From contig NC_089322.1 in NCBI RefSeq assembly GCF_036669915.1, positions 16,298,219 to 16,362,218 on the forward strand: 64,000 bases of DNA, read 5' to 3'. This stretch comes from Pocillopora verrucosa. Its lineage: Eukaryota > Cnidaria > Anthozoa > Scleractinia > Pocilloporidae. Positions 1 through 64,000 of this stretch are shown in pieces. The position numbers were made by a program, and so were the translations under genes. The notes beneath the pieces were generated by a model. That model saw only the letters and a program-made list of their open reading frames with translations. It ran no database searches and was not told where the DNA came from. The stretch's first letter is position 1; each line of letters starts with the position of its first letter.

Positions 1-1540
1 ATGCCTCCTCAGGGTTGTTAAAAAGATTTTGTGTAACAGCCGTCAATTCAGTGTCAATACCACGTTTTATTCGATCCGATCAACTACGCTCTGCACACTG
101 TTCGAATACAATGCTGTATGATAAATCCTTTCAAACAAGTAAGTGTCCATTTCCGTAACCTTGAAAAGTGCTAAAATATCCGTAATGGTTCCGTAATGTT
201 CTTTTTCTTCGATGTAAGTCTAGTCAAACGATCCTCATCCCAAAAATAAAAGCGAAAATAACAAGCGATGAAAACACACGTGCGCTGAGATTTAACGTAG
301 TGTCGAATGGCAAAATCTTGGCAGAGACTGGGCCTAGTGCTCAGGGAACCTACCATTTACATTTAGAGTAACTGAACTGTGATACAAAGAGGGCCGCATA
401 AAAAAGTTTTATTTACACCATTGTCACGCTTCCACGCCTGTTACCGGCTTAATGTAACAAACCTGCCCTCTATGTAGAAAGGGCTTATCTAGAAATGTTA
501 CATATTATCTTTTTAAAACTTTCAAATGCCGAACAACAACAGCATTAGGGGGCAAAATCTCTTGTTTGGTGTATACACTGCCCGAACTGACTGGTTTCCG
601 AAACGCAGAATGATTCCGAATGAATTGGGTTCCCTTGGGGAAGGAACAAGCGATGGGAGCCTGTATCAGCGAGTGAAGTACTATGGTATGGGTACATGAT
701 AGAGAGGTAGGGGTAATAAAGATGAAGATAGGGTCACTTGACCCAGAAAAAGGGGTGCAGGGTATTAGACAGAGAGGTCAATGCTCTAGGAAAAATTTTT
801 AAGGGGGCAGTGTGGGTTTAGATCATAGAAATATGCAGAAATAAACAACAACAACAACAACAACACCTGATGCCTCTTTCGCCTCCTTAGCTAATATTTT
901 GTCTGTAACTCTTCAGCAGGATCAAGATCAAAGCCCAGTCTGGTATGACTGATTTTGCATGAAGACTATTATCTTGCTAACAAGGGTCAAAAAGAAATTT
1001 TCGCCGTAGGAGTAGGGCCATCTTCATAGATTATGTTCAGGGACCTGTTTCTTGAAAGTACCGGTAACCAGGAGCCCATAAGAAATGAGCTCCCGTGGTA
1101 ACTTAGCGGGCCCAAAACGATATTTTAAAGTTATTATTTAAAGAATAGAGAAGCAGGTTCAGATACTCTAATCAGTCCATTTTCTATCTTTTGCTGATAG
1201 TTTTAGTTTATATTTTTCAAACTTTTGTGAAGCCCATCAAAATTGCTTAACAGGTCTCTTAAGTTACCAGGACATTTGAGAAGAAGTCCCCCACTCCTTA
1301 CACTTCTTAAACTTGTCAATAAGACAAGCAAACCCATTTTGTAATACTTGTTCCTACAATCAAGTTAGTACCAGACTGCGACAAAAAAGACCAAGTGTCA
1401 AGACTTTATCTGAACTCCCTACTGAATGCTGATAGACCTGTCAATCTTGTAATATTTCATTAATTGTTAGTTCACCCAGAAGTGGTGAAAGTTGGGCTGG
1501 CGATGTTTTTAATTCCTCAGGTACCCTTTTAATAGTTATT
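1..1540 (+). pseudogene. R-type relic of the FHA-RING gene in front of TRIM1
   Basis: This stretch is a collapsed FHA-RING gene. Bases 525-600 match the 5' region of the full copies (compare 25075-25150). Bases 608-663 match the tail of the FHA exon (the 'GSLGEGTSDGS' segment). Bases 840-1460 match intron 1, and 1473-1520 match exon 8 followed by its GTACCC donor. The FHA domain itself and exons 2-7, including the RING, are missing. The sequence passes directly from the end of intron 1 into the inside of exon 8, so an internal deletion is the simplest explanation. It has no usable reading frame. Closely similar relics lie at 33488 and 42031. Confidence 0.7.
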
Positions 1541-3188
1541 CCCCTGAGGCCAGTCGTTATTTAACAGGGGGAGAGGACAGTCAATTTTCCAAAGTCCCCC
1601 TTAATACTCTGTCGGCGAGAGCTGGTTCCCACCACTATATTCCCCCCACCATCGATTAATAACGACCACACCCTAAGTTAGATTTTTAATTGATTTCCCT
1701 TTCCCAAAGTCAATTTCCCAGAATGCGCTGCTTCTATTACTTTCCATTTAAGGAGGAAAACGTATAGCGTCTACCTTTCAATTAGCCTTCCTAAGTTTGC
1801 TATGGAAGGAGATGGTAAGGGGAATAAATTGCGCATGGGTGGTTTGTGTTGCACAAAAACGGTGTAGGCTGCAAGGAAAAAATAAAATTACCCGTAGAAA
1901 TAATGGGATTTCAGATTCTATGCCATTCACAGACTTTGCATTTTATCCTTAAGCACCGTTCAGAGCGTTAGAAAAGGAAAGACCCGCGGGGTATTTAGAC
2001 AACATGAACTCCATTCAAACAGCTATGAACAGAGGGCGAGACCACACCAGCTTCACCCTCTGTTAGGCTGTCACCGTCACTCTGGAAAAGAGAAAAGCTT
2101 AGTTAAGAAGGTGACTCCTTCATCTCCTTTCAATTGAGTCCCTTTTTTTCAGCCATTATCCCCTCCCCCCATTCTCGCACTCCGTTCACATTTGTTGAAC
2201 CGGAAGGCAGATGTTTGACAGTTGCATGGTCACAAGAATGAAAGTGAAAATAGTGTGGCTGAGGAGAATTGCAACGGAGCGTTTTTTTCCTTTTGGACGA
2301 AGTCCGTCGCAGAAGTCGAAAAAAAAAGATAAAGATGTTCACGCGCCGCTCTGAGCCCTTGGAGTGAGCACTAACATTACTTTTTTTCTTCACTGATTTT
2401 TTCAAATCGCGCGACGGATTTTGCCGTACAGCCCGTAATCTAATACTGTATCGCCGGTTACGCTAAGTAAAATCCTGTAGTTTGGTTTAAAATGTTCATA
2501 CAGGTCTGAACTAGTTTAAGCTCTGTTAACTCGAATATAAAAGAGCAGAAACCAATTTTTAAAAAAGAGTTAATTATTCACACGTTGACCGAACGCTAAC
2601 AATGTGATATTCGTTACGTTTTGTTCACCTTTTTCGTCACGAGACAGAATCATTTGCTAGATTTTAGCAGTTTAAACTGTTTAGAGTATCAATCTGTGTA
2701 TTCTAAAAGTTCTGTCCGACTATCTTTTCTTTTCAAATGGTTAAAATCTAAGATTTTTGACGCTACTAACTGAGAACAGTTGGGGTCAGTCAAGGTCGGA
2801 GTTTGCTCAACAGACTAATTTGCATAATCTGCTGTCACGCTAGGAAAACAAAAATTTGAAGTCACTACGGCGAAGGAAATTAGGAAGGAAAGTGCAGGAT
2901 GTTTTTATATTTCTATGCTTTCGGACATCTTATCAGAGGAAATCAGCCAAAGTTTTTATTGGTCTAGTCTGGAATTGAGAAATATCACCTAAGAAAGAAA
3001 GAGTACTTTTGACCAATTTCAGAAAGCTTTCTAAAGGCCCGTTTAAACGGTTTCAACATTTGACAAACATTCGTTCAACAAAAGGGCCTTCTGCAGCTTT
3101 GAATATTGAGAGCTCTCAATAATCCTCAGTCCTCAATCCTCAATCCTCGAGAACGAGGTATCGAGGGCCTCAGTTTTAGTGTTTACTT
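1541..3188. other. TRIM1 upstream flank without a gene
   Basis: No supported gene. Bases 1570-1625 resemble one unit of the minisatellite at 50540. Bases 1800-2100 and 2190-2400 recur at 34205-34480 and 34540-34760, and the last part again at 51150-51360. A TCCTCAA-type microsatellite lies at 3125-3150. Short reading frames here are not kept between the copies. Confidence 0.5.
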
Positions 3189-3344
3189 ATGCTGATCAGA
3201 AAATCAGCCTCGAAACTGCTGTGTTCAGAGTGTACAGAGAAGGTTTACGAAGAGAGTGGATTGAAAATACCTTTCCACAAGTTCCCAGAAGACAGAGATC
3301 TGTTCACAAAATGGATAGTCGCGATACGGAAAGATGTTGGATGA
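3189..3344 (+). pseudogene. THAP zinc-finger relic upstream of TRIM1
   Basis: The frame starting at ATG 3189 reads C-S-E-C, then about 18 residues later PFHKFPEDRDLFTKW and IVAIRKDVG, ending at TGA 3342. The C-x2-C start, the F-H-K-F-P block and the W-x5-R segment are hallmarks of the N-terminal half of a THAP (C2CH) DNA-binding domain. The second C-x2-H pair is lost, because the frame stops and the following bases carry an indel relative to the copy at 35553. THAP domains occur in P-element-type transposases and in host DNA-binding proteins; which this came from cannot be told. It is a relic, not a working gene. Confidence 0.65.
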
Positions 3345-4241
3345 GATGGGAAATATCTGCTTCCACGCAGTCCTTCACTCTGAGAGAGAACAAACCCCAT
3401 GAGCTGCAAGGCCATGACAACCATTGTTTTCAAACCATAAATCCGAAAGATTTCTTACCGTTTGCAAAGTTGCGCTTTTGTGGAGGATCCTTTGCAGTTA
3501 TCACCTCGACATTGCAGCAAAAACTTCAATTCTGAATTTTTCAATCGACTGGGATCTTAGTTTTTAAGTGAAGACGATATTCCTGGAAGTTGCATAAATG
3601 GAAGAGATTCCAGCAGTTTTCAGGCATAATTTTCTTATTAGCATAACTAAAAACTAAAATCGTGGCCCTTAATGCCTACCTTACCCTCCCTAATCCACGA
3701 TCCACACCAAATGCGACACACAAACGAATTAAAATAGGTTATAACCTTTAGGCTAGTTTCCGTTCTCAGAAGAAAGTAGATTTTACCTTTCCGTTTATCT
3801 CTCGTGACAGCACATGAAAACCAGACATCTGTTTATTGTTACTTTCTCACGCTTCCCTAGAAACATTGAAATCCAAAACTGAAGCTATCAAATGGCGCTC
3901 TGGAGAACACGAGATCTCTTCTGAAGAGAGCCGATTCGCTGCTTTTAACAGAATACTGCCTATTACTTGTGTGGTGTCAAACAAGTTTCTCGGAATCCCA
4001 AACTCACTAAACACCGGTAAATGTAGGGACGATAAAATGAGGTTGATGGTTTATTTCCAAACCATCGTAGCATGTTGTTTTTTGTGATACAGTGGCTACT
4101 GCGACATATTCGGTCACGCTATGAAATCGATTTTACTACGCAGTCACAGAGAAAGTTCACAATAGGTGGATAAAATTGCAATCCAAAACTGTCAATCTCT
4201 GCGCAAAGATCACGCGATCCTACAGAGATCTGATTCGCTGC
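3345..4241. other. TRIM1 5' flank with an internal duplicated promoter block
   Basis: Two related blocks lie about 300 bp apart. Bases 3890-4010 and 4195-4290 share GAGATCT, GATTCGCTGCTTT, an A/T-rich box and TTTCTCGGAAT in the same order. The second copy carries the TATA-like box before the gene. The pair is kept in front of all four TRIM genes (20110-20520, 36240-36640, 51960-52320). An 83-codon frame at 3836-4087 is not kept open in all copies and is not called. Confidence 0.5.
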
Positions 4242-4249
4242 TTTAAATA
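4242..4249 (+). promoter_or_regulatory. TATA-like box of TRIM1
   Basis: TTTAAATA lies 79 bp before the ATG. It is kept at 79-81 bp in all four TRIM copies while nearby bases differ, which supports a core-promoter role. The start site has not been mapped. Confidence 0.5.
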
Positions 4250-4320
4250 AAATACTAATCCAAGTTCAGTTTCTCGGAATCTCAAACAAAACAGGGCTGT
4301 ATTTTTCTCAGCAATTCGTG

Positions 4321-6522
4321 ATGGAGTCGCTTCTAAAAAACCTCAAAGAGCATGTAACATGTTCGATTTGTTTGGATACTTACACTAAACCGAAGACCAT
4401 TGCTTGTCTTCATACGTTCTGCTGTGAATGCCTGGAGAGACATGCACTAACGAGCCAAAAACAAGGGTTTTATCGATGCCCCGAGTGTCAGGCACAAATT
4501 GGCATCCCTGAAGGAAAGCGTTTTGATAATCTACCAAGCAGTTTTCTGCACAACAGTTTGTTGAGTCTTCTCGCCGTTCGACGCAGCGGCGAGGGAGATG
4601 AAATCAGCTGTAGTACATGCCAGAAGAAGAGCGCTGAGATCAACTACTGCTTTGATTGCGAGAAGTTTATGTGCCCAGACTGTGTGAAAGCACACGAAGT
4701 GTTTCGAGAAACTTTGTTTCAAGGACACAAAGTCACACCAGTGCGACAGTTTCAAGCTACAGACTACGAGGCGTTGTTGAAACGGCAGTCGTTTTGCTCC
4801 GTTAAGTATCACGAGAAAGAAGTGACAAAGTTTTTCTGTGTGGGCTGTCAAAGCTGCGTGTGTCAGGTTTGCATCGCCATTGATCACAAGAGCCACGATG
4901 TTGTTCCGCTTGAAAAGGCAGCGGACGATGAAAAAGCAAACATCATTGCCAGAGCAAAGCTGGTCAAAGAGATGAAGGAGGTCTGCCGAGGCGTTATTCG
5001 TGAATTTGAGAACACGGAACATGAGTTGGAAACGAAGATTACCACAGCTAAACGCCAAGTTTCCCAAGCAACCGAACAGATGATGGGAAAGCTTCGCCAA
5101 CTACAACGTGAAGCCATTACTGCCCTAGAGAAGACTCGCGTGTCAAGGATTGAGAAATTACATTCTGGAAAAGCATCGGTTGTCTCTTTGGAAAAGCAAC
5201 TTGACCAAGCATTTGAGTTCAGTAACAACCTGATTGAAAGAAGCTCAAGTTCAGACATAATGCAAAACAAGAAAAATGTAGAAGAACGAATCAAAGACCT
5301 CATCGAGACCACAATGCCTGCACTTCCGGTTAGCTCGTGTGTGGAGTTTGTGTCGACATGTGAACCAGAGAGTTTGAGTCTGGGATTTACGAAGTTCAGC
5401 AAGACAGATGTGCAAGGATCGACCGTGGAAGGACTGGATCAGAATTTCCAAGCTGGTGTAGAGGCAGAGCTACTAATTTGTCCCAAAACAAGTGAAGGAG
5501 AAATCAGAAACACTCAGCACACAGATCGTGTTGAAATACACATAGACCCTGCGGATCAGGTGAGGAGTTTGGTGAAGAGTGAAAAAGAAGATGGAAATTT
5601 CCAAGCAAAATTTGTAGCGAAAGTACCAGGTACTTATAAAATAAAAGTAAAGATAAATGGAGAGAAACTTGCCAAGAGTCCATTTTCTATTCTGGTCAAA
5701 GCACGAGAGTTAAATATTGTAGGCAAGTTGGATATACATGGAGAAATGCTCCGAGGTCCAACCGGCATTGCAGTGAACAGTAAAGGTGTTATTGCAGTGG
5801 CTGATTATCACTGTATCCTGGTATTTGATGAGACAGGAAAGTTTGTGCGAAAAATTGGTTCTTATGGAGATGAGAATGGACAATTAAAGAATCCAGTCGA
5901 CGTCACATTCCTAAACGATGACGAGATTCTGGTGGCCGATCAATTTAATCACCGAATACAGCAGCTGAATGTACAGACAGGAAACTTTGTGAAAAGCTTT
6001 GGAAAAAAGGGAAGTGGAGATGGAGAGTTTAAGTTTCCTGTAAGTGTTTGTATTACAAGTGATGGACGTTTTATCGTTGTAGCGGATTCTTATAATAGCA
6101 GAATTCAGGTGTTTACAATGGATGGTGAACCTGCGTTTAAGTTTGGAAACAGTGGCCCACAAAGGCTGGATCATCCATTCAGCTGCGTTTGTTACGAGGA
6201 AAAGTTCATCGTAACTGACAAGGATAATAACTGTGTGAAAGTGTTTGATGGGAAAGGACAGTTTCTGTACAAGTTTGGAGAAAAAGGAAACGGTGATGGA
6301 CAGTTGAATCAGCCACATGGCTTATGTGTTGACAAGCATAACAACGTTCTCATATGTGATGAGGAAAATAATCGAGTGCAACAGTTTACATTGGAAGGAA
6401 CTTTCACTGGAAAGATAAGTACTAATTTTCAATTAGGATATCCCTGGAGTGTTACCCCGATGCTAGATAATCGGATTTTGGTCACAGACTTCGGAGTGAA
6501 AGAAGTTTACATTCTGAAATGA
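4321..6522 (+). CDS. TRIM-NHL E3 ubiquitin ligase, copy 1 (alpha subtype)
   Basis: An intronless 733-residue TRIM protein of the TRIM2/3/71 class. The RING has C14, C17, C29, H31, C34, C37, C53 and C56, all zinc ligands of an E3 ligase. Two B-boxes follow (about 97-139 and 157-197), then a coiled coil (about 203-333) for dimerisation, a filamin-type Ig domain (about 365-460) and six NHL repeats (465-733) forming a propeller that in relatives binds RNA or protein targets. The start is the ATG at 4321 rather than the GTG just before it. B-box 2 (nucleotides 4797-4880) differs from the other three copies at many positions (for example VKYHEKEV against ENYHKKDV), as if converted from an unseen paralogue. 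Blade 1 lacks one residue present in the other copies (ADYHC against ADxxGHC). The frame is fully open and likely functional. Its biological target is unknown. Confidence 0.93.
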   Translation: MESLLKNLKEHVTCSICLDTYTKPKTIACLHTFCCECLERHALTSQKQGFYRCPECQAQIGIPEGKRFDNLPSSFLHNSLLSLLAVRRSGEGDEISCSTCQKKSAEINYCFDCEKFMCPDCVKAHEVFRETLFQGHKVTPVRQFQATDYEALLKRQSFCSVKYHEKEVTKFFCVGCQSCVCQVCIAIDHKSHDVVPLEKAADDEKANIIARAKLVKEMKEVCRGVIREFENTEHELETKITTAKRQVSQATEQMMGKLRQLQREAITALEKTRVSRIEKLHSGKASVVSLEKQLDQAFEFSNNLIERSSSSDIMQNKKNVEERIKDLIETTMPALPVSSCVEFVSTCEPESLSLGFTKFSKTDVQGSTVEGLDQNFQAGVEAELLICPKTSEGEIRNTQHTDRVEIHIDPADQVRSLVKSEKEDGNFQAKFVAKVPGTYKIKVKINGEKLAKSPFSILVKARELNIVGKLDIHGEMLRGPTGIAVNSKGVIAVADYHCILVFDETGKFVRKIGSYGDENGQLKNPVDVTFLNDDEILVADQFNHRIQQLNVQTGNFVKSFGKKGSGDGEFKFPVSVCITSDGRFIVVADSYNSRIQVFTMDGEPAFKFGNSGPQRLDHPFSCVCYEEKFIVTDKDNNCVKVFDGKGQFLYKFGEKGNGDGQLNQPHGLCVDKHNNVLICDEENNRVQQFTLEGTFTGKISTNFQLGYPWSVTPMLDNRILVTDFGVKEVYILK

Positions 6523-6562
6523 ATGCCCAATTTTTGAAAGTAACTATCAATTCTTCGTAAGC

Positions 6563-7050
6563 CACAGGCGGCCCAAGCTCCAGCTGTGAGATGATCATCT
6601 TGCGCAATAACAGTCATGGCGGAATTATAAGAGTTTGTATGGGCATATTTACGACCGCTCTAAGGTATAAAATAATACGTCAAATTCTCAAAAAAAATAC
6701 CTCACCTTACTTTCACAGCGTATCGCTTGTTATATGACCGCTTACTTTGATGAAAAGAACGCATTTTAGCGAGTTGTCCATTTCGAGGTTTTCAACGTTC
6801 ATAAGAAAAGCCCTTTTCTTATGTACGTTGAAAACCTCGAAATAAACAACTCGCTTAAATGGGCTCTTTTCATCAAAGTAAGCGGTCAGATAACAAGCGA
6901 CACACTGTGAGGTATTTTTTTTTTGAGAATTTGACGTATTTTTTATTCCTTAGAGCGGTCGTAAATATGCCCATACAAACTCTTATAATTCCGCCATGAC
7001 TGTTATTGCGCAAGATGATCATCTCACAGCTGGAGCTTGGGCCGCCTGTG
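6563..7050. mobile_element. 488-bp foldback (palindromic) MITE with 7-bp target duplication
   Basis: Two arms of about 240 bp are near-perfect reverse complements, with ends CACAGGCGGCCCAAGC and its complement and the centre near 6806. The element is flanked by the direct repeat CGTAAGC at 6556-6562 and 7051-7057. The same place downstream of TRIM3 (near 38910) holds a single CGTAAGC and no insert, which is a clean empty site. It has no coding capacity. The long arms would form a cruciform or a hairpin RNA. Superfamily not determined. Confidence 0.9.
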
Positions 7051-7298
7051 CGTAAGCAAACCTTTTGCAAATATCTTTAAGTCTGATTATTTTATTAATT
7101 ACAGAAAATTGCGATATGTCATGCGTCGCGAGAGAATTTGAAAGAAAATGGCTAGAATCAACAACTAATGCATTTTAATTTTTCAAGGAGAGTTCAAAGA
7201 ATTGTTGATTCGTCACTTCAGAAATGTGATTGTTTGTGTTTTTAATTAATTATAGTTATAGGACTGCGTGGAGTCCAATTCAGTCTGTAATTAAATGA

Positions 7299-7350
7299 GT
7301 GATTGACAAAATCGGACGACCGCGAAGGGGGAGTCCCATTTGTCAATCAC
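7299..7350. repeat. 52-bp hairpin GTGATTGACAAA...TTTGTCAATCAC
   Basis: Arms of about 18 bp (GTGATTGACAAAATCGGAC and its near complement) around a GC-rich loop, downstream of TRIM1. The same hairpin occurs after TRIM2 (23006) and TRIM3 (39160). Function unknown. Confidence 0.7.
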
Positions 7351-8475
7351 AAGTTTAAGAAAGAAACTAGACATCGGTTATATGTTTTCATGAAAAGACA
7401 ATGGTTCAGTCACCAAAATGCATGACAACAGCGAGTGCTCATGACACGCACTGCCCACTTATGCAGGCATAACATGTCAACTGTTCTATTCAATTGTCCA
7501 GTTACAAGCATAACATCTGCACTGTCCAATTGGTGCTCAAATCGAGCTGCTGGTAACCAATCACATGCATGAATTTTGTCATAATTTTGACAGACCACAA
7601 AATCAATTTCAAACGAGATTAAGCTTTTTAACTGCTCAAAGATATAGGAGTATTATAAAGGCAAAAAAAAAGCACATTTCTGCAAAATAAATGTACAGTG
7701 GCATTGATTAATGTAAATTGTTGATGATAATTTTTACTTACCAACTTTACATTTTTTCAGCATGTAGTAGACTTTTCCGTGAGCATATTTTGGTAGAGGT
7801 TTGGTTAAGTTAAATAATGGTAATTCTCTCATCAGATGGAGCATGCCTTTGTACCAAATTTTTAAATTAACACATTGACAGCAGCTTGTATGATTAAGAT
7901 GTAAACAATTCAGCAATTTCGTAGTACTTTGTTGCTTTTGGAGGAATAACATTTAAAATGTCATTAGAAACCATCTAAAGACTGAGGAGTATTTTGAATG
8001 CATTAAGTTAGCATTTCTATTTAGGTTTTTATGCATGCAGGAGTTTTCATGAATAAGTTCTTTTAAGTATTATGAAAATGTAGACTGATTGAATGAATTA
8101 CTGATATTATAGGATATTTTCCAGGTTATTCATTAACTGTTCTACAGTGCTTATCCTCTAGGTTCAAATGGTGTTGACCATTGTTAAAACAAATATCTTA
8201 CTGAATGCATTATGAATAAATTTACTTGTTTGAATTGCAAACGTGTGTTATTGTGCAACAAGAATGTTGCATGAGTAATAGATGAATTATCTTTTTTGTT
8301 GTACTAAAATCTCTTCTTTGGATGAAGTAGGCTATTTAGGATTATTTTTGACTTTGCCAGATTGCATCAGTTGAAAGCTAAGATGTAAAGCTCACAAGAA
8401 CCCCTTCTGCCTTACTAGGTTCAGTTGAAGAGCCAAGTTAACCAAGATGTTGTATAGCACATTTTGATTGTTCAG
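7351..8475. other. Spacer between TRIM1 and the coiled-coil exon relic
   Basis: AT-rich DNA with no supported coding region. It is shared with the spacers after TRIM2, TRIM3 and TRIM4 and reads as intron of the surrounding FHA-RING copy. Confidence 0.5.
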
Positions 8476-8644
8476 AGACAGAGAAAATCAGATGAAGTAA
8501 CAGGGAGGACTGGGGAGGCTGATAGTTTGGGAGGCATTCCAGCTACACAGCCTCCCCTCACCACACCCCTATAAAGTAGAGATATTCCTTTACTACTGAG
8601 CATGACACTGAAGTACATTGTGGGCCAGCTGGATTTGCTTACAC
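8476..8644 (+). pseudogene. Coiled-coil exon of the FHA-RING gene, broken copy
   Basis: Follows TTCAG and reads RQRKSDEVTGRTGEAD, aligning to the intact exon at 56346. It has an in-frame TAA (near 8571), and the GT donor at the 3' end is lost (ACACAGTCTT against ACACAGGTTT). Confidence 0.7.
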
Positions 8645-9318
8645 AGTCTTTTGTCGTGGAAACGTTTCTGAACAGGGAATTATTTTAGAAACCAAGAACC
8701 TTGGGGGTGGGCACGGGGGATACACTCCTGTTAATGACCCCATCACACTGTTCTTTATTGGGGAGAATACTAGGGGTTGAAGGGGCACCCATGTTAGGGA
8801 GAAAGAAGCAAAAGGGTGTGGCCTGACGAAAAGTTTACTCATATCAGCTGTTAATCAATATCCATTTTAAAACACCCTTCCTTAAACAAGACACAAGACT
8901 TAGAAACGGGGGCCACGGCTTTCCTGTACTCAATTTTTATTAATTCCTTTTTATCAGTATTTAAGAAGCATAGATTTATTTAGCTTGAATCAGGTGCGTG
9001 GAGGGGGGGAGGGAAGATGGGAGGGAAAGACTACAGTTGCTCATTCTCTCTCCCCCCTTCCCCTAGAAAAAAGAATACCTGATCGCAAGATGGGTTCATT
9101 TCTGAAACAGCAATTAGCTATCAAGTCCATGGCTCCCGTCATGAAAAAGGTCATGAACAGTCATGTGAGTTTTTTGTTGTACAGAGATGAGGCAAAGATT
9201 TCGTGCAACATGGAGATGTATTAGCTTACGCTTAAACTCAATGATATTTGACTTTTTTACGACATTTTTTGGTGTTGGGGAGAGATTTTCATATTCATTG
9301 AGCCATTTTTTGTCGCAG

Positions 9319-9423
9319 ACGGTTTCAATTTTGGGACAAAGGCTGACGAGGACTGAGAATAAACTACGAGAATGCCTGGATAACCAAAGGAAAATAACTC
9401 TCCAGATCAGACCTAACGAGTAG
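9319..9423 (+). pseudogene. Terminal coiled-coil exon of the FHA-RING gene, copy after TRIM1
   Basis: Follows TCGCAG and reads TVSILGQRLTRTENKL and so on, ending IRPNE and TAG at 9421. The copy at 16462 has TGG at this point and continues for seven more codons. It is the last exon of the gene surrounding TRIM1, whose upstream exons are missing or broken. Confidence 0.6.
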
Positions 9424-9539
9424 TGCAATACAGCGTCAGTATCTAGAGCCTTATGCATTAGTCGTGTTCAGAATTCTTTTAGGACCAGTCTTCGTATGGT
9501 AATATTGTAGACTATAAAAGAAATTTTCAATTGAGTGTC

Positions 9540-10110
9540 GAAAGTAGTCATGGATATAGTCATGGGCATTGGTTTAGCTTGACTTCAGTCTCTTATTGGT
9601 TTAGAGAGCCTATGCCGCCCTCCTGACCAATCAGGTACGAGCCTTATCATGATCGAGTGTTAGAGTTGGGTCATTCGTATATTTCCAGCTCTTCAGGCTT
9701 TTTGCCAGCTTTTTTTCTTTGAGTTATCTTTGACATTTTGTTGTATTTCCTTTATTAAATAAAAGCAGTTTCCAACTGAGTATCGAAAGTGATGCTGGAT
9801 TACTTTGGTTTTGCTTTACTTTGTTGTGTGATTGGTCCAGAAAACCTATGTCACAATCTTAACAAATCAGATGTAAAACTAAAACCAAACACAATTTGGT
9901 CGCCCGCGTTTTCCCGCGCTTCAAGAAGGTTGCCAGTTTCTACTCTGAGTCCTCATTGGCTAATGATGATGGTAACCTTTTGTTCTGATTGTCACTTTTA
10001 ACCACTTTTGTTCAGGTTTTTCTGTACTTAATTAGAAAGTGCTTGATGATCAGCAGTTGTGATCACTTTGGATTTGGTTTTAGGACTCTTAGTTGAATTG
10101 TGCTCTTTGA
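9540..10110. promoter_or_regulatory. CCAAT/ATTGG box cluster 1
   Basis: At least seven CCAAT or ATTGG pentamers lie in about 570 bp between the terminal exon of one FHA-RING copy and the next, on both strands. The block recurs at 16640, 32560, 41070 and 57060. It could be promoter DNA for the next unit or an old repeat; the sequence does not decide. Confidence 0.35.
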
Positions 10111-11243
10111 GAATACAGTGTTTTATATCCGTGTGTACATACCATAGAAAGTTACAACGGCAACACAAGAACCGAAATTAGATGAATTAACTAATTTATT
10201 AACTATTTATACCGACATTTGCTGTATATTCAAACTTTCAAAATGCTGCACAACGACATTCCTCACTTCCGTTTTCCTTTTCCTTATTCCTGATTTTGCT
10301 AAGGAGAAGTTACACCCGAGCTTGTCCGATCTTGTGCAAACGATTTCCGAATATCGTGCTGTACTGTTAAAATGGCCGCCTGGAGAGTACAAGAATGATG
10401 TCTGCCAGAATGCTTCTGAAGACGTGGGCTCCCTTGGGGAAGGAACAAGCGATGGAAGCGTGCGAAGGCGAAGCAAACGGAAAAAGCCCGCATCACTAAG
10501 TGAAGGAGTGAGGTATGGGTACATAACACTTTGAAGTAGGGGTAGTAATGATGGAGAGTAGGGTCACTTGACCTAGAAAAGGAGTGTAGGGTACTAGACA
10601 GAGAGATAAATACTCTGGAAAAAAATTTCAAGGGGGTGATGTGGGTTGAGATCATAGAAATTACAACAACCTCTTGCCTCTTTCGCTTCCTTAGCAGATA
10701 CTATTTTGTCTGTAACTCTTAAGCGGGATCAAGATCATATCCCAGTTTTTTATTATTATATGATTTTGCATGAAGACTATCATCTTTCTTCCAAGGGTCA
10801 AATACACATTTTCCCCAAAGGTGTAGGGGCATCTTCATATCTTAAGTTGGGGGGCCTGTTTCTTGAATTACTGTCCTAGTGACTTAACAGGCCTCAAACC
10901 ATATTTTAAAGTCAATATTTAAAGCCAATAGAGAAGCAGATTCTAACAACCCTAAGCAGTTCATTTTTAATATTTTGTAGATAGTTGTTTTATATAATTT
11001 CATAACTTCTGAAACCCTCATCTTGAATGAAAACAGACAGCTGTACAGGCCTCTTAAGTTACCAGGATCTCCCGAAACAGGTTCCCACTCATTACACCTC
11101 CTTAACATAACCATTTTGTTGTATGTGTTCCTAAAATCAAGTTCCAGTCTGCTACAAGTAAGACCAAGTGTCAAGACCTAATCTGAACGTCCTATTGAAT
11201 GCTGATAGGCCTGTCAAACTTCTAATATTTTTGTAATTTCCAG

Positions 11244-11289
11244 CTCTCCATGTGAAAAGAAGACTAAAGGCAGCATGGAAGAGAAGCAG
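11244..11289 (+). pseudogene. Copy A exon 2 (Lys-rich linker)
   Basis: A 46-bp exon between TTTCCAG and GTAGAT, reading (S)SPCEKKTKGSMEEKQ. Its phase matches the donor at 10513. Confidence 0.6.
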
Positions 11290-11940
11290 GTAGATAAACT
11301 TGGGCTTCTGATTTAATGATTATCAAGTGGCAAATTATTATTTTTTTTATATCATTTTAAAGAAAAGGCAAAGAGAAACTGACTTTTAATCCTTAGCATA
11401 GTTATACACAAATTTGCCCAATATCTTTATCACTAAAAATAAATCTATAGGGTTATGACCCTAAGGACAGGTTATTTTTAGAGATCTTAAACCCAAACCA
11501 TGGTTTTACACATTCAGTGGATCCAAGGCTTTCTCTATAACAGGGTTGTTAATTTTATTAAATTGTCATCTCCATCTACTGTTAGCTTTTGGCCCTCTTG
11601 ACAATGTTCACAAAAACAAATGCTCAGATGAAAGTTCCAGCTAAATTGAAGATTATTTAGGATGAGGTCTTGTGAAATAATGGCTAAACTTTGTTTAAAT
11701 AATCAGATCAAGAAAGCAGCTTCTATAGATAAGTTTTAGTACTGTGTATTCTAATATTTACTGGGTAGCATATGGACATTATTAAGTTACAGACTAATAA
11801 TCACTTCTGAAAATCCAAGAGTTAAAAGAGATGAATTTTACATTTTATCAGGATTATCAATTTCTCAGGGTATCATTCAGTGTAGTACACTGTGTTCTTT
11901 GGCATGTATCAAAACCATTAATATTATTTTCCAATCCCAG

Positions 11941-11995
11941 GTTTTTGAAGTTGATCAAAAAGCTGATCCACAGGAAGAAGTAAACATCAGTGAAG
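11941..11995 (+). pseudogene. Copy A exon 3
   Basis: A 55-bp exon between TCCCAG and GTACAT, reading VFEVDQKADPQEEVNISE. An acidic linker between FHA and RING. Confidence 0.6.
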
Positions 11996-12478
11996 GTACA
12001 TTTAACTCCAAGAAGTGAATTAAACTGAACTTTATCTTATGTAATGTTACAAATGTAGGATGCAACTCTCCACTGAAGGCATCTGTCTATTGAAGGGATG
12101 TGAAGAAAAAAGCCCTTAATGCCACTTTTGATAAAAAAAGAGTAAATAAAGTCTGTTTGCAAGCAAAGTGACCCAACTAGTGGGAGATTATTCTGGCTTC
12201 CTTAGCATGAAGCAACTAGGAGTTTCACCACTCCCCCCCTAGATGGGATATCAGCTCATCACAAGGTTACCCCCCCCAGCATTTCATCAGGCTTCCCTGA
12301 AAATTATCTGTTACCCAGTTATACTCCTCTTACTTCCGATGTAATGCTACATGACTTTGTATATTCTCCATCAAAATTGCAAGTATTCCTCCAACTGAAG
12401 TCTGGGAGAAAATTATTATCAATTGCATTAATGGTTACATAGCCAGGGCTCATGTTAAATTTTTACTTCATTTAATAG

Positions 12479-12617
12479 ATGAAAGCAGATCAAAGAAGTG
12501 CTTGAAAGATTTAAATGAGGAGCTACTTTGTTGTATCTGTCGTGAACTGATAGTATTGGCGCACACTTTGCCTTGCTCACACACTTTCTGTTTTGGTTGT
12601 ATCAGGGACTGGCTTTG
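12479..12617 (+). pseudogene. Copy A RING exon (first six zinc ligands)
   Basis: Reads LLCCICRELIVLAHTLPC, then SHTFCFGCIRDWL, between AATAG and GTAAGA. C-x2-C, C-x-H-x2-C-x2-C are intact. The last pair comes from exon 5. Confidence 0.75.
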
Positions 12618-12679
12618 GTAAGACATATCACAGAGCATTTTTTTAGTTCTAAAGTCATCTTAAACCCGTAACCTTTTAA

Positions 12680-12874
12680 CCCCTAAGGGTGATTAGCATC
12701 TAATTTCTCCTTACAATATCACCCTTAAATCACACATTAAAGTTGTGAGAATAAAAGAAACAATCAGCAACTTAAGAAGTCCTTGATTGTGAAACAAATT
12801 CTCCTTGTCAGCACCTTTGGGAATGTATAGAGAACAGTATGGAGAATATACATACTGATGTTTGGGTGTAAAGG
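12680..12874. mobile_element. piggyBac-type MITE in copy A intron 4
   Basis: TTAA then CCCCTAAGGGTGATTAGCATC at the left, GGTGTAAAGG then TTTAA at the right. The same family as 14309, in the same place in B and C, so inserted before the duplication. Confidence 0.65.
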
Positions 12875-13222
12875 TTTAAGGTAAATCTGTTTGGTCATGT
12901 GAAATAATTTGACTGCACATTATTCAACCACACACAATAGTAGAATGTTTTGATTCAGAAATAACAAAATAGTCATAGGTCAAACAGAGTCATTATTTCA
13001 TAAAAACTTGTGTAATCTTGAATTGCAAAGGCATAATGTGTGGACTCTATCCTATTGGTTCTTAAATCGAGCTTCTAACCAATAACATTTGAGAATTTTA
13101 TTTCAGTTTGATTTACTAATGTGATTGTATTGATTGATTAATAATTGAAAGAGTGCTAAGAATAAAATGACATGTTAATGAAGCAAAAAGTATTAAAGTT
13201 ATTTTTCTCATTTTCTACTTAG

Positions 13223-13286
13223 TCATTCAAAAGACTGTCCAAACTGTAGAGCAAAGGCTCAACTCAAGTCTGCTGTACCAGTGAAG
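13223..13286 (+). pseudogene. Copy A exon 5 (last RING pair)
   Basis: Reads (C)HSKDCPNCRAKAQLKSAV; D-C-P-N-C is the final C-x2-C. Flanked by ACTTAG and GTGAGT. Confidence 0.7.
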
Positions 13287-13296
13287 GTGAGTGAAT

Positions 13297-13500
13297 CCTT
13301 TACACCCTAACATCAGTATGCATATTCTCCATACTGTTTGCTCTACATTTCCTAAAGTGCTGACAAGGAGAAATTGTTGAACAATCAAGAGCTTCTTTAG
13401 TCAGTGATTATTTCCTGTATTTTCATGACCTTAATGTGTGATTCAGGGATGATATTGTAAGGAGAAATTAGATGCTTGTTACTCTTAGGGTTCTAAGGGT
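13297..13500. mobile_element. piggyBac-type MITE in copy A intron 5
   Basis: Starts CCTTTACACCCTAACATC and ends TTCTAAGGG; an opposite-orientation member of the 12680 family. Ends partly decayed. Confidence 0.5.
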
Positions 13501-14308
13501 TATCAGTTGAAGGGGTGATTAGAAAAGAGCCTTAAGGTTATTTTTTATGGAACACCAACTTCTTTCTTTTTTGCAACGTAATACAGAACAATGTGGAAGG
13601 AGAATCTTGTAGTTCATCACAAGTCATTTAAGGCTTTTTTTTCTCTCCACTTCTTCAATTTTGCTTGTGCAGTTAGTGAAAGTTAAGGTGAATTGTATTC
13701 TATAAGACATTCTCATGTTATTTAAGGGTCATGTTTTGTCAGATTGTAGCATCGTAGAATAGGGGTGGATTTTAAACACTGTACTTGAGATGCATTTCCT
13801 TGTCTGTCGAGACCAGTCTCTGTCTGGTCTAGATGCATTCTCTGCAAGTTTAACATGCATATTTTGTGGCTCAGTTAATATCCACCAATATTTACCAACA
13901 CTTTGGTGAATAATTGTTTTGATATATACCATACAGAAACCAAAAAAAATTAGTTCATTTCTGTCAATATGACGAAAAATGGTTGAAATTAATTTTGTCT
14001 CTTCACCTGCTTGGCAGTGAATAGTACTTGCTGATCTCTTCTGAACAAAGGAATCAGTGTACATGAAAAGCACTATTCACCTCTGTGATATTTTCTGACA
14101 AGTGATGTTTGCATGTGTAAGATTCTTTGTGAACTGCTGTGTACAAAAGATTAAAAAAGCAAAATCAGTATTGCTTTTTCATGTCATTTCACTTTTGTTT
14201 ATAGAAAATTGCATGTAATATTTTTTTTGTCAATTCTCTGAAACATATCAGATATTTTTGTCTTCAAGATTGTTCTTGTTTGTTTGTTTTTAATTTTTAG
14301 CTGCTTAA

Positions 14309-14512
14309 CCCTTTCACTCCCAAGATCTAATTAGTAATTCTCCTTACTATACGCCATACAATTCTTATGATGTTAGTTCAGAGAATTTGGTATTGGATCA
14401 ACTAATAATCCCATGATTGACATTCTTCTCTATTCTTGTCACTTCCCTGCTTGATATTGTATTGATATTGTAAGGAGAAATTCTGTCTTGGTCACTTGTG
14501 GGAGTGAAAGGG
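14309..14512. mobile_element. 204-bp piggyBac-type MITE in copy A intron 6
   Basis: Flanked by TTAA (14305-14308 and 14513-14516), with inverted ends CCCTTTCACTCCC and GGGAGTGAAAGGG. TTAA target plus CCC ends are the piggyBac signature. Same length as the element at 54957. Confidence 0.8.
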
Positions 14513-14753
14513 TTAAGCCTCCTACATGTGACTGGTAGTGTGTTAAATAGCTTTTTGTGATGCTTTCAGTGCTACTGACTCCCACAGAAAAAGAGCAGCA
14601 TCCCCATCTGTACCCACACCCCATACTCATGACCCCCTCTAAGGACTGCACCTGAAGAGGCTGCTCCCAAGGTAAGTCTGGACAAGCTGTGAATTCATCA
14701 AATAGGAAATTATAAGATTAAATAAGAAGATTAAATATGAGATGGCAGCTTAA

Positions 14754-14956
14754 CCTGTTCTCTTAAGAGTGATTAGCATCTAATTTCTCCTTTCAATATC
14801 ACCCCTGAATCAAACATTAAGGTCATGAGAAAGTAGGAAATGATCACAAACTAAAAAACCCTCTTGATTGTTAATCAAATTCTCCTTGTCAGCACCTAAG
14901 GAAATATGTAGAGAACAGTAGGGAGAATATGTATGCTAATGTCAGGGAGTGAGGGG
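14754..14956. mobile_element. piggyBac-type MITE in copy A intron 7
   Basis: Begins after TTAA with CCTGTTCTCTTAAGAG, shares the internal CATCTAATTTCTCC motif with the others, and ends GGAGTGAGGGG with a decayed right target. Confidence 0.6.
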
Positions 14957-15456
14957 TAAATGTCTAGAGCTCTGAGTTAAAGACTTGGACATGTTGCTGT
15001 GTTCTTGGGTGATACACTTTACTTTCACAGCACCCCTCTCCACCCAGGATTATAAATGGGTACTGCTGTCAAGGAAACCTGACAAAATGTGGGAGGGGGG
15101 GGGACTTCCAATGGACTGACATCCAATCTGGGGAGGGGGGGAGGTGTAAAACCAAAACCTAAAAATCTCCTGGACCAACCAGATGAAAAGAAAATAACAT
15201 GAGCAGCTAATGAGAACTAACAGTGAAAACAAACAAACTGACTGAGGAGTGAGAAAACATGAGTTATCAGGCCACACCTGATTGGAGTTTTGAGTCTGAT
15301 TGGTCCAGAAAGTGACGTAAATTTTCTTGACCAATCACAGAGTGAAGTGAATTAAAACCAAAACAATCTTGTATCACCTTTACATTCAATTCATTATTGC
15401 TTGAAAATGCTGAATATGTTTAAAAAGGTTCTTAATTAATTTGTTTGATTTTACAG

Positions 15457-15544
15457 GTCAGGGCTGCAGCAGAGCCCAGAAATCTTGCTATTATGAACCC
15501 AGAAGTGGTGGAAGTTGGGCCTGGCATGTTTTCAATTCCCTCAG
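15457..15544 (+). pseudogene. Copy A exon 8, frameshifted
   Basis: Reads VRAAAEPRNLAIMNPEVVEV then GPGMFSIPS. One extra C (CCCTCAG against CCTCAG at 1520) moves it out of phase with the next exon. Confidence 0.6.
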
Positions 15545-15664
15545 GTACCCTTTTAACACTTGTTCCTCTGGGGCTGGTCATCATTTATTGTGGGGGGAGG
15601 GGTTGGGGGTGAGGGCAAAGGGAGGGATGGAGGATTTTGGTTGTGTTACCTGATCTCTCCATAA

Positions 15665-16461
15665 GGCTTTGCTATATTTTTTGATCCCTCTTCTCATAAG
15701 CAGTCAATTGTTCTATAGTCCCCTTAATCATCATCAGCAGTCCATTGCAGGTGATGTTGACTAAGAAACAGTTAAGTGCTGCAGGCACATTGATGCACTG
15801 CAAGTCCAGCGTGTGAGCAGCACAATCTACTGCAATGGTTGCATTTAAGACTATCAGTTGTTGGTGTGTGCCTCCTTTCGTGAGCTGCTTGATACTCCAT
15901 TTGTGACAGCTGATTCCCCTCCACTATATCCAACCCCATCAATAAATAATGACTGTCACCTTGATAAGATTTTTCAATGATTTTTACTTTCCCAAACTTA
16001 ATCTCACTGGATGCACTGCTTTTATTAGTTTCTGTTTAAGGAGATAATAGTATAGCACCTACCTAACTTAGTTGCTTTTGCAGGAATTGCATTTGAAATG
16101 TATTGAGAAACTGTCTTTAGACTGAGGGGTATTTTGAATGCATCAAGTTGGCATTGCTATTGAGGTATTTTATGCATGCAGGAGTTTTCATGAACAAGTT
16201 CCTTTAAGTATTATGAAAATGTAAATTGAAAGAATGAATTACTGATATTATAGGATACTTTTCACTGTACTCATGAACTGAGTACAGTTCTCCTTTAGGT
16301 TCAGATAGTGTTGACCATTGTTAAAGTGATATCTTGCTGAATGCATTGTGGATGGAGATGCATTAGCTTACGCTTAAACTCAATGATATTTGAATTTTTT
16401 CATGACATTTTTTATTGTTAGGGAGAGATTGTCATATTCATTGAGCCCCTTTTTCTTGCAG
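15665..16461. other. Copy A intron 8 with the coiled-coil exon deleted
   Basis: Bases 15675-15740 are one single unit of the sequence that is a minisatellite in copy C. At about 16353 the sequence jumps from spacer directly into the terminal-exon flank, skipping the coiled-coil exon. Confidence 0.5.
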
Positions 16462-16587
16462 ACAGTTTCAATTTTGGAACAAAGGCTGACGATGACTGAG
16501 AATAAACTACGAGAAAGCCTGGATAACCAACAGAAAATAACCCTACAGATCAGACCTGACGAGTGGCGCAATACTGTGTCAGTATAA
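16462..16587 (+). pseudogene. Copy A terminal coiled-coil exon
   Basis: The best-preserved last exon: 41 codons from TVSILEQRLTMTENKL to RPDEWRNTVSV and TAA, after CTTGCAG. Leucine spacing suits a coiled coil continuing from the upstream exon (QLDVLTQ). Upstream frames are broken, so it is part of a pseudogene. Confidence 0.6.
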
Positions 16588-16639
16588 AGCGACTTAATCA
16601 TTAGTGAAGACTAGCCCCTGTATGGTAATATTGTAAAAT

Positions 16640-17230
16640 ATGAGAGAAATTTTCAACAAGTATCGAAAATAGTCATGGGCATTGGTTTAGCTTGACTATA
16701 GTCTGTTATTGGTTTAGAAAGCCTATGCCGCCCTCCCGACCAATCGGGCACGAGCCTAATCAAGATCGAGTGTAGAGTAGGGCCATTCGCATATTTCCAG
16801 CTCTTCAGTCTCTTTGCCAGTTTTTTTCTTTGAGTTATCTTTGGCATTTTGTTATATTTCCTTTGTTAGAGCAGTTTCCAATTGAGTATCAAAAGTGATG
16901 CTGGATTGCTTTGGTTTTGCTTTACTTTGTTGTGTGATTGGTCCAGAAAACTCGCGTCACAATCTTAACCAATCAAATGTAAAACTAAAACCAATGATTA
17001 CATGGTCACTCGCGTTTTCCCGCGCTTTAAGGAGGTTGCCTGTTTCTACTCTGTGTTCTCATTGGCTAATAATCACGATAACCTTTTTTTCTGATTGGCA
17101 GTTGTCATCACTTTGGATTTGTTTTTTCGATACTCAATTGAAAAGAGCTCGATGATTGGCAGTTGTGATCACTTTGGATTGGGTTGTAGGACACTCAGTT
17201 GAAATGCGCTTTTTGAGAATACAGTGGTTT
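16640..17230. promoter_or_regulatory. CCAAT/ATTGG box cluster 2
   Basis: About eight CCAAT or ATTGG motifs, colinear with the cluster at 9540. Confidence 0.35.
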
Positions 17231-17580
17231 ATATCTATGTGTAAATATCATAAAAAGTTACTAAAGCAATATCAGAACTACAAGGAGGTAAATAAACTAT
17301 TTATACCAACCTTTGCTGTATGTTTGGAATGAAAACTTGTTTTACATTTAGTCAGAGGTTGGAGTAGCTTTTTTGTGAGCTGATTTTATGTGCTGGTGTT
17401 CTCTACATTCGATGTTCTTTTGTGTTTTAAATTGTTTTAAGTTCAAATACGTATTCAGTAACTATAGATCTAGACTAAACAGAACATTATATGTCCGCTG
17501 GTGGATGCAAGTCAATAATATTTCTCACGAGTGAGAGATATTGTCGACACTCGAGGATAAATTTGTATCAACCCGCGGCT

Positions 17581-18470
17581 AAATGATACAAAGCGACTGT
17601 GATACAAAGAAAGCAGCATTAAAAAGTTTTATTCCACCATTGTCATGCTTCCTTACCAGTTACTGGCTTAATGTAACAAACCTGCCCTCAGTGTAGAAAG
17701 GGCTTATCTAGAGTTGTGACGTATAGGTTTTACATCAAACTGAATGATTCTGCAAAGTAAATGATTCTGAATGAGGTGGGTTCCGTTAGGGAAGGAACAA
17801 GCGATGAAAGCTAGTATCACCAAGTGAAGTACTAAGGTATGGGTACATGACATAGAGATAAGGGCAGTAAAGATGGAGATAGTGCTATTGGACTCAGAAA
17901 AAGGAGTGCAGGGTGCTAGACAGTGAGGTCAGTACTCGGGAAAAATTTTTTAAGGGGGTCGTGTGGGTTTGGATCACATTCTTAGCGGATACTTATTTGG
18001 CTCTAAGTCCTAAGCAGGACCAGGAACAAACCCCAGTTTTTCATTACTGATTTTGCATCAAGACTATCATCTTTCTGCCAAGGGTCCAAAAGAAATCTTC
18101 GCCAAAGTTGTGGGGCCATCTTCATATATTAAATTCAGGTGCTTGTTTCTTAAAAGTACCGGTAACTTAACGGGCCACAAAACCTGTTTTATAGTTAATA
18201 TTTAAAGGATAGAGAAGCGGGTTTGGATACCCTGACCAGTCCATTTGTAATGTTTTGCTGATAGCCGGTTAAACTGTATAATTTTCAAACTTCTTTATAG
18301 CCCATCTTGATCAAGTACCAGACTGCAACAATCGAGACCGAGTGTCAAAGACTTTATTAAACTTCCTACTGAATGCTGATAGACCTGTCAATCTTGTGAT
18401 ATTTTTCAAATTTTTAGTTCACCCAGAAGTGGTGGAAGTTGCGTCAGTAATGTTTTTATGCCCCCCCCTC
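17581..18470 (+). pseudogene. R-type FHA-RING relic in front of TRIM2
   Basis: FHA-exon tail homology at 17750-17815 (GGGAAGGAACAAGCGATG), intron 1 homology to 18410 and an exon 8 scrap (CACCCAGAAGTGGTGGAAGTTG) at 18421-18445. No frame survives. Confidence 0.6.
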
Positions 18471-20470
18471 CCCATCGATTAATAACAACTGCTCCCTTAG
18501 TCAGATTGATTTCCCCTTTCCCAAACTTAACCTCTTTGAATGCGCTGCTTCTGTTACTTTCCGTTTAAGGAGGTAAAAGTGTAGCGTTTACCTTTCAGCC
18601 TTCCTTAGTTTGTTATCGGAGCTTAGTTAAGTGGGCGACTCCTCCATCTCTTGTCCCTCTTTTTTGACCCATTATTCCCATTAATTTTTTTCTTCACTGA
18701 TATTTTTCGACTCGCTGGACGGACTTTGCCGAAAATGAGGGACTGCCCGTAGTCTAGTGCTGTTATCGCCGGTTACACTAAATAAAATGCTGTAGTTTGG
18801 TGTGAAATGTTCATAAAGATTTGAACTAGTTTAAGTTCTCTGAACTCAAATATAAAAGAACATAAACCAATGTTAAAAAAAAAAGTTAATCGTTAACACA
18901 GTGACCGAACACAAATCAACGTGATATTCGTTGCGTTTTGTTTACCTTTTTCGTCACGAGACAAAATCATTTTCCAGATTTTAGCCATTTAAAATGTTTA
19001 GAGTATCAATCGATGTATTCTAAAAGCTCTGTCCTACTATCTTTTTTTTTTAAAATGGTTCAAATCTAAGATTTATAAAGCAACCAGTATAAAACGGTCG
19101 GCGTTTGCTCGACAGATAATTTGCACAATTTACTGTCACGCTAGCAAAATCACCAAAAGTTTGAAGTCCCTACGGCGGAGGAAATTAGGAAGGAACATGC
19201 AAGATGTTTTTGTATTTCTATGCTTTCGAACCTCTTACTAATGGAATCAGCCGGAGTTTTTAATGGTCTGATCTGCACTTGAGAAATATCACCCAAGTAA
19301 GAAAGAGTACCTTTAACCAATTTCAGAAAGCTTTCTAACAGGTGCTTTAAATAAATTATGGCGAACCTCTGAATAAACACCTATCAAAATTGAAATCCTT
19401 TCCCAACCCTTTAGATATCACACAAGTTAGGAATACAAACGATTTCTTGCAGCATGCAGTGTGTTACGAGGAGCAAGCTTGTCACCTATTAAAATTTTCG
19501 ATGTCGCAAGAGGTCAAAAAGAGGAATTCTATAGCATTGAATATTGAGATGTCTCAATTATTTTTTAAGGTATTTCCAGAAACCAATGTGGTTTTATTTA
19601 CTTACTTAAAAAGATAGTAAATGGGCAAGGTTTGAGGCAAAACTCTTTTCCGATGCAAAATGCCCTGGACCGCTGTTACAGAGACTGCCACTTATTGAAA
19701 ATAGTGTGGCAGAGGAGAATCGCAACCGAGCGTTTTTTTTTCCCTTAATTCAACTTTCACCTAAATTTACTTGACACAATAACTGCAACTATTGGTTGTC
19801 TATATGACCAACTGTGCACCTACCCCTCCCCTTACCCAACATTAACCCCAACTTGTTATTAGTTGAGTGTTTTTGGGTTAGGGGAAGGGTAAGGGCGCAA
19901 TTCCTTTAACATTGATCTTGGTCCACGAGCCGCACCAAATGCGACACGCAAACGAATCAAAATAGGTTACAACCTTTAGAAAGCTAGTTTCCCTTAATAT
20001 AGGAAAGCAGATTTTACCTTTTCATTAGTCTCTCGTCACAGCACATGAAAACCAAACATCCGTTAATTGTTTCTCTCACGCTTCCTTAGAAACATTGAAA
20101 TCCAGAGCTGAAGCTATTAAATGCCGCTCTAGAGAACACAAGATCTCTTCTGAAGAGATCCGATTCGCTTCTTTTCATAGAATCCTGGTTATTTCTCGTG
20201 TGGTGTCAAAGACGTTTCTCGGAATCCCGAACTCACTAAACGGTGGTAAATGTAGCGATGATAAAATGAGGTAGATGGTTTATTTCCAAACCTTCGTAGC
20301 ATGTTGTTTTTCATGATACAGCGGGTAGAGCGACATATTCCGTTACGCTATGAAATCGATTTCACTACGCAGTGGCAGAGAAAGCAGACAATAGGTGGAT
20401 AAAATTCCAATGTAAAACTGTCAATCTCTGCGCAAAGATCACGCGATCCTACAGAGATCTGATTCGCTGC
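18471..20470. other. TRIM2 upstream flank
   Basis: Colinear with the TRIM1 flank at 18480-19330. It lacks the THAP relic and has unique DNA at about 19340-19900 with no supportable gene. The duplicated promoter block follows at 20110-20520. Confidence 0.45.
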
Positions 20471-20478
20471 TTTAAATA
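20471..20478 (+). promoter_or_regulatory. TATA-like box of TRIM2
   Basis: TTTAAATA, 80 bp before the ATG, as in the other copies. Confidence 0.5.
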
Positions 20479-20550
20479 GAATGCTAATACAAGTTCAGTT
20501 TCTCGGAATCTCAAACAAAACAGGGCTTTTTTTTTTCTCAGCAATTCGTG

Positions 20551-22755
20551 ATGGAGTCGCTTCTAAAAAACCTCAAAGAGCACGTAACATGTTCGATTTG
20601 TTTGGATACTTACACCAAACCCAAGACCATTGCTTGTCTTCATACGTTCTGTTGTGAATGCCTGGAGAGACATGCACTAGCGAGACAAAAACAAGGGTTT
20701 TATCCATGCCCCGAGTGTCAGGCACAAATTCGCATCCCTGAAGGAAAGCGTTTTGATAATCTGCCGAGCAGTTTTCTGCACAACAGTTTGTTGAGTCTTC
20801 TTGCAGTTCGACGCAGTGGCGAAGGAAATGAGATCAGCTGTAGTACATGCCAGAAGAAGAGCGCTGAGATCAACTACTGCTTTGATTGCGAGAAGTTTAT
20901 GTGCCCTGACTGTGTGAAAGCACACGAAGTGTTTCGAGAAACTATGTTTGAGGGACACAAAGTCACACCAGTGCAACAGTTTCAAGCCTCAGAATACGAG
21001 GCCTTGTTGAAAAGGCAGTCATTTTGCTCAGAGAATTACCACAAAAAAGATGTGATTCGTTTTTTTTGCGTTGACTGTCAAAGGTGTGTATGTCAAGTTT
21101 GCATCGCCACTGATCACAAAAGCCACGATGTTGTTCCGCTTGAAAAGGCAGCGGACGATGAAAAAGCAAACATTATTGCCCGAGCTGAGCTCGTAAAAGA
21201 GAAGAAAGAGGTCTGCCGAGGTGTCATTCGTGAATTTGAGAACACGGAACATGAGTTGGAAACAAATATTACCACAGCTAAACGCCAAGTCTCTCAAGCA
21301 ACCGAACAGATGATGGGAAAGCTTCGCCAACTGGAGCGTGAAGCCATTACTGTCCTCGAGAAGAGTCGCGTGTCAAGGATTGAGAAATTACATTCTGGAA
21401 AAGCATCGGTTGTCTCTTTGGAAAAGCAACTTGACCAAGCATTTGAGTTCAGTAACAACCTGGTTGAAAGTAGCTCAAGTTCAGACATAATGCAAAACAA
21501 GAAAAATGTAGAAGAACGAATCAAAGACCTCATCAAGACCACAATGCCAGCACTTCCGGTTAGCTCGTTTGTAGAATTTGTGACGACATGTGAACCAGAG
21601 AGTTTGAGTCTGGGGTTTACGAAATTCAGCGACACAGATGTACAAGGATCGACCGTGGAAGGACTGGATCAGAATTTCCAAGCTGGTAGAGAAGCAGAGC
21701 TACTAATTTGTCCCAAAACAAGCGAAGGAGAAATCAGAAACACTCAGCACACAGATCGTGTTGAAATACGCATGGACCCTGCGGATCAGGTGACGAGTTT
21801 GGAGACGAGTGAAAGAGAAGATGGAAATTTCCAGGCAAAATTTGTAGCGAAAGTACCAGGTACTTATAAAATGGAAATAAAGATAAATGGACAGAAATTT
21901 GCCAAGAGTCCATTTTCTATTCCAGTAAAAGTACGACAGCTAAATGTTGTAGGCAAGTTGGACGTTCAGGGAATGCTGCAAGGTCCAGCCGGCATTGCAG
22001 TGAACAGTAAAGGTGTAATTGCTGTGGCTGATTTTGAAGGTCACTGTATCCTGGTATTTGATGAGACAGGAAAGTTTATGCGAAAACTTGGTTCTTATGG
22101 AGACAAGGATGGACAATTAAACAAACCAGACGACCTCACGTTCCTAAACGATGACGAGATTCTGGTGGCGGATCAATCTAATCACCGAATACAGCAATTG
22201 AATGTACAGACAGGGAACTTTGTGAAAAGCTTTGGCAAAGAGGGAAGTGGAGATGGAGAGTTTGTGTCTCCTGTAGGTGTTTGTATTACAGGTGATGGAC
22301 GTTTTATCGTTGTAACGGAGTATGCTAACAGCAGAATTCAGGTGTTTACAATGGATGGTGAACCTGTGTTTAAGTTTGGAGACAATGACCCAGAAAGGCT
22401 GGATCATCCCACCAGCTGCGTTTGTTACAAGGAAAAGTTCTTTGTAACTGACCTTAATAATAACTGTGTGAAAGTGTTTGATGAGAGAGGAAAATTTTTG
22501 TACAAGTTTGGAGAAAAAGGAAACGGTGATGGACAGATGAATAAGCCGTATGGCTTATGTGTTGACAAACATAATAACGTTTTCTTATGTGATGGGACAA
22601 ATAATCGAGTTCAACAGTTTACATTGGAAGGAACTTTCACTGGAAAGGCAAGTACTAATATTCAATTTGGATGGCCCTGGGGTGTTACCACAATGCTAGA
22701 TGATCGGATTTTGGTCACAGGCTTCCGCGGGAAAGAAGTTTACATTCTGAAATGA
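20551..22755 (+). CDS. TRIM-NHL E3 ubiquitin ligase, copy 2 (beta subtype)
   Basis: 734 residues, intronless, the same domain order as copy 1 with all RING and B-box ligands present. The RING tail reads CPECQAQIRIPEG. Blade 1 carries ADFEGHC and one residue fewer before it (VQGMLQG). It shares GDKDGQLN and a downstream flank with TRIM4 but not with TRIM1 or TRIM3, which defines the beta subtype. In the propeller it differs from the other copies mainly beside the blade Pro residues (NKPDD, VSPVG, NKPYG, GWPWG) and after the AD-type motif (FEG, QS, YA, LN, GT, FRG). The start is the ATG at 20551. Likely functional; substrate unknown. Confidence 0.93.
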   Translation: MESLLKNLKEHVTCSICLDTYTKPKTIACLHTFCCECLERHALARQKQGFYPCPECQAQIRIPEGKRFDNLPSSFLHNSLLSLLAVRRSGEGNEISCSTCQKKSAEINYCFDCEKFMCPDCVKAHEVFRETMFEGHKVTPVQQFQASEYEALLKRQSFCSENYHKKDVIRFFCVDCQRCVCQVCIATDHKSHDVVPLEKAADDEKANIIARAELVKEKKEVCRGVIREFENTEHELETNITTAKRQVSQATEQMMGKLRQLEREAITVLEKSRVSRIEKLHSGKASVVSLEKQLDQAFEFSNNLVESSSSSDIMQNKKNVEERIKDLIKTTMPALPVSSFVEFVTTCEPESLSLGFTKFSDTDVQGSTVEGLDQNFQAGREAELLICPKTSEGEIRNTQHTDRVEIRMDPADQVTSLETSEREDGNFQAKFVAKVPGTYKMEIKINGQKFAKSPFSIPVKVRQLNVVGKLDVQGMLQGPAGIAVNSKGVIAVADFEGHCILVFDETGKFMRKLGSYGDKDGQLNKPDDLTFLNDDEILVADQSNHRIQQLNVQTGNFVKSFGKEGSGDGEFVSPVGVCITGDGRFIVVTEYANSRIQVFTMDGEPVFKFGDNDPERLDHPTSCVCYKEKFFVTDLNNNCVKVFDERGKFLYKFGEKGNGDGQMNKPYGLCVDKHNNVFLCDGTNNRVQQFTLEGTFTGKASTNIQFGWPWGVTTMLDDRILVTGFRGKEVYILK

Positions 22756-23005
22756 ACGTCCATTTCTGAAAGCAAAAATCAATTTTTCAAAAGCAAACCT
22801 TTAGCAAATATCTTTGAGTTTGACACGTCATTTGTCGTAAGAGAATTGGAAAGAAAATGGCTAGAATCAGCAACCTGCCTTCTAATTTTCTTTGGAGAGT
22901 TCAAAGAACTGTTGATTCATCATTTCAGTTATGTGATTGTTTGTGTCGTATATTGATAATAATAATAGGATTGAGTGGACTCCAATCTGATCTCTAATCG
23001 TACTA

Positions 23006-23057
23006 GTGATTGACAAAATCAGACGGCCGCAAAGTGGGAGTCAGATTTGTCAATCAA
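23006..23057. repeat. GTGATTGACAAA hairpin after TRIM2
   Basis: The same hairpin as 7299, with a few changed bases compensated in part on both arms. Confidence 0.6.
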
Positions 23058-24488
23058 TAGTTTAGAAAGCAACCACTCATTGGTTATATGTTTTGTATTT
23101 CCGATCCCATTGGCCCGAGGGCGCTTGCGATTACTTGTTTATCACATAAAGGGAAAAATTTTTGAGGGAATTGCATTTGCATACAATGTCTACATGATTT
23201 AGCCCTTTCAATACTGCTACTAATGTCAAAACAGATGTAACTGACCAATAGATTCAATGAACATTTTATTCTGAAAGTACAGTTACCAACATCACACGGC
23301 TTTATTCAGTTAAATTGCAATCAATAACTGGTTGCCACCAACAGCAAAAAGATTCAATCAGCATCAAGTGATTTAAGAAAAAATGCATTCTGTCTTATCC
23401 AATCAGTATTCAGTAATTTTGCCTCACTTTTGATAATACAAAAAAATCAACAGAGCATGCATATGATGAGAACTGTTTACTTACATCGGCATGACATGTC
23501 AACTGTTCTATTCAATTGTCCAATCGCAAGCATAATGCATACACAGTCCTATTGGTGTTCAAATTGGGCTGGTAATAACCAATCACGTGCAAGAATATAG
23601 TTTTGATAAAGCATGAAATCAATTTCAAACGAGAATAAGCTCTATAACCACTTAAAGACATAAGAGTATTTTAAAGGCAAAATAAACATTTATGCAAAGT
23701 AACTGTACAGTGGTACTGAGTAGTGTTAATTGTTGCTGATAATTTTTACTTATTTACTTTATGTATTTTCAGCAGGTTTAAGTAGACTCTTCCGTGAGCA
23801 TATTTTGGGAGACTGATAGTTGAGCTCGATAATATTAATTGACTTGTCAGATGGAGCATGCTTTTACATCCAATTCTTTAATGGCCACTCATGGACAGTG
23901 GCTTGCATGATTAAGCTGATTGACAATTTCGTAGTACTTAGTTGCTTTTGGAGGAATTACATTTAAAATGTGATTAGAAATCATCTTAAGACTGAGAAGT
24001 GTTTTGAATGTATGAAGGTAGCATTTCTATTTAGGTTTTTCATACATGGAGGAATTTTTAAGAATAAGTTCCTTTAAGTATTATAAAAATGTAAATTGAT
24101 CGAATGAATTACTGATATTATAGGATATTTTTCACCATATTCAGGAACTGTTCAACTTGCTTATCCTTTAGGTTTGTATAGCGTTGACCACTGTTTAAAC
24201 AAATATCTTACTGAATGCATTTTGAATAAATTTACTTGTTTGATTTGCAAAAGTGTGTTACTGTGCAACAAGAATGGTCGCATAAGTAATAGGTAAATTA
24301 TCTTTTTTTGTTGTACTAAAAACTCTCCATTGGATGAAGTAGGCTATTGAGAATTATTATTTGACTTTGCCAGATAGCATCAAATGAAAGCTAAGATTTG
24401 AAGTTCACGAGAAACCCTTCCACCTTACTTGGTTTAGTTGAAGAGCAAAGTTAACCAAGATGTTGTCTTGCAAGTTTTCATTCTTCAG
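23058..24488. other. Spacer after TRIM2
   Basis: No coding region supported. Bases 23100-23240 are shared only with the TRIM4 downstream flank (54690-54830). Bases 23745-24000 are nearly repeated at 43200-43470. Confidence 0.5.
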
Positions 24489-24657
24489 AGACAGAGCAAA
24501 TTAGATGAAGTGACAGGGAGGACTGGGGAGGCTGATGATTTGGGAGGTATTCCAGCTACATAGCCTCCCCTCAACACACCCCTGGAAAGAAGAGATATTC
24601 CTCCACAACTGAGCATGACACTAGAGCTCATTGTGGGCTAGCTGGATGTGCTAACAC
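24489..24657 (+). pseudogene. Coiled-coil exon relic after TRIM2
   Basis: Starts after TTCTTCAG and aligns to 56346. It contains an in-frame TAG (CTACATAGCC), and its 3' splice donor is gone. The terminal exon of this unit is deleted. Confidence 0.6.
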
Positions 24658-25442
24658 GTTTGGTGTGCAAACATTTCTGAACAGGGAAGTATTTTAGAAA
24701 ACCAAGCGCCTTGGGGGTGGGGTGGGATGCACTCCTGTTAATGACCCCATCATGCTAACACACATTGAGGATAATACCAGGGGTTGAAGAGGGACCCATG
24801 TCAGGGGGAAAGAAGCAAAAGAGTTTGGTCCAATGAAAAGTTTACACATATCAACCACGGATCAATATCCATTTTAAAACATCCTCCCTTCAACAAGACA
24901 CGAGTCTTAGAAACGGGGGGCATGGCTTTTGGGTACCCAGTTTAAGAATACAGTGTTTTATATATGTGTGTGCATATCATATAAAGTTACTATGGCAATA
25001 TAAGAACCACAATCAGATTAATTAATTAATTAATTAACTATTATTACCGACCTTTGCTGTATATTCAAACTTTCACGATGCCACACAACGACAGCATCAA
25101 GGGGAAAAATTCCCTATTTTGTGCATACACTGTCCAAACAGACTGGGTTTGGAAACATCTAAATTCAATTAAAAGTACAAAACTTTGCATGATGATCAAC
25201 GCAGTTCGCGTGTTTCGAGCCTACGAGCGATGTGAGCGTGACAGAGATCCGCGAGAAAACAAAACATCACTTTCACATTCATTCCTCATACCCGTTATCC
25301 CTATTCCTGATTTTGCTAACGAGAAGTTACACCCGAGCTTGTCCGGTCTTGTCCGAACGATTTCCGAATATCGTGTCGTACTGTTAAAATGGCCGCTTGG
25401 AGAGTACTTCAAGAACACAGTCAAGAAGAATCTTGAAGTGGT

Positions 25443-25952
25443 ATGAGAGGCTTTTGCACACTGAAACAGAGGAGAAAAATGCTCCGTCTGCAGAGGGTCG
25501 AAGGGAATTGCTATGATCCATCTCTACAACCAGAAAAAATTTTGCCGAAAACCGACTGTCACTCGTCTCGGACGCGGTGATGAATATTCAGATGTTGTTA
25601 TTGACAGTGTGATATCTCCTTTAATGATCAGTCGTGTTCACGCTGAAATTCATTTCAGCAATGGAAAATTCAGAATTGATTGTAAAGGACTGAACGGGCT
25701 GCTAGTCAACAAAACAAAGCGTAGCTCTGCTGTCCTATGCGATGGTGATGTTGTTGTCTTTGGAGGTGCTGGCGTTAAAACGAAAGAAGGACAGAGTTTG
25801 TCAGCTTACGATTCGGAGCTTGTGTATGTTTTTAATGAGGTCTGCCAGAATGATTCTGAAGAAGTGGGCTCCCTTGGGGAAGGAACAAGCGATGGAAGCG
25901 TGCGAAGGCGAAGCAAACGGAAAAAGCCCGCATCACTAAGTGAAGGAGTGAG
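25443..25952 (+). pseudogene. Copy B FHA exon, 1-bp insertion
   Basis: The FHA core (RLGRG, SPLMISRVHAEIHF, KGLNGLLVN) is intact in one frame. The upstream part (MRGFCTLKQRRK...) is in another, because TTGCCGAAAACC replaces TTGCTAAAACC of copy C. The donor is GAG/GTATGG at 25953. Confidence 0.7.
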
Positions 25953-26132
25953 GTATGGGTACATGACACTCAGAAGTAGGGGTAGTAATGATGGAGAGTA
26001 GGGTCACTTGACCTAGAAAAGGAGTGTAGGGTACTAGACAGAGAAATAAATATTCTGGAAAATAAATTCAAGGGGGTGGTGTGGGTTGAGATCATAGAAA
26101 TTACAACAACCTCTTGCCTCTTTCGCCTCCTT

Positions 26133-26318
26133 AGCAGATACTATTTTGTCTGTAACTCTTAAGCAGGATCAAGGTCATACCCCAGTTTTTTATTATTTTG
26201 TGATTTTGCATGAAGACTATCATCTAGCAGATACTATTTTGTCTGTAACTCTTAAGCAGGATCAAGGTCATACCCCAGTTTTTTATTATTTTGTGATTTT
26301 GCATGAAGACTATCATCT
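26133..26318. repeat. 93-bp tandem duplication in copy B intron 1
   Basis: AGCAGATACTATTTTGTCTG starts at 26133 and again at 26226, with nearly identical units. Copies A and C have one unit, so it is a recent duplication. Confidence 0.85.
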
Positions 26319-27668
26319 TTCTTCCAAGGGTCAAAGATACATTTTCCCCAAAGGTGTAGGGGCATCTTCATATCTTAAGTTGGGGGGCCTGTTTCTTGAA
26401 TTACTGTCCCAGTAACTTAACAGGCCCCAAAGCATATTTTAAAGTCAATATTTAAAGCCAATAGAGAAGCAGATTCTAACAACCCTAAGCAGTTCATTTT
26501 TAATATTTTGTTGATAGTTGTATTGTATAATTTCATAACTTCTGAAACCCTCATCTTGAATGAAAACAGACAGCTTTACAGGCCTCTTAAGTTACCAGGA
26601 TCTCCCGAAACAGGTTCCCACTCATTACACCTCCTTAACATAACCATTTTGTTGTATGTGTTCCTAAAATCAAGTTCCAGACTGCTAAAAATAAGACCAA
26701 GTGTCAAGACCTAATCTGAACTTCCTATTGAATGCTGATAGGCCTGTCAAACTTCTAATATTTTTGTAATTTTCAGCTCTCCATGTGAAAAGAAGACTAA
26801 AGGCAGCATGGACGATAAGCAGGTAGATAAACTTGGGCTTCTGATTTAATGATTATCAAGCGCCAAATTACTATCTTTTTATATCATTTTTAAAGAAAAG
26901 GCAAAGAGAAAACAAATTTACCTTATATCTTTACCACTGAAATTAAATTTATGGGGTTATGACCCTAAGGACAGGTTATTTTCAGAGATCTAACCCAAAC
27001 CATGGTTTTACACATTCAGTGGATCCAAGGCTTTCTCTATAACAGGGTTGTTGATTTTATTAAATTGTCATCTCCAATTCTACTGTTAGCTTTTGGCCCT
27101 CTTGACAATGTTCACAAAAGCAAATGCTCAAATGAAAGTTCCAGCTAAATTGAAGATTATTTAGGATGAGGTCTTGTGAAATAATGGCTAAACTTTGTTT
27201 AAATAATCAGATCAAGAAAGCAGCTTCTATAGATAAGTTTTAGTACCATGTATTCTAATATTTACCGGGTAGAATATGGACATTATTAAGTTACAGACTT
27301 AATCACTTCTGAAAATCCAAGAGTTAAAAGAGATGAATTTTACATTTTATCAGGATAATCAATTTCTCAGGGTATCATTCAGTGTAGTGCACTGTGTTCT
27401 GTGGCATGTATCAAAACCATTAATGTTATTTTCCAATCCCAGGTTTTTGAAGTTGATCAAAAAGCTGATCCACAAGAAGAAGTAAACATCACTGAAGGTA
27501 CATTTAACTCCAAGAAGTGAATTAAACTGGACTTTATCTTATGTAATGTTACAAATGAAGGATGCAACTCTCCGCTGAAGGCATCTGTCTATTGTTGAAG
27601 GGATGTGAAGAAAAAAAGCCCTTAATGCCACTTTTGGTAAAAAAGAGTAAATTTATTTCATTTAGTAG

Positions 27669-27807
27669 ATGAAAGCAGATCAAAGAAGTGCTTGAAAGAT
27701 TTAAATGAGGAGCTACTTTGTTGTATCTGTCGTGAACTGATAGTATTGGCACACACTTTGCCTTGCTCACACACTTTCTGTTTTGGTTGTATCAGGGACT
27801 GGCTTTG
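27669..27807 (+). pseudogene. Copy B RING exon
   Basis: Encodes the same CCIC...CSHTFCFGC segment as copy A, with all ligands. Spliced between TAGTAG and GTAAGA. Confidence 0.75.
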
Positions 27808-27868
27808 GTAAGACATATCACAGAGCATTTTCTTAGTTCTAAAGTCATCTTAACTTGTAACCTTTTAA

Positions 27869-28063
27869 CCCCTAAGGGTGATTAGCATCTAATTTCTCCT
27901 TACAATATCACCCTTAAATCACACATTAAAGTTGTGAGAATAAAGGAAACAACCAGCAACATAAGAAGTATTTGATTGTGAAACAAATTCTCCTTGTCAG
28001 CACCTTTGGGAATGTATAGAGAACAGTATGGAGAATATGCACAGTGATGTTAGGGTGTAAAGG
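27869..28063. mobile_element. piggyBac-type MITE in copy B intron 4
   Basis: Orthologous to 12680 in copy A. Confidence 0.65.
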
Positions 28064-28408
28064 TTTAAGGTAACTCTGTTTGGTCATTTGAAATGATTTG
28101 ACAGCACATTATTCAACCACACACAATAGTAGAATGTTTTGATTCAGAAACAACAAAATAGTCATAGGTCAAACAGAGTCATTATTTCATAAAAACTTGT
28201 GTAATCTTGAATTGCAAAGGCATAATGTGTGGACTCTATCTTATTGGTTCTCAAATTGAACTTCTAACCAATCACATTTGAGAATTTTATTTCATTTTGA
28301 TTCACTAATGTGATTGTATTGATTTATATAATTGAAAGAGTGCTAAGAATAAAATGGAATGTTAATGGAGCAAAAAGTATTGAAGTTATTTTTCTTGTTT
28401 CTACTTAG

Positions 28409-28472
28409 TCATTCAAAAGACTGTCCAAACTGTAGAGCAAAGGCTCAACTCAAGTCTGCTGTACCAGTGAAG
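28409..28472 (+). pseudogene. Copy B exon 5 (last RING pair)
   Basis: HSKDCPNCRAKAQLK with the final C-x2-C intact. Confidence 0.7.
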
Positions 28473-28483
28473 GTGAGTGAATC

Positions 28484-28685
28484 CTTTACACCCTAACATC
28501 AGTTTGCATATTCTCCTTACTGTTTGCTCTACATTTCCTAAGGTGCTGACAAGGAGAAATTGTTGAACAATGAAGAGCTTCTTTAGTCAGTGATTATTTC
28601 CTGTATTTTCATGACCTTAATGTGTGATTCAGAGGTGATATTGTAAGGAGAAATTAGATGCTTGTTACTCTTAGGGTTCTAAGGG
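28484..28685. mobile_element. piggyBac-type MITE in copy B intron 5
   Basis: Orthologous to 13297 in copy A. Confidence 0.5.
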
Positions 28686-29226
28686 TTATCAGTTGGAGGG
28701 GTGATTAGAAAAGAGCCTTAAGGTTATTTTTTATGGAACACCAACTTCTTTCTTTTTTGTGAGGTAATACAAAACAATGTGGAAGGAGAATCTTGTAGTT
28801 CATCACAAGTCATTTAAGGCTTTTTTCCTCTCTCCACTTCTTCAATTTTGCTTGTGCAGTTAGTGAAAGTTAAGGTGAATTGTATTCTATAGGACTTTCT
28901 CACATTATTTAAGGGTCATGTTTTGACAGATTGTGACATCCTAGAATAGGGGTGGATTTTAAACACTGTACTTGAGATGTATTTGCTTGTCTGTCAAGAC
29001 CAGTCTGTGTCAGGTCTAGATGCATTCTCTACAAGTTTAACATGCATATTTTTGTGCTCTTATCAGTGAACTGCTCTATAAACTTTTTCAATGACTCAAT
29101 TCTTATTCACATGTAAACAATTTTTTTTTTCATTTCTGTGACATGTCCTGTATTTTGCATATCAGAGACAAGGATTTAATTGTAATGATAATGAGTAAGT
29201 GCTAAGCTTTCTGTTTGACCTTCCAG

Positions 29227-29307
29227 GTGCTAGACAATACAATAAACAAAGTAGCAGAAGAAGTTCTTTCTCCAGAGGAACTAGAAGAAAGGCAGCTGAA
29301 AATTCAG
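29227..29307 (+). pseudogene. Copy B exon 6 (post-RING helix), unique to this copy
   Basis: 81 bp, 27 codons, phase 0 at both ends: VLDNTINKVAEEVLSPEE and on to LKIQ, between TTCCAG and GTGAGC. The match to the RNF8 post-RING segment supports the family call. A and C have lost it through separate deletions. As a symmetric exon it could be skipped without a frameshift. Confidence 0.7.
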
Positions 29308-29968
29308 GTGAGCAGTGATTTGAAAAAAAACCTTCCACTTTTGTTGTTGCAGTTAAGTTTTGTATTTGATCTTTTAATAAACAAATTCTTATGAACTGAA
29401 CATATCATTCCTATAACATTTTTCTTGTCTTTCTAACATAATTAAAACAAATAATTAACAATTTTATTTCACCTCAGTGGAGGTAAACAATGGTGGATAT
29501 TTACCTTGCCATTTTGTGGCTCAGTTAATATCCACCAATATTCACCAACACTTTGGTGAATAATTGTTTTGATATATACCATACAGAAACCAAAAAAAAT
29601 TAGTTCATTTCTGTCAATGTAACAAAAAATGGTTGAAATTAATTTTGTCTCTTCACCTGCTTGGCAGTGAATATTACTTGCTGATCTCTTCTGAACAAAG
29701 GAATCAGTGCACATGAAAAGCACTATTCACCTGTGTGATATTTTCTGACAAGTGATGTTTGCATGTGTAAGATTCTTTGTGAACTGCTGTGTACAAAAGA
29801 TTAAAAAAGCAAAATCAAATTTACCAGTATTGCTTTTTCATGTCATTTCACTTTTGTTTATAGAAAATTGCATGTAATATTTTTTTTGTCAATTCTCTGA
29901 AACATATCAGATATTTTTGTCTTCAAGATTGTTCTTGTTTGTTTGTTTTTAATTTTTTAGCTGCTTAA

Positions 29969-30172
29969 CCCTTTCACTCCCAAGATCTAATTAGTAATTC
30001 TCCTTACTATACGCCATACAATTCTTATGATGTTAGTTCAGAGAATTTGGTATTGGATCAACTAATAATCCCATGATTGACATTCTTCTCTATTCTCATC
30101 ACTTCCCTGCTTGATATTGTATTGATATTGTAAGGAGAAATTCTGTCTTGGTCACTTGTGGGAGTGAAAGGG
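29969..30172. mobile_element. 204-bp piggyBac-type MITE in copy B intron 6
   Basis: Flanking TTAA and CCCTTTCACTCCC ends, orthologous to 14309. Confidence 0.8.
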
Positions 30173-30229
30173 TTAAGCCTCCTACATGTGACTGGTAGTG
30201 TGTTAAATAGCTTTTTGTGATGCTTTCAG

Positions 30230-30331
30230 TGCTACTGACTCCCACAGAAAAAGAGCAGCATCCCCATCTGTACTTACACCCCATACTCATGACCCCCTCT
30301 AAGGACTGCACCTGAAGAGGCGGCTCCCAAG
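30230..30331 (+). pseudogene. Copy B exon 7, no open frame
   Basis: Between CTTTCAG and GTAAGT. One frame reads HRKRAASPSVPTPHTHDP then stops, and another gives the APEEA segment. The same break is in copy A, so damage here seems to predate the duplication. Confidence 0.5.
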
Positions 30332-30406
30332 GTAAGTCTGGACAAGCTGTGAATTCATCAAATAGGAAATTATAAGATTAAATAAGAAAATGAGATGGCA
30401 GCTTAA

Positions 30407-30609
30407 CCTGTTCTCTTAAGAGTGACTAGCATCTAATTTCTCCTTTCAATATCACTCCTGAATCAAACATTAAGGTCATGAGAAAATAGGAAATGATCAC
30501 AAACTAAAAAACCCTCTTGATTGTTAATCAAATTCTCCTTGTCAGCACCTAAGGAAATGTTTAGAGAACAGTAGGGAGAATATGTATGCTAATGTCAGGG
30601 AGTGAGGGG
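30407..30609. mobile_element. piggyBac-type MITE in copy B intron 7
   Basis: Orthologous to 14754. Confidence 0.6.
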
Positions 30610-31627
30610 TAAATGTCTAGAGCTCTGAGTTCAAGACTTGGACATGTTGCTGTGTTGTGTTCTTGGGTGAGACACTCTACTTTTACAGGGTTCTCTTCAC
30701 CCAGGATTATATATGGATACTGCTGTCAAGGAAACCTGATGAAATGCTGGGGGGTAACCTGCAATGGACTGACATCCCATCTGGGAAGGGGGGGGGGGTG
30801 TAAAACCAAAACCTAAAAAATCTCATAGACCAACCAGATGAAAAGAAAATAACACGAGCAGGTGATAAGAACTGACAGTGAAAACAAACAAACTGGCTGA
30901 GGGGCAAGAAAACGAGAGTGATCAAGATGAGAGCGATATTTTTTTATCCCTCTTCTCATTAGCAGTCAATTTACTATAGTCCACTTTAATCATCATCGGC
31001 AGTCCATTGCAGGTGATGTTGACTGAGAAACAGTTAACTGCTTTAGGGGCATTGATGCACTGCAAGTTCAGCATGTGAGCAGCACAGTCTACTGCAATGG
31101 TTGCATTTAAGACTGTCAGTTGTTGGTGTGCCTCCTTTTGTGAGCTGCTTGAAACTCTGTTGGCGACAGCTGATTTCCCCCCCCCCCCCTCTATATCCAA
31201 CCCCATTGATAAATAACGATTGTCACCTTAGTAAGATTTTTCAGTGATTTTTACTTTCCCAAACTTCAATTTCCCTGAATGCACCGCTTTTATTAGTTTC
31301 CGTTTAAGGAGATAAAAGTATAGCATCTACCCACCTTATTTGCTTTTGCAGGAATTGCATTTGAGATGTATTTAGAAACCGTCTATAGACTGAGGAGTGT
31401 TTTGATTGCATCAAGTTGCAATTGCTATTTAGGTATTCCATGCAGACAGGAGATCTGAAATCTCATCTTTGGCTGAAGTAGGCTATTTAGGATTATTTTT
31501 TGACTTTGCCAGATTGCATCAGTTGATAGCTAAGATGTAAAGTTCATGAGAAACCCTTCCAACTTACTTGGTTTAGTTTAAGAGCCAAGTTAACCAAGAT
31601 GTTGTCTTGCAAATTCTCATTCTTCAG

Positions 31628-31793
31628 AGACAGAGCAAATTAGACAAAGTAGCAAGGAGGAATGGGGAGACTGATGGTTTGGGAGGCATTCCAGCTACAC
31701 AGCCTCCCCTCACTACACCCCTGGAAAGAAGAGATATTTCTCCACAGTTGAGCATACTCTGGAGCACATTATTGGCCAACTAGGGGAGAATAC
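31628..31793 (+). pseudogene. Copy B coiled-coil exon, frameshifted
   Basis: Starts after TCTTCAG and aligns to 56346. It loses one base near GAGCATACTC, and the end has no donor. Confidence 0.6.
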
Positions 31794-32345
31794 CAGGGGT
31801 TGAAGAGGGACCCATGTTAGGGGGAAAGGGGCAAAAGGTGTGGCCCGATGAAAAGCTTACTCGTATCAACATTAATCAATATCCATTTTAAAACACCCTT
31901 CCTTTAACAAGACACAAGACTTAGAAACGAAGGGCACAGCTTTCATGTACTTAATTTTTGCTAGTTCCTTTTACTAGCCTTCGAGAAGCATAGATTCATT
32001 TAGCCTGAATCAGGCAGTCTTCTTCTTTGTTTGGGGAGGGGGGGAGGGAGGGAGGGGGATGGTATGGAAGCACCACAGTTGCTCTTTCTCTCTCCCCCCT
32101 CCCCCTGGAAAAAGGAATACCTGATCGCAAGATGGAACTCATTTCTAAAACAGCGACTGGTGATCAAGTACGTGGCCCTCGTCGGGAAAAAGGCCATGAA
32201 CAGTCTAATATGAGGTTTTTGTTGTACAGAGACGAGGCAAAGATTTCATGCAACATGAAGATGTATTAGCTTATGCTGAAACGCAAGACATTTTTTTAGT
32301 GTAAGGGAGAGACTCTTATATTCGTTACGCGACCTTTTGTTGCAG

Positions 32346-32450
32346 ACGGTTTCAATTTTGGAACAAAGGCTGACGATGACTGAGAATAAACTACGAGAAT
32401 GGCTGGATAAACAACAGAAAATAACTCTACATGTCAGACCTAACAAGTAG
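32346..32450 (+). pseudogene. Copy B terminal coiled-coil exon
   Basis: TVSILEQRLTMTENKLREWL and so on to HVRPNK and TAG. Stops at the same codon as the copy after TRIM1. Confidence 0.55.
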
Positions 32451-32559
32451 CGCAATGCAGCGTCAGTATAAAGAGACTTGATCATTAGACATGTTCGGAA
32501 TTCTTTTAAAACTAATCTTTGTAAGGTAATATTGTAAACTACGAAAGAAACTTTCAATT

Positions 32560-33110
32560 GAGTGTCGAAAATAGTCATGGATATAGTCATGGGCATTGGT
32601 TTAGCTTGACTGTAGTTTGTTATTGGTTTAGAGAGCCTATGCCGCCCTCTTGACCAATCAGGTACGAGCCTCATCAAGATCGAGTGTGCAGTAGGGCCAT
32701 TCGCATATTTCCAGCACTTCAGGCTTTTCTTTGAGTTATCTTTTGCATTTTGTTATATTTCCTTTATTGGAGCAGTTTCCAGCTGAGTATCAAAAGTGAT
32801 GCTGGATAGCTTTGGTTTTGCTTTACTTCGTTATGTGATTGGTCCAGGAAACTCGCGTCACAATCTTAACCAATCAAATGTAAAACTAAAACCAACTACG
32901 ACTTGGTCACTCGCGTTTTCCCGCGCTTTAAGGAGGTTGCCTGTTTCTACTCTGTGTTCTCATTGGCTAATAATCATGGTAACCTTTTTTCTGATTGGCA
33001 GTTGTCATCACTTTGGATTTGGTTTTTTGGTTTTTTTAATTGAAAAGTGCTCGACGATTGGCAATTGTGATAAATTTGGATTTTTTGTAGGACACTCAGT
33101 TGAAATTCGC
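32560..33110. promoter_or_regulatory. CCAAT/ATTGG box cluster 3
   Basis: Same motif cluster as 9540 and 16640, after the terminal exon. Confidence 0.35.
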
Positions 33111-33487
33111 TTTTTAGAATACAGTGTTTTATATATGTGTGTACATATCATATAAAGTTACTAAGGCAATATCAGAACTACAAGTAGGTAAATAAACTAT
33201 TTATACCTACCTTTGCTGTATGTGTGGAATGAGAATTTGTTTTACATTTAATCGGAGGTTGAAGTAGCTTTTTGGTGACCTGATTTTATGTGCTGGTGTT
33301 CTCTGTATTTAATGTTCTTATGTGTTTTATAATTGTTTTTGGCTTAAATACGTATTCAGTAACTATAGATCTAGACCAAACAGAACATTATTTGTCTGCT
33401 AGTGGATACGAGTTTCTAATATCTCTCACAAAAGAGAGGTATTGTCGACACTCGAGGATAAATTTGTATTAACCCACGGCCAAGTAA

Positions 33488-34000
33488 TGTCTCCTCAGGG
33501 TTGTCAAAAAGATTTTTTGTAGCAGCCGTCAATTCAGTGTTAATTCCACGTTTTATTCGATCCGATCAACTACGCTCAGCACACTGTTCGAATACAATAC
33601 TGTATGATAAATCATTTCAAACAAGTAAGTGTCCTTTTCCGTAACCTTAAAAAGTGCTACAATATCCGTAATGGTTCCGTAATGTTCTTTTTCTTCGATG
33701 TAAGTCTAGTTAAACGATCCTCATCCGAAAATAAAGGCGAAAATAACATGCCATGAAAACACATGTGCGCCGAGGTTTAACGTAGTGTCGAATGGCAAAA
33801 CCTCGGTAGAGACTGGGCCTAGTGCTCAGGGAACCTACCATTTACATTTAGAGTAACTGAACTGTGATACAAATAAGGCCGCAAAAAATTTTTTATTTAC
33901 ACCATTGTCATGCTTCCATGCCTGTTACCGGCTTTATTTAATAAACCTGCCTTCTATATAGAAAGGGCTTATCTGGAAATGTTAAGTGCCCCCTTAATAC
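33488..34000 (+). pseudogene. R-type relic in front of TRIM3, shortened
   Basis: Matches 1-520 closely, then jumps at about 33985 to sequence matching about 1595. The FHA tail, intron 1 and exon 8 scraps seen at 525-1520 are therefore deleted here. Confidence 0.65.
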
Positions 34001-35552
34001 TCTGTTGGCGAGAGCTGATTCCCATCACTATATTCCCCCCACCTCCCCCCACCATCGATTAATAACGACCACACCCTTAGTTAGATTTTTCATTGATTTT
34101 CCCTTTCCCAAAAATAATTTCCCAGAATGCTCTGCTTCTATTACTTTCCGTTTAAGGAGGTATAAGTATAGCGCCTACCTTTCAAGTAGCCTTCCTAAGT
34201 TTGCTATGGGAGGAGATGGTAAGGGGAAGAAATTGCGTATGGGTGGTTTATGTTGCACAAAACCTTGTAGGCTGCAAGAAAAAATCAAATTGTCCATAGA
34301 AATAATGGGCTTTCAGATTCTATGCCATTTTCAGACTTTGTATTTTATCTTTAAGCACCGTTCAGAGCGTTGGAAAAGGAAAGAGCCGCGGGGTATTTAA
34401 AGAACATGAACTCTAGTCAAACAGCTATGAACAGAGGGCGAGACCACACCAGCTTCACCCTCTGTTAGGCTGTCACCGTCACTCTTGAAAAGAGAAAAGC
34501 TTAGTTATTATCCCTTCCCCTTATTCTCTCACTCCGTTCACATTTGTTGAAACCGGAAGGCAGATGTTTGACAGTTGCATGGTGACAAGAATGAAAGTGA
34601 AAATAGTGTGGCTGAGGAGAATTGCAGCCGAGCGTTTTTTTTCCTTTTGGGCGAAGTTCGTCGCGCAAGTCGAAAAAAAAAATAGTTAGAGCTGGAAAAA
34701 AAAAAGATAAAGATGTTCACGCGCCGCTCTGAGCCCTCGGAGTGAGCACTAACATTAATTTTTTCTTCACTGATGTTTTTCGACTCGCGCGACGGATTTT
34801 GCCGAAAAGTGGGGACTGCCCGTAATCTAGTGCTGTATCGCCGGTTACGCTAAATAAAATTCTGTAGTTTGGTTTAAAATGTTCATACAGGTTTGAACTA
34901 GTTTGAACTCTGTTAACTCAAATATAAAAGAGCAGAGACCAATTTTTAAAAAAGAGTTAATTATTCACACGTTGACCGAACGCTAACAATGTGATATTCG
35001 TTATGTTTTGTTCACCTTTTTCGTCACGAGACAGAATCATTTGCTAGATTTTAGCAGTTTAAACTGTTTAGAGTATCAATCTGTGTATTCTAAAAGTTCT
35101 GTCCGACTATCTTTTCTTTTCAAATGGTTAAAATCTAAGATTTTTGACGCTACTAACTGAGAACAGTTGGGGTCAGTCAAGGTCGGAGTTTGCTCAACAG
35201 ACTAATTTGCATAATCTGCTGTCACGCTAGGAAAACAAAAATTTGAAGTCACTACGGTGAAGGAAATTAGGAAGGAAAGTGCAGGATGTTTTTATATTTC
35301 TATCTTTTATATTTTGTTTTTATTGGTCTAGTCTGGAATTGAGAAATATCACCTAAGAAAGAAAGAGTACTACTTCAGAAAGCTTTCTAAAGGCCCGTTT
35401 AAACGGTTTCAACATTTGACAAACATTCGTTCAACAAAAGGGCCTTCTGCAGCTTTGAATATTGAGAGCTCTCAATAATCCTCAGTCCTCAATCCTCAAT
35501 CCTCGAGAACGAGGTATCGAGGTACCGAGGACCTCAGTTTTAGTGTTTACTT
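34001..35552. other. TRIM3 upstream flank
   Basis: Near-identical to 1600-3180 except for short deletions. A 65-codon frame from 34205 is frameshifted in the other copy and is not called. No gene supported. Confidence 0.5.
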
Positions 35553-35708
35553 ATGCTAATCAGAAAATCAGCCACGAAACTGCTGTGTTCAGAGTGTACA
35601 GAGAAGGTTTACGAAGAGAGTGGATTGAAAATACCTTTCCACAAGTTCCCAGAAGACAGAGATCTGTTCACAAAATGGATAGTCGCGATACGGAGAGATG
35701 TTGGATGA
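35553..35708 (+). pseudogene. THAP zinc-finger relic upstream of TRIM3
   Basis: The duplicate of the relic at 3189, with the same C-S-E-C and FHKFPEDRDLFTKW segments and the same TGA. After the stop this copy reads DGNICFH, where the second ligand pair would be expected. TRIM2 and TRIM4 lack it, supporting the pairing of units 1 and 3. Confidence 0.65.
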
Positions 35709-36593
35709 GATGGAAATATCTGCTTCCACGCAGTCCTTCACTCTGAGAGAGAACAAACCCCATGAGCTGCAAGGCCATGACAATCATTGTTTTCAAACCA
35801 TAAATCCGAAAGATTTCTTACCGTTTGCAAAGTTGCGCTTTTGTGGAGGATCCTTTGCAGTTATCATCTCGACATTGCAGCCAAAACTTCAACTCTGAAT
35901 TTTTTAATTGACTGGGATCTTAGTTTTTAAGTGAAGACGATATTCTTGGAAGTTCTATAAGTGGAAGAGATTCCAGCAGTTCTGAGGGATGATTTTCTTA
36001 TTAGCATAACTAAAAACTAAAATCGTGGCCCTCAATGCCTACGCTACCCTCCCTAATCCACGATCCACACCAAATGCGACACACAAACGAATTAAAATAG
36101 GTTATAACCATTAAGCTAGGTTCCGTTCTCAGAAGAAAGCAGATTTTACCTTTCCGTGACAGCACATGATAACCAGACATTTGTTTATTGTTACTTTCTC
36201 ACGCTTTCTTAGAAACATTGAAATCCAAAACTGAAGCTATCAAATGGCGCTCTGGAGACCACGAGATCTCTTCTGAAGAGATCCGATTCGCTGCTTTTAA
36301 AAGAATACTGCCTATTACTCGTGTGGTGTCAAACAAGTTTCTCGGAATCCCAAACTCACTAAACGGCGGTAAATGTAGCGACGATAAAATGAGGTTGATG
36401 GTTTATTTCCAAGCCATCGTAGCATGTTGTTTTTCGTGATACAGTGGCTACAGCGACGCATTCGGTCACGCTATGAAATCGATTTTACTACGCAGTGATA
36501 GAGAAAGTACAGAATAGGTGGATAAAATTACAATGTAAAACTGTCAAACTCCGCGCGAAGATCACGCAATCCCACAGAGATCTGATTCGCTGC

Positions 36594-36601
36594 TTTAAAT
36601 A
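36594..36601 (+). promoter_or_regulatory. TATA-like box of TRIM3
   Basis: TTTAAATA, 79 bp before the ATG. Confidence 0.5.
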
Positions 36602-36672
36602 GAATGCTAAGCCAAGTTCAGTTTCTCAGAATCTCAAACAAAACAGAGCTGTGTTACTCTCAACAATTCGTG

Positions 36673-38880
36673 ATGGAGTCGCTTCTAAAAAACCTCAAAG
36701 AGCATGTAACATGTTCGATTTGTTTGGATACTTACACTAAACCGAAGACCATCGCTTGCCTTCATACGTTCTGCTGTGAATGCCTGGAGAGACATGCATT
36801 GACGAGACAAAAACAAGGGTTGTATCCATGCCCCGAGTGTCAGGCACAAGTTCGCATCCCTGAAGGAAATCGCTTTGATAATCTGCCGAGCAGTTTTTTG
36901 CACAACAGTTTGTTGAGTCTTCTTGCTGTTCGACGCAGTGGCGAAGGAAGCGAGATTAGCTGTAGTACATGCCAGAAGAGGAGCGCTGAGATCAACTACT
37001 GCTTTGACTGCGAGAAGTTTATGTGCCCAGACTGTGTGAAAGCACACGAAGTCTTTCGAGAAAGTATGTTTGAGGGACACAAAGTCACACCAGTGCAACA
37101 GTTTCAAGCCGCAGACTACGAGGCCTTGTTGAAAAGGCAGTCATTTTGCTCAGAGAATTACCACAAAAAAGATGTGATTCGTTTTTTTTGCGTGGACTGT
37201 CAAAGTTGTGTATGTCAAGTTTGCATCGCCACAGATCACAAAAGCCACGATATTGTTCTGCTTGAAAAGGCAGCTGACGATGAAAAAGTAAACATCATTG
37301 CCAGAGCGCAGCTGGTCAAAGGGAAGAAAGAGGCTTGCCGAGGTGTTATTCGTGAATTTGAGAAGACGGAACTTGAGTTAGAAACGAACATTACTACCGC
37401 TAAACGCCAAGTCTCTCAAGCAACCGAACAGATGATGGGAAAGCTTCGCCAACTGGAGCGCGAAGCCATTTCTGCCCTCGAGAAGACTCGCGTGTCAAGG
37501 ATTGAGAAATTACATTCTGGAAAAGCATCGGTTGTGTCTTTTGAAAAGCAACTTGACCAAGCATTTGAGTTCAGTAACAACCTGGTTAACAGAAGCTCAA
37601 GTTCAGACATAATGCAAAACAAGAAAAATGTAGAAGAACGAATCGAAGACCTCATCAAGACCACAATGCCAGCACTTCCGGCTAGCTCGTGTGTAGAATT
37701 TGTGACGACATGTAAACCAGAGAGTTTGAGTCTGGGATTTACGAAGTTCAGCAAGACAGATGTGCAAGGATCGACCGTTGAAGGACTGGATCAGAATTTC
37801 CAAGCTGGTGTAGAGGCAGAGCTACTAATTTGTCCCAAATCAAGCGAAGGAGAAATCAGAAACACTCAGCACACAGATCGTATTGAAATACACGTAAATC
37901 CTGCTGATCAGGTGAGGAGCTTGGTGACGAGTGAAAAAGAAGATGGAAATTTCCAAGCAAAATTTGTAGCGAAAGTACCAGGTACTTATAAAATAGAAGT
38001 AAAGATAAATGGACAGAAACTTGCCAAGAGTCCATTTTCTATTCTGGTCAATGCACGAGAGTTAAATGTTGTAGGCAAATTGGACTTACATGGAGAAATG
38101 TTCCAAATTCCTGCCGGCATTGCAGTGAACAGTAAAGGTGTTATTGCTGTGGCTGATCGTGACGGTCATTGTATCCTGGTATTTGATGAGACAGGAAAGT
38201 TTGTGCGAAAAATTGGTTCTCGTGGAGAGGAGAATGGACAATTAAAGTATCCAGTCGAAGTCACATTCCTCAACGATGACGAGATTCTGGTGGCGGATCA
38301 ATTTAATCACCGAATACAGCAGTTGAATGTACAGACAGGGAACTTTGTGAAAAGCTTTGGAAAAGAGGGAAGTGGAGATGGAGAGTTTAAGTTTCCTATA
38401 AGTGTTTGTACTACAAGTGATGGACGTTTTATCCTTGTAGCGGATTTTAATAACAGCAGAATTCAGGTTTTTACAATGGATGGTGAACCTGTGTTTAAGT
38501 TTGGAGACAGTGGCCCAGAAAGGCTGGATCATCCCACCAGCTGCGTTTGTTACGAGGAAAAGTTCATTGTAACTGACAAGAATAATAACTGTGTGAAAGT
38601 GTTTGATGAGAGAGGACAGTTTTTGTACAAGTTTGGAGAAAAAGGAAACGGTGATGGACAATTAAATCAGCCGCATGGCTTATGTGTTGACAAACATAAT
38701 AACGTTTTCTTATGTGATTGGGGAAATAATCGAGTTCAACAGTTTACATTGGAAGGAACTTTCACTGTAAAGACAAGTTCAAATATTCAGTTTGGACGGC
38801 CGTGGAGTGTCACCCCAATGCTAGATGATCGGATTGTGGTCACAGACTGCATAAAGAAAGAAGTTTACATTCTGAAATGA
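36673..38880 (+). CDS. TRIM-NHL E3 ubiquitin ligase, copy 3 (alpha subtype)
   Basis: 735 residues from ATG 36673. An upstream in-frame ATG at 36604 would add 23 residues, but it runs through the TATA-like region and is not conserved in the other units, so it is not used. RING, B-boxes, coiled coil, filamin domain and six NHL repeats are complete. It shares FKFP, ADQFNHR and NQPHG with TRIM1 (alpha subtype). Slot residues of its own are RDG, FN, KN, WG and CIK after the AD-type motif and GRPWS in blade 6. Downstream it lacks the foldback MITE of unit 1. Likely functional. Confidence 0.93.
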   Translation: MESLLKNLKEHVTCSICLDTYTKPKTIACLHTFCCECLERHALTRQKQGLYPCPECQAQVRIPEGNRFDNLPSSFLHNSLLSLLAVRRSGEGSEISCSTCQKRSAEINYCFDCEKFMCPDCVKAHEVFRESMFEGHKVTPVQQFQAADYEALLKRQSFCSENYHKKDVIRFFCVDCQSCVCQVCIATDHKSHDIVLLEKAADDEKVNIIARAQLVKGKKEACRGVIREFEKTELELETNITTAKRQVSQATEQMMGKLRQLEREAISALEKTRVSRIEKLHSGKASVVSFEKQLDQAFEFSNNLVNRSSSSDIMQNKKNVEERIEDLIKTTMPALPASSCVEFVTTCKPESLSLGFTKFSKTDVQGSTVEGLDQNFQAGVEAELLICPKSSEGEIRNTQHTDRIEIHVNPADQVRSLVTSEKEDGNFQAKFVAKVPGTYKIEVKINGQKLAKSPFSILVNARELNVVGKLDLHGEMFQIPAGIAVNSKGVIAVADRDGHCILVFDETGKFVRKIGSRGEENGQLKYPVEVTFLNDDEILVADQFNHRIQQLNVQTGNFVKSFGKEGSGDGEFKFPISVCTTSDGRFILVADFNNSRIQVFTMDGEPVFKFGDSGPERLDHPTSCVCYEEKFIVTDKNNNCVKVFDERGQFLYKFGEKGNGDGQLNQPHGLCVDKHNNVFLCDWGNNRVQQFTLEGTFTVKTSSNIQFGRPWSVTPMLDDRIVVTDCIKKEVYILK

Positions 38881-39159
38881 ATGCCCATTTTTGAAAGTAA
38901 CTATCAATTCTTCGTAAGCAAACCTTTTGCGAATATCTGTAAGTTTTATTGTTTTATTAATTACGGAAAACTGTGACATGTCACGTGTCACAAGAGAACT
39001 TGAAAGAAAATGGCTAGAATCAGCAACTTGCCTTCTAATTTTTCAAGGACAGTTTCAAAGAATTGTTGATTCATCACTTCAGAAATGTGATTGTGTGAGC
39101 TTTTATTAAATTATAGTAATAGGACTGAGTGGAGTCCAATTCGGTCTATAATCATACGA

Positions 39160-39211
39160 GTGATTGACGAAATCGGACGACTACGAACGGGGAGTCCCAT
39201 TTGTCAATCAC
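39160..39211. repeat. GTGATTGACAAA hairpin after TRIM3
   Basis: The same 52-bp hairpin as at 7299. Unit 4 has lost it (only a TTAATCACAAG scrap near 54655). Confidence 0.6.
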
Positions 39212-40338
39212 TAGTTTAAAAAAGAAACTAGACATCGGTTATACGTTTTCACGAAAAGACAACGGTTCAGTCGCCGAAATGCGCGACAACAGCGCTTGCA
39301 TATGACACGCATTGTCCATTTACACAGGCATGACATGTCAACTGTTCTATTCAATTGTCCAGTTACAAGCATGACATCTGCACTGTCCAATTGGTGCTCA
39401 AATCGAGCTGGTGATAACCAATCACATGCAGGAATTTTGTTATAGTTTTGACAGACCACAAAATCGATTTCAAACGAGATTAAGCTTTGTAACCGCTCAA
39501 AGATTTAGGAGTATTATTAGGGCAAAAAAAGAAAACACATTTCTGCAAAATAAATGTACAGTGGCATTGATTAATGTAAATTGTTGATGATATATTTTAC
39601 TTATCAACTTTGCATTTTTCCAGCATGTAGTAGACTTTTCCCTGAGCATATTTTGGTAGAGTTTTGGTTAAGTTAAATAATAGTAATTCTCTCATCAAAT
39701 GAAGCATGCCTTTGTATCAAATTTTTAAATTAACACATTGACAGCAGCTTGCATGATTAAGCTGTAAACAATTCAACAATTTCGTAGTGCTTCGTTACTT
39801 TTGGAGGAATAACATTTAATTGTTATTAGAAACCGCCTAAAGACTGAGGAGTGTTTTGAATGCATCAAGTTTGCATTTCTATTTAGGTATTTTATGCATG
39901 CAGGAGTTTTCATTAATAAGTTCCTTTAAGTATTATAAAAGTGTTGATTGATTGAATGAATTACAGATATTACAGGATATTTTCCACTGTATTCATGAAC
40001 TGTTCTAAAGTGCTTATCCTTTAAGTTTCTATAGCATTGACCATCGATAAAACAAATATCTTATTGACAGCATTGTGAATAAATTTACTTTTTTGATTTT
40101 CAAACGTGTTTTACTGTGCAACAAGAATGGCTGCATGATAAATAGATGAATTATCTTTTTGCTGTCCTAAAAACTCTTCTTTGGATGAAGAAGGGTATTT
40201 AGGATTATTTTTGACTTTGCCTGATTGCATCAGTTGAAAGCTAAGATGTAAAGTTCACAAGAACCCCTTCTGCCTTACTAGGTTCAGTTTAAGAGCCAAG
40301 TTAACCAAGATGTTGTATTGCACATTTTGATTGTTCAG
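39212..40338. other. Spacer after TRIM3
   Basis: Colinear with 7351-8475; no gene seen. Confidence 0.5.
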
Positions 40339-40510
40339 AGACAGAGAAAATCAGATGAAGTAACAGGGAGGACTGGGGAGGCTGATGGTTTGGGAGGCAT
40401 TCCAGCTACACAGCCTCCCCTCACCACACCCCTAGAAAGAAGACATATTCCTCTACAACTGAGCATGACACTGGAGTAAATTGTGGGCCAGCTGGGTGTG
40501 CTTACACATT
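40339..40510 (+). pseudogene. Coiled-coil exon relic after TRIM3
   Basis: Starts after TTGTTCAG and aligns to 56346. The end is cut (CTTACACATTCAC) and no donor remains. Confidence 0.6.
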
Positions 40511-40872
40511 CACACAATACCCTTCCTTTAGCCTGGATCAGGTGCCGGGGGTGGGGGGGGGGGGAGGGAAAAGATGGTGGGGAAGCACTATAGTTGCTCT
40601 TTCTCTCTTCCCCCTCCCCCTAAAGAAAGGAATACCTGGTCGCGAGATGAGGTTCATTTCTGAAACAGCAATGAGCTATCAAGTCCATGGCTCCCGTCGG
40701 GAAAAAGGTCATGAACAGTCTTATATGAGTTTTTTGTTGTACAGAGACGAGTCAAAGATTTCGTGCAACGTGGAGATTTATTAGCTTACGCCTAAACTCA
40801 ATGATATTTGATTTTTTTACGATATTTTTTGGTGTAGGGGAGAGATTGTCATATTCAATGAGCCACTTTTTT

Positions 40873-40967
40873 GTTTGGAACAAAGTTTGACTAGGACTGA
40901 GAATAAACTACGAGAGTGCCTGGATAACCAACAGAAAATAACTCTACAGATCAGACCTAACGAGTAG
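40873..40967 (+). pseudogene. Terminal coiled-coil exon relic after TRIM3
   Basis: The splice acceptor and first codons are deleted. The remaining bases match the other terminal exons but with CAAAGTTTGACTAGG, which adds a stop. Confidence 0.55.
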
Positions 40968-41069
40968 TGCAATACAGCATCAGTATCTAGAGACTCAATC
41001 ATTAGTCATGTTCAGAATTATTTTAAGACTAATTTTTGTATGGTAATATTGTAAACTATGAAAGAAATT

Positions 41070-41660
41070 TTCAATTGAGTGTCGAAAGTAGTCATGGATA
41101 TAGTCATGGGTATTAGTTTACCTTGACTGTAGTCTGTTATTGGTTTAGAGAGCCTATGCTGCCCTCTTGACCAATCAAGTACGTGCCTCATCATGATCGA
41201 GTGTTGGAATAGGGCCATTCGTATATTTCCAGCGCTTCAGGCTCTTTGCTAGTTTTTCTTTTGAGTTATCTCTGGCCTTTGGCTATATTTCCTTTTTTAG
41301 AGCAGTTTCCAACTGAGTATCGAAAGTGATGCTGTATTGCTTTGGTTCTGCTTTACTTCTTTGTGTGGTTGGTCCACAGAAACTCAGAAAGACTCGCGTC
41401 ACAATCTTAACCAATCATATGTAAAACTAAGACCAAATACGACCTGATCACTCGCGTTTTCCCGCGCTTTAAGGAGGTTGGCTGTTTCTACTCTGAGTTC
41501 TCATTGGCTAATAATCATGGAAACCTTTTTTCTGATTGGCAGTTGTGATTACCTTGGTTTTGGTTTTTCGATACTGAATTGAAAAGTGCTCGATGATTGG
41601 CAGTTGTAATCACTTTGGATTGGGTTGCAGGACACTCATTTGAAATGCGCTTTTTGAGAG
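41070..41660. promoter_or_regulatory. CCAAT/ATTGG box cluster 4
   Basis: Colinear with 9540, 16640 and 32560; several motifs are mutated. Confidence 0.3.
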
Positions 41661-42030
41661 TACAGTGTTTTATATCTGTGAGTAAATATCACATAAAGTT
41701 ACTAAGTCAATGGCAGAACTACAAGTAGATTAATAAAATATTTTTACCTACCTTTGCTGTATGTTTGGAATGAGAACTTGTTTTACATTTAGTCGGAGGT
41801 TGAAGTAGCTTTTCTATTAGCTGATTTTATTTGCTGGCGTTCTCTGTATTCAATGTTCGTATGTGTTTTAAAATTGTTTTTTTTCGTTTAAATACGTATT
41901 CAGTAACTTTAGACCTAGACTAAACAGAACGTTATTTGTCCGCTGGTGGATACGAGTTTATAATATCTCTCACAAAAGAGAGATGTTGTCGACACTCGAG
42001 GATAAATTTGTATCAACCCACGACCATGTA

Positions 42031-43117
42031 ATGCCTTCTCAGGGTTGTCAAAAAGATTTTGTGTAACAGCCGTCAATTCAGTGTCAATACCACGTTTTAT
42101 TCGATCCGATCAACTACGCTCTGCACACTGTTCGAATACAATGCTGTATGATAAATCCTTTCAAACAAGTAAGTGTCCTTTTCCGTAACCTTGAAAAGTG
42201 CTGCAATATCCGTAATGGTTCCGTAGTGTTCTTTTTCTTCGATGTAAGTCTAGTTAAACGATCCTCATCCGAAAAATAAAAGCGAAAATAACAAGCGATG
42301 AAAACACACGTGCGCTGAGATTTAACGTAGTGTCGAATGGCAAAATCTCGGCAGAGACTGGGCCTAGTGCTCAGAGAACCTACCATTTACATTTAGAGTA
42401 ACTGAACTGTGATACAAAGAAGGCCGCATAAAAAAGTTTTATTTACACCATTGTCATGCTTCCATGCCTGTTACCGGATTAATGTAACAAATCTGCCCTC
42501 TATGTAGAAAGGGCTTATCTAGAAATGTTACATATTATCTTTTTCAAACTTTCAAATGCCGAACAACAATCGCATCAGGGGGCAAAATGTCTTGTTTGGT
42601 GCATACACTGTCCGAACTGACTGGTTTCCGAAACGCAGAATGATTCCGAATGAATTGGGTTCCTTTGGGGAAGGAACAAGCGATGGGAGCCTGTATCACC
42701 GAGTGAAGTACTATAGTATGGGTACATGATAGAGAGGTAGGGGTAGTAAAGATGGAGATAGGGCCACTTGACCCAGAAAAAGGGGTGCAGGGTACTAGAC
42801 AGAGAGGTAAATACTCTGGGAAAATTTTTAAGGGGGCGGTGTGGGTTTAGATCATAGAAATATGCAGAAATAAACAACAACAACAACACCTGATGCCTCT
42901 TTCACCTCATTAGCAGATAATAGTTTGTCTGTAACTCTGAAGTAGGATCAAGATCAAAGCCCAATCTTGTTTAACTGATTTTGCATGAAGATCATCATCC
43001 TTCTGCCAAGGGTTAAAAAGAAATTTTCGCCGTAGGGGTAAGGCCATCTTCATAGATTAAGTTCAGGGACCTGTTTCTTGAAAGTACCGGTAACCAGGAG
43101 CCCATAAGTAATGAGCT
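42031..43117 (+). pseudogene. R-type FHA-RING relic, truncated at a TRIM scrap
   Basis: Matches 1-1095 closely. The FHA-exon tail is at about 42640-42705 and intron 1 runs to 43117, where ATGAGCTCC breaks off into TRIM coding sequence. Confidence 0.7.
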
Positions 43118-43200
43118 CCGAATACAGCAATTGAATGTACAGACAGGGAACTTTGTGAAAAGCTTCGGCAAAGAGGGAAGTGGAGATGGAGAGTTTGTGT
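43118..43200 (+). pseudogene. 83-bp scrap of a fifth TRIM-NHL gene
   Basis: Matches TRIM2 22185-22267 over 83 bp with one difference (AGCTTCGG against AGCTTTGG), covering the NHRIQQLNVQTGNF segment of an NHL blade. The left side joins R-type relic DNA, and the right side joins TRIM2-type downstream flank (matching about 23748). Two deletions removed the rest of a beta-type TRIM gene here. Confidence 0.85.
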
Positions 43201-43483
43201 TTTACTTATTTACTTTATATATTTTCAGCAGGTTTAAGTAGACTCTTCCGTGAGTATATTTTGGGAGACTGATAGTTGAGCTCGATAATATTAATTGACT
43301 CGTCAGATGGAGCATGCTTTTACATCCAATTCTTTAATGACCACTCATGGACAGTGTCTTGCATGATTAAGCTGTAAACAATTTGACAATTTCGTAGTAC
43401 TTAGTTGCTTTTGGAGGAATTACATCTAAAATGTGATTAGAATTCATCTTAAGACTGAGAAGTGTTTTGAATGCATCAAGTTA

Positions 43484-43560
43484 GATATTCCTCCACAACT
43501 GAGCATGACACTGGAGCTCATTGTGGGCTAGCTTGATGTGCTAACACATTAGGTGTGCAA
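43484..43560 (+). pseudogene. Fragment of a coiled-coil exon
   Basis: AGATATTCCTCCACAACTGA to ATGTGCTAACAC, matching the second half of the TRIM2-side relic at 24590-24657. The first half is deleted. Confidence 0.5.
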
Positions 43561-44340
43561 ACATTTCTGAACAGGGAAGTATTTTAGAAACCAAGCGCCT
43601 TGGGGGTGGGGTGGGATGCACTCCTGTTAATGACTCCATCATGCTACCACACATTGAGGAGAATACCAGGGGTTGAAGAGGGACCCATGTCAGGGGGAAA
43701 GAAGCAAAAGAGTTTGGCCCAATGAAAAGTTTACACATATCAACCACGGATCATTATCCATTTTAAAACATCCTCCCTTCAACAAAACACGAGTCTTAGA
43801 AACGGGGGCCACGGCTTTTGGGTACCCAGTTTAAGAATACAGTGTTTTATATCTGTGTGTACATATCATATAAAGTTACTATGGCAATATAAGAACCGCA
43901 ATCAGATTAATTAATTAATTAATTAATGAACTATTATTACCGACCTTTGCTGTATATTCAAACTTTCACGACGCCACACAACGACAGCATCAAGGAGCAA
44001 AATTCCCTATTTTGTGCATACACCGTCCGAACAGACTGGGTTCGGAAACATCTAAATTCAATTAAAAGTACAAAACTTTGCATGCTGATCAACACAGTTC
44101 ACGTGTTTCGAGCCTACGAGCGATGTGAGCGTGACAGAGATCCGCGAGAAAACAAAACATCACTTTCACATTCATTCCTCATATCCGTTACCTTTTCCCT
44201 ATTCCTGATTTTTCTAACGAGAAGTTACACCCGAGCTTGTCCGATCTTGTCCGAACGATTTCCGAATATCGTGTCGTACTGTTAAAATGGCCGCTTGGAG
44301 AGTACTTCAAGAACACAGTCAAGAAGAATCTTGAAGTGGT

Positions 44341-44849
44341 ATGAGAGGCTTTTGCACATTGAAACAGAGGAGAAAAATGCTCCGTCTGCAGAGGATCGAA
44401 GGGAATTGCTATGATCCATCTCTACAACCAGAAAAAATTTTGCTAAAACCGACTGTCACTCGTCTCGGACGCAGTGATGAATATTCAGATGTTGTTATTG
44501 ACAGTGTGATATCTCCTTTAATGATCAGTCGTGTTCACGCTGAAATTCATTTCAGCAATGGAAAATTCAGAATTGATTGTAAAGGACTGAACGGGCTGCT
44601 AGTCAACAAAACAAAGCGTAGCTCTGCTGTCCTATGCGATGGTGATGTTGTTGTCTTTGGAGGTGCTGGCGTTAAAACGAAAGAGGGACAGAGTTTGTCA
44701 GCTTACGATTCGGAGCTTGTGTATGTTTTTAATGAGGTCTGCCAGAATGATTCTGAAGAAGTGGGCTCCCTTGGGGAAGGAACAAGCGACGGAAGCGTGC
44801 GAAGGCGAAGCAAACGGAAAAAGCCCGCATCACTAAGTGAAGGAGTGAG
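44341..44849 (+). CDS. Copy C FHA exon, intact forkhead-associated domain
   Basis: 169 codons plus 2 bases to the GAG/GTATGG donor. FHA signatures: R-L-G-R at 41-44, S63-R64-x-H66 in SPLMISRVHAEIHF, and N84-G85 in KGLNGLLVN, the residues that hold phospho-threonine in this fold. PLMISR is also found in RNF8. A basic RRRSKRKK at 154-161 is a likely nuclear localisation signal. ATG 44341 is used; ATG 44377 is an alternative. A short upstream frame (ATG 44287, 15 codons) precedes it. This is the only intact FHA exon in the window. Confidence 0.7.
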
Positions 44850-46820
44850 GTATGGGTACATGACACTCAGAAGTAGGGGTAGTAATGATGGAGAGTAGGG
44901 TCACTTGACCTAGAAAAGGAGTGTAGGGTACTAGACAGAGAAATAAATATTCTGGAAAATAAATTCAAGGGGGTGGTGTGGGTTGAGATCATAGAAACTA
45001 CAACAACCTCTTGCCTCTTTCGCCTCCTTAGCAGATACTATTTTGTCTGTAACTCTTAAGCGGGATCAAGATCATACCCCAGTTTTTTATTATTTTGTGA
45101 TTTTGCATGAAGACTATCATCTTTCTTCCAAGGGTCAAATACACATTTCCCCCAAAGGTGTAGGGGCATCTTCATATCTTAAGTTGGGGGGCCTGTTTCT
45201 TGAATTACTGTCCCAGTAACTTAATAGGCCCCAAACCATATTTTAAAGTCAATATTTTAAGCCAATAGAGAAGCAGATTCTGACACCCTAAGCAGTTCAT
45301 TTTTAATATTTTGTTGATAGTTGTATTGTATAATTTTCACAACTTTTGAAACCCTCATCTTGAATGAAAGCAGACAGCTGTTCAGGCCTCTTAAGTTACC
45401 AGGATCTTCCAGAAACAGGTCCCCACTCATTACACCTCCTTAACATAACCATTTTGTTGTATGTGTTCATAAAATAAAGTTCCAGTCTGCTAAAAATAAG
45501 ACCAAGTGTCAAGACCTAATCTGAACTTCCTATTGAATGCTGATAGGCCTGTCAAACTTCTAATATTTTTGTAATTTCCAGCTCTCCGTGTGAAAAGAAG
45601 ACTAAAGGCAGCATGGACGATAAGCAGGTAGATAAACTTGGGCTTCTCATTTAATGATTATCAAGTGGCAAATTATTATTTTTTTTTATATCATTTTAAA
45701 GAAAAGGCAAAGAGGAACTGACTTTTAATCCTTAGCATAGTTACAAAGCATAGTACAAATTTGCCTAATATCTTTATCACTAAAAATAAATTTATAGGGT
45801 TATGACCCTAAGGACAGGTTATTTTTAGAGACCTAACCTAAACCATGGTTTTACACATTCAGTGGATCCAAGGCTTTCTCTATAACAGGGTTGTTGATTT
45901 TATTAAATTGTCATCTCCATCTACTGTCAGCTTTTGGCCCTCTTGACAATGTTCACAAAAACAAATGCTCAGATGAAAGTTCCAGCTAAATTGAAGATTA
46001 TTTAGGATGAGGTCTTGTGAAATAATGGCTAAACTTTGTTTAAATAATCAGATCAAGAAAGCAGCTTCTATAGATAAGTTTTAGTACCATGTATTCTAAT
46101 ATTTACTGGGTAGCATATGGACATTATTAAGTTACAGACTTAATCACTTCTGAAAATCCAAGAGTTAAAAGAGATGAATTTTACATTTTATCAGGATTAT
46201 CAATTTCTCAGGGTATCATTCAGTGTAGTACACTGTGTTCTGTGGCATGTATCAAAACCATTAATATTATTTTCCGATCCCAGGTTTTTGAAGTTGATCA
46301 AAAAGCTGATCCACAGGAAGAAGTAAACATCACTGAAGGTATATTTAACTCCAAGAAGTGAATTAAACGAACTTTATCTTATGTAATGTTACAAATGTAG
46401 GATGCAACTCTCCACTGAAGGCATCTGTCTATTGTAGGGATGTGAAGAAAAAAGCCCTGAATGCCTCTTTTGATAAAAAAAGAGTAAATAAAGTCTGTTT
46501 GCAAGCAAAGTGACCCAACTAGTGGGAGATTATTCTGGCTTCCTTAGCATGAAGCAACTAGGAGTTTCACCACTCCCCCCCCTAGATGGGATATCAGCTC
46601 ATCACAAGGTTACCCCCCCAGCATTTCATCAGGCTTCCCTGAAGATTGTCTGGTACCCAGTTATACTCCTCTTACTTTCGATTTAATGCTACATGACTTT
46701 GTATATTCTCCATCAAAATTGCAAGTATTCCTCCAACTGAAGTCTGGGAGAAAATTATTATCAATTGCATTAATGGTTACATAGCTGGGGCTCATGTTAA
46801 ATTTTTACTTCATTTAGTAG

Positions 46821-46959
46821 ATGACAGCAGATCAAAGAGATGCCTAAAAGATTTAAATGAGGAGCTTCTTTGCTGTATCTGTCGTGAACTGATAGTGTTG
46901 GCGCACACTTTGCCTTGCTCACACACTTTCTGTTTTGGTTGTATCAGGGACTGGCTTTG
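46821..46959 (+). pseudogene. Copy C RING exon (first six ligands intact)
   Basis: Same protein segment as copies A and B, with a few synonymous changes. The donor is GTGAGA. Confidence 0.7.
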
Positions 46960-47020
46960 GTGAGACATATCACAGAGCATTTTTTTAGTTCTAAAGTCAT
47001 CTTAACCCGTAACCTTTTAA

Positions 47021-47215
47021 CCCCTAAGGGTGATTAGCATCTAATTTCTCCTTACAATATCATCCTTAAATCACACATTAAAGTTGTGAGAATAAAGGAA
47101 ACAACCAGCAACGTAAGAAGTATTTGATTGTGAAACAAATTCTCCTTGTCAACACCTTTGGGAATGTATAGAGAACAGTATGGAGAATATGCACAGTGAT
47201 GTAAGGGTGTAAAGG
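47021..47215. mobile_element. piggyBac-type MITE in copy C intron 4
   Basis: Orthologous to 12680 and 27869; TTAA at the left, TTTAA at the right. Confidence 0.65.
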
Positions 47216-47529
47216 TTTAAGGTAACTGTGTTTGGTCATTTGAAATGATTTGACAGCACATTATTCAACCACACACAATAGTAGAATGTTTTGATTCAGA
47301 AATAACAAAATATTCATAGGTCAAACAGAGTCATTATTTCATAAAAACTTATTAGTTCACTTGTTTTTGTGAAGAAAAGAACCTTCATACAATTGATGTG
47401 TTATCTTCAATTACAAAGGCATAATGTGTGGACTCTATCCTATTGGTTCTTAAATTGAGCTTCTAACCAATCACATTTGAGAATTTTATTTCAGTTTGAT
47501 TCACAAATGTGATTGTATTGATTGATATA

Positions 47530-48494
47530 CCGTAATTTCCGGTCGATTACCCGCGGGTAATCTGTTGATTTTGCATTAAATCCGCGCCACTGCGGGTAAT
47601 AGGGAGGTGCGGGTTATGTGACAATTTTAAATTCTTCTGGAAGTTGAATTGAAAAAATTTCTCACCTACCTGCGTTTCCACCTCTCAAATGAATTTTATT
47701 GTATCAAAAGTGCCACAAAGCGGCACGAAAAAATGATGCCAACTCGAGTTTATTTCACGCATAATTAGTTGCGTGACAAACAAATTTTTATCGGCACGCG
47801 TGAAAACAAAACCTTGATGGTGACAAAAATAATCCAAGGATATCCGGCGCATCAGTAACAAATTTCCAGTTTTCACTAGCTTGAGCTAAAGAGAATTTTC
47901 CCGTTTTAAGGGACTTGTTAGGCCCAGTAGAACAGGAGATATCGACTTTTTTGAGAAATTGCCGACAGTAATTTTAAATCCCAAATGCATCACCAGAATG
48001 TTGAAAATAATAGGTGCGAAACTTAACTAATTTCGCGCTGAAAAAGTATTTTAACGACAAATGAACAATGGATATTGCTCATTACGCTCCTACATGCTAT
48101 AAAAAGGTAACTGACTGAATAAGAATTATAAACCTCGATCATTCGCGATAAGTGTATCCACGAGTCACCAATTAAGTTAAAACGCCCACGTCACAGTTTT
48201 ACGTTTGATTATAAGCTTAGAGTAATAACTCTTGCCGATGAAATCGGTAATAGAGCAGCAGCAATAATCAATCAATAAAGTATAAGCTAATATTGACACA
48301 GAATTGTGCACATGTCTGAATCGAAAGACTGAAATGTATCGCCTTAATGTCACGTTTTCGCCACCGAAAAAGTTGAATAACAACGTGCGGGTTATCCACC
48401 GGTGCGGGTAATCCGTTGACTTATTTTTTCGCCGTATGCAATAATCGGCCGGTGCGGGTAATCGGCCGTGCGGGTAATCGACCGGAAATTACGG
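47530..48494. mobile_element. 965-bp TA-flanked DNA transposon, non-autonomous
   Basis: Terminal inverted repeats CCGTAATTTCCGGTCGATTA and its complement, with TA on both sides. Copies A and B have the uninterrupted intron (GATTGAT..AATTGAAAGAG), so it inserted after duplication. GCGGGTAAT-type motifs repeat near both ends (three at left, four at right), as transposase-binding subterminal repeats do. No long reading frame. The TA target fits the Tc1/mariner group in the broad sense; the family is not recognised. Confidence 0.85.
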
Positions 48495-48574
48495 TAATTG
48501 AAAGAGTGCTAAGAATAAAATGACATGTTAATGAAGCAAAAAGTAAATAAGTTATTTTTCTTGTTTCTACTTAG

Positions 48575-48629
48575 TCATTCAAAAGACTGTCGAGCAAAGG
48601 CTCAACTCAAGTCTGCTGTACTAGTTAAG
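48575..48629 (+). pseudogene. Copy C exon 5 with 9-bp deletion
   Basis: HSKDCRAKAQLKSAV: PNC is missing compared with A and B. Only one Cys of the last RING pair remains. Confidence 0.75.
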
Positions 48630-48640
48630 GTGAGTGAATC

Positions 48641-48848
48641 CTTTACACCCTAACATCAGTATGCATATTCTCCATACTGTTTGCTCTACATTTCCTAAAG
48701 TGCTGACAAGGAGAAATTGTTGAACAATCGGAAGGGCTTCTTTAGTCAGTGCCTATTTCCTACAGGTATTCTCATGACCTTAATGTGTGATTCAGGGGTG
48801 AAATTAGGAGAAGAAATTAGATGCTTGTCACTCTTAGGGTTGTAAGGG
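48641..48848. mobile_element. piggyBac-type MITE in copy C intron 5
   Basis: Orthologous to 13297 and 28484, with small indels. Confidence 0.5.
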
Positions 48849-49636
48849 TTAACAGTTGAAGGGGTGATAAGAGAAAAGCCTCAAGGCTATTTTTGGGCGG
48901 AACACCAACTTCCCTTTTTTTTGTGAGGTAATACAAAACAATTTGGAAGGAGAATCTTGAAGTTCATCACAAGTCACTTAAGGCTTTTTTTCCCTCCACC
49001 TCTTCAATTTTGCTTGTGCAGTTAGTGAAGGTTAAGGTGAATTGTATCCTATAAGACATTCTCACATTATTTTAGGGTAATGTTTGACAGATTGTGACAT
49101 CCCAGAATAAGGGTGGATTTTTAACACTGTTCAAGACATATTTGCTTGTCTGTCAAGACCAGTCTGTGTCAGGTCTAGATGTGTTCTATACATATTTAAC
49201 ATAGTTACATATTTTGGGGCTCTTATCTGTGAACTGCACCTAAACCTACTCAATGACTCAATTCTTATTCAGTGCCACATGTAAACAATCTTTTTTTAAT
49301 TTCTGTGACATGTCCTGTATTTTGTGTATCAGAAAGAAGAATTTAATTGTAATGATAGTGGGTAAGTGCTGTTGTTTGTTTTTAATTTTTTAGCTGCTTA
49401 AGCCTCCTACATGTGACTGGTGGTGCGTTAAATAGCTTTTTGTGATGCTTTCAGTGCTACACTCCCACAAAAAAAGGGCAGCATCTCCATCTGTACCAAC
49501 ACCCCATACTCATGACCCCCTCCAAGGACTCTGCCTAAAGAAGCTGCACCCGAGGTAAGTCTGGACAAGCTGTGAATTCATCAGATAGGAAATTTTAGGA
49601 ACAAACAAGAAAGTTAAGTATAAGATGGCTGCTTAA

Positions 49637-49844
49637 CCTGTTGTTCCTTTAAGAGTGACTAGCATGTAATTTCTCCTTTCAATATCACCCCAGAATCAAA
49701 CATTAAGGCTATGAGAAAAAAAGGAAATTATTATAAACTAAATAACCTCTCTTGATTGTTAATCAAATTCTCCTTGTCAGCTCCTTGGGAAACGTTTAAA
49801 GAACAGTTGGGGGAATATGCATACTGATGTTAGGGAGTAAGGGG
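49637..49844. mobile_element. piggyBac-type MITE in copy C intron 7
   Basis: TTAA on both sides (49633-49636, 49845-49848), orthologous to 14754. The best-preserved target pair for this insertion. Confidence 0.7.
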
Positions 49845-50344
49845 TTAAAGGTCTAGAGCTCTGCGTTCAAGACCTGGACAAGTCATTGTGTCGTGTTCTA
49901 GGGTGAGACAGTTAACTATCAGAGTGCTCCTCTTCACCCGCGATTATAAATGGGTACTGCTGTCAAGGAAACCTGATGAAATGCAAGGATGGTAACCTGC
50001 AATGGACTGATATCCCACCAAGGGGGTAGGGTTGTAAAACCAAACCCAAGAAATCTCAAAGACCAACCAGATGAAAAGAAAATAACATGAGCAGCTAATG
50101 AAAACTGATAGTGAAAGCAAACAAACTGGCTGAAGCATGGGAAAATGCAAGTAATCAAGTCACACTTGGTTGGAATTTTGAGTCTGATTGGTTCAGAAAG
50201 AGACGCAAGTTTTCTTGACCAATCACAGAGCAAAGTGAGTTAAAACCAAAGCAATCTCAGATTACCTTCAACATTCCATTAATAATTGCTTGAAAACAAT
50301 GAACATGTTGAAAAGGTTGTTAATTAATTTGTTACATTTTACAG

Positions 50345-50416
50345 GTCAGAGCTGGAGCAGAGCCTGGGAATCTTGCTGTTGGTGACCCAGAAGTGGTTGA
50401 AGTGGGGCTTGCTCAG
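50345..50416 (+). pseudogene. Copy C exon 8
   Basis: 24 codons, VRAGAEPGNLAVGDPEVVEV then GLAQ, phase 0, between TTACAG and GTACCC. Open, and compatible with the coiled-coil exon at 56346. Confidence 0.55.
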
Positions 50417-50539
50417 GTACCCTTCTAACACTTTTTCCTCTGGGGCTAGTGATTATTTATCATGGTGGGGGTAGATAGGGTTGGAGGATTTTGGTTGTGT
50501 CTCAACGAAATTTACCTGATCCCTCCATAAGGTTTTGCA

Positions 50540-51046
50540 GTATTTTTATGATCCTCCTTCTCATTCACAGGCAATTTTCTATAGTCCCCTTTAATACTCT
50601 GTTGGTGACAGTAGATTTCCCCCACTATAACCCCCCGGCCTCCCCCCTGATATTTTTATGATCCTCCTTCTCATTCACAGTCAATTTTCTATAGTCCCCT
50701 TTAATACTCTGTTGGTGACAGTAGATTTCCCCCACTATAACCCCCTGCCTCCCCTCTGTGATATTTTTATGATCCCCCTTCTCATTTGCAGTCAATTTTC
50801 TATAGTCCCCTTTAATACTCTGTTGGTGACAGTAGATTTCCCCCACTATAACCCCCTGCCTCCCCTCTGTGATATTTTTATGATCCCCCTTCTCATTTGC
50901 AGTCAATTTTCTATAGTCCCCTTTAATACTCTGTTGGTGACAGTAGATTTCCCCCACTATAACCCCTGGCCTCCCCCCATGCAATATTTTTATGATCCCC
51001 CTTCTCACTAGTAGTCAATTTTCTATAGTCCCCCTCGATACTCTGT
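50540..51046. repeat. Minisatellite, about 111-bp unit, 4-5 copies
   Basis: TATTTTTATGATCC recurs at about 50543, 50651, 50762, 50874 and 50985, each followed by CAATTTTCTATAGTCCCC and CTCTGTTGGTGACAG. Copies A and B have a single degenerate unit, so it expanded only in this unit. Long frames on both strands are a by-product of the repeat. Confidence 0.9.
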
Positions 51047-52272
51047 CGGCGAATGCTGATTCCCCCCTCTTTTTCCTCTGGGGCTGGTGATTATTTATCA
51101 TGGTGGGGGTAGATAGGGTTGGAGGATTTTGGTTGTGTCTCAATGAAATTTACATTTGTTGAACCGGAAGGCTGATGTTTGACAGTTGCATGGTCACAAG
51201 AATGAACTGAAAATAGTGTGGCTGCGAATAACTGCAGCCAAGCGGTTTTTTCCCTTTTGGGCGAAGTCCGTTGCGCGAGTTAAAAGAAAAAAAATCAGAG
51301 CTGAAAAAAAAAAAGATGTTCACGCGCCGCTCTGAGCCCTGGGAGTGAGCATTAACAATTTTTTCTTCACTGACTTTTTTCGACTCGCGTAACGGACTTT
51401 GCCGAAAAGGAGGGACTGCCCGTAGACTTCGCTGGTTACGCTAAATAAAATGCTGTAGTTTGGTTTGAAATGTTCATACAGGTTTGAACTAGTTTAAGGT
51501 CTCTAAACTCAAATAAAACAGAGCCGGCGCCAATTTTTTAAAAAGAGTTAATCATTAACACTTTGACCGAACGCTAGTCAATGTGATATTTGTTACGTTT
51601 TGTTCACCTTTTTCGTCTCGAGACAGAATCATTTGCCAGATTTTAGCAGTTTAAAAAAGCAAGAATATAAATCAGTGTATTATTAAAACTTTGCCCTACT
51701 ATCTTTAATTTTTAAAATGGTAGGGAAGCAGTTCCCCTGACATTGATCCTAGTCCACGATCCGCACCAAATGCAATACGGAAGCGATTCAAAATAAGTTA
51801 CAACCTTTAGAAGCTAGTTTCCGTCCTCATAAGAATGCAGATTTTCCCTGTCCGTTAGTCTCTCGTGACAGCACATGAAAACTAGACAACTGTTTATGGT
51901 TACTCTCTCACGCTTCCTCAGAAACACTGAAATCCAAAACTGAAGCTATCAAATACCGCACTAGAGAACACGAGATCTCTTCTTAAGAAGTCCGATTCGC
52001 TGCCTTTAATAGAACACTGTTTTATTTTTCTTGTGGAGTAAAACAAGTTTTGCTTAATCCTAAACTCACTAAACGGCGCTAAATGTTGCAATGATAAAAT
52101 GAGGTAGATGGTTTATTTCCAAACCTTCGTAGCATGTTGTTCTTCGTGATACAGTGGCTAGAGCGACACATTCGGTCTACAGAACGAAGACATTCGGTTA
52201 AAAAAATTGCAATGTCACTCCGTCAATCACTGCGCGAAGATCACGCAATCCTACAGAGATCTAATTCGCTGC
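51047..52272. other. TRIM4 upstream flank
   Basis: Bases 51061-51150 repeat 50437-50510. Bases 51150-51700 match the flank at 2188-2740, and 51900-52320 are the duplicated promoter block. No gene. Confidence 0.45.
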
Positions 52273-52280
52273 TTTAAATA
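52273..52280 (+). promoter_or_regulatory. TATA-like box of TRIM4
   Basis: TTTAAATA, 81 bp before the ATG. Confidence 0.5.
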
Positions 52281-52353
52281 GAATTCTAATCCAAGTCAGT
52301 TTCTCGGAACCTCAAACAAAACAGGGCTGTGTTTCTCTGTACAATTCGTGATC

Positions 52354-54558
52354 ATGGAGTCACTTCTGAAAAACCTCAAAGAGCATGTAACATGTTCGAT
52401 TTGTTCGGATACTTACACGAAACCGAAGACCATTGCTTGTCTTCATACGTTCTGTTGTGAATGCCTAGAGAGACATGCACTAGCGAGACAAAACCAAGGT
52501 GTTTATCCATGCCCTGTGTGTCAGGCACAAATTCGCATCCCTGAAGGAAATCACTTTGATGATCTGCCAAGCAGTTTTCTGCACAACAGTTTGTTGAGTC
52601 TTCTTGCTGTTCGACGCGGTGGCGAAGGAAGCGAGATCAGCTGTAGTACATGCCAGAAGAAGAGCGCTGAGATCAACTACTGTTTTGATTGTGAGAAGTT
52701 TATGTGCCCCGACTGTGTGAAAGCACACGAAGTGTTTCGAGAAACTATGTTTGAGGGACACAAAGTCACACCAGTGCAAAAGTTTCAAGCTACAGACTAC
52801 GAGGCTTTGTTCAAACGGCAGTCATTTTGCTCAGAGAATTACCACAAAAAAGATGTGATTCGTTTTTATTGCGTGGACTGTCAGAGGTGTATATGTCAAG
52901 TTTGCATTGTCACAGATCACAAAAGCCACGACGTTGTTCCGCTTGAAAAGGCAGCGGACGATGAAAAAGCAAACATCATTGCCAGAGCAAAGCTGGTCAA
53001 AGGGAAGAAAGAGGCTTGCCGAGGTGTTATTCGTGAATTTGAGAAGACGGAACTTGAGTTGGAAACGAACATTACCACAGCTAAACGCCAAGTCTCTCAA
53101 GTAACCGAACAGATGATGGGAAAGCTTCGTCAACTGGAGCGTGAAGCCATTTCTGCCCTCGAGAAGACTCGCGTGTCAAGGATGGAGAAATTACATTCTG
53201 GAAAAGCATTGGTTGTCTCTTTGGAAAAGCAACTTGACCAAGCATTTGAGTTCAGTAACAACCTGGTTGAAAGAGGCTCAAGTTCAGACATAATGCAAAA
53301 CAAGAAAAATGTAGAAGAACGAACCGAAGACCTCATCGAGACCACAATGCCTGTACTTCTGGTTAACTCGAGTGTGGAGTTTGTGTCGACATGTGAACCA
53401 GAGAGTTTGAGTCTGGGATTTACGAAATTCGGCGAAACAGATGTGCAAGGATCGACCGTTGAAGGACTGGATCAGAATTTTCAAGCTGGTATAGAGGCAG
53501 AGCTACTAATTTGTCCCAAAACAAGCGAAGGAGAAATCAGAAACACTCGGCACACAGATCGTGTTGAAATACACTTGGACCCTGCGGATCAGGTGAGGAG
53601 TTTGGCGACGAGTGAGAAAGAAGATGGAAATTTCCAAGCAAAATTTGTAGCGAAAGTACCAGGTACTTATAAAATGAAAGTGAAGATAAATGGACAGAAA
53701 CTTGCCAAGAGTCCATTTTCTATTCTGGTAAAAGTACGAGAGTTAAATGTTGTAGGCAAGTTGGACTTTCAGAGAGAAATGCTCCAAGGTCCTGCTGGCA
53801 TTGCAGTGAACAGTTATGGTGTTACTGCTGTGGCTGATCTTAAAGGTCACTGTATCCTGGTATTTGATGATACAGGAAAATTTGTGCGAAAACTAGGTTC
53901 TTATGGAGACAAGGATGGACAACTAAACACACCAATAGGCGTCACATTCCTAAACGATGATGAGATTCTGGTGGCAGATGAATGTAATCACCGAATACAG
54001 CAGTTGAATGTACATACAGGGAACTTTGTGAAAAGCTTTGGAAAAAAGGGAAGTGGAGATGGAGAGTTAAAGAATCCTGCAAGTGTTTGTGTTACAAGTG
54101 ATGGACGTTTCATCGTTGTAGCGGAGTACGAGAACAGCAGGATTAAGGTTTTTACAATGGACGGTGAACCTGTGTTTAAGTTTGGAGACAGCGGTCCTGA
54201 AAGACTAGATCATCCTCTCAGCTGCGTTTGTTATGAGGAAAAGTTCGTTGTAACTGATCTCTATAATAACTGCGTGGAAGTGTTTGATGAGAAAGGACAG
54301 TTTTTGTACAAGTTTGGAGAAAAAGGAAACGGTGATGGACAGTTGAATCAGCCGTTTGGCATATGTGTTGACAAACATAACGTTTTCTTATGTGAGAGGG
54401 GGAATAATCGCATTCAACAGTTTACGTTGGAAGGAACTTTCATTGGAAAGACAAATACTAATATTCAATTTAAAGCGCCGTGGAGTGTTACCCCAATGCT
54501 AGATGATCGGATTTTGGTCACAGACTTCAAAGGGAAAGAAGTTTACATTCTGAATTGA
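52354..54558 (+). CDS. TRIM-NHL E3 ubiquitin ligase, copy 4 (beta subtype)
   Basis: 734 residues from ATG 52354. The RING ligands are intact, though CSICSD replaces CSICLD and CPVC replaces CPEC of the other copies. Coiled coil, filamin domain and six NHL repeats are complete. Blade 5 lacks one Asn (KHNVFLC against KHNNVFLC). Slot residues are LKG, EC, YE, LY, RG and FKG after the AD-type motif and NTPIG, KNPAS, NQPFG and KAPWS around the blade Pro. It shares GDKDGQLN with TRIM2. The gene lies between exon 8 (50416) and the coiled-coil exon (56346) of FHA-RING copy C, so it may be a nested gene. Likely functional. Confidence 0.93.
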   Translation: MESLLKNLKEHVTCSICSDTYTKPKTIACLHTFCCECLERHALARQNQGVYPCPVCQAQIRIPEGNHFDDLPSSFLHNSLLSLLAVRRGGEGSEISCSTCQKKSAEINYCFDCEKFMCPDCVKAHEVFRETMFEGHKVTPVQKFQATDYEALFKRQSFCSENYHKKDVIRFYCVDCQRCICQVCIVTDHKSHDVVPLEKAADDEKANIIARAKLVKGKKEACRGVIREFEKTELELETNITTAKRQVSQVTEQMMGKLRQLEREAISALEKTRVSRMEKLHSGKALVVSLEKQLDQAFEFSNNLVERGSSSDIMQNKKNVEERTEDLIETTMPVLLVNSSVEFVSTCEPESLSLGFTKFGETDVQGSTVEGLDQNFQAGIEAELLICPKTSEGEIRNTRHTDRVEIHLDPADQVRSLATSEKEDGNFQAKFVAKVPGTYKMKVKINGQKLAKSPFSILVKVRELNVVGKLDFQREMLQGPAGIAVNSYGVTAVADLKGHCILVFDDTGKFVRKLGSYGDKDGQLNTPIGVTFLNDDEILVADECNHRIQQLNVHTGNFVKSFGKKGSGDGELKNPASVCVTSDGRFIVVAEYENSRIKVFTMDGEPVFKFGDSGPERLDHPLSCVCYEEKFVVTDLYNNCVEVFDEKGQFLYKFGEKGNGDGQLNQPFGICVDKHNVFLCERGNNRIQQFTLEGTFIGKTNTNIQFKAPWSVTPMLDDRILVTDFKGKEVYILN

Positions 54559-54956
54559 ATGCCCAATTTTGAAAGTAAAAATTAATTCTTGACAGGCAAA
54601 CCTTTTGTGGATATCTTCAAGTTTTATTATTTTGTTAATTCATTTTGTTAATCACAAGTTTAAGAAAGCAACTAATCATCGGTTATACATTATGTGTCTG
54701 TAATTGCATGGGCCCAAGGGCTCTTGCAATGACTTGCTTATCACTGAAAAGGCAATATTTTTTAGGAAATTGCAATTTCCCACAATGTCCTAGCATTTAA
54801 GCCCTTTCGTTGCTGTCACAAATGTCAAAACAAGCATAACTGACCAAAGGACTCAATGAACATTTTATTCTCAAAATACAGGTAACATTGTTACATGGCT
54901 TCATTTAGATAAATTACAATCAATAAATCATTGCAGCAAACAACAAAAAGGCTTAA

Positions 54957-55160
54957 CCCTTTAACTCCCATGACTCACCAAGACAGAATTTCTCCTTACA
55001 ATATCAATACAAAATCAAGAAGACATGTGATGAGAACCAAGAAAAGTATCAATTAGGCGATCATTAGTTGATCCAATATCAAATTCTCAGAAGTAACATC
55101 AGAAGAATTGTATAGCAGACAGTCAGGATAATTACTAATGACATATTGGGAGTTAAAGGG
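54957..55160. mobile_element. 204-bp piggyBac-type MITE after TRIM4
   Basis: TTAA on both sides (54953-54956, 55161-55164), ends CCCTTTAACTCCC and GGGAGTTAAAGGG. The same family as 14309. The matching place after TRIM2 (near 23350-23365) has no insert. Confidence 0.85.
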
Positions 55161-55164
55161 TTAA

Positions 55165-56345
55165 TCAGCATCAAGTAATTGTGCCCTCTTAATTATTAAA
55201 AATGCTGTGGTGATTAAGAAAAAATGCCCTCTGTCTCAGCCAGTCAGCATTCAGTAATTTTGCCCCACATCTGATAACATAAAAAAAACATTAACTCTCC
55301 AAAATGCACCATAACTGCACATGCATATGATACACACTGTCCACTTTCACAAGCATGATGTGTCTACTCTACTATTCAATAATTTTTATGCAATTACAAG
55401 TATGTTGCCTGCACTGTCTTATTGGCACTCAAATAAGCTGGTGATAACCAAACATGTGGGAGAATTTGTTTTAGTTTTGATTAAATTGATTTCAAATGTG
55501 ATTAAGCTTTTTAATTGTTAAAGACTTTGGAGTGTTGTAAAGGCAAAATATACATTTTTGCAAATAACTGTACAGTGGCACTGATTAGTGTTAATTGGTG
55601 TTGATAACTTTTACATGTCAACTTTACATTTTTTTAGCAAGAAGACTTTTTCATGAGCATATTTTGGAAGACTTTTAGTTAAGTTTGATAATAGCAACTT
55701 GGTCATCAGATGGATCATGCTTTTATTTAGAATTTTTAAATTATCACTTTTGGATAGTAGCTTGCATGATTACGCTGTAAACAATTAAACAATTTCATAG
55801 TGCTCGGTAGCTTTTGGAGGAATTGCATGTGAAATGTGATCAGAAACTGTTTATAGACTGAGGAGTCTTTTGGATGCATCAAGTTATTACTCTTTAGATA
55901 TTTTATGCATGCAGGAGTTTTCATGAACAAGTTCCTTAAGTATTATGAAAATGTAAATTGATTGAATGAATTACTGATATTATAGGAATTTTTCCACTGT
56001 ATTCATGAACTGTTCTACAGTGCTTATCCTTTAGGTTCGTATAGCATAGACCATTGTTAAAACAAATATCCTACTAAATACATTGTGAATAGATTTACTT
56101 GGTTGTTTTGCAAATGTGTGTTACTGTGCAACAAGAATGCTTGCATGAGTAATAGATCGATTCTTTTTTGTTGTACTAAAAACTCTTCTTTGGATGAAGT
56201 AGGCTAGTTAGGACTATTTTTTGACTTTGATTGTATCAGTTGATGGCTAGGATGTAATGTTTGCAAGACCCCCTTCCACCTTACTTGGTTCAGTTTAAAT
56301 GCCAAGTTAACCAAGGTGTTTTCTTGTAAATTTTTCATTCTTCAG
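55165..56345. other. Spacer after TRIM4
   Basis: Colinear with the spacers after the other TRIM genes; no gene seen. Confidence 0.45.
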
Positions 56346-56516
56346 AGAAAGAGAAAATTAGATGAAGTAACAGGGAGGACTGGGGAGGCTGATGGCTTAG
56401 GAGGCATTCCGGCTACTCGGCTTCCCCTTACCACACCCCTGGAAAAAAGAGATATTCCTCTACAACTGAGCATGACACTGGAGTACATTGTTGGCCAGCT
56501 GGATGTGCTCACACAG
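56346..56516 (+). CDS. Coiled-coil exon of the FHA-RING gene, intact copy
   Basis: 57 codons, phase 0 on both sides, between TTCTTCAG and GTTTGT: RKRKLDEVTGRTGEAD, a Pro/Leu-rich middle, then LSMTLEYIVGQLDVLTQ, a helix that runs into the terminal exon. It is the only copy of this exon with an open frame and both splice sites. It could serve copy C across TRIM4. Expression is uncertain, because the next exon is truncated. Confidence 0.55.
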
Positions 56517-56843
56517 GTTTGTTGTGGAAACATTTCTGAACAGGGAAGTATTTTAGAAATCAAGAGCCATGGGGTGGGGATGCACTTCTCCTAATGACCC
56601 CATCCACCTGGTAAAAGGAACACCTGATCACAAGATAAGGTTCATTTCTGAAACAGCAGTTTGAAAAAAGGTCATGAACAGTCTCATATGATTTCTTTTT
56701 GTTGTACAGTGACAAGGCAAACATTTTGTCCAATGTGGAGATGAATTAACTTGGGCTTGGACACAATAATATTTGATTTTTTAAAGACATTTTTCAGTGT
56801 AGGGGAAAGATTGTCATATTTATCGAGCCACTTTTTCTTGCAG

Positions 56844-56966
56844 ACAGCTTCAATTTTGGAACAAAGGCTAATGATGACTGAGAATAAACTGTGAGAATGC
56901 TTGGATAACCAACAGAAAATCACTCTTCAGATCAGACCTAATGAGAAGCGCAATACAGCATCAGTA
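56844..56966 (+). pseudogene. Terminal coiled-coil exon after TRIM4, early stop
   Basis: Reads TASILEQRLMMTENKL, then TGA at 56892 where other copies have CGA (a CpG change). A transcript would end here with a shortened coil. Confidence 0.55.
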
Positions 56967-57059
56967 TCTAGAGACCATCATTAGTCATGTTCAGAATCTG
57001 TTAAGAATATTCCTTGTATGGTAGTGTTGTAAACTGTAAAATAAATTTACAATTGAGTG

Positions 57060-57560
57060 TCAAAAGTGGTCATGGATTGCATTGGTTTATCTCAACTTTA
57101 GTCTGTTATTGGTTTAGAAAGCCTATGCTGCCCTCTTGACCAATTAGGTGGGCCATTTGTGTATTTCCAGCACTTCGGGCTCCGCCAGTTTTTCTTTGAG
57201 TTGTCTTTGGCCTTTTGTTATGTTTCTTTTGTTAGAACAGTTTCCAACTGAGTACCAAAAGTGATGCTGGATTGCTTTGGTTTTGCTTTACTTCATTGTG
57301 TGATTGGTCCAGAAAACTTGTGTTACAATCTCAACCAAGGAAATTTAAAACTAAAATCAATCATGACCTGGTCATTGGTGTTTTTCCATGTTTTTAAAGG
57401 AGGTTGTCTGTTTTTACTCTGAGTTCTCTTTGGCTAATAATTAAGGTAACCTTTTGTTCTGAATGGCAGTTGTGATTACTTTGGTTTGGGTTTTTTGATA
57501 CTCAATTGAAAAGTGCTCGATGATTGGCAGTTGTGATCACTTTGGATTGGGTTGTAGGAC
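57060..57560. promoter_or_regulatory. CCAAT/ATTGG box cluster 5, decayed
   Basis: Colinear with the other four clusters, but several boxes are lost. Confidence 0.3.
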
Positions 57561-57667
57561 ACTCAGTTGAAATGCACCCTTTGAGAATAAAGTGTTTTAT
57601 ATCCAGATGTACATATCATATAAAGTTACTAGGGCAATATCAGAACTAGATGTAGATTAATAAACTA

Positions 57668-58131
57668 CAGTATTTATTCACTTATAAGGTGCACTTGGTT
57701 ACAAGACGCACCCTTAACTTTCAAAGACAATATTATTGTGACAAGCAAGCAAAATGAAAATTTCACATAAATACGGGAAATTACTGTACTTACTACAATT
57801 TTATCGGAATTGATGGTCTGTAAATGGAGAAACCAACAGCATGTCTTGTTCTCCAGCTTTCAAACAAACGGTTCCTTTCAGAGCCACCCTGGTTCTTTTT
57901 AGAACCAAAAATCAGTTAAGTCAATGATCAACATTGTTTGTCTTTTTTTTATTCATTTATTGGTATTTATTTACATACTCATTTCAGTTTATTAGGGAAA
58001 TTTGGAAAAGTTATATTTTGTTACGCGAAAATACTCGGTTGTAAGATGCACCCCAAGTTTTGAGCAGATTTTGATCAAGCAAGCATATTTTCTTGTAAAA
58101 AATGGTGTGCCTTATAAGTGAATAAATACAG
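57668..58131. mobile_element. 464-bp pogo/Tigger-like MITE
   Basis: Ends CAGTATTTATTCACTTATAA and CTTATAAGTGAATAAATACA are inverted with one mismatch, flanked by TA. Subterminal GACGCACCC / GATGCACCCC motifs also pair. The colinear places at 17290, 33195 and 41735 have no insert. No coding capacity. Confidence 0.8.
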
Positions 58132-58439
58132 TATTTTAATTTATACCAACTTTTGCTGTATGTTTGGAATGAGAACTTGCTTTACATTTAGTTGGAGGCT
58201 GAAGTAGCTTTTCTGAGAGCTGATTTTATGTGTTGTTCTCTGCATTTGATGTTCTTTTGTGTTTTAAAGTTTTTGTTGGTTTAAATACATATTCAGTAAC
58301 CATAGATCTAGACTAATCAGAACAATATTTGTCTTCTTGTGGATATGAGTTTATAATATCTCTTGCGAGTGAGATGTTGTTGACACTCAAGGATAAATCT
58401 GTATTAACCCATAGTCAATTAAGGCCTTCTCAGAGTTAT

Positions 58440-58975
58440 CAAAAAGATTTATAGTAAGTACAGGTACAAAGGCAGCACTAAAAAGTTTTGTTTCCATCAT
58501 TGTCATGCTTCCATGCCTGTTACCGCCTTAATGTAACAAACCTGCCTTCTGTGTAGAAAGGGCTTATCTAGAATTATTATGTATTATTTTTTACATCAAA
58601 CTTTCAAAAGGCCAAACAATGACAGCATTAGGGGGCAAAATGTCTTATTTGGTGTGTACACTGTTTGAACAGACTGGGTTCCGAAACGGAGTGGGCTTAG
58701 ATCATAGAAAGATGCAGAAATAAACAACAACCTTATGCACTTTTGCCTCCTCTGTGGATACTATTTTGTCTGTAACACTTAGGCAGGATCAAGATCAAAC
58801 CCTAGTTTTGTATTACTGATTTTGCTTCAAGATTATCATCTTTCTGCCAAGGGTCAAAAAAAAAATTTCGCTTAAGGCGTAAGGCCATCTTTATACATTT
58901 AGTTCATGGACCTGTTTCCTGAAAGTACCAGTAACTTAAAGGGCCCCAAACCATATTTTAAAGTTAATATACTAA
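58440..58975 (+). pseudogene. Last R-type relic; right end of the array
   Basis: Matches 400-600 and then 800-1110 with a gap over the FHA tail. Array homology stops near 58975. Confidence 0.6.
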
Positions 58976-59455
58976 AATAGTGCCTATTTTATATCTATTT
59001 TTTAAACTATTTTTTCCTTATTTTCCAGACTATTTTAAAATTATTTTAAAACTATTTTAAACCTATTATTCTGAAACAAAAAATGGTAAAAAAATAGTCT
59101 GGTTGGCAAGGCATAACTACTGTATAGATAACTTTAAAATAGCTTTAAATGGAGAAAAAGGGGAATGCAATTTGATGATAAAATAGGATTAAAATAGCAT
59201 TAATGAAACATTAGTTAGAAAAGAAAATAGAGAAAAAATACAAAAAATTGGGAAAAATAGGATATAAATACCTACATTTAAAATAGGTTTAACATATACA
59301 TAAAATAGGAATAAAGGAGGAAAAAATAGGAATATATAAAATAGTTATAAGAGACATAAAATAGACATAAAACAGGGATAAAATAGGAAAAAAACTTGAA
59401 AAAATAGGATAAAAATACACTTATAATAGGTTTAAAGTAGAGCCTCATGTATATG
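58976..59455. repeat. AT-rich array of TAAAATAG motifs with switched orientation
   Basis: The left part (58976-59080) has CTATTTTA-type motifs, the right part (59090-59450) the complement TAAAATAG. CCAGACTATTTT near 59025 pairs with AAAATAGTCTGG near 59100. Confidence 0.7.
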
Positions 59456-59720
59456 CAATTCCAAGGAAAAAATGTAATTCTTAGGAATAGCAGGTGTGAA
59501 TTTTCATGGTAAATTCAAAAAGGGAATTCCTAGGAATTCCGAACTGTAACAACACTGGTTCTAAAAACCTAGAAATTTCCAGAAATTCCAAGTTAATAGC
59601 CAACAGAGCACCAACGACTTTCCCTAAAAGGCTGTAAATCTAAAAACTTGCCAGAAATTCCTAGGAATTTTCAGGAATTTCTAGGAATGTTAAGAATTAC
59701 TGGGAATTTTAAGCAAAAAT
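59456..59720. repeat. Cluster of TTCCTAGGAA-type palindromes
   Basis: Repeated TTCCTAGGAATT, CCAGAAATTCC and related short palindromes at irregular spacing. Origin unknown. Confidence 0.65.
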
Positions 59721-60018
59721 TGAGGCAACTAACATGAAATAAATACTAAAAATTTAAAAATCCCAACTAAAAATTCAAGTATTCAATGAAATTTATTTAC
59801 ACACTTCACTTAGGTTTACATGTAAAATATTTTGACTGTATTTTAACATAAACAAGTAGTAATGTTAGGACAGAATTTGATTTCTTTTTCTTTTCTGGAA
59901 AACTTCATAAGAATTATCCTCAATTAAAATCTTGTTGTAACTGTAACAATAAATTAGAATGAAGTTATCCTAAGCTGGTGTTTGCCTTTTTTTCCTAGGC
60001 TTACAGCTTTCTCTGCAG

Positions 60019-60228
60019 GCCTTGAATGAGGTTGTCTACAAGAAGCCTTTCCATTTTGTATCTGGATTCCATGGCATAAAAAAAAAAATTATGAGCTCAG
60101 ACAAAGCCTTAGATAGCTATAAGGAAAAGGGCATTCATTGGAATCCTAATTTAACAAAGTGCACTGGGATTGGAACTTCTACTATATTGAATGACTTTCA
60201 TCTTGGAGTTAGCACATCTCTTCCATAG
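60019..60228 (+). CDS. Possible 3' exon, unknown protein
   Basis: A Py-rich tract and CTCTGCAG precede an open frame of 69 codons starting ALNEVVYKKPFHFVSGF and ending at TAG 60228. The codons look protein-like, but no family is recognised and no upstream exon was found. It could be a stray frame. Confidence 0.25.
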   Translation, partial: ALNEVVYKKPFHFVSGFHGIKKKIMSSDKALDSYKEKGIHWNPNLTKCTGIGTSTILNDFHLGVSTSLP

Positions 60229-60992
60229 ATTTTAATTTAAAAAAAAGGGCTGAATATATTATTTTGTTTTTTATCAAGGAGGGCTTCTTTATGTAATCAG
60301 GTTTGGTTAATCACAGTTTGTTTTATGAATCTAGAATGTTCCAAAACGTGACTAAAGTATGTAACCTTCAAAGGTTACTAGTGTAGCGGAGAAGACAATC
60401 CGAACGCACAATATAATTCACGGTTTAATCAAATGAAGTACGTAATCAAAATTACAAACGAAAATAAGGAGATCGGAGTGAAATCACAGATGAAGAGGGC
60501 GAGGTAAGATTGAAGATAGCGTAATTATGATTGATGGTAACGTTGTAGCTGAATTTGTGTGGTTCAAACTAAAAGAAAATGCAGCAGAAACCAAACTAAG
60601 AAAATATCCCTGAGAAATGTAACACTAGCCTAATTAACAATGAAGCGATTATAAAGTGAACTGAAAGCGAAAAATAAATCGATGTCCGTATCTAAAGAAA
60701 GGGAAATATCTTAAATGTGAAATAAAGAAAACATACTTTGGTCTAGCTCCTAATGATTGTAGATAAAATCGCCGATAGCGGATCGTACGTGAATAGCAGA
60801 CAAAATGAAATATGAAACACAATATTTGGTACGTGTGCTTAAATGAAACTGATTGAAATAAAAAAAACTTATTAAGTAATAATCATTAACCAACGAAGAA
60901 ATAATAGACCGGAACTAACATAACAGGAAAGTACACAAGTTACGCGCTTCGAAACTAACAAAGTAATCTTGAAACCTTACTGATAGATTTAT
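60229..60992. other. Non-coding stretch, possible old insertion
   Basis: AT-rich and unlike the array. From 60393 (TGTAGCGGAGAAGAC) the composition shifts, as at a repeat edge, but no matching end or second copy is in the window. Confidence 0.3.
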
Positions 60993-61132
60993 GGTAAAAT
61001 TTTCGCTCGGCCCCATACTACTGTATAAAAAAAAAATCTGTTTTCCCAAAGGCAATCTATTGTTTTTGTAATTGTTTTCTCTATCCAAGAACTGAATGCA
61101 TAATTTAGTATGGGCTGTGCGAAAATTTTACC
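60993..61132. mobile_element. 140-bp hAT-like MITE
   Basis: Inverted ends GGTAAAATTTTCGC and its complement, with further pairing over CCCATACTA, flanked by the 8-bp direct repeat AGATTTAT (60985-60992, 61133-61140). An 8-bp target is typical of hAT elements. Confidence 0.8.
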
Positions 61133-61312
61133 AGATTTATTTCATTGTAAAGTGTAAACTTAAGAAACTGTGGCATGCAAGTGACTGTTTCCATTCTCAG
61201 AATTATTTGAGTTTCAGTTGCGCTGAGCGTTGTGTAAGCTTAATTCAAGCCGTTATATCTATTTCTTTGGTAAGATTTTGATCACGTAACGAATATCGCA
61301 ATTTTTACTCAC

Positions 61313-61441
61313 CTCAACTTTCAAATTCGTAGCTTTATAAATGGCCATTCGACCTTTGTTCGTACCAGTCGATATGTCAACTGTTGTCCCTTCTTTTAAC
61401 ACCACGGCGCCAACGACTTCCTTTTCACCTACAAAACTCAC
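61313..61441 (-). CDS. Possible exon, unknown protein
   Basis: On the minus strand an open segment (EKEVVGAVVLKEGTTVDIS, then TGTNKGRMAIYKATNLKVE) ends at a good donor, GAG/GTGAGT. A stop lies upstream at its 5' side, with a possible acceptor TTTTGTAG between. No family is recognised and no partner exon was found. Confidence 0.25.
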
Positions 61442-62030
61442 GCTCTTCTCGTTTTCTCATTGAACCACGATAAAACCCATCTTTAGAAATGTCATATTAG
61501 GTAAAACAGTTAAGTAAAGAAATAACACGAAGCACGAGCTATCAACCGTTGAAAAGTGCATTCAAAGATGAGCGCGAAATGGAGTCTTCTTTGTTTCTGA
61601 TTTCGGACGTGATCACGTGGATCTTTTGGGAATTGTCATTGGCTAGTAAAGAGAATCCACTGGCTTGCCCGATTGCAGTTTCAAGAGAAGCGCGTAAGTA
61701 CATGCTGACTTCTACCTTGGATCCATGTTATGACGACGATATAAATAATGTGAACTCACTCTATGTAGCAATAATGGACAAGAATCGATCGTATTACAAA
61801 TGCACGATTTGTGGCCGAAAGTTGTCGAGGAAATAAAGACTCAAAGCCCACTTCTGAGCAAGCTTGGTTGCTGTGCTGATCGATTTGTTGATCAGTTTCA
61901 GTTAAACATGACCCAAGCGACGATCCGGGCAATAAAAAGTGGAGATTCGACGCTAAAGGCAAGCCTTCGCGTTCAACTCTTTGGCAAAGAAAGAAACTTA
62001 AACCAACACCAGCAGTTACAAAAAACGCAC

Positions 62031-62753
62031 AAATTTGTCCACATTCAGTTTTTAATTCATATCTCAACAAATATTTACAGGAATAACACCTACAATATGT
62101 CATTTTAAAGTGTATAGAATGGGCTTCTCAGGAAAAAAAAAATTCATTATTGAAACCCAGGACTTTCCTAAAAAGTAAAATTTAAAACACAAAATAAGTA
62201 AGACATAGTGTAAAACTTGAGGTCAAAAGTCACTTTTCCTCACAGGTATAGGTTACTCAAGATTAATTGACAACAGAAGTTAATTATTGACATGTCAGCA
62301 ACATTTCCTGAAAATCTGAAAGAAAAAGAATAAATAATGAATTTTTTATGAATTTTTATGTGCACCCATGTCATTCCAAAAAAATTAGCAAAAATTTGTC
62401 CACATTCAGTTTTCAATTCATATCTTAACAAATATTTACAGGAATAACACCTACAATATGTCATTTTAAAGTGTATAAAATGGGCTTCTCAGGAAAAAAA
62501 AAAATTCATCATTGAAACCCAGGACTTTTCTAAAAAGTAAAATTTAAAACATAAAATAAGTAAGACATAGCATAAAACTTGAGGTCAAAGTCACTTTTCC
62601 TCACAGGTATAGGTTACTTAAGATTAATTGATAGCAGAAGTTAATTATTACCTTTTCAGCAACATTTCCTGAAAATCTGAAAGAAAAAGAATAAATAATG
62701 AATTTTTTATGAATTTTTATGTGCACCCATGTCATTCCAAAAAATTAGCAGGA
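62031..62753. repeat. 361-bp direct tandem duplication
   Basis: AAATTTGTCCACATTCAG starts near 62033 and again near 62394. The two units are about 95% alike by eye, with small indels in poly-A runs. Non-coding. Confidence 0.85.
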
Positions 62754-62975
62754 AAAAAAAAATTTGTTGGGAAATTCGACTTTATAACAGGAGGATGGGT
62801 AGGCCCTGATGTGTTACTGGGTGAATGAATTTGCCTTTTAACATCCCTACTAACTAATGAGAGTCCTCCCTGAGAAAACAAGGACCAAATCACAACTATT
62901 CCCACTGACAAAGATAAAAGCAACAAGGTGAAAAAAGTTTTTTTTTTTTTTTCTGATATTTTTGAGAAACACAAC

Positions 62976-63505
62976 ATCTGAAAACATTGGAATAAACATC
63001 AGCAAAATTTGCCTGTGGTACTTCTTAGAGTGAAACACTGCAAAACAATCCCAATCCTTACTAACATGCATACACTTTTGACATTGAGGGGCATTGCAAT
63101 AAGATCGAACCCTGAAATCTCTCCTACCCTCTTTATAACATACCACACAGCGTCTCTGAGTATCAGAGAAAACTGGGATATGGACAGTTGTAAATTCCTC
63201 TGGGGTGGAAAGGGGTGATTTCAACATGGTATTCTCTGGTGGACTACCATAATCGGGTAAACCACAGAGTTGCCAACAATTTCTTCCCAGAAATCACCCA
63301 AAGAATACTGAGAGGGCCTTTTTAGAGCTTCATTGTCAGGAAACTGAGCCTGATGCTCTTTGAAAACGATAAAGCCATTGATTACAGCCATGTCAAATAG
63401 GTGGTAAACCATAGTTTTCCACCACTTCATGGACTTACGTAGTACACTATTTGTGGTTAGAATCTGGTAGCAGCAGAAGGAGCAGAGGGGCCACCAACAA
63501 CACAT
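62976..63505 (-). mobile_element. piggyBac-like transposase remnant
   Basis: Minus-strand reading. The part from 63505 to 63221 has RKSMKWWKTMVYHLFDMAVI and NGFIVFKEH, the conserved C-terminal part of the piggyBac DDE domain. The part from 63227 to about 62976 has CVVCYKEG, YCNAPQC and KDWDCFAVFHSK, the Cys-rich zinc domain at the end of these transposases. The two parts are in different frames, and the catalytic N-terminal two-thirds is missing, so it is a dead fragment. Confidence 0.8.
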
Positions 63506-64000
63506 TCAAACAAAAATATAATTTTCAATGAATAAATCAATTATCCTCAACATTTATAGAATAATATCCTAAACAAATTCAAGTTATTCTATGGTATACG
63601 CATTCGGAAATTATACTTGTTGTTAAATTTCGCAGGTTGGAAATATTTCACTCACCAGGAGCCATGGGTTCCTAAGTCGAAGCGCAAGCCTCCTCCGGCC
63701 GATCGTCATCTTCAACTTCTCCCTCGCTAAAAATATAAAATGTACACTGCTTATATTCCGTAAAATACTCAAAATTAACCGAATGAACAAGCGATACTAA
63801 ACTAAATCGCCAAATCGCCAACGAATTCCAAGCATCCGACGCGTTCGAAAAATGCATTTCTCCATAGCAACAACTAGCAGCTGATCGAATTACGCGTCTA
63901 ATATTTCGCTTGTGCAAATAGTTTGAATCGCATCACATCTCATCGCTAAAAACACACTCTTAGCGTAAATTATTGATTTTCAGAGTCGCAAAAATCAATT
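63506..64000. other. Window end, no supported gene
   Basis: AT-rich DNA upstream of the piggyBac remnant. A short acidic frame on the minus strand near 63672-63720 (EGEVEDDDRPEEAC) sits before a GTGAGT donor, but it ends at a stop first and is not called. Confidence 0.3.

Follow-up and report, generated by a model that had tools for sequence, protein, structure and literature searches.

Diversifying selection on the putative ligand face of the NHL propeller in a tandem family of predicted TRIM ubiquitin ligases

The window, that is, the whole stretch of 64,000 nucleotides analysed here (G000:C11:16298219-16362218, part of a 353 Mb genome), contains four open reading frames of 733–735 codons, which start at 4321, 20551, 36673 and 52354 with a spacing of about 16 kb, all on the + strand, and encode proteins with 84–88% of their amino acids in common. 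The original prediction was that the NHL propellers of these TRIM-like proteins vary at the same two places in every blade and that a ligase family diversifies its recognition surface there, possibly for immunity. The locus raises the question of whether these places are under diversifying selection, where they lie on the propeller and what such a surface may recognize. The four copies and the propeller of the first one are the following:

4321..6522, + strand: TRIM copy T1, 733 aa, one open reading frame with Pfam RING, zf-B_box, Filamin and NHL (G000:C11:16302539-16304737)
5689..6519, + strand: six-bladed NHL propeller of T1, aa 457-733, from the AF2 model and Foldseek
20551..22755, + strand: TRIM copy T2, 734 aa, NHL at 21919-22752 (locus L028)
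36673..38880, + strand: TRIM copy T3, 735 aa, NHL at 38041-38877 (locus L025)
52354..54558, + strand: TRIM copy T4, 734 aa, NHL at 53722-54555 (locus L032)

The region first pointed out, 5712..6519, is indeed NHL domain, but it covers the first copy alone, the other three domains lying at the positions given above. From the N- to the C-terminus, T1 consists of RING, B-boxes, coiled coil, filamin and six NHL blades. In the Pfam search, RING and B-box scored over the cut-off in all four window copies, and Filamin and NHL were likewise found in all of them. Residues 161-339 of T1 aligned by phmmer with the TRIM3 chain 8amr, which we take to comprise B-box2 and the coiled coil of TRIM3, and by this alignment T1 appears to have the coiled coil expected of TRIM class VII. 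On their domain content T1–T4 can be assigned to this class (RBCC-filamin-NHL; classes after the sections of PMC3503706 used here), and ligase activity is predicted from the RING residues. Among the 29 copies found on the same contig (C11, see below), 28 of the 29 Cys/His columns within aa 1-200 are invariant, the exception being H164, which is Q in one copy. Pfam gave no match to B30.2/SPRY in the four window copies, which have NHL instead and thus lack the domain that would place them among the finTRIMs; nor did it match NACHT or WD40 in them, the domains looked for with regard to the fungal HNWD proteins. The AF2 model of the T1 NHL domain, for which the four window copies alone served as input alignment, shows six blades with a mean pLDDT of 91.4 and a pTM of 0.89. 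Its best PDB matches in Foldseek were Thin (6xg7), TRIM2 (7b2r) and TRIM71 (8j72), and its neighbours comprised Thin, TRIM2, TRIM71, TRIM3 and Brat.

The residue strings quoted in the original prediction are present in the translations. Since positions picked after seeing the variation would make a selection test circular, the slots were defined without regard to variability, from the RNA contacts of zebrafish LIN41/TRIM71 in a solved complex. The contacts named in the sections of PMC5908797 used here are C563, R564, R581, S582, R611, K628, D629, Y658, W660, R676, R707, F722, R752 and R770; they were numbered on the 6fpt chain segments with one offset per segment, and all 14 residues match. 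Each of these 14 named contacts falls at Pro-2, Pro-1, Pro+1, Asp+1 or Asp+2 of a blade, which agrees with the earlier proposal that LIN41-type domains bind RNA or protein with the varying face. The five kinds of position in six blades make up 30 slots, not every one of which is itself a LIN41 contact. Their positions in T1 are listed below, together with the blades where only one position exceeded NEB 0.95 in the M8 fit described later:

5752..5763, + strand: blade 1 slot a (Pro-2 to Pro+1), placed by register; NEB>0.95 at Pro-1 alone
5806..5808, + strand: blade 1 slot b (Asp+1; Asp+2 is deleted in T1)
5887..5898, + strand: blade 2 slot a
5941..5946, + strand: blade 2 slot b
6031..6042, + strand: blade 3 slot a
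6088..6093, + strand: blade 3 slot b
6169..6180, + strand: blade 4 slot a; NEB>0.95 at Pro+1 alone
6220..6225, + strand: blade 4 slot b; NEB>0.95 at Asp+1 alone
6307..6318, + strand: blade 5 slot a
6361..6366, + strand: blade 5 slot b
6436..6447, + strand: blade 6 slot a; NEB>0.95 at Pro-1 alone
6490..6495, + strand: blade 6 slot b; NEB>0.95 at Asp+2 alone

In the AF2 model the slots are found in two sets of loops, DA and BC, and among the first residues of strand a. By the strand topology of propellers these elements lie on one face, and because of this placement the 30 slots probably share one face of the propeller. Loops derived from the model vary in 41 of 89 columns on the top face and in 9 of 46 on the bottom face (p 0.0027).

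A protein search of the same genome at E<=1e-30 placed the family of T1–T4 (first family) at 61 places, at least 53 of which carry full-length frames without stops (29 on C11, 8 on C8, 15 on C13 and 1 on C10), all counts being lower bounds. On C11, 24 copies lie at 16.08-16.60 Mb on the + strand and five at 15.47-15.56 Mb on the − strand. The 29 copies represent 28 distinct coding sequences, and T1 has three near-identical copies in the genome. L037, included in the 29, is open but does not begin with the usual MESLL. Five further loci on C11 are truncated, apparently frameshifted or interrupted by stops, and the pseudogenes L062 and L063 were left out of the selection analysis. A second family occupies at least 63 places with 41 full-length frames without stops, excluding one common to the first family; its most distant rows are 32–42% identical to the query, and L006, the single member scanned for domains, carries RING, B-box, filamin and NHL. 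Together the two TRIM-NHL families comprise at least 94 full-length open frames. Selection was tested in 70 of these 94: 48 of 53 in the first family (29 on C11, 7 on C8, 12 on C13) and 22 of 41 in the second, where the arrays at 4.4 and 3.3 Mb of C13 and the scattered copies were left out. The cluster counts exclude L039 and L053 (outside clusters), L047 and L048 (two copies only) and L038 (truncated).

In the four window copies alone, the predefined slots (30 of 737 columns, with a gap taken as a state) account for 26 of the 175 variable columns, 16 of the 31 with at least three states and 7 of the 9 with four states. Thus, the clustering noticed earlier exceeds chance, and it holds outside the window copies as well. 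Maximum likelihood (ML) analysis of these four gave an omega of 4.23 at the slots versus 0.42 in the rest of NHL (2dL 47.6 against omega 1). Over the 29 copies of C11, mean column entropy was 1.89 at the slots, compared with 0.37 for the remaining NHL columns and 0.22 for the protein outside NHL. When the 737 columns are ranked by variability, slots fill 19 of the first 20 places and 22 of the first 30, and shifting the slot pattern by a single residue lowered the mean entropy to 1.0-1.1. Among these copies 25 distinct slot strings occur.

Nei-Gojobori counting, which needs no tree, gave an omega of 2.18 at the C11 slots (378 pairs; codon bootstrap 1.46-3.62) and 3.09 in the 119 close pairs. 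Elsewhere on C11, counting yielded 0.41 for the rest of NHL and 0.26 for the AB and CD loops; before NHL the values were 0.15 (RING), 0.13 (B-box region), 0.25 (coiled coil) and 0.40 (filamin), showing that the N-terminal, predicted ligase part is under purifying selection. With our own implementation of GY94, ML omega on C11 was 4.81 at the slots versus 0.52 in the rest of NHL (2dL 305 against omega 1), and the slot value was nearly unchanged whether the NHL, the full-gene or the pre-NHL tree was used. A uniform dN/dS at or below 1 was therefore not found at these codons by either approach. The M8 model, given no information on the slots, assigned 10% of the NHL sites to an omega of 4.85 (2dL 308 vs M8a and 325 vs M7; in these M7/M8 fits kappa was fixed from M0, eight beta classes and few optimiser steps were used, and sites were called by NEB). 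Slots account for 20 of the 21 sites with NEB>0.95, the exception being column 473. Consequently, the class of 30 positions is under strong diversifying selection and 20 of them are significant singly. The claim that every blade takes part holds to the extent that all six blades contribute, but the slot beside the proline is weak in two of them (1 and 4), and NEB stays below 0.95 at 10 of the 30 slots.

The variable sites are found in the BC and DA loops and at the starts of strand a, whereas the loops of the opposite face had an ML omega of 0.31 on C11, which is what the proposed one-sided placement leads one to expect; non-slot positions of the DA loops were at 0.69. Hence, the idea that this predicted ligase family diversifies the surface used for recognition is supported, because slots with dN/dS above 1 lie on the face with which LIN41 binds RNA.

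The same pattern was found beyond C11. Members of three further clusters of the first family are 47–58% identical to T1, and their slots gave omegas of 2.21 by counting and 3.00 by ML in C8_18.5 (7 copies), 1.87 and 3.33 in C13_13.0 (5 copies) and 2.61 and 4.69 in C13_14.3 (7 copies), with 0.37-0.55 by counting in the rest of NHL. In the second family, where NHL alone was analysed, the corresponding slot values were 2.72 and 6.58 in C2_13.3 (8 copies), 7.13 and 5.40 in C2_12.85 (5 copies) and 1.97 and 4.58 in C2_11.2 (4 copies). C13_5.9 (5 copies) speaks against the diversifying reading by counting (0.79) and favours it weakly by ML (1.80, p 1.5e-3); it is more diverged (slot dS 0.48), and selection in it is less clear, so that the clusters are not all equally driven. 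Among the 20 most variable columns of each of the seven clusters beyond C11, between 6 and 16 are slots, a less sharp concentration than on C11. Altogether, omega above 1 at the ligand face alone recurs across the clusters, with one of the eight falling short by counting and passing by ML.

A different picture emerged for L001 at 18.68 Mb of C3, a TRIM71/LIN41-like gene that is 72–75% identical to zebrafish segments and was taken, by an assignment made without a tree, as the probable TRIM71 orthologue of the same genome. Between L001 and zebrafish, 27 of the 29 assessable slots are identical, compared with 166 of 234 residues elsewhere. Thus, the expansions change fastest at the very positions that the TRIM71 gene has kept. 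The possibility that the C11 copies themselves are TRIM71/LIN41 orthologues was rejected, as their slots vary between copies and L001 is the better candidate.

The combination of conserved RING and B-boxes with a propeller that varies on one face suggests an E3 ligase whose recognition head can be exchanged. Each copy would bind a different ligand on the slot face, and the RING would then ubiquitinate this ligand or its carrier, while duplication and shuffling, along with point selection on the slots, could generate new specificities. The likeliest ligands would be fast-changing non-self molecules such as viral, microbial or symbiont proteins, in which case the family would most likely be an innate recognition repertoire encoded in the germline. 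That the ligand face is under diversifying selection is shown by the data; the immune role we infer from the pattern of selection, from tandem arrays that contain broken copies and from the analogy to HNWD and finTRIM proteins. Considering all this, we put the probability that we are dealing with a tandem family of predicted TRIM-NHL E3 ligases, whose NHL propeller is the variable recognition head of most likely an innate repertoire, at roughly 68%.

The best surviving alternative, though an improbable one, is that the paralogues have been fitted to different self substrates or serve allorecognition between colonies. It draws on the fact that the selection reported here was measured between paralogues of one genome, and on the upstream regions: an exact-consensus search of 1500 bases upstream of the 29 C11 copies revealed no common ISRE, NF-kB, heat-shock or AP-1 site (ISRE in 3 of 29, the other three in none). 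However, omega above 1 in several separate clusters, together with the change seen between close pairs, is more easily explained by a target that keeps changing than by substrates having been divided up once. As separate observations on these upstream regions, a STAT-like TTCNNNGAA is present in all 29 and was given no weight, and a TATA-like element was noted on the basis of 7 of the 29 sequences.

It is similarly doubtful, and slightly more so, that the repertoire is directed to RNA, the slots diversifying RNA specificity so that each copy silences another viral, transposon or cellular RNA, in the way LIN41 and Brat act on mRNAs. The coincidence of the slots with the LIN41 contacts and the filamin-NHL architecture shared with TRIM71 would suit this alternative, and NHL surfaces are known to switch their mode of RNA recognition, as described in the parts of PMC5908797 used here. 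Against it, the net charge of the slots is −4 to +5 with a mean of +0.9 among the 29 C11 copies, and the NHL domain is acidic in 29 of 29 (−1 to −18), which is not decisive, as acidic patches also occur on the surfaces with which other NHL proteins (Wech, Mei-P26) bind RNA, according to the same parts of that paper. Since slots near charge neutrality in an acidic domain are unlike the basic LIN41 pocket, a protein would be our first guess for the ligand and RNA the second.

Relaxed constraint after duplication, with loops simply tolerating change, is very improbable. Loop and loop-edge residues are weakly constrained in many propellers, the slots are such residues, and C13_5.9 taken by itself would fit by counting. 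Nevertheless, relaxation cannot push omega above 1, and it was rejected for C11, where the whole bootstrap interval of the counting estimate lies above this value; other NHL loops remain at 0.26-0.69, and in TRIM71 the slots are more conserved than the rest.

The remaining concern was that gene conversion, multi-nucleotide mutations, a mutational hotspot or mis-assembly produced the signal. Recombination between the C11 copies is indeed strong (PHI 0.166 vs a permuted mean of 0.263, sd 0.008, minimum 0.240 in 500 permutations), and the copies have a mosaic make-up such as gene conversion would produce. Because recombination can mislead tree-based tests, each blade was also analysed on its own tree, which gave ML omegas of 3.67-6.29 (all p<2e-8), and tree-free and single-base counts were run. 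Many slot codons differ at two or three bases in the 19 nearest-neighbour pairs; among the single-base codon differences of these pairs, 123 nonsynonymous and 9 synonymous ones fell in the slots and 285 and 191 elsewhere, that is, 3.18 versus 0.43 per opportunity. Tree error and multi-nucleotide mutation were rejected for C11 by these results, and a strong hotspot likewise, since slot dS (0.234) is near that of the rest (0.179). The three near-identical T1 copies could be assembly duplicates, but the pooled dS of about 0.2 between window copies is too high for haplotypes, ML slot omega was 5.07 in the 21 distinct C11 copies left after removing the window copies and the T1 near-identicals, and it was 7.12 in the five copies at 15.5 Mb. 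With tree-free, per-blade and single-nucleotide counts in agreement, an artefact is just as improbable as relaxation.

Returning to the innate recognition repertoire, we consider it on balance probable that the two families are germline propeller receptors of a coral-like animal, wired directly to ubiquitin: at least 94 frames with a 30-position "paratope" on one face of the propeller, five residues per blade, which selection has diversified and recombination has shuffled while the RING-B-box-coiled-coil-filamin chassis stayed conserved. GFP-like gene pieces form two clusters in the genome (74 matches to PF01353, all on C1), which suggests a coral; GFP-like genes are also present in a few other animals. 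The host is probably an animal without adaptive immunity. As the exact codons are named, what these ligases recognize becomes directly testable, and the copies form a natural data set on how specificity changes on a six-bladed scaffold, which is of interest for coral immunity, symbiosis and ligand-directed protein degradation. We take the "group 1" of TRIM proteins to include the NHL TRIMs and hence the present family. In the portions of PMC2533329 consulted, this group is conserved and slow (mean human-mouse Ka/Ks 0.13) and the SPRY-bearing "group 2" is fast; a very strong and geometrically clean diversifying signature within the NHL branch itself goes against that account.

Among known systems, TRIM2 and TRIM3 (C-VII TRIMs) have the order RING-B-box-CC-filamin-NHL and are PDB matches of T1 by sequence and fold, but their NHL domains are only 26–30% identical to that of T1 in the fold alignment. 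Tachylectin-2 is a propeller lectin. The coral protein of this name resembles the present family in its positive selection and proposed role in innate immunity, yet it belongs to another family, has no ligase and varies between alleles, with no paralogue array (excerpts of PMC2880987). The nearest published statement, in the parts of PMC11639872 used, is that NHL-repeat orthogroups are expanded in merulinid corals. In oysters, TRIM transcripts including TRIM2-like and TRIM71-like ones occur in modules tied to a parasite-tolerance study (PMC9892467, in the sections consulted), which is weak outside support for a defence role. A word search of the main text of a paper on coral tandem duplications (PMC10236652) found no TRIM or NHL gene, and the open-licence literature, searched partly by the top entries of listings and with most subscription papers and bioRxiv outside its scope, yielded no diversifying selection on NHL propellers.

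TRIM71/LIN41 shares the filamin-then-NHL order and the contact positions, but its contact slots, conserved between zebrafish and this genome, are basic (PMC5908797, in part), and it is represented here by the separate gene on C3. FinTRIMs and TRIM5alpha are likewise multi-copy TRIMs in which loops of a C-terminal recognition domain are diversified by positive selection; that domain is, however, B30.2/SPRY with unrelated loops, in vertebrate lineages and with no blade-repeated pattern in the excerpts of PMC2657112. The fungal HNWD/NWD NLRs (HET-E, HET-D, HET-R) are another expanded family with a beta-propeller recognition domain under concerted evolution, in which four positions per repeat are positively selected on the ligand face, but their propellers consist of WD40 repeats, variable in number, attached to a NACHT NLR that has a HET death domain (PMC4986451, as far as its excerpts go), in contrast to the six NHL blades on a predicted RBCC ubiquitin ligase of an animal found here. 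By the features tested, the present proteins are best classed as a TRIM family that would work like the HNWD and finTRIM systems while appearing to be a member of neither.

In the M8 fit on the NHL domains of the 29 full-length open TRIM-NHL genes of contig C11, a single site with NEB > 0.95 lay outside the 30 slots flanking the blade Pro and Asp, namely alignment column 473, which is located in the DA loop ahead of blade 1.

Upstream of these genes, the TATA-like element TTTAAATA was found approximately 75–80 bases 5′ of the ATG in all seven of the upstream sequences inspected from the 29 copies, two of them belonging to the 15.5 Mb group; the corresponding region of the window is at about 4200–4320. 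In the main array, the consensus sequence of its 24 copies carries a second TTTAAATA-like element some hundreds of bases farther 5′.

Three array copies (G000:C11:16100168, 16181386 and 16575286) match T1, the first TRIM copy of the window, at 99–100% protein identity, and they may have arisen by very recent segmental duplication or by conversion, or may be assembly duplicates. The window also contains the following features:

6563–7050, imperfect palindrome of 488 bases directly 3′ of the T1 stop, 90.8% self-complementary by blastn
25513–26001, open frame with an FHA-domain match
43119–43295, short TRIM NHL-blade remnant within the repeat unit, detected by tblastn
44341–44898, second open frame with an FHA-domain match

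The palindrome may represent a mobile element or an insertion that is itself palindromic. Both FHA-domain frames were co-duplicated with the TRIM units, and no difference was seen between their C-terminal 100+ residues when compared by eye. Elsewhere in the genome, GFP-like gene pieces (74 matches) form two large clusters at 0.67–0.88 Mb and 28.36–28.79 Mb of G000:C1.
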